A stretch of 64,000 nt of DNA from Norana najaformis (lineage: Eukaryota > Annelida > Clitellata > Crassiclitellata > Hormogastridae), in contig OZ029921.1 in assembly GCA_964023275.1 (NCBI GenBank), positions 12,467,806 through 12,531,805 of the forward strand, given 5' to 3'. This document shows positions 1 through 64,000 of this stretch, one piece after another. The notes beneath the pieces are model-generated. The model saw nothing but the letters and a program-made list of their open reading frames with translations, made no database searches and had not been told where the DNA came from. How positions within the stretch are numbered: position 1 is the first letter of the stretch; every line of letters begins with the position of its first letter. The translations under genes were made by a program, and so were the position numbers.

Positions 1-978
1 GACTTCGTTTGACCTCTTTGACGACAGCAGTTGACTGGCAAACAACATCAGAAATTGTTCTAAGTTTACTCAAGTCAGTCATTAATAAATTGAGTCCGTG
101 AGCAGCACAGCCGTAGCAAGATATCTGTGGGTATTTGTTCTCAATAGAATCCCATGCAGCTTTCATATTGGAAGCATTGTCTGTCACAACACCAACAAAT
201 TTAGACTCACCAACAGCATCAATTACTTCACTCATTTTCTTTGCCATGTACTCGCCTGTGTGGCTCTCAGCACCAGTTGTCATTGTTTTGTAAAAAATGG
301 GATGTGGTGTTGTTACAATGAAAGTAATAATTGACTGGTTTCATCTATTACTCCACCCATCACAAGTCAATGCCAGACCATCTGATGACGCGAGACGTTC
401 GGTTACATCGCATGAAACACGTCCATATTCAGCATATAGCAAATTATTTGAAAGACTGTAACGACTTGGGAGCGTGTATGATGGGCGAAGTTTTGCGAAC
501 AATTCTTGCCAAAGCGGACTTTCAACAATAGATAAGGGTGTTGCAGTGCCCTGGCTAATAGTTCATCAGTGCTTGTTTGTTCTTTAATATCCATTCTATC
601 AACAAAAGAACTAACAGTAACTGTGGGAGCCCTGGTGCTAGTGGCAGTACTGAACACGTTTGCAGTGAAAGAGCGAGACTGTGTATATAATGGAATTGTT
701 TCAAGGTTTTGACAAGTTGATGCTGAACCCAAAGAAGCTTCTGAACTTGGCATTGAATTGGTTGAAGCTGCCACTGCATTGACTGGAATTACTGAATTAC
801 TGTATTTTCTCTTGATTTGGTCTGGACATTTCGGGCACTTCGACAAATGTTTGTCTAATCTGGTGCCATTGTCGGCACCCGTCCACTTGCAAAACTTGCA
901 CTGAACTTTTCGCATTTTCCCAGTAGAGGCGACACTATTAAAAAGTTTTCTTGCTGGTGTTTGCTTACGTCCAGGCAT
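1..978 (-). pseudogene. hAT transposase with BED-type zinc finger, 5' half, broken
   Basis: A DNA-transposon transposase entering from the left window edge. It opens with a true ATG at 978-976. A BED-like finger lies at about residues 26-50, with CKFCKW and the HLSKC pair. Serine/threonine-rich linker sequence follows. Downstream, on the same strand but in another frame, positions about 190-1 read through motifs typical of the hAT RNase-H-like core: VVTDNASNMKAAW, then CYGCAAHGLNLL (DUF659-like). The frame changes near 520-540, where an expected stretch matching SPLWQELFAKLRPSY continues in a second frame, so this copy cannot make a full protein. The catalytic C-terminus and hAT dimerisation domain would lie outside the window. 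Family assignment is firm; sub-family is not resolved. Confidence 0.85.
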
Positions 979-1749
979 AATTCAGCTTTGACTCTTGTCT
1001 TTACTCTTTAGTCCCTACTCCCTAGTCCCTACACAATGCAATGCAATTTTTAAAAAAGCTTTAGGAAGAGGGAGTCATCATAAATGTATGCATTCACTAA
1101 TCACTACTGACTAGTCTACTCCATTAATATACGGTCCTGGCACTAAATCAACAATACACAATTGATTTTTCGTTAAAATTATAAATGCTTTAAACAACTA
1201 TTACCTGAAGGATGGATCATGGGATTAGATAAAGATGTAAGATAAGAGAAAACAGAATTATCGATTTTTCGGGAAACCGAATTTCGGTTGTAAAAATACA
1301 ATTTTAAACCCAATTTCGGTTATGATTAATGATTAATGATTATTTTCTACTTAGAGATTGAAATTCTAAATAATAATAATAATAATGATACCGTACGTTT
1401 ATTTAAGAAGTCTTTCATTCGTCAAACAACATAAATAAAACCAGGAATAGGCATGACGACGGAAACTGTGTACAAGAAATCCATCATGGCTGCCATCGAC
1501 TACGATCAAATAGAGTGCAAACAATGACAAGCAAAGTAACGTCTGCTATTATAAAGTTAATATCCGATTGCAGAACAGACCATCTCTTTGGAACAGCACC
1601 ATGTCATTGGAACAGCAGAAACTGGTCCAACTCAAGACATTGTGTCAATTTGTGTGCATCCAATACTTCAAAACATGTTGTTTTTTTTGGTCATTGAAAT
1701 ATTTCAAAAAAACCTGTCAGAAATGAAATATTTCAAATGAAATATTTCA
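979..1749. other. non-coding stretch upstream of hAT gene
   Basis: No credible gene. It holds AT-rich sequence with short iterations: TAGTCCCTA-type repeats near 1008-1033, TTAATGATTAATGATTA near 1325, and an AAT run near 1370. Several copies of GAAATATTTCA-like palindromic sequence lie near 1695-1750. Part of it is probably the 5' flank and terminal region of the hAT element, but I could not locate a terminal inverted repeat. Confidence 0.5.
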
Positions 1750-1754
1750 CGCTC

Positions 1755-2745
1755 ACATCACTACTTGCACCGCTTCTATATATCCTGTATACTGCTGACC
1801 TGGCCAGTATACTTCTTCCCTTGGGTGTTTCGTCTCACCAATAACTGATGACACTCAATCCTTTACTCATGGCCCGGCTGCCTCAGCCACTCTGATGGTT
1901 GAGCGGATCCTTGAGGCCACCTTTGTTCTAGGTCTCTGGGTGTCTTCTAACCGCCTCTGTCTTAATCCTGATAAGACTCAATATATCTGGCTAGGTGGCC
2001 GTGTCCAGCTTGCCAAAATTGACTTTAGTTCCCTTTCCTCTAATTTCCCTCATATCCACTTCTCTTCCTCAGTCCGTGACCTCGGAATCATCCTGGATCA
2101 AACTCTTTCTCTGACTGACCATGTAAATAATATCTCCCGCTCTTGTCTTTACCACCTATGACAACTCCGCTCTATTCATCACTCGCTTCCTCTTCATGCG
2201 ATCACTACCTTGGTCCATGCCCTGATTTGCACTAGGATTGACTTTGGCAGTACTGCCTATATTGGACTTTCTGCAGTTAACACCTCCAGGCTTCAGTCTA
2301 TACTTAACGCTGCTGCACGCCTTATCGGTGGTCTTCCAAAGTCTGCCCATATATCTACTTTTATCCGTGACTCACTTCATTGGCTTCCTGTCAGTCAACG
2401 CATCCAGTTTAAGATTCTTATCCTTATGCGTAACTGCCTTCTAGGCTCTGCTTCGTCCTACTTCTTTTTGTATTCCGGTTTCCTCGTTGCCTGCCCGTGC
2501 CTCCCTTCGCTCAGCTACCCATGGTCTCTTGATAGTCCCTTGCGTCCGCACTACGACTGCTCAGTCCAGGAGCTTTGCCTTTGTTGGCCCTTCCAGCTGG
2601 AACTCCCTTCCTCTTAACCTGCGGCTTCAGTTACTTAGTCTCTCTCCTACCCAGTCTCGCAAACGCCTGAAATCCTTTTTGTTTGTTCAAGTCGGGAGCG
2701 CCACTGTTTCCTAAGTGGCGCTTTATAAATGTTCGTTTACAATTA
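1755..2745 (+). pseudogene. CR1/L2-like LINE, reverse-transcriptase C-terminal part, broken
   Basis: Fragment of a non-LTR retrotransposon polyprotein in several frames. Recognisable pieces in order are PLLYILYTADLA (RT block before the catalytic motif), SSNRLCLNPDKTQYIW, SSVRDLGIILDQ, LQSILNAAARLIGG, and LHWLPVSQRIQFKI. The order and wording match the end of CR1/L2-like open reading frame 2. An in-frame stop sits at about 2159 and the frame shifts again near 2450. The element ends with TGGCGCTTTATAAATG near 2718-2733, the 3'-end signature shared with other LINE copies here (for example 19780-19800). It is 5'-truncated, as usual for LINEs. It is closely related in sequence to the copies at 28.8 kb and 45.5 kb. 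Confidence 0.85.
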
Positions 2746-3479
2746 TGGGGCACTTTGGGTAGGCTGAAAATTTGCTGGTATTTATTCTCCCTCCCATATA
2801 CTACTGCCTTACTAATATTCAATATATTATTATTGGATATGGCTGTCATTAGAAAACATGCTTATACACATTGTTACCAGAAACTTGTGTATGGATCATC
2901 TTATCCCAATACAGATGAGTATGTACTGAATGGTACTGTAGGGGTCATGATGAGATGGTAGTAAATGGTAGTGGGCGTGTACTGTTATCTAGACTGCTCT
3001 CAGTCTATCACAGATGTTATATTTTTGAAACCTTACATCATTTAAAGCAAGATAATATAATTAAGCACAGAAATAAGTGGAAGATATTTTTAGAATTGGG
3101 TCATAAACATGAAAATGGACCAATTGAATCGGACATTTAGATCACGAATTGAAATAACCCAAGATGGTGGCGTGTTGTTGTTTCCTTACTGACGACGAAA
3201 TTCTGCAAATTCTTGATCCACGACATGCTATTGGACCGTCAAACTGGGTCAGGCAGATGACTCTGGCGAGATAGACAGGACTGAACAGGCATCAGATCTT
3301 CCCATTTCACCCCTAACTGTTCCATTTACAAGCATCTGTGGTGGACCAACCCATGTTGCACCATTTTTGAATGTTTTATAGCTGTTTTTAGATAACAGTT
3401 TTTGATGTGCTAGTTGAACAGACCAACCTGTTTGCTGAGCAGGGTAGGTCAGGTGCATCGGCAGTGCTGACCATAGCAG

Positions 3480-3668
3480 AACATCAGGCCTTCTCGTACT
3501 TTCGATCCTCCTACTGTAACAGCCTTTCTTTAAACATTTGTTCTTTATCTCTTCGTTTAACTCAACATTGATTTTCTGTTCACCCTGAGATGCACTTGTT
3601 TAGATCGTTTGGATAGCCATGTGAGAGATGCTTGAAAGGCGCTGTATAAATTACATTACAGCAGGTAG
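3480..3668 (+). repeat. LINE 3' end remnant
   Basis: The stretch ends with GAAAGGCGCTGTATAAATTACATTA, which resembles the 3' terminus of the CR1/L2-like LINEs in this window (GGCGCTTTATAAATG followed by a short A/T tail). No coding part is recognisable. The assignment rests only on this terminal similarity. Confidence 0.5.
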
Positions 3669-3709
3669 GTAAAATCCACAGTGCAAAATGAAACCCTACT
3701 TCTCCTCTA

Positions 3710-4450
3710 GAGATTCGTGCATTTGTCAGCACCAACATCATGATGGGCTTCAAGATGCAACCACTTTTGTATCACTGTTAGTCAACTGATACCTAGCTCA
3801 GTGATCCCTGGATTTCAGGGACCATGATAAGGGATCAGTTCATGGCCTTGAACAGGTACCTTCATTTGGCAGACAGTACTCAGTCTCCTATAAGGTATGG
3901 TTCCAGTTATGATCCATTATGTAAAGTTTATCCTGTGTTAGATCACCTCAGTTCTAAATTTTCAGAGTATTGCAAGCCAGGGAAGAATCTGAGCATTGAT
4001 GAGTCAATAGTTTGGTTCAAGGGAGATGTCATTTCAAACAGTATTGTTCCAAACAGCCAACCAAGTGGAGTTTCAAAATTTTGACCATTGCTGACTCAGA
4101 AAATGTATATGCCCCATTCCAAGAAGACTCAGTACGAATGTGAAGTATGCAAAGTTGCTTTGTGAAAGTTGGATGCTTCCACATTTACCACAAGCAAAAT
4201 CAGATAGTGGTTCTATGAACCAGTGCTAAGTAAATAACTAAGTGGGGTGTAAGGAAGGTAAGCAGTATACCACATCAAAACAACTGCTCAAATTTCCATT
4301 CTAAATTCTCCTCCTAGAACTGTTCAGTCCAGTCTGTCGAGAAAGAGGAGTCGATCCAGGAGACTTCAGCCATCTTCAAGGTGACCATCCACTGTCGATC
4401 CAGCATTCATAAAAATGGCTCTTTCAGAGTCCCCAAATACTTTAAAAGGA
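3710..4450 (+). pseudogene. piggyBac-like transposase remnant
   Basis: The open stretch 3824-4084 reads RDQFMALNRYLHLADS, then DPLCKVYPVLDHL, then CKPGKNLSIDESIVWFKG. This is the start of the piggyBac DDE_Tnp_1_7 catalytic domain, where SIDES contains the first catalytic aspartate. After a frame change the text continues as FTIADSENVYAPFQ near 4078-4125. About 90 codons of a normally 500-600-codon protein survive. A cysteine-containing piece near 4340-4400 may belong to the C-terminal region but is weak. No TTAA-flanked terminal repeat was found. Confidence 0.75.
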
Positions 4451-4584
4451 AACATATGTCAGTGTGTTTGCCTCTCTGTGTGCCTGGCTTGATGTGATGT
4501 TTCTGTTGTTGCCCTGTTGTTGTGCATGTTGCAGCATTTTTGATGTTGTGGTTATATTGCTGTGCATGTGTTTGGGAATTGGTG

Positions 4585-5280
4585 GGTGGGTAGGTAATTT
4601 TGAGTACTCCAAAATTTTTCTATCACAAACTGGACAGAAGGATTGAAAGATGAGATGCTAAAGAATGATGTAAACCTGAAGTCTGTGCATCAAAAATGGC
4701 CAAGATCTTTTAAGTTAAAATTTCTTACTTTTTAGACATTTTCTTATAACTCCTTCAATTTTTATGACTACTGTGTGCATACTAATATTTTCAAAATTTT
4801 TTGAGGGTTTTATCTGGTATTAATTTTTGCACAGTTCTTATGCTGACACTACATATGTTGTCACTGAAAATGTTTTCTATAGGGGTTTGAACTTGACAAA
4901 AAGTTAAAAAAAAATGGGGTTGGGTACAGTTTGGGACAACTGTGAGTATCTCCAAAATTTTGTATCAAAAATTGTACAGAGGGTTTGAAAGAGGAGATAA
5001 AATGTCAAAGAATGTTGTTAACCTCAAGTCTATACATCAAAAAATGACCAAGATCTGATAAGTTAAAAATATCTTACATTTCTGGCGTTTTCTTATATTT
5101 CCTTCAATTTTACGACTTCAGTCTATGTACTAAAACTATTCTATCATATCCTTCATTTATGAAAATACTTTCAACATTTCTTTTGGGTTTTGTCTGGTAT
5201 TGATTTTGGCACAGTTTTTGTGCTGGCGCTACATATGTTGTCACTGAAAATTTTGGGGCTTGAACATGAAAAAAGTAACT
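4585..5280. repeat. imperfect tandem duplication, period about 335 bp
   Basis: Two diverged copies lie head to tail. Features that recur in order are: CTCCAAAATTTT with ATCA-AAA..TGGACAGA/TGTACAGA; GAAAGA.GAGAT; GTC.ATACATCAAAAA; TGACCAAGATCT; TTCTTAT..(T)CCTTCAATTTT; and TTTTG.CTGGTATT. The first copy starts near 4597 and the second near 4940. AT-rich and non-coding. The block may be part of a non-autonomous element or a piggyBac 3' flank. Confidence 0.65.
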
Positions 5281-5687
5281 ACCTGTCATGGGTTGTCTTT
5301 GTATATGCTTCTGCTGTCTCATTTTGCCTGGTGACATTCTTGACCCGTTAGACTTCAGAAGCTGGATATTGGTCAATTAAATATTTGTTCTCTTGGAAAT
5401 GAAGGTGTGACTCTTCATACTTTTTTTATGAGCATTATGGTGGCCCTAATTTTCTCGTTTTCAAAATTTGTAACTCACCCTCTCAAATGGTTTCATTTTA
5501 GTAAAAAACATTTTGTGTAAAATTTGAAGCAGATCGATCTGCATTTAAAGGTCGCTCACAGGGGCCAAAGTTTAATATGTAATCAGCATGGTAAGAACTT
5601 TCATAAACTGTTATGCAAAGTTGCACAGGGCTCTTTTGCACACATGTACTTTTGCATACAGGTCTTTTGCACATGCGACCGACTTCC

Positions 5688-5745
5688 TATATAAGACAGT
5701 TAACTAGCCACAACACATGAGATGACAGTTAACTAGCCACACTCA
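5688..5745 (+). promoter_or_regulatory. possible TATA box and duplicated 18-bp motif
   Basis: TATATAAG at 5688-5695 is followed by two copies of GACAGTTAACTAGCCACA about 31 bp apart (5696 and 5727). This precedes repeat Y copy 1 on the same strand and could be its promoter. It is a sequence-only suggestion. Confidence 0.3.
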
Positions 5746-5749
5746 CCGA

Positions 5750-6310
5750 GAGACTATTGGAGCCAAAGAGGACGAACAGAGCCAAAGAAGATGATTGGTC
5801 AACACTCGCCCAATGAGAACGGTTGGAGCAGCAGATGAAGAAGATGATTGGAGCAGAAGATGGACATTCATCAAAAGATGGTTGGAGTTGACACTCACCC
5901 ACCGAGAATGGTTGGAGCAGCAGACAAAGGAGATGGTATGAGTTGAAGAAGATGGCAGCGCGTTCGCAAGGTTACCTAGTTAGCCCTGCAGAAGGGATAG
6001 AAGGTAGTAAACTACCATCAGAGAAGCAGGGCTGCATGACAGGAGTCAACCAGGTGCTGCTCCTACAAGAGCAGAAGCAGATGGTCAAGAGGAGATGCTG
6101 CAAAGGAGGCAACAGTGATCTCAACTTCAGAAAGACGCCATTTTGGAGAACGTTATGTTGGAGAGCAGCACTGACTGGAAGAAAGTCAGTGTGAATGTGA
6201 AGATCAAGATCCATGTCCCAGTGCAAGTACTGGTAACCCGCCATGAAAACGAGGAGTGTTATATCACCAGAACTGGCAGCTATGCTTGATCGAAATGGAC
6301 TGAATGACAT
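5750..6310 (+). mobile_element. dispersed repeat Y, copy 1, with degenerate coding content
   Basis: This block shares long stretches with 29290-30150: the iterated GAACGG/GTTGGAGCAG preamble, MAARSQGYLVSPAE..EGSKLPSEKQ, then CKGG.SDLNFRKTPFW and KVSVNVKIK. Copy 2 additionally keeps a middle part absent here. That part, split over frames, contains an acidic motif (ELFDTAHANAMELIK) seen in many repetitive invertebrate ORFs. I infer a transposon-carried coding region of unknown function. Copy 1 lacks about 330 bp of copy 2's centre. Confidence 0.6.
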
Positions 6311-6311
6311 G

Positions 6312-6445
6312 CCGCCATTAATTATTTTTTTTATTAAATAGACACTTATAACACTCGCAATTAACAAATAACGTCAAAGGCACATAAATACGCCAGCCTA
6401 TGGTGTTAAATGTCATTAAGAGCAGAAATTTCATCGTTTAGTGGG
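6312..6445 (-). repeat. LINE 3' tail repeat, related to 40440-40575
   Basis: AATAGACA.TTATA...CGCAATTAACAAA, then AAATACGCCA..C.(T)GTGGTGTTAAATGTCATTAAG, then TCGTTTAG.GG. The same string of motifs occurs at 40465-40575. On the minus strand it reads as a LINE 3' end (TATAAATGTCTATTTAATAA followed by A/T triplets). It abuts repeat Y at the same point as in copy 2. Confidence 0.6.
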
Positions 6446-6502
6446 CATTGTTCAGGTAACCAGAAATGTCACCTGTAGCAGACTCACGCACACACGCTGA
6501 GC

Positions 6503-7306
6503 CTAACCAACAGGTTTCCATCCCAAGTTGACAGATGACAATGTGTTCAGCATCAAGGTCGTAGAGCGACGACAGGGCGATGGCGTCCATGGTACTGTCG
6601 CGCGTGACCCCTCGGCTCGAAAGGTCGCTGCATGCTGTCGAGGACGCCCGGAGGAAGGAACCACCTGTTTCACTAGCGTAGGCTGCGGATTCGAACCCAG
6701 CTTCAACGCCTGTACTCTTGGGGCTCTGAGTGCATCTCTATAATACACTGGAGCTTTCTTACCGAGACGAATGCTATGCCTTAGCGGAGGACACTCCAGG
6801 ATTATATCACCAGATGGCAGAATGTTGTCCGCGGTTTCTGAGCTGGAAACTGCTGCTCTCGAGAGCACGCCTGGGTTCGTGTTGACGTCCTCGACATACT
6901 TATCCCCCCGCTCCAACAATGGATACTCCTTGGACTCCTGAGGGGGCAATAGACGTTTCTGGCCTGTTTCAGCTCCCCGATAGATCTGGCGCGCTATAAT
7001 TTCGTCCCTCATCTCTTCCCTGAACGAAGCCTGTTCCTGGTTATGGCGCTCTATCAATCTCTCCTCCATTTGGGTCTGTCTCTCAGTGAACTGACTTTGG
7101 TACTGTATAAATTCATCTCTTATCTCCTGTCTTATCCTGGCCTGACTTTCCATGAATTGCTTATGGCGCTCTATTAATCTTTCTTCTCTCTGTACCTGAG
7201 CTGCCCTAAGAGAGAAGATGGACTCGGCCAGGGACGACCAGACTTTGGTCCAGTCCGTCTCTGAACCAACTTCAACATTTGGCAAGGCAGGACCAGACTC
7301 GGCCAT
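6503..7306 (-). CDS. unrecognised 267-aa coiled-coil protein
   Basis: An uninterrupted ORF from a genuine ATG (7306-7304) to a TAG. Residues 20-130 are rich in E, R and Q and look like a long helical coiled coil with an internal duplication: EERLIERH occurs twice about 41 residues apart, each followed by R.E.RDE(F/I). The C-terminal half is proline/serine/arginine-rich and basic near HSIRLGKKAP. No catalytic motif or zinc knuckle is visible. The combination of helical N-terminus and basic tail would suit a retrotransposon Gag-like or leader protein, but no protease or reverse transcriptase follows. I do not assign a function. The long open frame in a region of decayed elements suggests it was coding recently. 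Confidence 0.5.
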   Translation of the reverse strand: MAESGPALPNVEVGSETDWTKVWSSLAESIFSLRAAQVQREERLIERHKQFMESQARIRQEIRDEFIQYQSQFTERQTQMEERLIERHNQEQASFREEMRDEIIARQIYRGAETGQKRLLPPQESKEYPLLERGDKYVEDVNTNPGVLSRAAVSSSETADNILPSGDIILECPPLRHSIRLGKKAPVYYRDALRAPRVQALKLGSNPQPTLVKQVVPSSGRPRQHAATFRAEGSRATVPWTPSPCRRSTTLMLNTLSSVNLGWKPVG

Positions 7307-8165
7307 ACTTCCTTGTAAATTCCTTCAGTCTTAACTATCAAAAAGACCTTTATACAAATTACAGTACACAATTCAATTAGTAAGAAGAGGAAAATGATTA
7401 GTTCTCTCCAATCATCGGAAATTTCTACTTTTAATTACTAGGCATTTAGGCTTGGAGTGTAAGATTTTAGCCCATTAAAGATTAAATCGAAAGAAAATAA
7501 AGTTTAACTCCCTGATACGAAAGCAACGAAGCTGCTCGGGCATGTAGTGTCGATGGGTCCCGATCACACATAGTACCAAGACACCTCACTCTGACCGGCG
7601 AAAATCGGTGTTCACTTGCTAAGCAATTTCAAGAGTCGTGCATGAAATCACAATCAAGGTTAATCCAATCGTTGAATCCACAGTTTGACAGTGATACATC
7701 CACTAATGTCAGACCGATGTTTGAAAGATGGTTTCAGACGTAGTACAGCAATGATGGCCGAAAAGTAAGTCGTCACCCGAGACTGACAAATCTCATCAAA
7801 TCGCAAATATTCGAACAGATTCGGCGATTCAATTCACCATGCTTCACCTACACTTAAAACTCGATTTCCGAAATCTTAATTTACTCAGATACCTCGATTG
7901 ATTGATGAAATCGAACGAAAACTTCGATTCAATCAAATATGTCTGTCTTATCAACAATGGCGACAATCAGACCAACAGCAATTGACCTTCAAAAGTCCTT
8001 TCTTGCATGTTGCACTCCATCACTTACCTAGCCTATACGCCCAGCCGCCTGACGCAAAGTTCAAAAAGTGCAGCAAGCCGCCAAAGATGCTCCTGCCAGT
8101 GCAGGCGCACGCAACGACCCTTGACACACATATATCTGTATGCACATTTGACAGCGGGGCCCAGC
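7307..8165. other. no recognisable gene
   Basis: Between the coiled-coil ORF and element X. Short open frames only, overlapping on both strands. No terminal repeats, tRNA-like boxes or coding motifs were recognised. It could hold the 5' leader of the coiled-coil gene on the minus strand. Confidence 0.5.
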
Positions 8166-8167
8166 TC

Positions 8168-8554
8168 CTATGACAGTAACGTCTTAAAGAAACATTTATG
8201 TGGCGCCATCGGTTGCCACAGTACACGTGAGCACCACCGTTCCAATGCTGTCCTTCGCAGGTGGTACAGAATGCGGCATCCGGGCATAACTTGAACCACT
8301 AGGTCAATCTGTGTTGGACAGCTATTCAGTTGATGGTAGAACCCCTTTCTGATAGACGATCGAAACAGTTCCAAAGCCTTCCATCGCCTTTCGACAGCAT
8401 GAGCCATGATCAAAATTCTGAACCTGACTTCCCTTGAATACATGATGAACTGGTCCAACGACAGGGCTTCAATCACTAGCAAGAAATAACCATCCAAAAA
8501 CTGAAAATCCGTGGCGAATTTATGTAACTGGTACAGGGATGCCGACTTGATCAC
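8168..8554 (-). CDS. element X, minus-strand ORF, copy 1
   Basis: About 110 residues with motifs KFATDFQFLDGYFLLVIE, QFIMYSREVRFRILIMAHA and LNSCP.QIDLVVQV. The second copy at 40577-40895 keeps nearly the same text, although it is split over two frames there. Cross-copy preservation at protein level argues that this was once coding. It runs divergently from the plus-strand X gene at 9355. No family recognised; function unknown. The start is uncertain because the first methionine may not be the original start. Confidence 0.5.
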   Translation of the reverse strand: MIKSASLYQLHKFATDFQFLDGYFLLVIEALSLDQFIMYSREVRFRILIMAHAVERRWKALELFRSSIRKGFYHQLNSCPTQIDLVVQVMPGCRILYHLRRTALERWCSRVLWQPMAPHKCFFKTLLS

Positions 8555-8643
8555 AACAGCAGTCCAAACATGACAGAATTATCAAAATTTAGGCCAAAAT
8601 GACAGGTGGTGGGAAACGCGGTCACATCATGGCTGCCGGAAGT

Positions 8644-9355
8644 ACCGTAATATCTCAGCTATAGTGTGCACTAGTGCATAATGTGCACCCCGAGTTGCAA
8701 AATTTATCCTAATGTGAAAATCTTAGTACCTATGTATAATGCGCAGGGCGTATCTGCTAGTCCCAGACTGAGTTCGACTTACACCCAACTACCGAATTAG
8801 TTTGGTATGCACCACATGGTCTTAGTGCAGTAGGCCTGGAATAGCCCTAGTCTGCCCTGCAAGCAGACGCAAGTGAACTAGTCTGAGCTTAATGAAAGGA
8901 AACAAATTGGCGGCTGTCGTAATTGGTTGCATTTGATGAAGTTTTCAGTGTCAAATAGTGTTTAGGGCCTGTCGAAATTCACTTGAATCATTCTCGGACA
9001 ATGAAATTTATTATGATTTTCATTTTCGCCGTCACAAGTTGCTAATAATATGACTAAATGGCTGCCGGCGTCGAGTTCGCTACCACGCCACATTAGAGGC
9101 CTTTGTTTTCCATGATGCGTGTACGATATCATTTAAAGCGAAATTTTGCTAATCCATTGTATTGTATGATATTAATAGTGCTGATAATATTGATATTTCT
9201 TACTTAAGCCATCGACATGTTGCTTTCATTAGTGCCGTATGATCAGTGTTTTTCTAAAACATCTAAGAATACTTTCTTCCTATGTTCAATGCCTACCCAG
9301 CCTTTGAGCAGCTTTTATTCGGAAAAAAGTGTGCCAAGATATTATGGTAACGTAA
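8644..9355. other. segment present in X copy 1 but absent from X copy 2
   Basis: Copy 2 runs directly from CATGGCCGCCGGAAGC to ATGATGGTCTTTGAAGC at about 41000. In copy 1 the equivalent sequences, at about 8640 and 9355, are separated by roughly 710 bp. It begins GTACCG but shows no convincing acceptor AG at its right edge, so an intron is not well supported. It could be an insertion in copy 1 or a deletion in copy 2. Confidence 0.6.
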
Positions 9356-10490
9356 CGATGATGGTCTTTGAAGCCTTTAGGGCTCTCAGACAAGACCCAG
9401 AAGCACTTGCACTTAACAGTTCAACCATCCAGCATCTACATCAAAGCAACCAAACAGCAGCAGCTGCTGGCATTGTACGGGCATTCAAACCAAACACGAT
9501 CCTGACAGTCCACTGGGATAGCAAGCTGATGTTCGATTTGACAGAGAAAGGGAAAGTGCATAGGCTGCCCATGGAGAAGAAACTGTTGTCATTTCCAAAA
9601 ATACCCGCAGGGACTGGCCAAGCTGTGGCTGAAGCTGTGCACACCAGAATATGTGAATGGGGTCTGGAAGGTTTGGTCCGGGGCATGTGTTTTGACACAA
9701 CCAGCTCTAACACTGGCTGACTGTCAGGTGCCTTCATCATTCTGGAGCAGCTACTGGGCCAGCCTCTTCTACACTTCAGCTGTCGGCACCATATTATGGA
9801 ACCTGTATTGGCTGCCACCTTTGGAGTATGTATGGGGCCTAGCCATGAACCGGAAGTCCTCGTCCTCACATGGTTTCAAGAACAGTGTTTATCCATCGAC
9901 AAAGAAAGATACGCTGATGCCTTCTCCATTGATTTCGCCTCATCTGAGCTCATCGATGTCCAAGACAAAGTCATTGTATTCTGTGAGCAGCAGATACTAA
10001 TGCTTGTCTTGTTGGGAAGAACGCCAAATCAATGAGCATACTTCTGAGCCCGTGGGCTGATGCATTAAGCTTATTGGATGTTGAAAGGAATATACAGTAT
10101 CAAAGTTTGGCTCTTCAGGTCGCAGTTCAAACTGTCAGCAAGAGAATCTCAGGGACTGTTACGTGTGAACATATTTCTTGCAAAACTTTACATCAAGTGC
10201 TGGTTCCTATGGCTTCCAAAGCAGCTAGGAATGACCTGCTCTTCCTGCAGCTTACCCTGATCACAATATCAGTGCAGCTATTTCATGCAGGCTAGCCGAT
10301 CACCTGTGGTACCTTTGATCCTTCTCAGCCTCTTTGATCCAGAGGTAGACTTGACCACAAAATGGGCCATGCTGAAAGCATCGATAGAAGAAGGAGCAAA
10401 CGAATATTCTTCAAAAACTATTCTTCACTCAGGAATCCAACTGGCAAGATACTGGCTCCACATTGTCACGAAATCAATAAGAGTCTTGTG
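9355..10490 (+). pseudogene. element X, plus-strand gene, copy 1, frameshifted
   Basis: A protein of unknown family, in several frames. Pieces in order are MMVFEAFRALRQDPEALAL, GIVRAFKPNTILTVHWDSK, GLVRGMCFDTTSSNTG, PVLAATFGVCMGPSHEPE, an acidic piece with VQDKVIVFCEQQ, SLALQVAVQT, ISCKTLHQVLVP.ASKAARNDLLFLQ, and LLSLFDPEVDLTTK. Copy 2 at 41005-42920 repeats this order. The DTTSSN and RNDLLFLQ motifs are familiar from repetitive invertebrate proteins that look transposase-like, but I cannot name the family. Frameshifts near 9715, 10030 and 10290 show that it is not functional as it stands. Confidence 0.6.
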
Positions 10491-10520
10491 TTGTGCTTGG
10501 TTGCCTGAGCCATCTGTCTG

Positions 10521-11093
10521 GTGCAAGATGCCTCTTGCGTCGTATTTGTCCACAAGGGATGTCTGGAGGGTGATTGGCTGGCCACAGCTGCCTTGATGCT
10601 GGCTGGGAGAGTGGTAGCCAGTTTCCAGAACCTCAGCAAGCTGGGCTGCCCCAGAGTCAACAAGCAGCTGCATGAGGTGTCACTCCAAAAGGCCGTGCTG
10701 TTCGAGTGCAGCAGCCGAGGTGCTGTCCACCCCCAGATAGCTGCCGTTTGTTGGACAGCATGGGTTACACACTGCCCCCAGAAAGAATGTCTGGTGCTTT
10801 GGCATTGGGTGGCGGTGAATCTTATGTATCTGCCCGACAGTACAATGGGCCAGCGAGATACACTTTCCCTGTCCGATGCCTTGGCCCTGGTCAGTGGCCG
10901 GCTCAGGGAGTTTGGTGTGCCAAACATTTGTGGCCCAGCGGTGCACGGGACCCAGCTGTACATCCACCGGTACAGCTGGGCATGTGCCACAGTTCTGCGG
11001 GAGGATCAGTATCCATCACTGGACCTGTACCCACCTCTCTTGGCAGGTCTGGAGATGCGGGCCAATGAAGGAGTGTTGGTGACAGTGGGCTAG
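10521..11093 (+). CDS. unrecognised 190-aa ORF next to the Polinton integrase
   Basis: An open frame with the text GRLREFGVPNICGPAVHG and YPSLDLYPPLLAGLEM, convergent with the integrase pseudogene on the other strand. The opposite strand over much of the same span is also open for about 170 codons, so coding potential is ambiguous. It may be a neighbouring Polinton gene or a remnant of element X's 3' side. No domain was recognised. Confidence 0.3.
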   Translation: MQDASCVVFVHKGCLEGDWLATAALMLAGRVVASFQNLSKLGCPRVNKQLHEVSLQKAVLFECSSRGAVHPQIAAVCWTAWVTHCPQKECLVLWHWVAVNLMYLPDSTMGQRDTLSLSDALALVSGRLREFGVPNICGPAVHGTQLYIHRYSWACATVLREDQYPSLDLYPPLLAGLEMRANEGVLVTVG

Positions 11094-11109
11094 CCGTCCC
11101 TGCTTCCTT

Positions 11110-12300
11110 GCACTCAACAAATGCCTTGCCGGGGTGGCTGAACAAGGATCCGATTGGGCAGCAGCTCCATGCCAACAGGAACCACCAGCAGCTCCTCGCA
11201 CACAAACCAGTTGGCTGGTCTGTCCACCATGTCGGCTGGCCAGTCTGCCAGACCACATTCAAAAAGGCGTGGATGGTGAGCGACCACACAGGGTCAGTCA
11301 CGCGTCTTCTTTCACCCTCAAGCTTGCCGGATGCACATAGATAGCGGACCAGAACATCATGCGTAAGGATAGGCTCATCCAGGCCAACATCATGACAGGC
11401 AGGCATGCCAAGCGCAGGCTTCTGTGCCAGCCTTGCACCTCAGATCGCTTCAGCCGGCTTCTTGCCATGCTTTCCGAGCAAACACGTTGGCACGTCATTC
11501 AGCGCTGTTACAACCTCAGGCAGCTGGGGCACCCATTCCACAGACCATTCTGAAGGCCCGTGCACAGCAATGAGCCACTCCTGGGCGTACTGGGGTCCAA
11601 ACAGATGCCCTGCCAGAGTCCGGTTGAAGCATTTGACGATTCTATGCTGCTGATGGTTACCAGCCTGTCCACGCCTGCTTTGCCAGCTGTTGTGAGACAG
11701 CGTCCAAGAACTCGTGCCCGGGGTTGACCTGGAGAATTCGAAGCAAAGCGAAGGCCTGCATTTGTAGATCTGGCCTAAAGCTGCTGCAACTTCAGCTGCA
11801 CTGTTATTGGTCAATGACTCAGCCTCCTTATATCATGAGGCAACATCAACCATCATCAGGGCATATTTGTACATCTTGCGACCCACCTTATAATCAGGCA
11901 AACACAGCAGGTCAGCCTGGTGCACGGCTTTGGGTCAGTCCTTGTCAAACATCATACGTGGTATGTGTTGTGGTGTGGGCAGATAGATCTGCCACATGGC
12001 TTGCTTCTTCAGCCAACTTTGAGCATCAGCCTTGGAAACTTTGGCGGCCGAAGTAGTATATTGCATGAAGTTTATCAGCCATCTGTCACGGGGGTAACTG
12101 TCCGGCAGATGCAGTGTATTCCAACAAAAAGAAGTTTCCAACATGACCACTCCTGAAGGTTGCCCCAGTCGGGACCACTGAAACAGCTGGGACATCTAGC
12201 TACGGCCACCCTGCAGATGCAGAGTGAAAGAATAATGTAGGCATGAAGTCGGTACAATCTAGACATGGAGGGTTGCGACTCGTGGAGGAAACCAAGGGGG
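11110..12300 (-). pseudogene. Polinton/Maverick-type integrase, copy 1, frameshifted
   Basis: Retroviral-type DDE integrase of a Polinton. N-terminal part near 12190-11935: AAKVSKADAQSWLKKQAMW followed by QIYLPTPQHIPRMMFD. Catalytic-core and connection part near 11814-11440: NSAAEVAAALGQIY, VKCFNRTLAGHLFGPQYAQE and PEVVTALNDVPTCL. C-terminal part near 11406-11120: HDVLVRYLCASGKLEGERRR, TDPVWSLTI and, in another frame, CEELLVVPVGMEL. Copy 2 at 52803-53810 has the same blocks in the same order. Several frame changes make this a pseudogene. In Polintons the integrase sits near one end of a 15-20-kb element; none of the other genes is next to this copy. Confidence 0.8.
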
Positions 12301-12305
12301 CACTC

Positions 12306-12785
12306 TCAGCAAAGTTCAGAGCCACGCTGCATACTGCAATGCCCTGCAGTCCCTGCTGCAGGCACACTCTTTAAAATGCTTGTGATAGACGGGAAGTTGT
12401 GAGCAGTGCCAGTCATGTTCAAGTTGGCTACGTTGAGCTTCAGTAATTTCAGAGTTAAACCAAGGCTTCGAGTCACGAACTGCAACCTTCTTGGATTTAA
12501 GAGGAATGTGCTTATTAAGAAGTTTGGTTGGAACAGATTGGAGTTGGTGAGATAGGGCATACGCAAAAAAGTGTTTGAATCAGAAGAAGGAATTGAGGAG
12601 CAGATGTCATTCTTGAAAGTCTGGATATCTAATTGATGCCAGGGTCTGAAAGTGATGATTGATTGTTGGTAGGAGAAGACTGTTGTAGCCAAGTTTTGTT
12701 GAGAGCAAGAATATCTATCATATTATCCAGGATGTAATTTTGAAGAGTGGGACTTGTTCCGGATAGAATGATATTGAGGTGACAG
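12306..12785 (-). pseudogene. LINE endonuclease and linker fragment
   Basis: At about 12720-12690 the minus strand reads MIDILALNKTWLQ, the DILALTETWL-like motif of the LINE APE endonuclease. Further downstream come QLDIQTFKNDICSS and, in another frame, RDSKPWFNSEI-like text, the linker between endonuclease and RT in CR1-type elements. Only short internal pieces remain. Confidence 0.6.
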
Positions 12786-12788
12786 AAA

Positions 12789-13990
12789 TTAATAGTTCAT
12801 GGGGACCAGCTCAACACCAGCAGAAAGAAGCAACAGAATGTAAACCATGAACAAGTAAGTTCGGTGTACTTTCGACCTAGGTGTAGGATTGGAAAAATGG
12901 GAGCATGATGAGCACATATGTTGACATGGCTGTCCTTGCTTCACAGTTTCCTCCATGATCTTATACATTGGGCACAGGAACAGATCTGGAGCCATTCTAC
13001 ATTCCTGTCGCACTCCACTACCCACCCTGAAACATTCAGATGCATCAGTGCAAACTGCACTCGGCATGTCCATGTACAAATTCTTCATTAGGCCAACAAT
13101 CTTTTCTGGCACCCTCTGAGATAGGAGTAGCCTCCAGATGGCATCATGGCCAACAGAATCAAAGGTGCCCTTAGATCAACATATGCAATCCATAGCGGCT
13201 GTCGAAACTCTCTTCTAGTTTGAATTATGCCACTGAGGGTGAACATGTGATCGATAGTTGACCTCCTGGGGTGAAGCTGCTGTGCTTCCCTTGTCTCAAC
13301 TGTAGCAGATGTCTCTTAACCCTTGATAGGAGGATGCCAGCAAAGACCTTACCGGGCACTGATAGCAGGGTGACACCTCGATAGTTCTTGCAGTCTCAGC
13401 GACTGCCGTTGCCTTTGTAAAAAGGGAGAATGATTCCTTTGGTCCAGTCCCTCGGTACCAAGGCAGGGCTCCAGATGCCTTCCAATACGTGGGTGAGCCA
13501 CTTAGTACCCACCTCCCGCCTCTCCCCTGGCTTTAAGCATCTCGGCTGATGTACGGCAGATTCGTGGGACCTTTCCATTCTTCGGCTGGTGTACTTAAGC
13601 AGCCATCTCCTGCTACTGGTGAACAGCAGAAAATTGATGGAGCAACTTCCGTAGTTTGAGAGCTTTGATTCATTGGTGTAGGTGGCGGGGCACAGTTAAG
13701 GTCTTCATATAATTCCCTCCACTGCTGGATCTTATGGCCGTCCGAGTTTTTTACTGGGCTAAAAACTCATGCGATTACCAAACGCAGCTTCCAAAAGTTG
13801 GCGAATGCATCCTTCAGCTGTCCCTTGTGGAGAGCAGTCTCAACTTGCCTTGCCTTTTCATCTGCCTACAACTGGTTATCCTGTCTCAGCGAGTTCTGCA
13901 CTTCTTTTGCAGGTGCCTGTTTTCTTCTGTCTCGGCATGTAGACAGTGGATTATGATTTTGATTTCACTTGAAGCAACCATCGACTGATG
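12789..13990 (-). pseudogene. LINE reverse transcriptase fragment
   Basis: RT blocks in order on the minus strand: PRDWTKGIILPFYKGNGSR (13480-13400), SVPGK.F near 13360, a piece reading as FDSVGHDAIWRLLLSQ, then PEKIVGLMKNLYMDMPSAVC with GVRQEC..APDLFLCPM (13110-12960). The GVRQ(G)C..APDLFLCP wording is a LINE subgroup distinct from the CR1/L2-like copies. Frames change at least four times. The downstream end is abutted by a different LINE fragment. Confidence 0.75.
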
Positions 13991-14575
13991 CCTTGGACAT
14001 TATGATAATGGTGCTGTAGAAGTAATTGAATTACATAGTTTAGATCATATATGATGATGCATAAATCCATGATTGTTCACGTAACCAATGATACTTCAGT
14101 AACAAATGTCCGAACAGTGTCCAAAGCAATAAAAAAATGACAGCGAAAGAGAGAAGTAACTTCAAGAATGCGTAGTAGGTCACATTAGAGTCTGAATGAA
14201 CTAAAATTATCTATCAAAATCCGCATCAAAAGCAACATGCTAGAGAAACATGCAGCCATGTATGCCTTTTCAATAAATATTTGTAAAAAATAAATCATAC
14301 TGGTCAGACATTTTAAGATGTGGGTTGGTGCTTGTAGAATAGCATGGACGAACCTCGTTTTATGGCCTGGGTGGATCTGCAGGAGATTTGTGTGTTTGTG
14401 GTTATGAAAAACCTTTTTTAGATGTTTAATTTCTGTATGGTGTATGCGTGTTAGGGTTTTATGCATGAAAATATGTTTTTTGCTAAGAAGGCTTATTTCT
14501 ACTGTGTAGTAATTTCTGGCAGGTAATTATTGGATTAGCTGAAGATTTACTGACAAATTCTTTCCAATATTTCAG
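13991..14575 (+). other. probable intron upstream of the Kelch-like exon
   Basis: AT-rich, no coding motifs. It ends in a pyrimidine-rich tract and TTTCCAATATTTCAG, a good metazoan 3' splice site. The upstream exon or exons were not recognised in this window. Confidence 0.5.
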
Positions 14576-16354
14576 GTTTCAGAAACAAAATTGAAGTACA
14601 TTAATCGACAGTACAAAAAGGTGTCATCGAAAATGTATGATTACAACTGTGATGTTAAATTGATTGTTGGGAATGAAACATTTAAGGCTCACAGAGATGT
14701 TCTGGAACAAGCAAGTGATTATTTCTCTGCTATGTTCACGCATAACATGCAGGAGAAGGAAAATGATGTGATAGAATTGAAAGAAATCAGCCCATCAGGT
14801 TTCACATCTATGATTGAGTACTTCTACCATGGTTATGTCACTATTGATACAAATAACATCCAAGGAATCCTAGAAGCTGCTAGATTCTTTCATATAGAGT
14901 GGCTGATTAAAGTCTGCCATCACTACTTGGTTCATCATCTCAGTATTGAAGACTATCATGCAGTTCTTCAGTTGGCAGATGCCTATTATTTGGGAGTGGA
15001 GGATGTGCAAAGTAAAATTCTGATTTTTTTCTGTGATAATTTTCTACAACTGTCAGCAAAGCCAAAGTTTCTTCGAGTGCAGTTTGAACTTATACATCAG
15101 CTTTTGGCTGAAGATCATTGCATTCAGGCTCCAGAAGGTTTTATTCTCAAAGCAGTTCTTCGTTGGATTGAGTATGACTTGCCAGTTCGTCAGGTTCATA
15201 AAGTTGAACTGCTTCGGCTCATCCGTTACCCACTACTGGAAATGGATGAACTGAACAGCATTGATGAAAGTGTGCTTGCTCTTCCTGATATCATACCTCT
15301 TGTTGATGAGGCAAGAAACTATCTCAGTATTCCTAGTCGGCAGTGTCTACTAAACTCTGAGAAGACAGAAGCAAGAGGATCCAAAAATTTCCTTGTTCTG
15401 TACTCGGGAATTGAAGATGACAACTACATTAATTACAAGTCTGCTGAAGGAGCTGGATTTCTTACGGAAAGCTTAGATACCTCATTTCTGCAAGTTGTTT
15501 TTGAATTCTCTTCTGTGGCAGGTCTTGGAAATTTTGTCTTTGTTGCTGGTGGTTATGGGCGTGATAGATGGTGTAGCAGTTCAGCATTTTATCGTTATAG
15601 TCCACACAGTCTTCGATGGGTTGAGCTGTCATCTATGCAGCAGGCAAGGGTTAGCTTTCCTTTATGTCCCTCAGAAAGAATTCTGTATGCAGTCACCGGT
15701 GTTGATCACATTGTTCTGGAAGGTATTGATCGAGAGATTATTCTCGACTCTATTGAGTTTTACAATCCAGAAGATAACTTGTGGCACTTCATTCCACCAT
15801 TACCATTTGGCTGCTTTAATGTTGGAGCTGTGATTGTCAATGAAAAGTTATATGTGACAGGTGGTATTAGTGATGATCCAGAGCACAATGTACCTGTCAG
15901 TTACATGCACATGTACAATCCTGTGGAGGAAGCCTGGACATCTTTAGCCAGCATGCTTACTGAACGTCACTGTCATGGCATCTTTAGCCTTTCCAGCAAG
16001 CTGTATGTATGTGGTGGTTTCACTTGTGGAGATGACATGATGGGATTTAAAGATTGCTTAATCAATGAGGTATACAACATGGAAACTGATCAGTGGAGCA
16101 TTCTTAGCAATACACCGTCCATCTATGGTCATCTGTATGCATCACCAGTAATCTTCAATGATAGAGTTTACATCCTCAGTGGTTCTAGCAAAGAACAGTT
16201 CTTTCTGCACAGGTTTTGTGAAGAGACAGGAATTGTAGAAGATGGTGAACCATGTGGACCATATGTCCATAAAATGGTCACCCTGAAAGTTCCCATGCCA
16301 ACACAATATTTAGATGAACTTCTGTCTCCAAATTCTAAGGCAGAGATGTCTTAA
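14576..16354 (+). CDS. Kelch-like protein (BTB-BACK-Kelch), large 3' exon
   Basis: Substrate adaptor of a Cullin-3 ubiquitin ligase by family knowledge. The frame is open from the AG at 14574-14575 to TAA at 16352-16354. If no 5' exon is used, the first in-frame ATG is 14633. However, VSETKLKYINRQYKK upstream of it resembles the usual lead-in to a BTB fold, so an upstream exon is likely. BTB domain: CDVKLIVGNETFKAHRDVL through EYFYHGYV (Cul3-facing). BACK domain: about residues 125-235 with HHLSIEDYHAVLQLADAYY and LLRLIRYPLL. Kelch blades carry double glycines: FVFVAGGYGRD, KLYVTGGISDD, KLYVCGGFTCG and RVYILSGS. Length is typical of KLHL proteins (about 570-620 aa). No frameshift. Orthology to a specific KLHL member is not clear. 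Confidence 0.93.
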   Translation, partial: VSETKLKYINRQYKKVSSKMYDYNCDVKLIVGNETFKAHRDVLEQASDYFSAMFTHNMQEKENDVIELKEISPSGFTSMIEYFYHGYVTIDTNNIQGILEAARFFHIEWLIKVCHHYLVHHLSIEDYHAVLQLADAYYLGVEDVQSKILIFFCDNFLQLSAKPKFLRVQFELIHQLLAEDHCIQAPEGFILKAVLRWIEYDLPVRQVHKVELLRLIRYPLLEMDELNSIDESVLALPDIIPLVDEARNYLSIPSRQCLLNSEKTEARGSKNFLVLYSGIEDDNYINYKSAEGAGFLTESLDTSFLQVVFEFSSVAGLGNFVFVAGGYGRDRWCSSSAFYRYSPHSLRWVELSSMQQARVSFPLCPSERILYAVTGVDHIVLEGIDREIILDSIEFYNPEDNLWHFIPPLPFGCFNVGAVIVNEKLYVTGGISDDPEHNVPVSYMHMYNPVEEAWTSLASMLTERHCHGIFSLSSKLYVCGGFTCGDDMMGFKDCLINEVYNMETDQWSILSNTPSIYGHLYASPVIFNDRVYILSGSSKEQFFLHRFCEETGIVEDGEPCGPYVHKMVTLKVPMPTQYLDELLSPNSKAEMS

Positions 16355-16435
16355 GAACATACTTCTAGAGACCATTATGTGGCTGATGATTAAATGCTAT
16401 GATCATCCTCCATGTAATCTAAAAAGATAATCTAA

Positions 16436-16441
16436 AATAAA
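16436..16441 (+). terminator. poly(A) signal of the Kelch-like gene
   Basis: AATAAA lies 82 bp after the stop codon in AT-rich sequence, consistent with the 3' end of the Kelch-like transcript. More distal sites are possible. Confidence 0.6.
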
Positions 16442-17060
16442 GCTTTCATTGGTTATTCTGAAGAAATTAAATATGTCACATTTCTATAGGTGATAGTGCT
16501 TTGAAGGAATAGTGTTTTTAAATGTATAGGGTTTTGATTTATTACTAGAAACTAAGGCAAGGTGTGGAATTGACTCGTCTGTGACCCATGCTACTTTATA
16601 CATAGATTTTTACATATGATTTAATTTTATTACTATTTCAAATTGTTCTTAGTCGACTTAATTTAATTAACATGAAATATAATGCTTATTTAAATTCTTG
16701 TCAATGTGTATTTTTTGGTTTTAGACTAGTTTCAGACAGTGTCTGCTAAGGACTCCTTGGACCCCCTGATGTGCTAAACAGATCTGGCAGCTGATATTTG
16801 TGGCAAGTTTTCATAAATTAAAGAGAAAACCAATTGTCCCAGTAAATATTTTTTAGATATATAATTAAGTGACACAAAGGTTGTTTGTTTGCCACAGTTA
16901 TTTTTAATTATGTAGCTTCAGGTTAGAAGTTGTTTTATTTCATAAAAGGGTTTAAAGCAAGCCACTACTTCAGTTGCCCGGTTAATCAGAGAATTATTAG
17001 ATTCAAAATCCTGCTCCTTGAGTGAGGCTTATTAGTCTGTGCAGCCCCAAAATACTTCAC
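16442..17060. other. AT-rich 3' flank of the Kelch-like gene
   Basis: No gene or repeat recognised. Could include a longer 3' UTR. Confidence 0.4.
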
Positions 17061-17064
17061 AGAT

Positions 17065-17362
17065 AGGGTTACCAGATGATATCTCTAAAAGTACTGTACA
17101 TGTAAATGTACACAGTTTTTATGTAGCAACCATATGGCCTAGACCCTGCTGATTTTGCAATGAATTGATTGGGTGAGATCCTTTACCACCACTTCCCTTC
17201 CGAATGGGTGCCACACTATTTAAGGTCTCTGTGTATGGACCGTGCTAGCCTGAGATTTAAATTTCTGAAACAATGCCACTATCAGTATGCAAACGAACAT
17301 CCTTGTGCACAGAGGTGCGTTGATGTACGCTTTAACCAATGAGCTAACCAGTCCATGGACAC
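17065..17362 (-). mobile_element. tRNA-derived SINE, minus strand
   Basis: Box A is TAGCTCATTGG on the minus strand (17346-17336), preceded by a GGACTGGT tRNA-like start. The body matches the plus-strand SINE at 24700-24870 in order: CTAGCACGGTC, AGACCTTAAAT, CCCATTC...GGG, GTGGTG..AAGG, AATTCATTG.AAAAT and AGCAGGGT. The shared body at two loci in opposite orientation supports a SINE family. Box B is degenerate here. Confidence 0.65.
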
Positions 17363-18435
17363 TATCCTGATGGGGATGTCAGTGGTGAAATGCCTATGAA
17401 AACTTGTACATAGTGACCGGTGATGATTGCCCAAATACATGTACCAGACTGTCCAGTTGCTGGCAACCCAAATCAGGAAGCTCTTGTGTTCCTGTTCTTG
17501 GATGATCAGTGATCTATGGACCTATGAAGCAACTAGATTCAATGTCAAATCAGTGTTGAAGTTTGGGTTCAAATTGATGAAGACTGACACATAACTTTAG
17601 ACTTGCCCATCTCTTCTGTAAAGGTTTATCATTATGTCCTTTCTTGTTTTGCAGTTAGTGTCAACATCATTAAAGTTGTGCAATTTCTGATTAATAATAG
17701 CCTAAGTAACTTTCGAAGCTGTTGCTGGATTTAATTTTCTCGTGCTGTCTGTCATTCCTTATTTGTCTGAACAAACAAGTAAAGACAGACATTATTTAGA
17801 TCAAATTCAGTTCTTATATTACATCTGTGGGACAGTTTGTGTGATATTCAGGGTTATCCTTGAACAGCAACAGTCCAAGAAACAGGTCATATAAGGTTAC
17901 TTGCTCGAGTCTAATCTTTGTACTTAATGCATTTGGCAGCATGGACCAGGGCTGCTTTGACACAACCTCATCGAATGGGGATGAGCTACAAATCCTTCAT
18001 GCAGCTCTGGCACAGTGCAGACTGTGGTGCACATTGTTGAATTCTCTCCACGCATATGTTGCATTGGTGGACTGGTGGCTCTTTATGTTGCTTGTGATGA
18101 TGCAGCTGTCTGAGCAGAAACCACTTAACGCTAGAAGAAGATGGCATTAATCCAAAGCAAATCTATAATCCAGTCAATTCCAAGGGTCAGTCTGATTAGA
18201 CAGAAAGGCATCCTAAGATGGATAAGCATGCTGAAACAAAACTGGAGTCAAGAACAAAAGATGCCAAGGACTTGGAAGTGCAGATTGTGGAAGCGTATTC
18301 TGAAACTCGGGACCAGCAACAGAAAAGCCTTGCTGCCAAGTGCAGTATCTACTCAAGGCATGGCAGGACAAGACAGTCAGCCAAGGGATCTGCTAGAGTA
18401 ATAATAGGGCTGAGGGGTAACTATATTTTGAAGGT
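17363..18435. other. no recognisable gene
   Basis: Short open frames only, the longest about 96 codons at 17860-18150. No conserved motif that I can support. Possibly old transposon sequence. Confidence 0.4.
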
Positions 18436-18439
18436 ACTA

Positions 18440-19085
18440 CAGTTGATCTGAATGCAGTGTCTTGAAGGCAGTTACATTAATTACAAAATTAATCCCATTC
18501 TGCACATGGAGCCAATGCAATGATTTAAAAACTGGGAATACGATCATTGCTTTGAGGTCTTTTTGATCACCCTAGCGGCCTAGCCAGTAAGGTCGAAACT
18601 ACAACTTTGGCAAATTTGCTTTTGTGTCACCAGGTAGAAGAGAATTATAGTAATCAAGATGGCTTGATATGAGTGCAACAACACTAGTGTAGCCATGAGA
18701 ATATAGTGTCTAGTTCTATAATTCAACGGATTTCACACCTGTAGAAATAAGACATTTACAGATGGCATTCAGAAGGTCATTAAAACAGAGTAGCATATAT
18801 ATCGCACCCAAATTACAAGCGCATTCTTAATGCTCATTTACCAAGATGCATGGAAGTTAGTGCTTCATGCTGCATAAGGCGTTGAGGTGTACCAGCAGTC
18901 CAAGAAGGTTGAATCAGAGTTTACCATTAAGATACACAGATTTGGTGCATGAGATAAGATAAGCTGAAAACCAACTGAAAGCAGGACACAAATTCTGAAT
19001 CATTATTACAGATGTTGCAGAAGAATGGAATGATCAGCTGCCTCTAAAGCAGCTGACAGATCAAGAAGCACCAGAGCATAACCAT
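18440..19085 (-). pseudogene. very degenerate LINE reverse transcriptase
   Basis: Minus-strand text near 19070-19010 reads LLDLSAALEAADHSILLQ, the LDLSAAFDTVDH block of CR1/L2-like RT with substitutions. Toward 18600 come pieces resembling the C-terminal CNSLL..V block. Stops and shifts are everywhere, so this is an old copy. Confidence 0.5.
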
Positions 19086-19549
19086 GCCCTGTCCATTGAA
19101 TGTTTAACATCATTATGAATGGGGCAGTTTCTATTGAACGAAATTTACTATTATTGCATGCTGGCGCTAGACGAAATGTGAGATTTAAAGAGGTTTAAAT
19201 AATACTTCCGCTTCGCTATGCACATTAGCATGCGTGAGGTTTGCCTCCTATTATACTAGTACATAGCATTATGTAATAATATATACATATCCCCGTATTA
19301 ATATCATTACTACACGGAAATAGTAAATGCGCTACAACAGTTCAATACAGCCTCGCACCCTGCGTCGACCGCTTACGCATGACAAATGGCCGCCGCCGTC
19401 GATTTGTATGGCCCAAATGTGGTACTTTAAAATTCTGTAGAAAATCGTCGGATCGTTTGCAGAGGTCGCAGATAGGCGCGTTGGATTGCTTATATTGAGA
19501 TCTATAATCAGGTAAAATTTCATGCGATTTGGTGCTTAAGGGGTCAAAC

Positions 19550-19815
19550 AGACTCTTACCGCCTCCCTTGGACTGTCCCTCGTATGCACACTGCTACAGC
19601 GCAGTCTAGAAGCTTTGCCTATGTTGGACCTGATAGCTGGAATCGCCTTTCCCGAGAGCTCTGGCTTGAATTCCTCAGTTTGTCTCTTCCCCAGTTTCGC
19701 AAGCGCCTGACGTCTGTATTATTTGACAGTGGTCTCACTGGTTCGGGTCGGGAGCGCCTCTGATGAGTTTATTCTTGAAGTGGCGCTTTATAAATGTCAG
19801 ACTACAATTACAATG
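19550..19815 (+). pseudogene. CR1/L2-like LINE 3' end
   Basis: Last codons of a LINE ORF2 in the plus strand: TVPRMRTATAQSR-like text, then SFAYVGPDSWNRL, then QFRKRL, followed by GGTTCGGGTCGGGAGCGCC and AGTGGCGCTTTATAAATG. Closely related to the 3' ends at 2560-2740 and 45450-45600. Confidence 0.7.
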
Positions 19816-19820
19816 CTGTG

Positions 19821-19977
19821 CGGCATGAAAATATGTCCGGCTCCGTCAACGGACGGCGGCGTTCGAAGTATCGTGTTCATACAAAAATTATGTGCGACTG
19901 TCTGGCATAAAAATGTGCCCAACTCCGTCAACAGACGACGACGTTTGAAGTTTCGTGTTATCGTCATATCAAAATTA
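19821..19977. repeat. tandem duplication, period about 82 bp
   Basis: Two diverged copies share GGCAT.AAAAT.TG(T/C)CC, CTCCGTCAAC.GACG.CG.CGTT, TTCGTGTT and CAAAAATTA/CAAAATTA. It immediately follows a LINE 3' end and is non-coding. Confidence 0.6.
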
Positions 19978-20139
19978 GATGGGAAGCAATATTTTTAAAG
20001 CGGAAAACTAGAAGCCCAAGCATTTGCCTAAAAGCACGTGGGGCAAGGGCGACGTAAGAGTGCTATTTTTAGAAACAAAATTCCCTGTGGGAAAAGTCCG
20101 TCACGCCAAACATCCCGCGTCGAGACCAAAGATGGTCGA

Positions 20140-20165
20140 GACCAAAGATGTTAACATCTTTGGTC
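20140..20165. repeat. perfect 26-bp palindrome
   Basis: GACCAAAGATGTT followed directly by its reverse complement, with GGTCGAGACC-type iterations on both sides. It could form a cruciform or be an insertion scar. Confidence 0.7.
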
Positions 20166-20950
20166 GAGACCATAAACATCATGAATATTCATAAGTCTCA
20201 GGTCGAGATTGCTGAAGTCGGTCATTGCACAATCCCATTTTGTAGCGCTTTACTTGATGAACACATACTACTTTGACGTTGTAGACATTATTCCCACATG
20301 TGTAACTTTAAATCTAATGTTATATTTCGTGGTTTCCATTTCGTGGTTTCCATAGTTGTATACTTCTACAATTTTCCAATGTGTAATGTTTCCCCCAAAC
20401 GTAAAATCTAAATCACAACGGATTTATTTTGTTGTATACGGGCTTTGAAATTCTTTAAAAGCATCCAGGCAGCCAATCACTGCCTTTACCAGTTACTTCA
20501 AGCAGAGAACTCTCACGGATTCACCTTGCGGGAGAGGGGCATACTTTTGAATTTCCGAATATCCACGCATTGCTTCATAAAAATCCTTCATCTTTCGCCG
20601 ACTGTACAAATATAAAAATTGTAACCTCTTTTGTATGGCTGCTTTTCAATATATCAATCCTGTTTGATCTTTACAACAGTTGATCTAATGTTGCTCTGTA
20701 TTCTGAACTTTTTAACTAACTATTTTTAAAGTTGAACATTCAGACTGTAAGCTTATATTACATTGTAGCTTGACGTTGTATTATTTTTCTGTGTGTGCGT
20801 TGTTGTTGTAAGGAGCGGGCGTTTGTCTCACTACTAACAGATTTCTTACATACTTGCTTATAATTAATACAACAATACAATACAACTTATATTTATAACG
20901 CGCCTTAATAAAACAATGTCTTACTCAAAGGACGCGTTACAACATAATAA

Positions 20951-22500
20951 TTAGTTATAGTACTGAGAGAATAAATGAATCTTAAGTTTTAATTTTAAAG
21001 TATCTATTGAAGAGCATCTTCGAATAGATTCAGGTAAAGAGTTCCACTCAGCTGGACCAGCTACTTCAAACATTCTTTTACCAAACTGTAGGTTTACTCT
21101 TCTGACGTCAAAGTCCCCTTTTGAAGGCGAACGCAATCTTCTTCTGGACTCAGTGGAAGTACAAGGTTTAACTAGAGAGGACAGGTAGGACGGGGTAGAG
21201 CATGACATGATTTTGAACATAAGTAGACAGATTTTGAAAGATATACGGGCCTGAATGGGTAACCAATGAAGTTGTAAAGAATGAGTAATGTGATCTCGAG
21301 GGCCAAGGCTTTTAACTAGGCGAGCTGCAGCATGAATAACAGAGGTAAGCGGTGAGAGGGTAGATTTAGGTAAAGCATAAAGCACTGAATTGCAATAATC
21401 AATTCTGGATAGTATAAGTGAATGAACCAGGACATGAAGGCAATGCTCATTAAGACAGCGTTTAATCTGATGTATCCGTCGTAGGTGGAAGAAACAGGCT
21501 CTAGATATGGAGCTAATATGGTGAGACATGGAAAGTTTGCTCTCCAGAAAGACACCAAGGTCACGAACTACATTCGAGGGTAGTATGGAACAGGAATCAT
21601 CTATTTTCAGAAAGAGAGTCTGCAAATCTAAATGTGATCGGGACCGACGATCGAACCAAATCAATTCCGCCTTACTTGTGTTTAATTTCAGGCGCGTGGA
21701 AGCACACCAGGATTGTATCTCATGGAAACAGGCAATAAGTTTCATTTTTGAACTTTCAAGGTTAGAAGTGGAAAGTTTTATGTAAAGTTGGGTGTCATCA
21801 GCGTAAATATGGATAGAAATACCAAACTTAAGCGCAATCTTGGAAATATTGGAAGTGTATAGAATGAAAAGCAGTGGACCAAGAATGGAGCCTTGGGGGA
21901 CACCAAAAATTAAATTAGTAGTCTTAGAGAATTTGCCATCAAAGTAAACATTTTGAGTCCTAGAAGAGAGAAAAGAAGAGATCCAAATAAGTGCAGATGA
22001 TGAGATACCAAATTGTAATTGAAGAATCTGAAGCAAAATGGTGTGGTCAACGCAGTCAAATGCGGCACTAAAGTCGAGGAGGAGAAGAACTGCTATAAAA
22101 CCAAGGTCAAGAGCCGAGACAATGTCATTGTAAACCTTAAGGACAGCAGTTTCAGTAGAATGATATCGTCTAAATCCAGATTGGGTGAGAGGGAGTAGAT
22201 TGTGAGATTCAATAAAGTTAGAAAGCTGCCGACGAGCAAAACGTTCAACAAGCGTAGAAATAAAAGACAGATTGGAGATTGGACGGTGGTTAGCAGGATC
22301 TGATTGGTCAAGTCCAGGTTTTTTTATACGTGGTCGGATAATGGCCTGCTTATTTTTATCAGGGAGCGTGGACTGAGAAAAGGAGGTATTAATGAGAAGG
22401 GTTAATATGGGTGCAGAGACTGAAGAAAGAGTTTTGAGGAGCCAAACAAGTGCAGAGTCGAGTTCACACTGTTTTGTAGAAGAATCAGCGAGTAGTTTTT
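20951..22500 (-). pseudogene. LINE reverse transcriptase region
   Basis: A 361-codon open stretch (22036-20951) preceded by shorter frames. RT landmarks: FSKTTNLIFGVPQGSILGP, LYTSNISKI, IYADDTQLYI (catalytic YADD), LKLNTSKAELIWF, VVRDLGVFLESKLSMSHH, then the CR1/L2 C-terminal domain with VIHAAARLVKS, LHWLPIQARISFKI and EWNSLPESIRR. The N-terminal palm blocks near 22311-22093 are in another frame, so the copy is inactive. Confidence 0.85.
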
Positions 22501-22770
22501 CTACATCAGAAGAAGTAATTTCATCAAATGCAACAAAAGAGTGAAATCCAGCAGTTCATCAGATGTAAGGGAAGAAGATGACGAGTCGGTCGGAGGAGAA
22601 AGCAGTGAATGTAAGCTCTTCCAAAGAGTCTTACCATTAGTCGTAGCCTCATCAATACTACGGCGGTAGTAGCAGGAGCGCTTCTGTTGGAATAGACGAC
22701 GTTGAAGACGAATCTGAATACGCCAGTGTTCCTCTTTCAAAGTGTCAGATGGTGCTTTTAAGTAGATCCT

Positions 22771-24030
22771 CTAAAGTTTGCGAGTGAGCTTCTTTGAAGC
22801 AGAACAATCCCCATCAAACCAAGGACGGTTCACGTCTTTACGTAATGTTACTTTCCGAAGAGGAGCACGTTTGTTCAGCAATTGTGTCATGGTAGTATCG
22901 AATAGGGAAAAAAGCTGTTTAGCCTCTATATTTGCAGCAGCTGATGTATCAGACCAATTGAAGAGATCTGATTTCTGTAGATCGGTTTCAAAAGCCGTAT
23001 GATCGAAGTATTTGTACGATCGACGAAGAGTAGTTTGTCGAGATATAGGTGGGGTACGATGTTGTATATTGAAGCCAATAAGAGAGTGATCCGAGTAGGT
23101 GGGTGGGGAGATGGCAATGTCATTGACTAGAGTATCAGAACTGCGAGTGATAATAACATCCAGAGTGTGACCAAACTGATGAGTAGGACCACTCACTAGT
23201 TGTATCAGACCGTGAGCGGAGAGTAGTTGATTGAAACGTTTCACATTCCGATCATTTAATTGATCAAGATGAACATTAATGTCTCCAAGAATGAGGAATT
23301 GGCATGTAAAATTAGAAGTAAACAGGATGAGATTAGTGAAGTTATCGAAAAAAGCCGATGTGATGTTTTCTGATCCAGGACGGTAGATAACGATGATTAA
23401 GATGTGTACGTCACGGAAGGTAAAGTATGAGGCAAGGCTTTCAAATGTTTTGTAGATTCCAGTCTTTTGTAGACACTTGAAAATGGTATAGATGATGCAG
23501 AGGCCACCTCCTAAAGGTCCTGATAGATTTTGAGCACTGGTTGAAATTGGTCGAGCTTTTTCAATGAATTTGTATGAGGGAGGTGTAGAAGCAATAAGTC
23601 CTGGTGAGAAAGACCACTCATGAAAAGTTTCAACTATCACAAAGATGTCAAAACTATCGGAGATGATACAGTCCTGAATCGACGCTGATTTATTAGTTAT
23701 TGATCGGGCATTCCAGGAACCAATTCTACATCCAGGAGATACACGTAGGTGAGTAGGAGGAGGTGCAGGCTTAACATACAGAAGTTGACTTGGGTGTTGA
23801 GTTTTCCTTTGTCGAATTTTCTTTTGTTGGTCCTTGCTTAATTTTAGATAGGAAATGTTGTTGTATGTAGTTCTGAAGGACATCAGAATAGGAATCGGAC
23901 GACGGTGATCTGGATTCCATATAGATAGACGAAAAATTTGCTTTCTAGTAGTACGCGTCGGTTTCTGTGCAGACGACCGAAGAGAGAGAATGTCTGAAGC
24001 TGAATAATTCAAAATTGGCATACCAGCCAA
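22771..24030 (-). pseudogene. LINE APE-type endonuclease region
   Basis: A 419-codon open stretch. APE landmarks are CRIGSWNARSITNKS (start), DIFVIVETFHEWSFSP (catalytic E), VYRPGS-type block IYRPGSEN, LILGDINVHLD (GDxN), LDVIITR, and PPTYSDHSLIGF (SDH catalytic histidine). After these comes the linker KDVNRPWFD. All main catalytic blocks are present, so the endonuclease was recently intact. It nicks target DNA for retrotransposition. The reading frame breaks downstream before the RT. Confidence 0.85.
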
Positions 24031-24057
24031 TTTTCTTTATTTTTTATATGTGTGTTC

Positions 24058-24195
24058 TTTCGTAATCCCAAGGCAGTTAATTTTCTTTATTCTTCACATA
24101 ATATAAATCGAAGATTTCTGAAGTAGTTATACTTTCGTAATCCCATAATTTCTGGAGCAGATCAAATATTTAGTAGTTCTTTCGTAATCCCGAGA
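24058..24195 (-). promoter_or_regulatory. iterated CTTTCGTAATCCC motif in LINE 5' leader
   Basis: The 13-bp motif CTTTCGTAATCCC occurs three times at about 24058, 24131 and 24180, with spacings of about 73 and 49 bp, just upstream (minus strand) of the endonuclease ORF. Repeated 5' leader units often carry internal promoters in LINEs; that role here is inference. Confidence 0.5.
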
Positions 24196-24695
24196 CAGAA
24201 TCCCACGACAAAAGGAAATAAACGGAGCGTGATGGGCGATAATAGACGTTGTTGACGTTTATGAGCGATAAATTCTAAGTAATAAATCCAGGAAATTTGA
24301 TAGCAGACGAAGATAAATCGGAACACTCAAACATAAACGATGAGTGAATAAGATTATTCAGTTAAGGTAGATCTGTAGAAAATTTTAGTTAATAGCGGAA
24401 AATAATAGCTAGAAAATAAAAACACGAACGCAGAGACGTGCGCCGCTAAACTCTCGCTATAATTATATGGCGTTGTTCCGCTCATATTATTAGTTAAGCT
24501 CATACTTACTTACACTCCGTAGTTTGAAATATTGGGATAATTATCTTGCGTATTGAGTGTCTTTCCTGGACCAAACCTCACGCGCCTATTAATAATGAAG
24601 TTTGAGAGTTGCTATCTGACGTCTTCGGTCTCACGTAGCAACTGTCAAACTTAATTTTGTCAATGACAACAATTTTCGGACACATTTTCATGCCG
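24196..24695. other. no gene recognised between LINE and SINE
   Basis: AT-rich flank, possibly the outermost LINE leader. No motif beyond isolated A/T runs. Confidence 0.4.
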
Positions 24696-24699
24696 GACA

Positions 24700-24872
24700 C
24701 ATTCTTACGCCACACCGGCTCGCGTCCCGGTCGTGGGTTCTCATCCCGGGCTAGCACGGTCTGTACACGAGAACCTTAAATGGTGTGTTGCCCATTCAAA
24801 CGGGCAGCGGTGGTGAAGGCTCTCGCCCGATTAATTCATTGAAAATGAGCAGGGTCGAGGCGATACTGATTT
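24700..24872 (+). mobile_element. tRNA-derived SINE, plus strand
   Basis: Box B-like GGTTCTCATCC at 24736-24746, then a body shared with 17362-17065 (minus): GCTAGCACGGTCTGTACAC, GAGAACCTTAAATGG, CCCATTCAAACGGGCAG, GGTGGTGAAGG, AATTCATTGAAAATGAGC, AGGGTCGAGGC. The box A half is cut or mutated. Confidence 0.65.
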
Positions 24873-25123
24873 TGTTTTGACTGAGCGCCTGTGAATAAGC
24901 TGGTTCCCGTGACTTAGCTTTCGTTGGGCGCTGTAGAAATCTCGAGATTACGATACGATACTGTCGCTATAGAAAAACATTTACATAAGCGATAATTGAG
25001 GAAAACGACGCTTACTGACGGAAGAGTGATTAACAATCGTAATTCCGAGATTTCTACAGCACCCAAAGAAAGGCACGTCGCGGGGACTAGCTTATTCACA
25101 GGCGTTCAGTCAAAACAAAATCG
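24873..25123. repeat. inverted pair of a dispersed 90-bp repeat
   Basis: The left arm (24873-24962) and the reverse complement of the right arm (25033-25123) share TTTTGTTTTGACTGA.CGCC, GTGAATAAGCT, GCTGTAGAAATCTC and the TTACGAT tail. A third, single copy lies at 56918-57015. The GCGCTGTAGAAAT...(ATTACG)n ending looks like a LINE or SINE 3' end, so this may be two opposite insertions rather than one fold-back element. Confidence 0.7.
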
Positions 25124-25333
25124 ATAGGCAAAAGGGTTCGGTTCCAGGTCAAGATCCAAAAGTCAGACGGAGAGACAGCGTGGCAGCTACGGGGGATGGT
25201 GTTTGGGGTTGGAAAGGAGAGAGAGATAAGAGGAAGAAGAGGTGTCAGGATACAAAGGCAAGAATAAAACTGATGATGTCAGAGCATTCTTTATTAGGCG
25301 CAGAGAAGACCAATTCATAAAACCTCATCCAAA

Positions 25334-25480
25334 GGGGCATGGTAGCCGATTGGTTAGAGCACTCGGCCTGTAAAGCGGAGAGTACTGGTTCGAGTCTCCC
25401 GAGACGGTTATTGTGTAGAGACATTGAGCAAGTCCTTAATCTAGCTGCTTAATGCCACCGATGTTGTGTTTTATTTCGCG
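25334..25480 (+). mobile_element. tRNA-related sequence or SINE head
   Basis: Box A TAGCCGATTGG at 25343-25353 and box B GGTTCGAGTCT at 25387-25397, with 33 bp between them, follow a GGGGCATGG start. The sequence between does not fold convincingly into a standard tRNA, and an unrelated tail follows. A SINE head is therefore more likely than a functional tRNA gene. Its body differs from the 17 kb and 24.7 kb SINEs. Confidence 0.6.
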
Positions 25481-25837
25481 TGTTCAGCGAGCCAGTGACA
25501 CCGACTGCTGCAAAGCTAGGCGCGGTTCTCCCGCAATATACTGAGTCAGAAACCGTTCATACTCAATGTTTATAGGGCAGTCAGGACAGCTGCAGGACCG
25601 GGGCGCGGCTTTGCCTTTCACGGCTTATAGTTGTCCGTAATCTCGAAGCTTCGCAATCTTGCTTGACCCGGGGCTGCATAAGCCAGTCGCTTTGGGTAAA
25701 CTCGCGAACAATTAAAGGTGTTCAAGCCGCCTTTCTGTTGAAAACGCAATGAATCATTCTGTTGTGGTAGCTACATACGAGTTTCATTTCGCCGCCATTA
25801 CGTGTCTACCTCTCGCGGTCGATCTGACAATCGACAC

Positions 25838-25868
25838 ACACATATATATATATATAATATATATATAT
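25838..25868. repeat. (AT)n microsatellite
   Basis: Alternating AT run of about 30 bp in two blocks. Confidence 0.8.
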
Positions 25869-25903
25869 CCATGATGGGTATGGGTCGTCGGACAAGTTGA
25901 ATC

Positions 25904-26299
25904 TTGATGCGACCTTACCTCGTTGGCTCAGCCTTGTCCGATCAGAAAGCTGACGATATAAAGGGGATTATCCCACGTGGAAATTCTGGTTTTATAAGTT
26001 TTTTGAATTTGCTGCAAAATGAGCGATATTCGCAAATGTTTAATAATCCGAAAAGGGCAAGAGTTGCAGATGAATCTGTAGCTGAGTCCAACTTCGCAAA
26101 TGAGCGTTCTGCGCCGATTTTACATGTATCGGCGACTTCAGAGATTACAAAAGGCGCAGTCACGCCGATGGACGATCTTCCTGAAGACGCCATAGAATTC
26201 GAAATGACTGCAGAAAATACTGATAAGTCGGAGATTAGTAATCGAAAGTTTATTATTACCGTTTATCGACATCACACAACCAACAGCCACAGGCCCTAA
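25904..26299 (+). CDS. unrecognised 131-aa ORF upstream of LTR-like block
   Basis: Begins MMRPYLVGSALSDQKADDIK and has an acidic C-terminal half (PEDAIEFEMTAENTDKSE). The translation starts 7 bp after another ATG at 25897. It ends just before the proposed LTR-like block at 26307. It could be the tail of a retroelement gene or a host exon. No motif recognised; the minus strand is also open for 83 codons. Confidence 0.35.
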   Translation: MMRPYLVGSALSDQKADDIKGIIPRGNSGFISFLNLLQNERYSQMFNNPKRARVADESVAESNFANERSAPILHVSATSEITKGAVTPMDDLPEDAIEFEMTAENTDKSEISNRKFIITVYRHHTTNSHRP

Positions 26300-26306
26300 G
26301 GCAAAC

Positions 26307-26958
26307 GTGTAGTATCAGGGACCGCTTTCTTTTGGGCGTGGCTTTCCCCTGTTATTGCCCTGCCTACTGTGATTGGTTGTAGTTGCCGCTAAGATGAATC
26401 TCTTCGACTTAAATACTGCAAAGATTAATGTAGCGGACTCGCAGACCTCCTCCCGCACGCAGACACGTTGCGTCGGACCTCCTCCCGCACGAAGACGACG
26501 TGCGAACTCGTTGCGTCTGACCTCCTCCCGCACGAAAACGACCTGCGGACTCGTTGCGTGTGACATCCTCCCGCACGAAGACGACGTGCGCAGTCGTTGC
26601 GTGTGACCTCCTCCCGCACGAAGACACGACGTGCGCACTCGTTGCGTGTGACCTCTCCGTGGTCACTATAAAGGGAAAGCGCTATGTATGACGACGACGA
26701 CGAACACGTGAAGGCACGGGTGTTTTAGCATAAGGATAGTTTTGGGTTAGATGCTATATGTATTGTTCTCATTTAAGCCGTTTGTAAGAAATAAAAGGGC
26801 GATATCTGATCGATCGACTTGGTGTTCAGTCTCTTGAGGACCTCAGGAGCCTTACCTCGCGGGCTTGCAGGAGATAGGCGCTGGTAGGGAGCCTTCGGGT
26901 AGAGTTTCTGTAGACCAACGCTTCGACTGGGGTTCGGCACCCCCAGTTTGTCACATTA
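26307..26958 (+). promoter_or_regulatory. LTR-like regulatory block
   Basis: Starts TGTAGTATCAGGGACCG and ends GTTTGTCACA, so it has TGT...ACA termini. In order it contains a GGGCGTGGC GC-box, an ATTGG CCAAT-type box near 26370, five tandem 43-bp units (26444-26649), CACTATAAAGGG as TATA near 26663, and GAAATAAAAGGG as poly(A) signal near 26790. This order is what a U3-R-U5 LTR would show. I found no second LTR, no primer-binding site with a clear tRNA match and no target duplication, so a solo or degenerate LTR or another promoter is possible. Confidence 0.45.
26444..26662. repeat. 43-bp minisatellite, five units
   Basis: Units start at 26444 (short, 32 bp), 26476, 26519, 26562 and 26605 (45 bp), each opening GACCTCCTCCCGCACG and closing TCGTTGCGTGT; a partial sixth begins at 26650. 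It lies directly upstream of a TATA-like sequence. Confidence 0.9.
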
Positions 26959-27285
26959 ATTATGTCGAAAGGTACTGGGAAAGGGCAAAATCGATGTTCA
27001 AAAGAATGAATAGCACGCAAAAATAATTGATTCTAAGCTACCTGGACGAATTCATGAGGCGTCAACGTTTTGGAAAAGCATTTGAATTAGGCATATCTAA
27101 GTATCTTGCATCATATTTCCGAGATCCCCAGTTAGTGACAGAACCATGGGGGAGAGTATATGGACTGTTACATATTTCGCAATCATAATGTACATGGATG
27201 CATTTCATTCTGTTTTGCTGAGTTGCTGCATTAAAATTAAGTAAATTGCAAAAATGATAATTTTTTTAAACTGCAGACGTTTTCC
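26959..27285. other. flank of the TTF-type hAT
   Basis: Non-coding AT-rich sequence; nothing recognised. Confidence 0.4.
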
Positions 27286-27288
27286 CAC

Positions 27289-28124
27289 ATGAAAGAACAT
27301 CATGGAACTTCGTTGCCAACCAAGGATGAAAGACACAAGCCTCCAGGTCCCAGTGACTTGTCTTCAACACCTGATGATGGGCCATCTCAAACCATGTTAC
27401 AGTTGTATCCTCTGAAAGAACAGACTGGTTGTAAACGCTGTTTTAGATCTGACTGGTTTGCATTGTATCCATGGTTAGAATATTCAGAAATAACAGATGC
27501 TGCCTTTCGCTTCGTATGCCGCCATTTTAAAGTTTTAGGTAAAGAAACTGAAGCAGCAAATAATTTAGTAGGGTTTAATAATGGGAAAAAGCTCATGGTA
27601 CTGGTTGTGGCTTTCAACAGCACTCAGAGTGTGACAGCCATGTTAACTCTATGATTATGTGGAGTTGGCAGCACTGAAAAGTAGAAATGTAGTCACTGTA
27701 ATTCAATTGCAAAGTGAAGCTGCTGCTAAACAAATAAGCGAGAATAGGCATTATATTAGATCTGTTGCTGAGATTTTATTACTTACTGCTACACAAAATA
27801 TGGGACAAAGAGGACATAGGGAAGTAGCTGTTGGACTTGGTAATTTTAGGAAAATTATACAGCTACTTGTAGTTATAAGACATGACAATTCAATATCGGA
27901 ACGTTTTACAGTTGGGTCACTAGTTAATCGCTACACTAGCAGACATCAAAAATGAAATGTTGGTTACAATGGCAGACATGGTTAGGGAACAGATAATTGA
28001 GGAGGTTAAGGAATCTGTTTGTTTTTCTATCCTTGTTGATGAAACCAAATACATTAGTAAAAAGGAACAGCTATCTTTTGTTATACGATTTTTTGTGAAT
28101 AAGAAAGAACCAATGCTTCATTAA
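27289..28124 (+). pseudogene. hAT transposase, TTF/ZMYM1-like type, truncated
   Basis: The TTF-type zinc finger is at 27430-27560: CKRCFRSDWFALYPWLEYS and DAAFRFVCRHF. Then comes VVTVIQLQSEAAAKQISENR, LLLTATQNMGQRGHRE and, in another frame, an SILVDETKYISKKEQLSFVI-like block (DUF4371, first catalytic D). At least three frame changes occur (27650, 27950, 28000). The C-terminal catalytic and dimerisation parts are missing, replaced by a Polinton fragment at about 28165. This is a different hAT branch from the BED-type copy at the left edge. Confidence 0.8.
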
Positions 28125-28164
28125 GTCTACGCAGTGCTTATATTTCGTATGTTTTAATTAAAGT

Positions 28165-28625
28165 GATTCTGGTAGCTCCAATTCAAAGATCTTGTCAAAG
28201 TCTATCAAAATTTACTGTACACATGTTAGCATCCAGCTGGCCCCCTTCAGGTCCTGTGGCCCCTCTAGGCCCCCTGTTGGGAGCACAAAGAGCCGCCACT
28301 GGCCGGGCTGCTCGACATTCGCCTGCTTTCAAATGTGCTCAGCCAAGGCGGCGAAACATGAAAGCATCCACGTGCTGCCAGCAGCAAATTCCACACCATT
28401 CACAGCTACTTTTCGAAGGCCCTCGAGGACACCATGATCAGCGACGAGGAGTACAAGTTTGTCCTGAATGAAGTCGAGAATTATTATACCATAAAAGACA
28501 GACCCGTCAAAAGGCCCACACGGCCTGGAGCATCCTCGACGAAGAGAACAAAAACGAGCTTGTCAGATGTGGCCGAGGGCAGGTTCGCGCCTTATTCATC
28601 ATGAATATCGCAGCGGCCGAATCTC
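28165..28625 (+). pseudogene. Polinton-associated small gene, fragment 1
   Basis: Encodes, across two frames, FACFQMCSAKAAKHESIHVL, then a helical part with SDEEYKFVLNEVENYY, then KDRPVKRPTRPG. The same sequence occurs on the minus strand at 48330-47850 inside the larger Polinton. Proteins with KHEKI..LA..KLNTI..LISKAL..ISDEE wording are common in invertebrate Polinton-like elements; their role is not known to me. This copy is isolated from other Polinton genes. Confidence 0.65.
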
Positions 28626-28726
28626 CATCGCCTTGAAATCCTCGTGCGGTCGGGACCAACGCCTCGTGTCCGCCGTCCGCAACTCCATACGAGTAATTCC
28701 GTATTTTAACCGTATCGGCGTGCCAT

Positions 28727-28764
28727 AACTTCCCTTCTATAACACATGTTATAGAAGGGAAGTT
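28727..28764. repeat. perfect hairpin, 16-bp arms, 6-bp loop
   Basis: AACTTCCCTTCTATAA, loop CACATG, then the exact reverse complement. It lies at the junction between the Polinton fragment and a LINE fragment. Confidence 0.85.
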
Positions 28765-28767
28765 CTG

Positions 28768-29246
28768 ATCTTGGGGTTGTTCTGGACCGGGAACTCTCCT
28801 TGACCGATCATGCTAACAGTGTCTCCCGCTCACCCTTTTACCACCTTCGCTCCCTCCGCTTTCATGCCGTTACTACTCTGATTCATGCCCTTATCTGCAC
28901 CAGGGTGGACTTTGGTAACGCTATCTTTGCTGGAATCTCACTTGCCAATATTTCCAAGCTTCAGTCTATTCTCAATGCTGCTGCCCGTCTTATTGGAGGC
29001 GTCCCCAGGTATGGCCATATAACTTCCTTTATGCGGGACACTCTGCACTGGCTTCCCAATCAGCAGCGTGTCCAGTTCAAGATCCTAACGCTTATGCGTA
29101 ATTGTCTCGTTGGCTCTGCTCCACCATATTTTAGGGACTTCTGCATTTCGGTCTCCTTGGTTCCAGGCCGTAGCACTCTCCGGTCGGCCTCCCTTGGACT
29201 CCTGACTGTCCCTCGTATGCGCACTGCTACAGCAAGTAAGAAATAA
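28768..29246 (+). pseudogene. CR1/L2-like LINE RT C-terminal fragment
   Basis: Reads DLGVVLDRELSLTDH-like text, then FHAVTTLIHALICTRVDFGN, LQSILNAAARLIGGVPR, LHWLPNQQRVQFKILTLMRN and PRMRTATASK. Same family as 1755-2745 and 45458-46534. Truncated at both ends; the 5' edge abuts the hairpin. Confidence 0.85.
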
Positions 29247-29284
29247 CACTTACTACCCAGGCACAAAAATTTTACTTAGTGCAG

Positions 29285-30150
29285 TTGGAGCCGAAGAACA
29301 CGAACGGAGCAGAAGAACACGAACGGAGCAGAAGAACACGAACGGAGCAGAAGGAGACGGTCAAAGCCGACACTCATCAACCGAGAATGGTTGGAGCAGC
29401 AGACTAAGCAGACGATTGGAGCAGAAGAAGATGGCAGCGCGTTCGCAAGATTACCTAGCTAGCCCTGCAGAATGGTTAGAAGGAAGTAAACTACCGTCAG
29501 AGAAGCAGATCCTTGGCCACTTTAGTGGCCTGTGCATCATCACAGTGTACTGAAAGAGGATATCTGAACGGCAGCAACCCACACCATACAGCGAGTCGAA
29601 GATTTCTGGTCCCGTGCTTGAATTCAAACCAAATATCGCAAACACTGGATCAAAAAGCTCGACCAACTATTCTACGAATGGCAGGGACTGAAGAAGAACA
29701 AGATTCGTCAGTCCCAGACTCAAACAGCCAAAGAAGCTATGTTTTTAAACAGGATCGGGGAACTGTTTGACACTGCGCATGCTAATGCTATGGAGCTCAT
29801 CAAGAATCAAGAAGACAAGCTCTATCTCAAATCACACCAGTAAAAGGGACGACAGGGTTGCATAACAGGAGTTGACCAGGCGCCACTCCAACAACAGCAG
29901 CAGCAGAAGGAGAAAGAGGAGACGCTGCAAAGGAGGCGAAAGCGATTTCAACTTCAGAAAGACGCCCTTTTGGGGAAAGTTATGTTGGACAGCAGCAACG
30001 ACTCGGAAGAAAGTCAGCGTGAATGTGAAGATCAAGGTCCACGTCCCAGTGCGAGTATTGCTAGCCCGCCATGAAACAGAGGACGCAAAGTGTCATATCA
30101 CCAGAACTGGCAGCTACGCTTGGTCGAAATGGATTGAGTGACAGGGCCGC
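29285..30150 (+). mobile_element. dispersed repeat Y, copy 2
   Basis: Longer than copy 1. A 19-bp unit (GAACACGAACGGAGCAGAA) is iterated three times at 29295-29352. Coding relics in several frames include ARSQDYLASPAEWLEGSKLP, ELFDTAHANAMELIKNQED, a glutamine/lysine-rich part and FNFRKTPFWGKLCW. The DTAHANA..LI..(E)ED motif is familiar from repetitive invertebrate ORFs. In both copies the block ends ...CCGCC.TTAATTATT and is followed by a LINE 3' tail in minus orientation. Confidence 0.6.
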
Positions 30151-30164
30151 CTTTAATTATTATT

Positions 30165-31404
30165 ATTCTTATTTTATTTATTTTATTTAAAGCACTTGTA
30201 ACGCGCGCAATGTCAGTAAACCTGAATCTGAGGCGCGGATGTATATTCGCTAGGGGCCAAGATGGAGTCATGCAAAAGCCAGGGTGAAGTAGCGAGTCTT
30301 AACAAGTGATTTAAAAGATGATAGCGAGTTTGCAAGACGGGCCTTTTGTGGTAGACGATTCCAAATGCGAGGAACAAAACAGATAAAGGCACGTGATCCT
30401 ACAATTGTCCTGAACCTAGATTCTTGCAACAAACCAGTATCAGAAGAACGCAAGAATCTGGGAGGGCGATATAGAGTCAGCGAAGTATTAAGATATGAGG
30501 GCAGGCCAGTGTTCTGAGCCTTAAAAGTCAAGCATGCAATTTTGAACTTAATACGCCACTCAACAGGAAGCCAGTGAAGTTCGCGAAGGCGATCTAATGC
30601 ATTTGTTGAAGAAGAACATGTAACAACCCTAGAAAGAGAGTTTTGAACCCTCTGAAGCTTTTTTACATTAAAAGAAGATATACCATATAACACCACATTT
30701 GCATAGTCTAATCGGGAACTAACAAGTGCACATGCCACTGTTTTAGCCGTGGCATTAGTCAGAGAATGTCTGATGTGACGAAATGCCTTGATGTGGTAGA
30801 AACAAGACCTGCAAATCGAAGATACGTGTGAAGTCATAGTGAGCGAGTTGTCAAGGGTGACACCAAGAGTTTTGATTTTGTCTGATAGTGGGATTTTTGT
30901 TCCTGCAAGGTCAATAGAAGAATGCAAATTGAAAGACTGCATACGCTGGTGAGTTGTGAAAAGAATTGCTTCTGATTTATCTGGATTGATTGCAAGATCA
31001 TAAAAGCAGAACCAAGTATGAAGAGAGGACAAACAGTGTTCACGTTCAGTTTTAGCTGAGGAATCTGTTGCTGAGAGAGCAATGTATAGAGTTGAGTATG
31101 ATCAGCATATTGCTGGACCAATGTATTATGCGTGCGTGCAATTTGACAAATGGACGAAATAAAGATAGAAAATAGGAGAGGTCCAAGGACAGAACCCTAG
31201 GTACACGTGAACGACAGGCAATAGGGTCAGAGCGAGATGAGTTTATTGCCAGTCGGTGAGAACGATCATTGAGATAAGATGATATCCAGTGAAGAGCAGG
31301 ACCAGTAATTCCAAAAGATGTGTAGAGTCGAGACAGCAGAATACCATGATCTACAGTATCAAATGCAGCACTCAAATCAAGAGATATAAGAAGAGATGCT
31401 TTGC
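30165..31404 (-). pseudogene. CR1/L2-like LINE RT region (second subfamily)
   Basis: The minus strand carries LISLDLSAAFDTVDHGILLS, ITGPALHWISSYL, a frame change, AINPDKSEAILF, IKTLGVTLDNSLTMTSH, LDYANVVLYGISS, ELHWLPVEWRIKFKI and FVPRIWNRLPQKAR. The catalytic aspartate block is damaged (DNMLIILNS in the frame where ADDTQLY would be; the ADHTQLY variant is in the other frame). The 3' end near 30175 reads GCGCGTTACAAGTGC. The 5' side is cut by the (ATT)n tract. It diverges from the 45.5-kb subfamily. Confidence 0.85.
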
Positions 31405-31473
<69 letters not shown>

Positions 31474-31489
31474 CATTATTATTATTATT
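31405..31489. repeat. (ATT)n microsatellite
   Basis: About 28 ATT units with one ATC variant near 31474. It interrupts the LINE ORF on the minus strand as an asparagine run. Confidence 0.95.
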
Positions 31490-31529
31490 GCATAGCTGTA
31501 TGTTGTCGTCAGATATGGACAAGGACAAC

Positions 31530-32200
31530 TAGGTGTCTGTTTTCGACTCATCGTTCAGTTTCCCAGATTTCTTCAGCACCCTTCGATGGACCGTGACGGG
31601 TGCGGATCGGACGAACATCCTGCTCCTCCAACTCCCTCCTCTTCGTCGTCGCCGTCGTCTGCTTCGATGGCAGCTGCGTCGTGGGCTTCGCTGGTGCGAG
31701 CGTCGGCGTCTCCTCGACCTTGACTCGCCGGCTGACCTAGGTCACGCGTTGCGGCTCCTTGATCTTGAGGACCGGTTGGGACCCGTCGGCAGGGTCTCGT
31801 CGAACAGCTCCAGGCTCGCTCCGTTTCTTTAATTTGGTTGCAGGCCCCGCCTTCTCTCCTTCTTTAATTTCGGCTGCAGGCGCCTTCTTCTTCATTTTAT
31901 TATTGTCGATGAAGACCTTAATTTGCGACCGGATACTCTCGCTCGTTGCATTGAGATCGTGAATTCGTCTAACTGCCTCTTCTGAACTAATTCCTTCAGG
32001 TCTCGTCCGTGTTTGATACTGTTAACCTTTGTTAATGCTTCGTCCTGACTGAAGTCAATCGCTTCTTCTTCCACCAATGGAAGGTCACGCGGAGACAACT
32101 ATTCTAGGTCAGGCAGAAGACAAGGGAGATGACAAGGAAGCGAAGAAGCATGGTCTCTGGTAGAATGTAAGCAACACTGAATTGAGGCTGTCTTCCGGCC
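31530..32200. other. no gene assigned
   Basis: Arginine-rich short frames caused by GC-rich sequence, and a 68-codon minus-strand frame at 32098-31892 (IDFSQDEALTKVNS) that may belong to the end of the RLE LINE. No firm assignment. Confidence 0.35.
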
Positions 32201-32229
32201 GGTGATTGTTCTCTGGGATTGCCAGTCTT

Positions 32230-33050
32230 CGCTAAAATCTGGCTCCAAGAATGTGCCGTTGAAAGCGACTGCATTAAAGCGCTGGAACAGGAGTCTCCCT
32301 TTTGTCTCCCGACACTTGAGATAAGTAGCGACCAAGTTTTTTATGAGGCTAATGCCTTCCTGATTTGTGGGGCCGAGAGTCTCGAAGGCCAGAGGGACAA
32401 AGCGTGTGTCGAGAGAACATCGGAGTATTTTGCAATTTTTCGTTCTGCTGCAATCTCCGCAGCAGCACCTGCGATTAGGGCTGTTCTGGATCGGTAAGAG
32501 TCTGCAAGAGTGTCAATTATTGTAACGTCCCAGGTCAAGCATTTCCCCCCTGCAAGGAATGAGGGTTGCTCCATCAGGTCGTCGGCCGTCGGACCTAACC
32601 AGTCCTGCTGGTTCTTTAGTTGATGGAAAGCCAGCCTTCGCTAGGGCGCGCCAGACGATGTCATTGATCCAGGCGTGTCTTGCTATTCTACCGGGGCCCA
32701 AAGGGCAAGCTAGACCGTAAGAGCCGTCCGCCGTGACCAGAACCCCGCAGGGGCATGCGTGGGGGGCGCACAAGTCTATCCCAAGTCTAAGGCCTGTTGC
32801 GATGCGTACAGCCTCGTCGTCTAGCGTCAAGCCGCAGGCACTTCTTGGGCAGCGCAGAAGCCAGTCGCCAGTGTGGTGAAGAAACTGCCTTAAATCTGGC
32901 TTCGTGGCACTCGGATGTTATTGAGGCTCTGAGGGTTGCCAGACTCTTTTGGATAAGTGGGCGGTCCCAAGTTGCCTGTTTATGGGATATTGGGGCCTCG
33001 GGATTGGGGGCATTTAATTCGGCCGACCAGCGGGTCCGGGCTTGTTCCAA
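32230..33050 (-). pseudogene. RLE LINE, C-terminal zinc knuckle and endonuclease
   Basis: In three frames. LDDEAVRIATGLRLGIDLC leads into a C-x3-H-x1-C-x1-C knuckle (CAPHACPCG). Then come RIARHAWINDIVWRALAKAG, RSDGRRPDGATLIPC and, after a shift, KCLTWDVTIIDTLADSY. RPDG and WDVT are the PD..D/E catalytic blocks of the restriction-like endonuclease. LFQRFNAVAFNGTF near 32290 matches the last conserved block. Copy A at 39671-40489 retains the same region in one frame. Confidence 0.8.
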
Positions 33051-33056
33051 AGGGCC

Positions 33057-34433
33057 TTACGGGGGTAGGTCGCAAGAGGACAGAATAGAATCCTGTAACG
33101 TCGTGGTGCCTGCGGCTGAAGCCAAGAAGGCGGGAAGTGCCAGCGTGGACGCGCGACGTATACCAAGACCTCCGTCTCGGACAGGTAAAGATGCCTGATC
33201 CCAGCTCTGATCATTCAGAGCCAAGTTGAGCATGTTGGTGAGGCCTTTGCGCAGCAGTTGGTCGAATGTGTCAAGAGCCGGGTTGTCCATGCATGGTGTG
33301 CAGCGGAGTGTGTGGAGCAGGGTGCAAGAGCTTAGTGAGTTGCGAAGAAGAATTATGGCATCATGCCTAGACATGTAAGCCAGATTGTCAATCCCTAGTG
33401 ATAGTTGTGCGCATCGCTTCTCCAGTGCATCCCTTAGAGCTCCGCCCGTGGAAAGAGGTGCGCCCAAAAGATAAGCATTGTCAGAAGGTGTGACCGTGAA
33501 ACAGTCTAGAGGAGATGGCAGGTTGCTAGATTGGATGTGTGTTATAACTTCGCACTTACTGACATTAAATGTCAAACCCATTTCGCCCGCGATCCTGATA
33601 ATAGATTCGACGTCTGCCGCCACTACGGATGCTTTCCCACCCAGAGTGAGGTCATCCAAATAGTCAAGGAGTAGAGAAGAAAGACCTGTCAGAAGCGGCT
33701 GAATGGGGAGGCAGAAGAGAAATGGACCGAGGGGATCTCCTTGCTGTGGACCTGTTTGTGAGAGTATAGTAAAATCGCCGTATTTAAGAGAGGAAGGTCT
33801 GGAATAAGCCAAACTGCAGTAGGGATAGAGCTCCGGAATGACATCCGATATCGCCGCCAGCATGTGAGTGCGGCTAAGGCTATTAAAGGCAATGCTGAAA
33901 TCAAGTTTGACCAATACTGAGTCGGGGGATAAGTCAGTGAGAAAGCGCCTGGCGGCGTGCACCGCCGCCTCACAACCCCCTGGAGTCCCAACTCCTAGCT
34001 GGAAAGGAGCGAAGTAGTCACACAGGTGGGCAACGGCGAAAGCGTTAGCGCATTTAGAAGCCAGGCATCTCCAATAATAACCAATGGCAATCGGCCGAAC
34101 TCCCCCTGATCTCTTCCTGAGGGCGAGCAAGGTGCCCCCAAACAAGTATCGACTAATATCGTCTGGACATATCCCTGCCAGCAAAAGGTTCGTAAGGGAA
34201 GTCAGGGATGTCACAAGGTTGGGGCCGACCTCCTTACAGTTTACTAAGTCGAGGATGTGCTGGGGTCGAATTCCGTCAGGATCGCCCGCCGAACCCGCCG
34301 GAAAGGAGCGGACTGCACGCAAGACCGCGCCTTCGGTTACGTGAAGAGGGGGCATGTCTGAAGCTGATGGTAATGTACTTTGCGTGTCTTGAGGCGGAGG
34401 ATGCTTTGCACGCAGTTCCTCAGCAGATTCCAA
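33057..34433 (-). pseudogene. RLE LINE, reverse transcriptase
   Basis: A 458-codon open stretch. Blocks: AGSAGDPDGIRPQHI, GGVRPIAIGYYWRCLASKCA, LGVGTPGGCEAAVHAARRFL, LVKLDFSIAFNSLSR (first catalytic D), TGPQQGDPLGPFLFCLPI, LLDYLDDLTLGG (catalytic motif YLDD rather than YADD), EMGLTFNVSKCEV and LPVRDGGLGIRR. All RT catalytic residues are present. The GTPGGCE and QQGDPLGP wording separates it from the CR1/L2 copies. Uninterrupted over its whole length. Confidence 0.88.
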
Positions 34434-35251
34434 GTCGGCTTGAATGGGGAGATCATCAGAGCATAGAATTCTAACGGCGGCGCGTATGTTACCATCTTCA
34501 AGTTTTGCAGAAACCGCCTTTGCGATGCCGTCTGGTCTGATCTTGCGGTTGAGCGTCTAAAGGTCAGTCCTGCCTCTGTGGTGAGGATGGAAAAGCGAGC
34601 TCCTGCTGCCATCTGAGACCGAAAGGCATCCATCCTCTTCTTGATAAGGTGGGTTAAGTTGTGTCTCTTGCCCCTTCTTGTTGGGTGTGCGAGAGAAGAG
34701 CAACCGAAAACTATCAAGCTAATCCAGGCGTCTCGATCTAGTGGGTTGCGAATGATGTTGTCGATGATTGTAATCAGTAGATTAGCCATTGCCGGCCTTG
34801 CCCCCCTAGGAATGTGCTTAATCAGGCTGCCCGGAAAACTTGGATGGTCAAGGTGAAAATCCGTCGACGAAGGAACTTGATCAGTGTCTACATTGGGGGA
34901 AGACAGCGATTGACTCTGACTGAGGGCTATGCCCGGCGCCGCTGGTGGGGCAAGCGTCGAAAGCGGCGGTTTGTGCGACCCTGGACAAGGGTTATTCCGT
35001 GGGCCGTGTTTGTGAACAAGGCCGTCGACAAGGTGCAACTGTCTAGTGGCCTTGCAAACGCTACAGATTCCCTTGGCCTTCTGCGTTGTTTGTGATAACG
35101 GCCATGGTTGATTGACATATTCAGCCGTTTGACTGACTGAGAGAAGACAGGGACTCGCTCGGCGACGACGCGATGAATGGCGGCGTTGTGGAAAAGTTTC
35201 TGAATCCTTAGAAGGCCTTTGAATCATTACACAGTGATACCAGTTAGTCAA
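34337..35251 (-). pseudogene. RLE LINE, N-terminal zinc-finger region
   Basis: A 304-codon open stretch with an N-terminal zinc-binding motif: GICSVCKATRQLHLVDGLVH then KHGPRNNPCPGSHKPP (C-x2-C ... H ... C). Next is a conserved helical part with FPGSLIKHIPRGARPAMANL and LAHPTRRGKRHNLTHLIKKR. Such fingers bind target DNA or RNA in R2-like elements. The frame breaks near 34430, and the correct frame for the RT continues in the next entry; the last 30 or so codons listed here are out of frame. Confidence 0.75.
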
Positions 35252-35275
35252 ACAGCCGACGATAAACTGTTAGAC

Positions 35276-35313
35276 CATGGACTCCTCTATAATAGCACAG
35301 CAGGACATACAGC
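35276..35313 (+). repeat. P element left terminal inverted repeat
   Basis: 38 bp, starting CATGGACTCC and ending ACATACAGC; exact inverse at 38976-39013. Preceded by GTTAGAC. Confidence 0.92.
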
Positions 35314-36059
35314 ACAGGCGCTGCCAAGTGGGCCTGTATACATCAGTTGGTCTACTGCTGGCTAAGCCTGTTCGCTCATACTCAACTGCGGCCAGCGCAT
35401 GCAGAGATTAGTTGTACACGCATCGAGTTTGAAATTGTACGTGTGATGAGAAATAGTTACAATACTTGTGGTAGGCTCGTTACAAAGTAAGTTGGTGAAC
35501 CTGACAAAATTCGTAACTAGGTAAGTATTTCGAATTACAATGATACGACTATTATTATAATCAAGAACAGCGTCGTTATCAAGCAGGGAGACAGCGTACG
35601 AGACGAGTTGTTTTCAAAACTGTCATTGTATTTTTTCATAAAATTTCAATTTTTAACTGTTAAATCCTCGATAACGGCCTGTGAGTTTTTAATTTTGATT
35701 CATTATTTGTATTTTCTGCTGCTCAGTTGTTTTAATTTATAATTTCTGCGCCGTTCATATTGTAATCGCTTGCCGCCGGTGTTTATGAACTTTTGGTCTG
35801 CATAAGCACAGCAATTTCCCAACCATACTTTATTAATTTTACAGTTTTAAGCCAACACTAACAAAGGCTGGCCCTTTTACTTATCTAGCGTTCATGAGTT
35901 GCCCAAGAACTGAAGAACTGCGCTTTTCATTTTGAGGTCATTCCAATTTCTCTAGCTCTGTCCCTTGGCATTGTATTTTGCTGGTTGTATAGGTGGAATG
36001 ATGTCTACTTCATTACGTTGCATGCTTTTATATTGTATACTCGTCCTCGGGTCATAACT

Positions 36060-36435
36060 GATGCATCAAAATATGAGCTTAAAACCCATGTACTAAAACT
36101 GTTGCATTGACTTTCTGTTCATCAGAGAATTTGTTTTAAGTTGGGGCTTATAGTATATGAAACTTTTCACTTTTGCCGACCACAATACTTAAAACCAGTC
36201 CTCATTCGAGCTTATCTGAACGCCTCTCTCTGGTTGTACCAAAGACTAGAACTGTTGTGGTGAACGAGCTTTTTTGTTGCTGGGCCTACGTTTTGGAATT
36301 CTCTTCCTGCATAATATGTTGAACGAACTTGGTCTGCTCTTTTCTTCTCAGCTTAGGACTTAACTCTTTCAGTTGGCCTATCCGCTGTAGGCTACCTCTC
36401 TGTTCCAGTGGACTGGCCGTCTGGATATTAACCTG
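36060..36435 (+). pseudogene. LINE C-terminal fragment inside the P element
   Basis: Plus-strand pieces RTVVVNERAFLLL, then FWNSLPA and a short tail, match the last block of LINE ORF2 (R..F...GP..WNSLP). Heavily mutated. It lies between the left end and the transposase start. Confidence 0.55.
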
Positions 36436-36648
36436 ACTGACTTGAATATGGTGCATCATCATATATCTTGTGCATTAGACATGGGTGATTTAGAAGTTTA
36501 TAATTAATACTATTCACAAATAATGGCAAAAGCAAAGACAGATCAAGCTTCATATTGTAGCTATAATTTCACTTGCATATTTAGATTGTTCATCTTGGTG
36601 TCCATCTCGTGTTTATTTTATCTGTAGAATTCTTGTCAGTGTGTAAAC

Positions 36649-37557
36649 ATGGTCAACTGTGCAGCGTATGGGTGTCAAAGTGGATATAAGTAAAAAAAAA
36701 CAGCAATTGATGATGCAAACGAGGGCCATCAAAGCATCGAGTATCCAAAGCTGTCATATCACGCCTTTCCCATTCAAAATAAGGATTTATGTGACAAGTG
36801 GGTTCGAGCGATTCGGAGGGAGGATTTTGTACCAACAAAATATTCGAAACTCTGTTCATTACATTTCAAGGAAAGTGACTTTGTTGAAGTCAGCAGGGAT
36901 ACAAATAAACAGAGGAGAAAATCTGATGATAAACACCTTCGTCGGCGATACCTAAAGGATGGCGTTGTCCCCTCGATCTTGCCAAATGCTCCTCAGTACC
37001 TGACAAACACAAGTGGGGTACTGCGGACAACTGTTAGAGCCACATCGAGTAGCAGACTGGAATATGAAGCAATTATCCTAGAACAAATGGAAGAGTCTTT
37101 CCTGGCTGAGGACGACATTTCACAGTTGTCAACGGCTGAAATTGCTGACCGGTTGCAAACAGAAATTACTCTTCCTCAGGGCTTCACAATTAAACTCACT
37201 GACCAGACACTGTACATCTACATGACTGAAGTTACGGACGATGTGCCCAAAATTAAAGGCTCACTTACAGTGAAGACCGATCTGTCTGTAGTTCTTAACA
37301 TTGATGGAAAAACCATTCATGTGTCACAATTCAAAGACCTGGTCAGTGGCTCACTCACGAAGATGTCACAACTCGTCAACTTGATGGCTCTCATCAAGTC
37401 TTTATGTTTAGAAACACAGACAAGATCCCTTGAACTGCTGGTTCACATGGCTGTAGAGTGTCTAAAAGCTGGTCTGGCGAACATAGATGACTCACAGCCC
37501 AGAACATCGGAAGTTAAGTTTCATTGTAGAGCAGCTGCAGCTACTCATGAAGCATAA
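36649..37557 (+). pseudogene. P element transposase, THAP domain and N-terminal part
   Basis: ATG at 36649 opens a THAP finger: VNCAAYGCQSGY (C-x4-C), YHAFP, KWVRAIRREDFVPTK, CSLHF (C-x2-H) and VVPSI in place of the AVPTIF box. THAP fingers bind the element's own DNA. One in-frame TAA (36691-36693) in front of an A9 run interrupts the finger; the frame is otherwise open from there to TAA at 37555. After the finger come acidic and hydrophobic parts with LTDQTLYIYMTEV. The frame shifts near 37500 into the next entry. Confidence 0.85.
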
Positions 37558-38542
37558 ATTTTCTCGCCGGTATTCGCCTCAGCTGATAATTATGTGCTTC
37601 ATGGTCTACGCTGCCAGCAAAGCAGCCTACACTGTTTTACTGGAGGAAAACATTTTGGATATTCCTTCAATCAATACACTAAGAAAAGTTACCAAACGGG
37701 TGAATGTCAGTGAAGGATTGGACAACTCTTCATATTTGAAGCTACGTGTTTCCAAGCTAAATGAGTTTGAAAGAGTTGTTTTACTGATGATTGACGAGAT
37801 CTATATTGCAAAAAGAGTGGAATATAGCGGTAGAGAAGTGAAGGGACTGACACCAGATGGGGCAGTTGCATCAACGTTGTTATGCTTTATGGTGAAATCC
37901 CTGGTTTCCAAATTCAAGGATCTTGTTGGTATCTATCCAATGGCTAAATTAACAGCAGCAAAACAGTTTGAGTGCTATAATGAGGTGATGGCTCTTCTGC
38001 GCAGCGTTGGTCTCAGTGTTATTGCCATCTCAGTGGATAATGCAGCTACAAACCGGAAGTTCTTTGTTGATTTCCTCTGCAATGGCCAGCTGCAGACAAA
38101 CATCACCGATTCTGTCACTGGCCAGCCAATTTTCCTGATATTTGACCCAGTTCATGACTTGAAGAATGTTTACAATAATTTTCAGTCCAGAAAAACCTTC
38201 CAATGTCCACCAATGGGTTCCAACTTGCCTCTGGAAGGATGTACAGTGGAGTTCCAGCACATAGTAGATCTTTTTAACATGGAGGCCGTTATGTCTCTCA
38301 GAAAGGCTCACCGATTGAGTCCAGCTGTACTCCAACCCAAAAGCATTGAAAAAATTTCTGTGAAACTGGCTACTGCAGTCTTCAATGAGTCGACACATGA
38401 TGGTCTGCAGTTCTACGCTTCCAACGAGAACAAGCCACATTGGATGAGCACGGCAGCTTTCATTAAACTAATTATAAAGCTGTGGAATGTCATGAACGTA
38501 AAGTCTAGCACTAAAGGCAAACACAAGCGTGATTATGCATAA
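37487..38542 (+). pseudogene. P element transposase, catalytic part, C-terminally truncated
   Basis: Continues the transposase in the +1 frame: FSRRYSPQLIIMCFMVYAAS, INTLRKVTKR, then the RNase-H-like core with MIDEIYIAKRVEYSGREVKG (first D), VIAISVDNAATNRKFF (second D) and IFDPVHDLKNVYNNF (GTP-binding-insertion region follows in the family). The frame ends at KGKHKRDYA and a TAA at 38540. In THAP9/P transposases about 150-250 more residues, including the final acidic catalytic residue, follow that point; they are absent here. The protein is dead, but the ends remain usable in trans in principle. Confidence 0.88.
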
Positions 38543-38815
38543 TTAGTGAAACTGATCTGTACTATTTCTTTGTTGATCTATTTTTTAAAAATATTTCCAT
38601 TAACACTGTCTTTTGCTCACACTGCACAGCAGCATTTTCAGTTATAGTTACATGAGATGACACATAAAATAACAAAACTAGGGTTCTAAATGGTTCATAA
38701 AACATGTAATCTGTGTTACAAGCATTGCAAAGTTACTGGAAATGCCTAATAGTCAATATTTCCTGGCTTCTTAAATGATGTGCCAGTGTCAACTTTGCAT
38801 ATACTTGCTGTGTAA
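38543..38815. other. P element 3' non-coding region
   Basis: AT-rich, no coding text; lies between the truncated transposase and the subterminal repeat. The missing C-terminal codons have no recognisable relic here. Confidence 0.5.
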
Positions 38816-38975
38816 AGTAGACCAACTGATGTATACGATAAACGACAGCTGTATGTCCTAGTAGGTCCGCAGTTTAACGACAGCTTATGGCATCAAAGGC
38901 CGTTGCCGTCGCCCTCCTCCTTTATCCAGGCTTGGGACTGGCACTACCCCCAAACAGCGCAGTGGCGGAGTTAAA

Positions 38976-39038
38976 GCTGTATGTCCTGCTGTGCTATTAT
39001 AGAGGAGTCCATGCTGTGCTATTATAGAGGAGTCCATG
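38976..39038 (-). repeat. P element right terminal repeat with duplicated end
   Basis: A full 38-bp inverse copy at 38976-39013, followed by a second copy of its outer 25 bp at 39014-39038, then GTTAGAC. The tandem end could result from imprecise transposition or repair. Confidence 0.9.
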
Positions 39039-39365
39039 GTTAGACATATGATCGGCCTTTAACAGAACAATATGTTGCCATGACGATTGTGACGTCGTTG
39101 GCCACTTGAATGTAGGTTCCGGTTTGCTGCCGGCAATTTTGAAAGGCGCGATGATCGCTAGAGATGGAAAAATTTATCAAACCCTGATGTGTTGTGTCCT
39201 GAGTGAGTTGCCGTTGACGGATAGAATCCACGGAGTCAGGAGGCGTTGGCAGAATAACTGATGTAGAAATCCTGCCCTAACGCTGAATGAAACTCGATAT
39301 TTTGCCGTAAATCGCTATCGCTTTAAAATTTTTCCGTCCTGCGCGGTCAACTGATGACGTCACAA

Positions 39366-39635
39366 TTATTATTTTTTTTATTTTACCCGAGGTAGGTATA
39401 ATCCCTCAGGTGATGAAAAAATTAGTCCGGAGACGGAAGTGTCAATATTATTATTATTATTGTTATTGCTGTTGTTATTATTATTATTACTAACAATTAT
39501 TATACTAAATAATATTAACAATATTGTTAATATTGTTGTTGTTGTTATTGTTATTATTTTTTACCCGAGCTATTTATGATCCCTCAGGATTTCAGAAATT
39601 AGGGACTGCGTTGTTCTGGGATGGCTATTATTATT

Positions 39636-39666
<31 letters not shown>

Positions 39667-40455
39667 ATGTTCATAGTAGAGTTCCGGAGAAGTAGATGGC
39701 GTTCCCACGCTGGACAGCTACTGAGAGTCTTTGAAGCAGGTAGCTGGTCTCCAGTGGATCGTGGGTTGCCATTGTCATCCTTCGTCCTAACTCCCACACA
39801 AAATCCAATCCTTCCGTACTCCATGCGCCGCTGGTCTCCAGTGCGACCGCCACAAAAGAGTGGGTTTGAGCTATAGTGGCGTATTTTAGCCTTTTGGCTG
39901 AGACTGCCCGGTTTGCAGCTTCACTTGGTCCGGTTGAAGTAAAACCTAGATGTGACGCTGCAAATGTGTCAGAAACTGTCACATCCCATGTAAGACACCT
40001 TCCGCGAGACCACGGGATAAGAGTCACGCCATCCGGTCGTTTGCCATCTTCCCTGGTGAGTCCCAACGGTTCTTTCTGAGCAGGGATGTTCGCTCTGGTA
40101 AGCGCTCTCCATATAATGTCGTTGAGCATGTTATGGCGTTGTTGTCTGCCAGCACTCTTTCTGCAGACCAGACCGTGAAGTCCTCTGGCGTCGACTCTTT
40201 CGCCACAGTGACACAGATGTGGCTCGCACAGTGTGATTCCCAGTCGCATTCCAACCGCGGTCCGTATCACCTCATCCGAAAGACGGAGTCCCAGTGCGGT
40301 TACTGGAGGAGCCAGCATCCAATCTCCAGAGTGTGGTGCTTGAGAGGCCAAGAGACGAGCGCGGTCTAGTGGATTGTTCGCAGACTCATGTAAGCTCGCC
40401 GACGCCTTGCTCGTCCAGCGACTGTCCCATTCCCTTTGTCGATGAGCTGTTATTA
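39366..40455 (-). pseudogene. RLE-type LINE, copy A, 5'-truncated
   Basis: One frame from 40489 to 39671 encodes the C-terminal domain: TALGLRLSDEVIRTAVGMRL, the knuckle CEPHLCHCG, GLHGLVC, RHNMLNDIIWRALTRANIP, EDGKRPDGVTLIPW, RCLTWDVTVSDT and LQRLSVAVQRGNAIYFSGTL. PD and WDVT are endonuclease blocks. The 3' UTR ends in two imperfect copies of a TACCCGAG..(G)ATCCCTCAGG unit (39385-39420 and 39550-39595, plus-strand view) with TTA-rich tracts. Its 3' end faces the 5' leader of copy B, so the two RLE LINEs are arranged head to tail. Confidence 0.85.
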
Positions 40456-40575
40456 TTATTATTATTAAATAGACATTTATAGTGCGCAATTAACAAACAG
40501 GCTGAAAGGCGCGTAAATACGCCACCTGTGGTGTTAAATGTCATTAAGTGCAAAAATTCGTCGTTTAGCGGCACC
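40448..40575 (-). repeat. LINE 3' tail repeat, second copy
   Basis: TTATTATTATTATTATTAAATAGACATTTATA-type head and the same downstream motifs as 6312-6445 (AATACGCCACC, GTGGTGTTAAATGTCATTAAG). It is wedged between RLE LINE copy A and element X copy 2. Confidence 0.65.
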
Positions 40576-40576
40576 A

Positions 40577-40940
40577 TCATCCCAACGCCGTCCTTCGCAG
40601 ACAGCAGAGGACGCGGCTTTCGGAAATAACTTGAACCACCAGGTCGATCTGTGATGGACAGCTATTCAGTTGATGGTAGAACCCCTTTCTGATAGACGAT
40701 CGAAACAGTTCCAAAGCCTTCAATCGCCTTTCGACGGCGTGAGCCATGATCAAGATTCTGAACCTGACTTCCCTTGAATACATAATGAACTGTTCCAACG
40801 ACAGGGTCGTCAATCACAAGCAAGAAATAACCGTCCAAAAACTGAAAATCCGTGGCGAATTCATGTAAATGACACCGGAATGCCCTCTTGATCACAACAG
40901 CAGTCCAAACAGAACAGAATTGTCGAACATATTTCGCTTT
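40577..40940 (-). pseudogene. element X, minus-strand ORF, copy 2
   Basis: Same protein text as 8168-8554 (HEFATDFQFLDGYFLLVI, QFIMYSREVRFRILIMAHA, LNSCPSQIDLVVQV), now split by one frameshift. Nucleotide identity with copy 1 is high by eye. Confidence 0.6.
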
Positions 40941-41004
40941 TAGACGAAATTTAGGCCAAAATGACAGACGGCGGGAAACACGGCCACATCATGGCCGCCG
41001 GAAG

Positions 41005-42920
41005 CATTGATGATGGTCTTTGAAGCATCTAGGGCTCTCGGACAAGACCCAGAAACCCTTGCACTTAACAGGTCAACTATCCAGCGTCTGCGTTGAAGAA
41101 ACCAAAAAGCAGCAGCTGCTGGCATTGTACAGGCATTCAAACCAAACACGATCCTGACAGTCCACTGGGTTAGCAAGCTGATGCTCGATTTTACAGGGAA
41201 AGAGAAAGTGCATAGGCTGGCTATTCTGGTTTCAAAGATGGGGAGAAGAAACTGTTGTCATTTCCAGAGATACCCACAGTGACTTGCCAAGCTGTGGCCG
41301 AAACTGTGCACAACGGAATACGAGAATGGGGTCTGGAAGGCTTGGTTCGGGGCATGTGTTTTGAAACAACCAGCTCTAACACTGGCTGACTGTCAGGTGC
41401 CTGCGTCATTCTGCATCTACACTTGGGCTGTTGACACCATATCATGGAACTTGTATTGGCTGCCACCTTTGGAGTATGTTGGGGCCTAGCCATGAACCAG
41501 AAGTCCTCGTCCTCAAACGGTTTCAAGAACAGTGGTCAAACACTGGTCATCCATCGACAAAGAAAGATATGACGATGCCTTCTCCAACGATTTCGCCTCG
41601 TCTGAGCTCATCGATGTCCGAGACGAAGTCATTGTGTTCTGTCAGCAGCAGCTGCAGGAACAGCACCAGACATAATAGAAAGTTCTATGAAGATGTTTGC
41701 TGACGACACAAAAATATTGAGAGAAATACAAAGTGAGGAGGATGAACAGCTCTTGCAGCAAGATCTAGATAAGCTGGAAGATTGGTCAAGGGAATGGCTA
41801 TTAAAATTTTATGCTTCCAAGTGCAAACTTATGCAAAATGGACCAAGGAAGAAAATGAACTATTTAAGGGATGGAACGGAAGTTGTGAACCTAGAAGAGA
41901 TTGAAATGGAGAAAGATTTGGGATTATGGATCAATAAAGATCTGAAGTGGAGCCAACAATGTAGAAAAGCAGCAAGCAAAGCAATGCCAGTTCTTGGTAT
42001 GATAAAAAGAAGTTTCAAGCACATAGATGTTGATAGTTTCAAAATACTGTACAATACATTTATTCGACCACATCTAGAATATTGTATCCAGGTTTGGAGT
42101 CCCCATTACAAAAAAGACATCGAATGCCTGGAAAATGTACAAAAATGAGCTACTAAACTCATCAGAAGTCTTGCTAGAATGCCATATGAACAAAGGCTTC
42201 AAAAGCTGGGTTTATTTTCCTGAGAAAGAAGAAGATTGAGAGGTGACCTTTTTGAGACCTACAAAATTTTACATGTACTCGAGAATATAGATGAGCAAAC
42301 CTTCTTCCAGAGGGCAGCAATGGAACATTTAAGAGGACACAGTCTGAAACTTTATCATAAGAGGGTGCGATTGCACACTAGAAAATTTTTCTTCAGCCAG
42401 AGGATTGTTGAGCACTGGAATGGGGTTCCAGAAGATATCTGCACCTAGCTTGAACAGTTTCAAAAAAGAGCTTGACAGTTGGATGGATAGATAAAGGCAC
42501 TAAAAGCCAATTTAGCTTACTTAGCCTATTAACTGTAACTGTAAATGTAACAGCAACCCTGTGAGAACTACCACGAACTACTCCAACTTGTCTTTTTGGG
42601 AAGAACGCCAAATCATGGGACAAACTTCCGAGCCCCTGGGCCGATGCATCAAGCTGTTGGATGTTGAAAGGAATATCCAGTATCAAAGTTTAACTCTTCA
42701 GGTCACAGTTCAAATTGTCGCCAAGAGAATCTTGGGACTGCTAAGTGTGAACATATTTCTTGCAAAACTTTACATCGAGTACTGGTTCCTGGCACCTGTG
42801 GCTTCCAAAGCAGCTGGGAATGACCTGCTCTTCCTGCAGCAACTTGATCGCAATATCAGTGCAGCTACTTCAAGCAAGCCGGTTACCTATGGTACAACTT
42901 TCCTGATGCAAGAAAATTAA
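41005..42920 (+). pseudogene. element X, plus-strand gene, copy 2, with LINE insertion
   Basis: Repeats the order of copy 1: MMVFEAS-like start, GIVQAFKPNTILTVHW, GLVRGMCFETTSSNTG (D changed to E), MGPSHEPE-like text, LLDVERNIQYQSLTLQV, VNIFLAKLYIEYWF and ASKAAGNDLLFLQQL. A CR1-like LINE occupies about 41672-42555. After it the X sequence resumes at the point matching 10010. Frameshifts are present on both sides. Confidence 0.7.
41672..42555 (+). pseudogene. CR1-like LINE inserted in X copy 2
   Basis: MKMFADDTKILREI (catalytic FADD), LLKFYASKCKLMQ, KDLGLWINKDLKWSQQCRKA, MIKRSFKHIDVDSFKILY, RPHLEYCIQVWSP, then LRGDLFETYKIL, LRGHSLKLYHKRVRLHTRKF and RIVEHWNGVPEDI. The 3' end carries AACTGTAACTGTAAATGTAAC. 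This wording is the R..FF..R.V..WN.LP type of CR1/Rex-like LINE and differs from the L2-like copies. Three stops or shifts. Confidence 0.85.
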
Positions 42921-44117
42921 CCTTACTTAAGAAACCATAAAATAACACTCTATACCATACATTCAGTGCACAGTAGTTTGATTTTAAAAACTGTTCTGTA
43001 TCGATTCGAGACTGTTAAATAAACACGAAAACAATAGTTTTCATTGCAGCTTGATTTCTTGCATGACTTGGTCAAACTAATGACAAACATTTTTAAATTC
43101 TATTATTTACGCTATATGGCAAAACATTAGGGTCGTTGAGCGACCTGTAAATATTAAAACTTTTTGCTGAAAATTTGCACATGATTTTATAATAAGGAAT
43201 ATCTTGAAAGGGTGCGACATAATATTGCTATGCAATTAATTTTCGTGATATAAATAAGGGCCACCCAATGTATATATATATATATATACGGATATATATA
43301 AATGTATATTGATTTCTTTTTGGCCTTTATTTAATCGCAAGCCGGTCAATACAGAGTGAAAACCTGTAAAGCTATCCAGTCAAGTAGCCTACATTATAGG
43401 CTAAGCTGTCAGTGTGATACAGGCCTAATGACTGACAGTGACCGTATTACTGACCGAGTAACATAATACAAACATAATACATGTTTGCGACGAGTTAATG
43501 GAGAGAGAAGGAAATCTCTTCACCCCGGAACATCCATCATATAAGCCATCATACAGAGGGTACAGTTCACAGTCCAGACAAGCGAATTCATTTGGCTAAC
43601 AGCGGTTCGCAACTGGTGGCCGCTGTTGCTCCAGGGTATGTGGGCCGGATGATCGTGCAGAATGCAGACTACCTGGGAGGACATGTCATATGGTTTCGCC
43701 ACTTTGGGCCTTGTTTTGACCATCTGAACATAGAAGGCCAAATAGCAAACCGCTGTAACAAGAACTAAATTTAGCTTTTACATAACATGAACGCTTACGA
43801 AATTGTGTGTTATGGGAAAATTGTTGTGTGGGCCATATTTAAATCTAGCCACTCTCCTATCTTGTCATTTTACTTCCGGTTGCGACTTGTTCATTCTTTC
43901 AATATACATGTACATTTATACAATTTGCAAAACAAGTGAATATATATTGTTGCAGTGTACTTGTAGGGCACCGTATGCTATTTGATACAGTGCTTGGCTT
44001 ATAACGCGGATAATACAGGTTATGAATGTACTGGTACATTATAAGTAATATCTTTGAAACAATATTATTTGAGAGTAATGTTTCTTAAACTATTCCAGCT
44101 ATTTATGGACTTCCGTT

Positions 44118-44200
44118 TAACAAATTGGTGACTTCTTTAATGGTAGATCCTGGATTTTTCCCATCTAACAAATTGGTTACTTCTTTAATGGTAGATCCTA
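44118..44200. repeat. tandem duplication, period 48 bp
   Basis: TAACAAATTGGTGACTTC... and TAACAAATTGGTTACTTC..., each ending TTTAATGGTAGATCCT; one mismatch seen in the 35-bp core. Confidence 0.85.
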
Positions 44201-45020
44201 TTCTCCAACTTCTTTGTCACAATGTAGAATTTGTGTTAAGTTTGTGAGCAGAAACCTGGCATTACTCATTTGCAGTCAAATTGTCCTCTTTCTTGTAATC
44301 TCTTCTTGCTACCATTATTTCCCAGATGCCTGCGATAGTTGTAGCAAAATAAAATCCAGCACTTATACAGGAGATGACAAAACTATACCACAACTGGAAA
44401 TATGTTATTTCTCGCACCATTTCTGGTTTGCAGCAACTCCGGGCATCATTAAGAAAACCAACAGAAAATGTGGTAAATTCTGCAACAGTTGCAAATCCTA
44501 TAAAAAAGTCACAAATATTTTCAATTCATTTACATGACATAAGTTTTAATGCATTTACTAGTTGTACGAGAGTTCAAGTTATTTAGAGTGTTACTCCTTG
44601 AACTTTATGCATTCATGCTGCTTCTTGCTACTTGCATCTGTTTTACATGATATACAAACTGTTCCTAATCTAATCTATTCTTAGAACTTCCATAGCACCA
44701 TTTTAATAATGCAATAAGCATCAATTGATAGCACTCAGAAGAAATTCGCAATCCAGTCAATTCTAAGGGTCAGCTCTGAACAGAAATAATGTCTAATTTT
44801 GAACATAAATCTGAGAGAAGAGTTCTGCCCTGTGCAAAACCATGTAAATTATATGAACCAAGAGATAAAACAATCATGTTGTAATGTTTGAGTTACTTGT
44901 TCTTAAAGCATCAGTCATACAACTCACAACCAACTGGCCAGTTGGATTCATTGTAGAACTCCTTCTTGGAATATGTGGAACATGAAACCATTGAAAGCTG
45001 CCTTCCTTTGGCTACAGCTT

Positions 45021-45070
45021 CTTGCACTTTGGGTCTTTTATTCCTCTTGCACTTTGGGTCTTTTATTCCT
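45021..45070. repeat. perfect tandem duplication of 25 bp
   Basis: CTTGCACTTTGGGTC..TTCCT occurs twice back to back with no mismatch. Confidence 0.92.
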
Positions 45071-45409
45071 GCAGCAGTCAATAATTCTAAAACACATTCT
45101 TCAGTAGCGTCCTGTCTGAGCCGGCAAACGAAGCCACGATACATCAATGCATTGCAATCACGTGAATTCGCGTTGTGGTTTTGGGCCCTTTAGTCTAATA
45201 ACATTCTTGCGTTGGTTGACGTTTTGAGTCCTCGGTTATCTTTTAGCTAAACTGCATGTGATCTTGGTTTCCACGCCACAAAATCCTCATCATTAAGCGC
45301 CAAAGCCACTTCATCCTATACCGATCGCTTTGTGACCTCTACCGATGGAACCAGTTGTTGAATTTAATTTAGCTGTAGTTTGACTTTCTAGCACAGCAAC
45401 ACCGTCATT

Positions 45410-46534
45410 CGTAATCGTAATCGTAAATTTGTAAAGCGTCGCTTCAAGGTAGCCTCATCAGTGGCGCTCCCGGCCCATCATCTCAGAACTGGGGAATAGT
45501 ACGGTCTTCAAGCGCTTACGGAAGAGGGTGGGGGAGAGGGAGAGAAGCTCTCGTCGAAGGTCGGCAGGTAAGTCATTCCAAGAGCTAGGGCCAGCAATAG
45601 CAAAGCTGCGGCGCTGAGCGGTGGCAATTCGAGCTAGAGGGACGGCGAGGTCACCCTGAGCCGACGAACGCAGTGGTCTGCGGCCCGGAATGGAAGAAAG
45701 GGGGATGCAGAGTTCCCTTAGATACTGCGGAGCACAGCCAACAAGACAGTTTCGCACAAAGGTCAAGAGTTTGAAGAGAATACGCTCTCGTATTGGGAGC
45801 CAGTGCAATTGTTCCAGCATAAATGAAGAAATGTGGCCGAACTTAGGAATACCACCAATCAAGCGAGCCGCAGCATTCAAGACAGACTGGAGTTGTGCAG
45901 TGTAGGAGGATCCTAGGATTACGAGGACGGCATTGCCAAAATCAATTCTTGAGCAGATGAATGAATGGACCAGGGTAGTTGCGGCCTGGGTCGTGAGGGA
46001 GCGTTGAGTGGTGCGAATTTGCCGCAGATGATAAAAGTAAGAGCGACAGGCGTTCTTTATGTGCTCCTGCAGTGTGAGCTCTTGGTCCAGAGTCACTCCC
46101 AGGTCGCGTACTGAAGAGGAAAAGGAGACATGGGGAAAAGATAAAGATAAGTCTATCTTATCAATCTTTGAAAGTTGGACAGAACTGCCGAGCCAGATAA
46201 ATTGGGTCTTGTTAGGATTTAGGCGAAGGCGGTTAGATTTCAGCCAAGTCTCAAGAGTCGCCGATGCCTCAAGTACCCTCCGAACCAGTGAGACCGCCTC
46301 AGCAGCCGGGCCATGTTTATAAGCCTGGGTGTCGTCAGCATATTGGTGGGACACCACCCCCGTTGAGGACAGGATGAGACTAAGATCAGATGAATAGAGA
46401 ATGAAAAGGAGAGGAGCCAAGACTGAGCCCTGTGGAAGACTCATTGTTACTGGGGACCAATTGGAGCGTGTAGAACCCAAAATGACAGATTGAGAGCGGC
46501 CAGACAGATATGAGGAGTACCTTACAGCTGACAT
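45410..46534 (-). pseudogene. CR1/L2-like LINE RT region, long open copy
   Basis: A 358-codon open stretch: LGSTRSNWSPVTMSLPQGSV, LAPLLFILYSSDLS, HQYADDTQAYKHG (catalytic YADD), NRLRLNPNKTQFIWLG, SSVRDLGVTLDQELTLQEH, LQSVLNAAARLIGGIPKFGH, LHWLPIRERILFKLL and FAIAGPSSWNDLPADLRREL, ending in GRERH. The 3' end reads GGCGCTCCC...GTAAAGCG then (ATTACG)n on the minus strand. The RT catalytic half is intact and uninterrupted, so this is the youngest-looking member of the subfamily at 1.7 and 28.8 kb. 5'-truncated at about 46540. Confidence 0.9.
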
Positions 46535-46778
46535 TTGGCAAGTGTCTCGTGAGTTTGCACTTTCATCCCTGCGGTCTTAGTGATGTTATAGTGTCAATAC
46601 CCTTCGCGAACACACTCGAAACTATTCTTCCAGGGCCGCAATACACAGCTCAAGGATATAAATTTCCAGAACATCCGTTTTAAACGTCGGTAATTTAGCT
46701 GGGTCAAAGACAAACCCTTCTAACAGGCTCCGCTGTTACTTTTCGTCCAAGACTTCCATCAGGTTTAAAATGTCCTTA

Positions 46779-47741
46779 ACTTCCATCATCAGTCCAGCTG
46801 CCCATCCTATTCCTTTACGAGACCTAGGTTTAGATAATCAGGTTGTTCAAGTGGCAGTAGGCATTTGTTTAGGCCTTGACCTTTGCAGCCATAACCGCTG
46901 CCGTTGTGAGATTTTGGATTGGCGAGAGGGTCACCATGACCGTACTTGCAGAATGGCTTTCGGACACTGACTTCCTTCACCATTATGCTATTGATGACGT
47001 CATCTTGCGTATTCCCAAAATGCCAATATACCCGGTTCAAACGAGCCAGTAATATCTATGACAAAATGATGGCAAACAACCAGATGGGGCTACAGTGGTT
47101 CCTTCGACTGGAGGTAAATACATGGCATATGGCGCCATAATGCGCAATATTCTTCTAGCGATTTTACTTATATCCGTATTTATCTACATTAGATGTTTTG
47201 GCTTGTTTATAAAGCCTATATGATGCAAGGTAAGATGTAGTTTTGTATAATTATATATAATTGCCAGCATAATTGTACATGCTCATATTTCAAGGCATCG
47301 AATTATGAACTGTGAAGTTGTAATCGACGCGAACTTTAGATAGTGATATTCAAAGACTCGAAGACAATCCAGAAAATCATGTAAAACGCAACCCAGAACC
47401 CACTGGTTCGCAAATAAGCAAGGCATGCTTATCTGCGAACCACTGTGTTATTTGTGTCATGAATTTATTAACTGTGTTAACTGCAGCCTAAAAACAAATT
47501 GTGGTTGTTTTCTCGTCCAGGGATATTTCTGAAGCGAACGAATTCTTGTTAAGTGGGCTGAAAACTGAAACATCAATGGTCTACCATGCGTGGGTCCCAG
47601 GCGCAAGGCTAAGGGTGCCGAAAGAGCCTTACTGTTATGGCTGCAAAGGTCAAGGCCTAAACAAATGCCTACTGCCGCTTGAACAACCTCATTATCTAAA
47701 CGTAAAGGAATAGGATGGGCGGCTGGACTGATGATGGAAGC
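46779..47741. repeat. inverted pair of RLE LINE endonuclease fragments
   Basis: The left arm (46779-46904, plus) and right arm (47741-47634, minus) encode the same text: SIISPAAHPIPLR, LDN.VVQ.AVGICLGLDLCSHN. This is the piece of the RLE LINE C-terminal domain just before and into the zinc knuckle. The left arm continues into a CRCEIL knuckle. The arms are separated by about 730 bp. Confidence 0.8.
47405..47441. repeat. hairpin between the inverted RLE fragments
   Basis: GGTTCGCAAATAAGCA, 5-bp loop, TGCTTATCTGCGAACC; one mismatch in 16 bp. Confidence 0.85.
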
Positions 47742-47849
47742 AGCCTTGAGGCTCAGCCACCTTTTCTGTGCTTTACCAGAACGCTGCCTTTTTTCCACCA
47801 CTGATGTGTCCTATGCACTTTATTTTCTCGGCGGCGGATTCATGACTGT

Positions 47850-48330
47850 TGGTAGTGTGTTCTGTCGCGCATATCTTCGTTGATCCCGCCAGGATTGGGG
47901 ATACACAGCTCATAATGAGGAATAGGAGGGTGACTCGGATACCGCTAGCCTTTGACGAACAAGGCGCGAGGCTGCTCTCGGCCGCGCCTTACAATCTTGT
48001 TTTTATTCTCTTCGTCAAGGATGCTCCCGAACGTGTGGGCCTTCTTAAGGATGGATCTCGTCTATCATCGCCTAATAATTCTCGACTTTGTCCAGAACGA
48101 TCCTGTATTCCTCGTCGCTGATCATGGTGTCCTCGAGGGCCTTCGAAATGTAGCTATGAATGGTGTGGAATTTGCTGCTGGCCAGCACGTGGATGCTTTC
48201 ATGTTTCGCCGCCTGGGCTGAACACTTGTGAAAGCAGGCGACGCCTACCATGACGGCCACCGCAGTTGCGTCCTCGAGGACCAAACCGGGAAAGATCCCG
48301 ATCCTAGTGGCCAGCAACGTGGCACTTACA
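47850..48330 (-). pseudogene. Polinton-associated small gene, fragment 2
   Basis: VACFHKCSAQAAKHESIHVL, FHTIHSYISKALEDTMISDE, EYRIVLDKVENY then a stop where copy 1 (28165-28625) reads on. After a shift, SILDEENKNKIVR-like text. Helical and basic; role unknown. Nucleotide similarity to copy 1 is obvious over about 450 bp. Confidence 0.65.
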
Positions 48331-48623
48331 CACCCACATCGAGGTTGGCGCCTGCAAGGCTGGCACAAGCGCCATCCAATGTGTTCCCCTCCCTGCGGTA
48401 CTTCCTGTGTAGGCGCCTGCAAGCTTCGACTTTAGACAGAAGAAAGGCCTCGAGTTCGCCGATTGTGAGGAGGCAGAAAGTGTGTGGCGAGGGCTGTTGT
48501 GTGGTCAGTGGTGGATATAATGCCGTCGTCATTAAACATGCTGAGTAATAACTGTTGCTTCAAGGTTCAAATTGTCCGGTTACCCAGACCTACATTGGAT
48601 ATATATGTGGAACTTTAGCTCGC

Positions 48624-49344
48624 TCACGCTAAGCAGATACGTAACAATGGTGAAATCAAACACATATCGTATGTAGCCGCAGCTACCACAACAGAACGAA
48701 TCGGGTCGTGTTCAAAAGTGAGTTGAACTGTACACCTTTGATTGAACGTTGGCTTACACACAGCAGCCAGCTTATACAGCCTCGGGTCAAGCAAGATAGC
48801 AAAATCGCGAAACTTCGAGATTGCTAGAGCCCGTACAGCCATGAGCGGCAGAGCTGCGTCCGGTCCACAGCTGACGCGACTACCCTATAAACATCACGAG
48901 TGTGAACGGTTTTCTGACTCAAGGTCGCGGTTTTTGCTGGGGACCGCCGGTAGCTCTGCAGCAGTCTGCGCCAGGAGGTCCTGATACTGCCAGTCCCCAT
49001 CATCGTTTCCCATCGTCGTTTCCCAACACCGTTTCCCCGTTCTGCCAATTCAGGCGTTGCCTCCTCATGTCCGTTTTCCCGTGTTGCAGGAAACACACCC
49101 GAATTTTGAAGTGCAGGTCGATAGCCATGTGCATGTCCTGGGAGATTGCAAAATGTACAGCCGACCTGTATACTGTATAAGCCAGTCAACATCCAATCAA
49201 AGGTGCAGATTTCAACTCACTTTTGAAAAAGTGCCGATTCGTTCTATTTTGGTAGCCATACTGTTCTTTACTATGGGGAATTCAGCCCTAATTTCTTGTA
49301 AAGCTCCGGAGTTTGAAGTGGTATGCAAATATCTGACAGTGTGA
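48624..49344. repeat. inverted pair within the Polinton region
   Basis: The minus strand at 48780-48690 and the plus strand at 49180-49250 both encode NQRC.(V/F)QLTFE..PIRS and agree in nucleotide sequence (AGAACGAATCGG, AAAAGTGAGTTGAA, CACCTTTGATTG). One arm is probably a duplicated, inverted piece of a Polinton gene. Confidence 0.65.
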
Positions 49345-49689
49345 GAGTCCGGGATTTGTTGGCTCTGCCGTACGGACCGTAAGCCTATGGATGTTATATG
49401 AATCCCACGCAAATACACCAAACTCTTGAGCCGTCGAAACCAATGCGGTGTCGGACGTGTGAAGATCTCTGAAATCGCCGGCAGTTCTCCCACTGAAATT
49501 CCAGTAAGTGATGCGTTCAGCGTTGCTGCCTCTCCTACCAGTCTAATCTTCCACACGTGCAAGGGTGGTCGACACTTCTGTTTTCAGGCCGCAGCCCTCT
49601 GTCCAGCCGTTGCCCTTATCGCCGCTGATGCCAGGAATCACAGCTGGGTTGAAAGTCATGGAAAGTTAGTAGTTGGAACTATAGAATAT

Positions 49690-49990
49690 GCTAAATCAAA
49701 CAGTAAACTCAGTATTGGACGTGTTGCTGGACAGAGGTGGAATGTGGCGGTCACAGTTCATAATCTCGTGGCTATCAACATAACTCTTCGTAGCCGCGTC
49801 TTGGACCGCCAGGGGCTCCCACAGGTCAGTCAGCCTCAAGTGGTTTGTAATGCTGTAAACCGCAGAAGCGTGGGCCCCATCAGCCCGGTATATGGTATAG
49901 TCTTTCGCGCCGCAGGCCAACTGGCAGTATGCCCAATTATCCAGCTTCCGTATCTGCACATCATATCCGAGCACATCCACTGACGTAAGT
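49690..49990 (-). pseudogene. fibre-like protein fragment in Polinton
   Basis: Contains YSITNHLRLTDLWEPLAVQD followed by AATKSYVDSHE. The (D)AATK.YVD motif is typical of repeated neck or shaft segments in viral tail-fibre and spike proteins. A preceding piece reads DVLGYDVQIRKLDNW. If correct, the element encoded a receptor-binding-type spike. Only one motif copy is visible, so the call is tentative. Confidence 0.45.
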
Positions 49991-50009
49991 CATTATACGG
50001 TTCACCTCA

Positions 50010-51501
50010 TCAGTATTGACCGGCAGATTTCGCCAGGTCTAGAAAGCCACAAGGATCCAGCGAGGCGGTTCCGTGTTCAGGCGCCACGAGTACTTGGTTG
50101 CCTCTGGTACTGCGACATTGTCGCACTGCATAGCGTGGAATGCTGCAGGCATACGGATCTTGCTGTCGATGTGCTTCACGAGCACGCTGTTGTGCTCCAG
50201 AGAGCACATGGGGTATGAACCAGGACAACTTTGTTAGCGTAATCCAAGCTCTGAGGACTGCTTCGTCCCTGAAGATGGCATCTCTGCCGGCTTAGCACTA
50301 ACGATTGCTTGATGCCGTACACGACCGTGGTATAGTAATCGTAGATGCCGAGGAGGTGCTTCAGCGGACGATCAACAATAAGGTACCGACAGGGTCTGGC
50401 CTGGCAATGATCACCTGCTTGCCGTTGTTGATGACCGCAGGATTCTGGGTCTCGTACCTCCATACTCGTACGATTCAACGTTCCCGTCCACCGACACCGC
50501 CTAGACGATGTGAAGCATATCGCTTGCTACCCCTACGGTCGCCATGCTGCTGCGTGATAGGGTAAAATGCCATGTTCACCTGGAAGTCAGCGTTCTGCAC
50601 ATAGGCACGAAGAGTGGAATGTTGGCCCGGATGCAATAAGTGGGTTTTACCTACCGCGTCCCAGTCACCGTTGACCTCGAACTGCTGCTCAACCTCGGCG
50701 CTGATACCTCTAGCAGCATAATATGCTTCCATACTATGCCACCGCAGAAGATGTAGACGAGCTTATTGCTGGCCCATGTAATGCTCAGGCTGCTGTTGTA
50801 GGTCTCGAGGTTCACCAGGTCCAGATCGCAGCGCATTTTGGGTCAAGGTACAGCAGCAGGGGTGAGAAGAATGTCGGCCAATCCGTGGTGTCCGAGGTGA
50901 CGACCACAATGAAGCTCTCCTTAGGCATAGACAGATCTAGAATCTCATCGAGGAGGTTGTCCATCTTCTCTTTGTCGCGCGCTGACTTAAAAAAAAAACA
51001 GGCTTCTATGTAACTGGTCCCAGCATCCCTAGGATTGCACCCGAACGCGTCAACTCGCCCAGAATCACGGAGATTTTGTTATCCAGGCAGGCTTTTCTTG
51101 CCGCCTTGCTGTCCAACAGAAGCTAAAGCCCCTCGACAAGTACGTTCGGGTTCGCTGTAATGCTGCACGAGTCGCCGCCGATCAGATAATGTTCCTTGTT
51201 TTCTGCCCGGCGACAGGCAAGCCCGCGAGCTTCACAAACTTCTTGAAAGTATCGATCGCTTGCAAGTGGCAAGTATCAACAAAATGCTTCGTCAGCACGT
51301 CGACGGGGTCCTTGAACACGAGTTGGCCGCCTTTAGACTGCCTGCGGAAAGCGCCACGGGGTCGACGATGAGCTCGCCAAACGGGTTGTCCCATGCAGCT
51401 GTAGTGGTTCTGAAATGCCCTCGCCGGCATGGATGATGTTCCAAAAGTATGATTCGCTCCATATACTCGTTCAGCATCGCTATCTTTCGACCATTCGCCA
51501 C
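50010..51501 (-). pseudogene. Polinton virion (capsid) protein region
   Basis: Several frames. The 3' part (50200-50040) contains ATKYSWRLNTEPPRWILVAF, matching a conserved block of Polinton jelly-roll capsid proteins (K.SWRL....RY(V/I)IVGF). Upstream pieces are NLETYNSSLSITWAS, VNGDWDAVGKTHLLHPGQ, YVQNADFQVNMAFYPI and LKHLLGIYDYYTTV. Further upstream, 51501-50850 carries MLNEYMERIILLEH, FKDPVDVLTKHFVD and KESFIVVVTSDTTDWPTFFS. I treat this as one or two adjoining capsid or core genes; boundaries cannot be set because of frame changes. Confidence 0.5.
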
Positions 51502-51689
51502 GCGCTTATGTCTAGTTTCCCCCTCTTTTCTGGCCTAGTTTAATGTATGTGACCGCGTCGGCAAGCGCCAGCTAGGTCCAGTTCGCTCGTGTTTGAAACC
51601 GTACTCCCTTTTCGTGTCGGTGTCCAGGTTCAGGTAGGTGTCCAAAACCTTAGTGGTGGCGTGAGCGCTGAAAGTGCAGCCGTTTCCGC

Positions 51690-52269
51690 AGGTGCCATAT
51701 CAGTCCCATCAACAATGCGGCCATCGGGCCTGCTTCAATTCGGAAGTAGTCTTGAGTGCGGTAGAAGCAGTCCGCGCCGCCGTGCCATCTCTGGATGAAA
51801 TACCTTACAATCGGCCCCTGCTTCTCGAATATCACGTCGTCAAAAGTCATAATGTTACGCTCTCGACCGTAATGACGTTGTCGGACGAAGAGTTGAATGA
51901 TACCACCTCCTTTAAACAACCAGCTTCTCGAGCATCACGTCATCAGAAAGCCATGATGCTGCGCTCTTTAGGGTTCAGTCTCTTGACCGGGACAATGTTG
52001 TCGGACCTAGGATAGAATGAAACCACCTCCTTCCCAGCAACCTCTCCAAGCGCCGATGCCGGTCCCGCAAGAAATGGTTCTTCTTCTGACCCAACGACTT
52101 CAAATACAGGTGCAGTCGGTCGAAGTTAAGGTACTCCTTCTTGAGACGCAGCATCAGAAGCAGATTCATTTTCCCGCAGCCCGATGGGCCCCAAACAACG
52201 CACGTAATACTGAAGGGGAGTACCCAGTGGTGGTGGGGCTAGCTTTTAATCTCGAGGTCGAAATTCCAT
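51690..52269 (-). pseudogene. Polinton genome-packaging ATPase
   Basis: FtsK/HerA-type packaging ATPase. ATG at 52269-52267. The P-loop is VWGPSGCGKMNLLL near 52195, with methionine where T/S normally follows the invariant lysine. Then NFDRLHLYLKSLGQ. The Walker B-like strand is NIMTFDDVIFEKQG near 51840, then DCFYRTQDYFRI (the sensor-like Q after beta-4). Frameshifts near 52240, 51970 and 51910, plus a duplicated DNA piece around 51840-51960. In Polintons this protein pumps DNA into capsids. Confidence 0.8.
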
Positions 52270-52402
52270 TAGACGTGTACTCTGAGCCTCTGTACAACGA
52301 CAACGTATTGTCTGCAATGCAAAAAAGGGAACAGAGACTGTAAATGTGACAGTGCTGCGCTAATGAGTGTGGGGCTTAGGAGAGCGAGATTTTGACGGCA
52401 AC

Positions 52403-52668
52403 TTGGTCTCCCACCGGCGACTCCCCATTATGCACATGCGTCTTCCGAGTGGTGGGCCCTCCGAGGATGACCCAGGAGGCTCATTTCAGAATACGGGAAA
52501 GTACACCGTTAAGCGGCTGTCGCAAGGATACCGCAGCTTCAAAGCGCTGGACCAGGCGTGCCTTACCCATGATATCATTATGCCGTCCACAAAAACACCA
52601 TTGGATACAACCGCGCTGACAATATTCTCGGGGCGGCTGCGTCGAGGATTACGCTGACAAATGATTAA
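52403..52668 (+). pseudogene. parvovirus-type phospholipase A2-like protein
   Basis: Reads KRLSQGYRSFKALDQACLTH followed by DII, aligning with the KRLARGD.GIN.LD.AC..HDIAY block of VP1-type PLA2 proteins. HD is the catalytic pair; the tyrosine of HD..Y is lost. After a frame change the text is RADNILGAAASRITL, matching the helix that follows in the family (ADDIL..AA..RI). An expected YCGPGT calcium-loop block is not recognisable upstream. Such proteins occur in Polintons and adintovirus-like elements, where they may breach membranes. Confidence 0.6.
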
Positions 52669-52802
52669 GTCTAGGACGCTCGGATTTTATCGGCTATCGT
52701 GTCAGATAAAAGTCGGTTCGGATTCGGGGTTGGACGCGGCACTGAGTCTTACTCGGACCGAAGAGTTCTGCTGGAAATTCATACAACTGCTTAAGTACAC
52801 AG

Positions 52803-53810
52803 ATGGATGTTAGATTCTCGGCGGCATATTACCGCCCTGGCGGCTACTGGCAGAACCTTGTAGCAGTTAAGAAGCTGGCTGCGCCTGCGAAGGTTTCAGA
52901 GTCTGCTGCCTGTGAATGGCTCAACACGCAGGCCGTGTGGCACGGCTATCTACCTCCGCCGCATTACATTCCACGCCTTCTATTTGACGAAGACCGCCCA
53001 AATGCTGCGCACCAAACCCACTTGCTCTATTTGACCCACGAACGGGTTGACCGCCGAACGTATAAGTATGTGACCGCCGAACGTATAAGTATGCCCCTCG
53101 CCCTTGTCGACGTCGCCTCTCGGTGTAAAGGTGCCGGCTGACCGACAAGAGATCGGGTAAAATGTCGGTGCAGCGCTGAATCGTATCTGAAAACGATCCC
53201 ACTGAGATGGCCAAACGTTCTGTGCGTCGACTCTGGGCGCGAATTCATAGGCATCGTTTCGCAACTGCACGCCAGACATAAAGTGCAGGTGCGGTGCGGC
53301 CAGCCTGAGAACCACAGTCGCAAGGGCACCGTGGAGCGATTCAACCGCACGCTGTCTGAGCACCTTTTCGGGGATCAGTATGCCCAGGAGTTGCTGCCTG
53401 CTGCACGTGGATCTTCAGAGCAGTCCGCAGAGTGGGTGCGCCAGCTGTCTGATGTTGTGTCCGCGTTGAACGACGAGCCAACGTGTTTGATAGATGTGGG
53501 AGGCTGAAACGATCAAAATCCAAAGGGTGGCATATAAGCCCTTTCTACCGGCGCTCTGTCGAGCGTGTTCTTGGCCTTAACGAGCCTATCCTTTGACTTG
53601 ATGTTCTGGTTCGCTATCTGTATGCCCCTGGCGAGCTGGAGTGTGGAGGCGGCTCACTACTGACCTTTGTGGTCGCTTACGTTCATCTAATTTCTCAAGT
53701 CGTTCGCCTTGTATTACTTCGTTTATATGCCTCCTCGCGGTTTCGTGTGCGATGGCTACAGCTTGTGCGAGATGGTACCGAGCTGCCACCCGATCCGATC
53801 CTCATTTGCC
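52803..53810 (+). pseudogene. Polinton integrase, copy 2, frameshifted
   Basis: N-terminal: FSAAYYRPGGYWQNLVAVKK, VSESAACEWLNTQAVW, YLPPPHYIPRLLFDED, PNAAHQTHLLYL. Core: LALVDVASRCK (second strand; a direct 21-bp repeat precedes it near 53060) and, after a gap, RKGTVERFNRTLSEHLFGDQ and VSALNDEPTCLI. C-terminal: VLVRYLYAPGELEC and RDGTELPPDPI near 53775. The segment between DVAS and GTVERF is damaged; minus-strand-looking text indicates deletion and rearrangement. Same family as 11110-12300. Confidence 0.82.
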
Positions 53811-54612
53811 GACGAGCTAGTTGATGTGTTCTTCAAGCTCGCGTCCCTTTTCGCGCCTGGTGGTGACGTGCCCGCATGCGCGCGGTGATACCAACGGGTG
53901 ATATCAATTGTTTCGTGGCCAGGCAGCTCAGAGCAATGTTCCCTCTCATTTCTTCTCGCACAACCGCTCGGTTAGTAGCATTTGGGAATTGTGCTCTGGT
54001 TTGCCTTTGGAGTAGTTCATAAAGAACATCCGCAAAAATTGACCGACTTTTAATCTCTCCAACCCCTTGTCTGCATTTGTCCGCTTTTGGCATTACCTTC
54101 CTCCCTTCCCTTTTGCGGATGTCCGCTCTGCAGCGAAATACTGAAACCTAGCTTAGGCTACCCTGCTGATCTTACAGGGCTAACTGTGTTACGGGGTGAA
54201 CTAACATGATACTGCCGCCTCCAGTAAAGGGACTCGAGTTACCTCAGTACCGAGTGTCTGCTCTCTGACTGAAGTTGGTGTTCAATGCACACGCTGTACT
54301 GCAATAATTATACTTACCAAAACTATATGCGGACGTACGCATTGGGCATAACTCGTTATCCGTTTTTGTTCGCATTTGAGTGACCTATCCCTCCTCTTGG
54401 CGAAAGTCCATAATGGACAACCTGTCTCTACGATTGCCAACGCCCTACAACATGATCCAGGTTGACTTCTTGCAATGCACCTCTATTAAATAGACTATGA
54501 AAGTTTGCAAGGTTCATTCCTTCAGTATCTAAAATGCCTCTTTTATCTATATTCCAACGTTTTGTGACGGAATCGATATGAATTGTGTGTTACTTGTCAC
54601 TTTAAATAACAG
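53811..54612. other. right flank of the Polinton
   Basis: An 86-codon minus-strand frame (54093-53833) without motifs, then AT-rich sequence. A Polinton terminal repeat would be expected here but no partner was found. Confidence 0.4.
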
Positions 54613-54789
54613 AACTTCTTTTCGTGTCATCCTTTACCAGTGGTAAAATTACCACGAACGCTTCCTTTCGCGCATTAGGCCATATTGCAAAGAATGGCGC
54701 CATGTTGGCGGGATCATTTCGCTGAGCGTCCAAAAAGCCCGTTGGCTGTCATAAGCATCGCATTGCAGGAGGAGACAGTCAAGGTGGTA
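54613..54789 (+). repeat. 177-bp inverted repeat, left arm
   Basis: Matches the reverse complement of 60711-60887 with one mismatch seen (near 54760). It starts AACTTCTTTTCGTGTC and ends AAGGTGGTA. It contains a small palindrome (CCAGTGGTAAAATTACCAC). Not coding in any obvious way. Confidence 0.95.
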
Positions 54790-54934
54790 GACCCAGAAAT
54801 AAGTAGATCAGAACAACCAGATAAGAATTTGGAGTCACACGGTTTTGGGCAGCACACTGCATGGAGAATGGCCCCAGACAGGAAAGCGTGGTGTCACATC
54901 GTGGATACGGCTACGCTCACCTGAGTTTGCCCCA

Positions 54935-55018
54935 GACAGAGAGAGACAGACTGAGAGACAGAGACAGATAGGCAGACAGACAGACAGACAGACAGACAGA
55001 GAGAGTCAGAGAGACAGG
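54935..55018. repeat. (GACA)n/(GA)n microsatellite
   Basis: GACAGACAGACA and GAGAGACAGA runs; a related GACAGACAGAAAGACAG run is at 60990. Confidence 0.85.
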
Positions 55019-55430
55019 CAAATATTCTATAGACCCTACAGCTATACTATTACTGGCCCTATCCCTACAACGCTTAACTATGAATAGTGCTGATCCATTT
55101 TATAAGTATTCTCTTAAGTGGATTAAACTTACCTGCTAGGCATGATACAGTAACAAAACTGATGAGTAAGGCGTTCTTTCTGTAAAGTGTTGGAATGCAT
55201 ATGCAAGCCAATTGTATTGAAAAAGCTGTCAGTCCAAATATTAACGCCAAAACGGAAGCTGCCTGAAATCCAGGTAGCCAAGCTGAAAAAAATAAGTCTA
55301 AACTCTGTATTCAAGCTTTTGTTGAACTCTAATCCTAGACCAACCAACCACTCGCTGTCAAACTGGTCTCTCAATGTGTCATTTATATGGCCCAAACGAG
55401 TACAGCAAAGAACACGATCTTTAAACCAGT

Positions 55431-56000
55431 ATGAAAAAGGCTGTTTCCATCAAACTGCTTACCAGAAACAGTTTCATGAAACAGGAAAGGCTGCCACAAG
55501 ATATGAAGGAAAGTGAAATAGCAGCAATATATAAACAAAAAGGAGACGTATTGGAATGTAGTAACTACAGAGGAAATAAGCTGCTGGAAATTGGTCTGAA
55601 AGCGTACGACAGGGTGATCGAAGGGCGCATTAGGGAGCGGGTCAAGCTACATGATAACCAGTCTGGCTTTAGACCGGGTAGAGGGACAACGGATTCAATA
55701 TTCCTATTGGGACAGGTGCAGGAGAAAATATTAGAAGGAAACAACAAGAGATATTGGACTTTTGTGAATTTGGAGATTTGAAAGAGTACCAAGAGAGGTG
55801 GTATATTGGAGTCTGAGGGAAAAGGGAGTATCGGAGAAAATTGTGCAACTGGTGAAATCAATGTACATGTACGAGGATGCACAGACTTAAGTGAGGAGCA
55901 ACATAGGAAACACAGTAAAATTTGAGATTCGAATAGGCGTACAGCAGGGATCCTACCTGAGTCCTCTGTTGTTCATCATAGACATTAGCTACACAGCTCA
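55431..56000 (+). pseudogene. RTE-like LINE reverse transcriptase fragment
   Basis: KQERLPQDMKESEIAAIYKQ, KGDVLECSNYRGNKLLEIGL, KAYDRVIEGRIRERV, DNQSGFRPGRGTTDSIFLLG and QVQEKILEGNNKRYWTF, then in shifting frames VPREVVYWSLREKGV and GVQQGSYLSPLLF. The QSGFRPGR.TTD wording is RTE-like. Cut before the catalytic YADD. Confidence 0.8.
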
Positions 56001-56039
56001 ATGTATAGCATACATCTATAAAGATATAAATTAAGGATG

Positions 56040-56800
56040 AATTGAATGGATTCAAATGCGTCTCTACAACTGCAGACATTTGGTCATACATACACGACCA
56101 GCTCAAGAAAATTTCTGACCCCTCTATCTCCCACAGCCTGGACTCTGCCTCAACCCATGCCTTTAATACTAACTCTTCTGTCCGCAATCGTGTAATCGTC
56201 ACCTTTTCTGATCATATCACCCATCTTTCCCGCTCTTGCTTTGTGCATATCCGTGACCTTCGCAGAATCCGTCCCATGCTTGACTTGAAATTTGCGTCTG
56301 CCATTGCCACATACATAGTTCATGCAAAATTACTGCAATTCACTTGTCCTCATCATAGACTCAACCCAGATAAACCGCCTTCAAGCAATCCAGAATGTTT
56401 TTGCTAGTGCTGTCACGAACACCATCACATCACTCCTATTCTCGTCACTTCACTGGCATAAAATAGGCCTACCTGAATGAATCGAGTACAAAGTCTTATC
56501 ACTTACTTAAGTTACCTCTAACTTCAATCCTCCCAACCCTCATTCTCTGCCACCTATTTACAATCTAACCACTCCGTTCAAACCGATCCTCTTCTGCCTT
56601 AACACTTCTCTGCCCTCTCATCACCTCATTCTTAAAATTGGAAATCGCTCCATAGCCGTAGCTGCTCCAGCTCCATGGGATGAACTCCTGCCAGAATTAT
56701 GACACTTCTCTGATCGATCTTACGAACTCGCCATGGCAACCTCTGTGAAGGTCATCCATTGAAAACACTGCTCTTCTTCAGATCCTATCCCGATTCCTCT
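56040..56800 (+). pseudogene. L2/CR1-like LINE C-terminal fragment
   Basis: SSVRNRVIVTFSDHITHLSR followed by SCFVHIRDLRRIRP, then in other frames a piece from an R(I)DYCNSL-like block and a final block with the WDELLPELR-like pattern near 56675. Very degenerate. Confidence 0.6.
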
Positions 56801-56917
56801 TCTTTCCATTATCTAACCTCCAGATCCAATTCCAAACACCATCCAACATAGCCGTCTGCCTGCCTGCCTGCCTGACTCTTGGATCTTGACCTGGAACCGA
56901 ACCATTCTTGCTTACTG

Positions 56918-57015
56918 AGTTTATTTTGACTGAGCACATGTGAATAAGCTTGTTTCCATGACTTAGCTTTCGTTGGGCGCTGTAGAAATATTGAGATTAC
57001 GATTACGATTGCCAC
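56918..57015 (+). repeat. dispersed 90-bp repeat, third copy
   Basis: TTTATTTTGACTGAGCAC, GTGAATAAGCTTG, CATGACTTAGCTTTCGTTGG, GCGCTGTAGAAAT and GATTACGATTACGATTG. Same unit as the inverted pair at 24873-25123. Confidence 0.75.
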
Positions 57016-58205
57016 AAAAAAGCAATTTTTGGTGCAACAGCATACTGGATAACGGATGATCTCCAGGGAAGATCTTTGACTATTGCTTGCTGAAGGTTCA
57101 CAGGCACCCATTCATAAAATCGGATAGCTGAGATGTTGCAGAACATTTATGCGGAATATGGGCTACAAACTGACAAGATATTGGCTACATACAGTAACTG
57201 ACAAAATGCAAGGTGAAAAGGAATGTTTCCTAGCTTTCTTGTTACCGTCCCTCCTTCTCATTGAAAGTCGGTAGCTGAGGTGCCTGCCTACATCAAACGT
57301 GCACAACCTTTAGCGCCAGCTGTTGTTGAAGGTTTGTGAACACGGTTTGATGGTGAACTGCATATGGCTGCTAATGTTGATCTCTAGATCTTCAGCAGTC
57401 GTCTGGTTGATGAATTCCTTTACAGCAGTTAGGTGTTTCACTACAGCGTCCAAGTTTTACCTATCTGCCTCAAGGCTTTTCTTCGCTTCTAAACTTTTCT
57501 CAAAGCAGCACACTCGCACACATTGCTTGCACACGGTAACCGCCTTGTGTGTGAAAGTCTGTGGTACTGGGCATGCTACAACCAGCACACAAAGAGTTCG
57601 CTCTTCTTCCTGTACAATATTATATCTTTCTTTATACCTGAAGCGCGAGATACCAGACTCCAGCTCCTTACTTGCTCTGATATGCTGATTCACTACTGTG
57701 CTTCTACTGTTATTTCTCCTAATATTGTTCCATTGGCTCTATCGGAATGCACGAACGGCTTATTTTTTTATTCCAATCTAACTCAAAAAAATCACACCCT
57801 TCTTGTTAAAATAATTAACACAATTCTCGTTTAACCAAGACAAAGTTTGTCATTAAAATAAAATTTCTAAAAAATTTCCACTTACCTACTGCATGCAACG
57901 GTTCTCATGCAACCGAAGTTGAAAATTTGTGAGCTTTTTGTTGTGAGAGAAATTTGAATTTTTGGCAGGGTAGGAGGCCTAACTGAACCCCATACAGATT
58001 CTGCAGAGGACATGTCCCCACTTTTCTTATATGGTAGTTGTGCCAGTGCCTCCAAGTGACAGAAATAAGTTGTTTGCAAGATATGCCTACTTGCGCGACA
58101 AAGCGAGTACGCCTACGTGGACTATTACTGTTTGCCTACTACTGAACCTAACGTGTGGTAGACACCAAAATTCTGCTCCACAGAGTAATAAGAGAAGTTT
58201 CTTAC
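57016..58205. other. no exon recognised; likely intron of the claudin-like gene or flank
   Basis: Lies downstream of the claudin-like exon on the minus strand. No second claudin exon could be identified; short frames lack membrane segments of the right kind. Confidence 0.4.
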
Positions 58206-58533
58206 CTGGTACGTTTTCCTGTTTGATATCTGTCCATGGGTCACATACTCTTAAGTTGCTAGACTTCATGTCCATCCAACAAACATACCAAATACCATAG
58301 AGACCATAATATTCTCCTGCTATCTGTATAATTCCAGCAATTTCTGTTGTCCAAGCCCAACCAGGCGTAGAAAATGCTATGATTGCCAGAACATTTGCAA
58401 TGCCAAGAAGCAAGAAATTCAACCAGGTCAGACAGTAGACTTGGCGCTTTCTCAGAAAGCTTTTCACCTCACCATTTAAAGTGTCCATGGTTGAATCCAT
58501 GCTTTTATGAATAGAGTTCACCATATTATCCAT
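58206..58533 (-). CDS. claudin/PMP22-like four-membrane-segment protein, first coding exon
   Basis: ATG at 58533 (an in-frame TAG lies upstream at 58572-58570). About 30 N-terminal residues, then TM1: YCLTWLNFLLLGIANVLAII followed by AFSTPGWAWTT. The first extracellular loop has GLYGIWYVCWMD and LRVCDPW, the G-L..W-C...C signature of the claudin/PMP22/EMP fold. The exon ends ...ENVPG with CCAG|GTAAGAAA, a strong splice donor at 58206/58205. Remaining exons (TM2-4) are not recognised. By family this would be a membrane protein of junctions or of small tetraspan type; the exact member is unknown. Confidence 0.75.
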
Positions 58534-59105
58534 TGCTGCTAATTTGTTCACTGTTGCACTATTCCTTAACTATTATTTATATTACTTAGCACATAATGCT
58601 TCTTGAAAGCCTTGAAGCAAATCACAGGACAGCACACTGGCCAGTCATATTAAACACCTGTAACAACTCAAGTGCTTGCTGTAATCGTGCAGCAGAGGTG
58701 GTCTTTCAAAAATTACCCTTTGTCCTGTTTGCTGACAAACATTGAATCATGCTCGAAATATCTTATCTGATAAAAATGATTTATGGTCAAAGATAAAGGA
58801 TGAGTTGGTAGTGATGATAAAGCCTTTCAACATATAGGCCTATATGTCTAAAACGTTTTGATCCCTCACGCATTTGTATGTTACGAACCTAATAAAATTA
58901 AATAGATGCTTATAATTATTTATGTAAAATCAGCAAGTAAGCGCTAATACTATCCCCACCTTATTTCTGGTTATCTGCGCCAATAGTAGGCCTAAGGTTT
59001 GGAAAGTATTGGCACTTAATATTTGCTGTTTCGTGTGTGTCATTTGTATTGTATTGCAGTTAACAGACATTTTAAACTGTGAAATTTGACCTAAATATAT
59101 GTCTC
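58534..59105. other. 5' flank of the claudin-like exon
   Basis: AT-rich, with no motif that fixes a promoter. Confidence 0.4.
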
Positions 59106-59109
59106 TTAT

Positions 59110-59290
59110 CTACCATAAACGTGTGGGCTAAATCACTCGGCCTGTGTTTGTGGCGAAACAGGGTCCAACAGACGACGTCAAGGCCTATTAGGACGATCTT
59201 CACCTGCGCCCGGCATAGGATTCGATCCGCGCTGCCAAGAAACACTGAGCAAGCTTCTCTACTAAGTGGCGGCTCTGGACGCAACCAGCA
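59110..59290 (-). mobile_element. possible tRNA-derived SINE
   Basis: The minus strand carries TTGCTCAGTG (box A-like) near 59255 and GGATCGAATCC (box B-like) near 59222, about 30 bp apart. No second copy of the body was found in the window. Confidence 0.35.
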
Positions 59291-59995
59291 GTGGATCGGT
59301 GCTGCGTCACATCAAAATAATAGCCATGGCAATGCACTTGATGAAAGATCCTGTCAGAGGCGCCGGCACATTTGAAAATAAGGCCATTGGCGGATCTAGG
59401 AGTCCTGAAGGTGGGCCAGTAAAATAAGGCAATTTATTGCTTCATGTCGCCAAAAAGTTTGATTTTGACTTTTCTTGTCGCGGTTATCGTGGTGTGTTCA
59501 GTTATTCAGTCTTTCCTGCCACAGGTTCTATTGCAAATTTTGCTTCTCACTTCTCTCTTAGGTAAATGAATTACATGTTCTTTCTTTTCCAGCAGATCTC
59601 CTCAGCTTTCGGCCTTAAGGAAATATTACGCAAATCTTTTTAACTTTAGGGTCAAAAGTCGGGGGTGCAAAAGCACTCCGGTCACCATTTTTTGAGGGAG
59701 GCAATGTTCTGTTTCTCCCTATGTACAGACGCTCTTGGAGTCCGTAATATAATATATTCCGGGTTCCAACGCTTAAATAAAATTCAACACCGGTTTGGTA
59801 TCCCAGGTACTGTATTGGTTTTGCCACTTATCTCAGCCTACACACTGCCGTGTATTACTTTATCTTGACGGTAAGCTTTTCTGATCCTATCAATTTCGAC
59901 TGTGGCGTTCAGTCCATGAGCATCTCAACGCTTTAGCTTCTATTCTGAGCAAACACTCGCTGGGCTACTACTTTTATGCACAAGGATATATGGTA
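59291..59995. other. no recognised gene
   Basis: Short frames only; possibly old repeats. Confidence 0.35.
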
Positions 59996-60180
59996 TAAGG
60001 ATGCATATATTATTTTACACCCTGACTTACAGCTATTCTATGCAGGCAATATCCAACGTATTTGATTATGTTCAATCTTGGATGACAGCTAACAAACTGT
60101 TTTTAAATTCGTCCAAGACAGAGTTTCTGATTGAAGATACATGTACATCTCAACTGCTTAACCTGTATGAAATGCTAAAC
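59996..60180 (+). pseudogene. short LINE fragment
   Basis: DYVQSWMTANKLFLNSSKTE followed by FLI is the post-catalytic block of CR1/L2-like RT, seen again at 63800-63890 as VQSWMAENGLLLNPSKTEFL. Confidence 0.7.
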
Positions 60181-60584
60181 TCCTACCATAGGAGACAGGT
60201 GCCAGCGTTGCAGAGTAAACAGGTCTGCTGCTGGATTTACACATGCATCTTTTGTAACGGGATTGGTCATCACAAACCACGCCTACGACATCGCCAGCGG
60301 ACGACTAGCTTAGGAACAAGGAACATTAGCATTAGACATCTGGCATTCGATATAATTATGCACATTGGCTTACGCACACGGACTGTAGACATATAGAGGC
60401 TGGCATGATAGTCACGAACGCTTAGCTGTGTACTTGTAACATATTACTAAATCATATAATGAATAGTTTATACATTCTCTTAAGAGTAACGATACATGGT
60501 GTCAGAATGATCTGAACTCGTGATACGCTCGGATAAGCATAATGGGAACAGCCATCACTAGGCCACTATCTTTCGGACCAGTGG

Positions 60585-60662
60585 CGTCGATCTTATGGGT
60601 GCCCCTGGGGCCCGGGCCCCGGAATATTTTGAGCCTGGGGGCCCGGCCATTGCTTGGGCCCC
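60585..60662. repeat. GC-rich palindromic cluster
   Basis: Repeated GGGGCCCGGGCCCC-type blocks around a short AT core; typical of a transposon end or a replication-prone palindrome. It sits directly outside the inner edge of the 177-bp right arm. Confidence 0.6.
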
Positions 60663-60710
60663 GGCAATAATTTAGCTGTAAAATCGGTACAAGGCAGCTC
60701 TGGACTGACA

Positions 60711-60887
60711 TACCACCTTGACTGTCTCCTCCTGCAATCCGATGCTTATGACAGCCAACGGGCTTTTTGGACGCTCAGCGAAATGATCCCGCCAACATGG
60801 CGCCATTCTTTGCAATATGGCCTAATGCGCGAAAGGAAGCGTTCGTGGTAATTTTACCACTGGTAAAGGATGACACGAAAAGAAGTT
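60711..60887 (-). repeat. 177-bp inverted repeat, right arm
   Basis: Inverse of 54613-54789. Outer flanks do not show a target duplication. Confidence 0.95.
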
Positions 60888-61268
60888 GTCATTCTTCACT
60901 TTATTAAACAATCCCAGTCCGTAATTTCCGATTGTACCTCTCTAGGTATTGCTGTCTATGCCTACTTTTGCTTATGTAGACAAACGGACAGACAGAAAGA
61001 CAGATACATGAATATGTACTACAACAGTACATAATTATATGCAGGTCGACCAAGCGAAGTGAGTCACAAGCAGTTGGACGTACAGACTTTAAGCCACACA
61101 GGTCGCCGGGGGCACAGATCTATAGCAATGTTTGACACAACCCTGAAAAATTAATGGTATGCAGGTCATACAACTTGCTATCCCATCAAGGCCATCGCCA
61201 TCTGGATGTCATCTTCGACTAGTCAGGCAGTACGGATGCAAGCCGACCCGCTAAATTAGTCCCTTCAG

Positions 61269-61319
61269 TTACAAAACCATATACATGTACATGTACCTTA
61301 TGTACATATGGTTTTGTAA
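61269..61319. repeat. hairpin with 14-bp perfect arms
   Basis: TTACAAAACCATAT and its inverse, separated by 23 bp rich in ACATGT. Confidence 0.85.
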
Positions 61320-61772
61320 TTATGGCGTGGATACATATATACCCATATTCGTATAGTCGCCCTTTATAATTATAATCCCCACACAGTCTCTGCATCGCTA
61401 GCCGAAGAAAGCGCCCTCCGTTAAGGATATGGATATAAGATTTCGTTAATTTTGAACAAGTAAAATTTAGGCACATTGCGTTTGAATTGGTGATACGAAA
61501 ATAGATAAATTTGGTTTAAAACGTAAACGACTAGATGACAATATTGATAGTGAAATTGCACTTGTGGAGGTAGGCTCATCAGCTTTTCATCACTGTTTGG
61601 TGTAGATGCAATGAGGTGAAACTGAAAGTCAGTTACTTAATTTCCCAAGGTTCAACTCCAGGCATAGAAAATTTTCCTAGTTGACTCAACTATCCGTCCT
61701 ATCTGTATAGGTACAAGAAAAGAATCACGTAAGCGGATTATATAGTGCCTCAATGTGTTGACATCCGGTTAT

Positions 61773-61774
<2 letters not shown>

Positions 61775-61827
<53 letters not shown>
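61775..61827. repeat. (GA)n microsatellite at LINE 3' end
   Basis: About 26 GA units, directly abutting the 3' end of the minus-strand LINE (AATAAAATCTCTC on its strand). Confidence 0.95.
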
Positions 61828-61831
<4 letters not shown>

Positions 61832-63640
61832 ATTGACAACAAAAATTAATTAACAAATACAATTATAGTCTGTCACATACAGTGGTGCCAATGGGTTGAC
61901 CTAAAAGGAACAAACAGTTCCGCTACGAAGGCCACCTATTTACATCATGGATTACAAATAGGTGACAGTATATTACTGAGTAAAACAATTAATAATCTAA
62001 AATATAAAGTAATTTTTATAATCAATGTCATTGCATAAACCTAAACAAAAAAACCCACTTAACTAAGCACCAAAATATTTAACTAAGTGCATTGAGTATA
62101 TGAGATTTTAGACTTGTTTTAAACTGGTATGTTGGCAAGCTAGTAAGAACAGTTGGCAGAGAATTCCAGAATGACGGTCCACAAATTATAATACTAAACT
62201 GTCTATTAGTAGTGTGAACAGAATGTTTATGATACATATGAGATGATCGTGTATAGTGACCAGCACATCTGAATTCATACAAAAGTATTGGTAGAAGTCC
62301 ACAGGTAATAGATTATTTCTTAGTTTAAACATAAATAAACCTATTTGCAATTTATTAATACAGTCAAACGGCAATATTCCTTGACTATGAAAGGACAATC
62401 GAGTGCTGGTTCTGAAGGGTAGATTAAATATAATTCTGATGATGCGTTTCTGTAGGGTTCTAAGATTAGACAGGCGAGTATGATATGTGGAAGCCCAAAC
62501 AATGTTGCAATACGAGATATATGGATATATTAAGGAGTAATATAAGTTCAATAATATATTTTGGGGTAATTTGTGGCGGATACGACAAAATTTTATGATA
62601 TTTTTTTAGATATGATATTTATGTGTTCTTTCCAAGTCAAATGTTCGTCAATGTGAACTCCTAGAAATTTTGTGGATGACACCTGATTTATATTTACATT
62701 ATCTATTTTATACTGAGATTACATTTAGGTATAATTTTCCTCTGTGAGCTAAATAATATGAAATTCGTTTTCTTAATATTTAGTGATAATTTATTTGCTT
62801 TGAACCATGCTGACACCATTTTTAACTCTTCATTAATTTTATTAACCAGCAATTCAAAAGATTTGTCAGACATGAATACACTGGTGTCGTCAGCAAACAG
62901 AATAAAAAGGAGCAATGAGGAGGAGTTCGATATATCATTGACATAAATTAAAAACAGTAGTGGGCCTAAAACAGAGCCTTGAGGCACAACACAGGTAAGA
63001 TAAGATTCACAGGAAGTCTACCCATTATATGAAACACATTGCCTTCTATTATGTAAGTAATCAGATAACCATTTTAAACACATTCCTCGTATGCCATAAT
63101 GTTCAAGTTTGTTTAACAGAATATCACGATTCACAGTGTCAAATGCTTTAGACAAGTCAAAAAAACACCTATAGAGAACTGCTTATTGTCCATTGCCTCT
63201 GAGATCTTATCTTGCAATTTAAGTAAGGCCATGTATGTTGAATGTCCCAAACGAAAACTATATTGGTTTTCATATAAAATGTTTTTTGATGTAAAGTATG
63301 ATACGAGCCTTTCATACATTTTTTCAAAGAATTTAGAAAAATTAGGTAAAATTGATATGGGCCTATAGTTGCAAAAGTTATTTTTCTTCCCCGATTTGAA
63401 GACAGGAACTACTTTAGCAGACTTTAAACTATTAGGGACTAGTCCAATTGTAATAGAGCAATTTATAATGTTAGCAAGAGGGATCAAAATAGATTCAATG
63501 GCAGATCTGGCAATCTGAGGATCTATTTCGTCTAAGCCATTACTATGGGTTGGACGGAATCCTTTCGCAATGGTTATTATCTCAGTAGGTGATGTGGGTT
63601 CAATTGCAATGGATGAGATAGCAGTCACAATAACATAAAT
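61828..63640 (-). pseudogene. LINE reverse transcriptase, jockey/CR1-like subfamily
   Basis: RT text in order: FRPTHSNGLDEIDPQIARSA, KSAKVVPVFKSGKKNNFCNY, RPISILPNFSKFFEKMYERL, YSFRLGHSTYMALLKLQD, KAFDTVNRDILL-like text in a second frame, VVPQGSVLGPLLFLIYVNDI, ILFADDTSVFMSDKS (catalytic FADD), FKANKLSLNIKKTNFILF, TKFLGVHIDEHLTWKEHI-like text, then PYISYCNIVWASTYHTRLSN. The last block near 62190 is WNSLPTVLTS. Four or more frame breaks. The F-K-A-N-K-L-S-L wording sets it apart from the other LINE families here. Confidence 0.88.
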
Positions 63641-63654
63641 GAGTAATTAATAAA

Positions 63655-63735
63655 TTTAGAGCGTTTTTGAGAGGTTATGAGAGGCGCTTTACAAATGCTG
63701 TATTACAACAATATGAAATGTATAATATGAATTTG
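63655..63735 (+). repeat. LINE 3' end
   Basis: GAGAGGCGCTTTACAAATGCTGTATTACAACAATATG ends the L2-like type seen elsewhere (21-bp core GGCGCTTTACAAATG); followed by GAATTTGAATTTGAATTTG iterations. Confidence 0.55.
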
Positions 63736-63769
63736 AATTTGAATTTGTTTTCATTTGCACTATCTGCAT

Positions 63770-64000
63770 TTAAGGCAAGTGACTCAACTCTGTTCTGACA
63801 CTACAGTCTTAAACCAAGTTCAGTCATGGATGGCAGAAAATGGATTGCTCTTAAACCCATCCAAAACTGAGTTTCTCCTTTTTAATTCTTTGACTTCCGT
63901 CCATCTAGGCATCTGTGTCGTACAACGCAACTGTTCAACCCGCAATTTGGGTGTTGTATTTGACTCCAATCTGTCATTCAGTGAACATATTAATTCTATA
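63770..64000 (+). pseudogene. CR1/L2-like LINE, running off the right edge
   Basis: VQSWMAENGLLLNPSKTEFL then, after a shift, RNLGVVFDSNLSFSEHINS. This is the segment after the RT catalytic motif, plus strand, continuing beyond the window. Confidence 0.75.

Follow-up and report, generated by a model that had tools for sequence, protein, structure and literature searches.

The window, the whole 64,000-nt stretch of Norana najaformis DNA analysed here, carries a P-superfamily DNA transposon that is non-autonomous and internally deleted. On balance it seems probable that the family to which it belongs has its cut about 25 nt inward of the element border and another P family of the same genome about 18-19 nt inward, that a single 17-nt stagger is not common to P-superfamily transposases, that excision scars report the cut position, and that in both families the 5' and 3' subterminal sites are offset by about 11 bp. 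The wider explanation, that of a P transposon deleted by repair and leaving scars through a stagger of about 25 nt, we regard as quite likely. New here are the inferred stagger and the scars, and not the existence of the element itself; the literature searched, from which subscription journals are mostly missing and which was seen in part, named no P family whose stagger differs from 17 nt.

Structure of the window copy

The features of the copy, in window coordinates, are the following:

35269..35275, no strand: left target-site duplication (TSD) GTTAGAC, from sequence reading
35276..35313, + strand: left terminal inverted repeat (TIR), 38 bp, from complementarity to the right TIR
35314..35335, + strand: left spacer, 22 nt, separating the TIR from the subterminal repeat, from sequence reading
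35336..35356, + strand: left subterminal repeat, 21 bp, element positions 61-81, candidate THAP-binding site
36030..36311, + strand: remnant resembling the C-terminus of a LINE ORF (E 1.9e-7)
36649..37557, + strand: transposase frame, part one, with THAP domain and in-frame TAA at 36691-36693
37487..37500, + strand: frameshift region between the two transposase frames, which are offset near 37490-37500
37487..38542, + strand: transposase frame, part two, with TNP-like RNase H N-terminal domain (PF21787) and GTP-binding insertion (PF21788)
38535..38536, no strand: internal-deletion junction; 1,032 bp missing (positions 3224-4255 of the L012 element), including the region of the last catalytic Glu
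38816..38836, - strand: right subterminal repeat, 21 bp, from complementarity to the left repeat
38837..38847, - strand: right spacer, 11 nt, as in six of seven full-TIR right ends, the window copy being the seventh and split by an insertion
38847..38859, no strand: 13-bp duplication AGCTGTATGTCCT, copy one, bordering the insertion (direct repeat)
38860..38974, no strand: 115-bp inserted fragment, missing from the full-length copy L012, with which it was compared
38975..38987, no strand: 13-bp duplication AGCTGTATGTCCT, copy two (direct repeat)
38976..39013, - strand: right TIR, 38 bp, inner full copy, from complementarity
39014..39038, - strand: 25-bp terminal duplication, identical to the full-length 25-nt piece of the scars
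39039..39045, no strand: right TSD GTTAGAC, from sequence reading

The two TIRs are 100% complementary (38/38 nt), as an earlier sequence-only reading of this DNA had stated, and the GTTAGAC flanks that it named are found on both sides; the duplication of this copy is of 7 bp, since the flanking 8-mers differ. That reading also recognized the subterminal pair, although as 20 bp with the right repeat at 38817; the pair is 100% complementary over 21 nt and the right repeat begins at 38816. The right-hand duplication was correctly placed, but a perfect 25-bp tandem copy (39014-39038) that separates it from the right 38-bp arm had been overlooked. When up to three mismatches were permitted, the outer 25 nt of the TIR occurred three times in the window, each time exactly (35276-35300, + strand; 38989-39013 and 39014-39038, - strand), while 100 shuffles gave a mean of 0.00. 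The terminal duplication measures 25 nt, or 25-27 if the TG common to both junction sides is counted. Taken alone, it could be the product of ordinary slippage; other perfect two-copy tandem repeats occur in the window, e.g., at 45020-45070 and 53048-53093. Between the right subterminal repeat and the right TIR, the 13-bp direct repeat encloses 115 bp, and the right-end insertion amounts to 128 bp (fragment plus one 13-bp duplication).

The first transposase frame starts with an ATG at 36649 and contains the TAA at 36691, downstream of which a THAP domain is encoded in frame (PF05485, E 1.4e-13). The second frame matches PF21787 (E 5.1e-16) and PF21788 (E 2.1e-10). Among solved structures the Drosophila P transposase complex is the closest (6p5a, E 6.8e-4), and both catalytic Asp residues of the window piece align with it when matched by eye, while the Glu region is absent from this copy; the fly catalytic residues are given as D230, D303 and E531 in the passage cited from PMC8230255. 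The AlphaFold model of the 351-aa piece (mean pLDDT 66.7) was given no weight. A search of a large protein set found 148 relatives, and the most identical among the matches listed was P0024 (83% over 59% of the query). Likeness to the relatives ends at about 38536 in the window copy; a similarity of P0084 extending beyond 38542 was rejected, because the alignment there crosses stops. Furthermore, 23 C-terminal pieces of relatives, taken by motif as a batch with no individual inspection, were compared with the window: 19 of them had no match in the element, two of these giving chance matches elsewhere (E 0.31 and 0.58), and the other four (P0003, P0107, P0109 and P0116) match the element and were evidently cut too far towards the N-terminus. 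No Rfam matches and no tRNA were found in the window.

The LINE-like remnant was considered as an insertion private to the window copy and this was rejected, since L012 aligns through it and it is thus inherited by the family. Restoration of the LINE frame by rejoining the flanks was also rejected, the longest site-crossing frame (>1 codon) having 51 codons, 9 of them past the junction.

The window copy is dead, with the THAP-domain stop, the frameshift, the 1,032-bp deletion that removed the third catalytic residue, the 128-bp insertion and the 25-bp terminal duplication. The "complete architecture" attributed to it is not supported, because the end of the transposase gene is lost and both an insertion and a terminal duplication lie at the right end.

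Copies of the family in the same genome

Its own genome (608 Mb), queried with the element's first 85 bases, gave at least 20 matches, and at least 10 of these were left ends matching at 95% or more. Eleven copies were examined (the window copy and L009-L018), and the diverged L019/L020 and L021 were looked at for ends only. Nine of the eleven have both ends and a perfect duplication of 7 bp (six copies) or 8 bp (three copies); this genome search for paired ends, which had been proposed as a check of the sequence-only reading, thus supports a mobile family with co-occurring ends. The 7-bp duplication had been read as a departure from the usual 8, and it is not anomalous, since the family makes both lengths and the duplications of Galileo, a Drosophila element of the same superfamily, are mostly of 7 bp and some of 8 in the part of PMC4168063 cited. 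The duplications and, in L012 element coordinates, the internal deletions are as follows:

7-bp duplication: window copy, L009, L010, L013, L014, L017
8-bp duplication: L011, L012, L016
Window copy deletion: 1-3223 joined to 4256-4604
L010 deletion: 1-797 joined to 4240
L011 deletion: 1-2904 joined to 4584
L013 deletion: 1-2967 joined to 4226
L014 deletion: 1-2436 joined to 4581
L016 deletion: 3998 joined to 4384
L017 deletion: 1-74 joined to 4581; only 96 bp, with TSD

The left end of L010 has 37 extra bases, and the duplication lies beyond them; in L016, whose left end has nine extra bases, the duplication CATTACAA was read by eye from the flanks. L015 has no right end and L018 no left end in the stretches compared.

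L012 is 4,604 bp long and has a single-exon open frame of 966 codons, whose protein shows a THAP domain followed by a TNP-type RNase H with GTP-binding insertion (6p5a, E 1e-7). The Glu motif aligns in the relative P0046 and the same motif is seen by eye in L012, so the family has all three residues, D, D and E. L009 is also full length, with broken frames, and seven copies are internal-deletion derivatives of the 4,604-bp element, some of them carrying insertions. Their junctions show one to six shared bases in six of seven cases and none at the window junction (by eye). Divergence from L012 ranges from 0.47 to 2.82% in copies longer than 1 kb and is 1.24% for the window copy. The family has been recently mobile, and the window copy is its dead, non-autonomous member.

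Domain order, the D/D/E residues, TIRs with 7- or 8-bp TSDs and multiple copies with deleted derivatives place the family in the P superfamily. The domains, the 6p5a match, the ends, the TSD and the further copies bear out the identification as a P element made from the window. In the genome and viral contig collections the 21-nt end pattern had no occurrence; transposase relatives gave 65 stretches in the former and 1 and 37 stretches in the latter, none of which was confirmed.

Geometry of the element ends

Across the nine left ends measured, the left TIR shows zero to three mismatches, and it is kept in full (38/38) in L017. TIR and subterminal repeat are separated by 22 nt in all ten left ends, of which L017 keeps only the first 14 repeat bases, and by 11 nt in six of seven full-TIR right ends. 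The seventh is that of the window copy, where the spacer is 139 because 128 bp of insertion and duplication are added to the 11. The subterminal repeats thus start at position 61 at the left (5') end and at 50 at the right (3') end (61-81 and 50-70), a P-type geometry with one site about one helical turn deeper than the other; both would be binding sites of the THAP domain. The corresponding fly sites are at 53-63 (5') and 41-51 (3') in the passage of PMC3688188 that cites Rio 2002, while the passage of PMC7776569 gives fly spacings of 9 bp for the 5' end and 21 bp for the 3' end. The longer spacing therefore falls at the 5' end in one of these passages and at the 3' end in the other, and only the offset is claimed. 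The 22/11-nt asymmetry carries the end asymmetry of the fly element, which PMC7776569 compares in the part cited to the 12/23 spacing of V(D)J signals, to the present family and, from one element, to the second P family.

Probable excision scars

Because L011, L014 and L017 retain only 21-24 bp at the right end, the genome was searched for sites consisting of outer TIR only. The pattern CATGGACTCCTCTATN{0,30}ATAGAGGAGTCCATG, which permits 60 bp in all, found 13 sites in the own genome and its reversed control none; a search with shorter anchors and up to 50 bp in all found 19 sites (control 0). The union is 20 sites, corresponding to 19 independent scars, since L069 and L070 are one duplicated locus (flanks 49/50 and 48/50 identical). 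Thirteen of the 20 are flanked by a perfect duplication (8 bp in nine, 7 bp in four), six more by a 7-mer with one mismatch (L064, L067, L070, L071, L073 and L074), and the duplication of L069 has two mismatches.

The scars are 36, 42, 44, 45, 47, 50 or 56 bp long and lack the subterminal repeat. Ten of the 20 consist of two TIR pieces with zero mismatches, and each of these has a piece of 24-26 nt. One mismatch is needed in L056, L062, L069, L071 and L072, two in L065 and L073, three in L074, four in L075 and five in L067, which holds extra bases. In the best ungapped splits, L065 reaches 26-28 nt (two mismatches) and L067 nominally 30 (five mismatches), a split at 20 fits L069 equally well as 23-25, and the remaining scars that require mismatches give 23-26. 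In the 13 scars of the first pattern the longest uninterrupted TIR run is at most 26 nt, although 60 bp in all were permitted. The commonest forms, 25+25 and 25+20, are compatible with a shared GC, and this 2-nt GC, common to many junctions, makes 25 and 26 indistinguishable. The scar L064 is 25+17, with no shared bases at its junction, and a broken 25-nt TIR piece lies upstream of L066 (by eye). The retention of up to 25-26 nt of TIR, as read from repair products, speaks against a 17-nt cut.

A second P family in the genome

A second P family (L034-L044) shows 32-34% identity to P0046, with pairs of copies 97-99.8% identical and three copies with uninterrupted open frames of 959-962 codons. 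Its TIR is 26 bp, and one element, L042, has a 7-bp duplication and subterminal sequences, alike in part, that lie at 50 and 39, an offset of 11. The scar search for this family found three sites (control 0), with TIR pieces up to 18-19 nt. L077 has a 6-bp duplication and L078 a 7-bp one; L076 has inverted flanks and no duplication, and thus resembles an end-to-end fusion and not a simple scar. A fixed distance between cut and subterminal site had predicted 14-15 nt for this family beforehand; with 18-19 nt observed, a constant distance is not supported. The two families share one genome but stop at different lengths, which, from very few sites, speaks for a property of the transposase rather than of repair.

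Proposed origin of the scars

In Drosophila, P transposase leaves 17-nt 3' tails (PMC7776569), and excision junctions keep the 8-bp duplication and up to 17 nt of each end, with short homologies or templated insertions (PMC2895639), as far as the passages cited describe them. From scars of this fly form with 25 in place of 17, from the 25-nt duplication of the window copy and from the piece upstream of L066, we infer a stagger of 25 (or 26) nt. The transposase would bind the subterminal repeats through its THAP domain and make its cuts at the element border on the transferred strand and about 25 nt inside on the other, so that the donor site would keep 3' tails of about 25 nt. Direct joining of the tails would yield the scars, whereas repair that is partly copied from a template and then rejoined would yield internally deleted copies such as that of the window. 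The 25-bp terminal duplication of the latter may stem from a repair tract that reached the element border and was joined to a 25-nt tail.

The 25-26 nt limit might instead be set by the repair machinery or by short homologies, namely the GC at TIR positions 20-21 and 25-26, and many junctions do fit annealing at GC. We consider this unlikely, since L064, whose junction has no bases in common, ends at 25 all the same, the piece upstream of L066 likewise (by eye), and the second family stops at 18-19, although there in three sites only, one of them not a simple scar. Less probable still is that the palindromes of 36-56 bp are tiny MITEs consisting of TIR only, which the transposase moves as units. 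Seven of the 20 are the same 50-bp palindrome but for zero to four point changes, the ends are related in all 20, and there is a 96-bp copy with TSD, L017; the palindromes nevertheless differ in length and junction and have no subterminal repeat, and excision of the fly P element gives the same junction classes in the sources cited. A reading of this locus as a domesticated THAP9-like gene and not a transposon, which its encoded THAP and TNP domains could suggest, deserves almost no credence and is already contradicted by the broken and deleted frames, the TIR and TSD, and the multiple copies at 0.5-2.8% from the full-length element. Excision with a stagger of about 25 nt is thus the reading that we retain.

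If it is true, genomic excision scars report the stagger without an experiment. That P transposase cuts with so long a stagger is mechanistically odd, and the passages cited describe it for the fly element only; a non-fly family in which a full-length copy can be read, besides internally deleted copies and 19 independent scars, makes the cut position inferable from sequence, and the L012 family supplies both substrate and enzyme for an in vitro cleavage test.

Comparison with known P elements

The following likenesses and differences are taken from the parts of the sources cited. Galileo shares with the present family, besides its duplication lengths, that no functional copies were found in D. 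willistoni (PMC4168063), which is listed as a likeness. It differs in its very long, internally repeated TIRs and in having its nearest THAP site some 70 bp inward (PMC3688188), whereas the TIR is 38 bp here and long repetitive TIRs are absent. The zebrafish Pdre2/THAP9 is likewise of P type outside insects, with ends that begin with CAT, a TSD and internally deleted copies, but it has a 13-bp TIR, distant 12-bp subterminal repeats and an 8-bp TSD (PMC10983969).

The Drosophila melanogaster P element has in common with this family the THAP and TNP RNase H/GTP domains, ends that begin with CATG, a TIR followed by a subterminal transposase site at unequal distances at the two ends, scars of TIR pieces between TSDs, and internally deleted copies. 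It differs in its 31-bp TIR (38 bp here), its 8-bp TSD (7 or 8 here), the positions of its sites (53-63/41-51 in PMC3688188 against repeats at 61-81/50-70), its several ORFs that are spliced together with a regulated third intron (PMC7776569), in place of the one open frame found here, and its cut 17 nt inside the end (PMC7776569, PMC2895639), against the probable 25 nt of the present family.

Sequences around the P element of the window

The window also contains the following features:

14546-16351, open frame of 602 codons for a BTB-BACK-Kelch protein
33060-34556 and 34340-35269, minus strand, LINE reverse-transcriptase frame and adjoining open frame
1721-1749, 20119-20150, 45020-45070 and 53048-53093, perfect tandem duplications (two copies, 14-25 bp)

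The minus-strand open frame adjoining the LINE reverse-transcriptase frame extends to the target duplication at the left end of the P element. The tandem duplications bear on the 25-bp terminal duplication of this element, which could be a product of ordinary slippage, since perfect two-copy duplications of 14-25 bp are found at these other sites of the window.

The P copy of the window was itself invaded by a 115-bp fragment (38860-38974). At the insertion site of L013, another copy of the family, the right flank shows a sequence which is similar to this fragment by eye; therefore, on sequence likeness, both may be parts of a dispersed host repeat.

Extra TIR pieces were found at two other loci of the family. 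The left end of L010 shows a 20-bp TIR piece, a 17-bp filler and the complete left end, in this order, all enclosed by a single 7-bp target duplication. At L066 (C13:1891260-1891404), which has a normal scar, the left flank carries an additional TIR piece of 25 nt; this piece stands alone beside the scar, and the target flank is repeated after it.

A second P-like family in the genome

The same genome contains a second P-like family (L034-L044; e.g., C14:5377791, C3:12608404 and C11:20824394), with pairwise identities of 97-99.8% and a 26-bp TIR starting with CACGGCC. Three copies show uninterrupted open frames of 959-962 codons. L042 has a target duplication of 7 bp, and its left and right subterminal sequences are offset in position by 11 bp.

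Two outer TIR pieces of this second family lie head to head in L076 (C2:45110115-45110251), where, over the 12 bp compared by eye, one flank is the inverted copy of the other. From its sequence, L076 looks like the fusion product of two identical broken ends.
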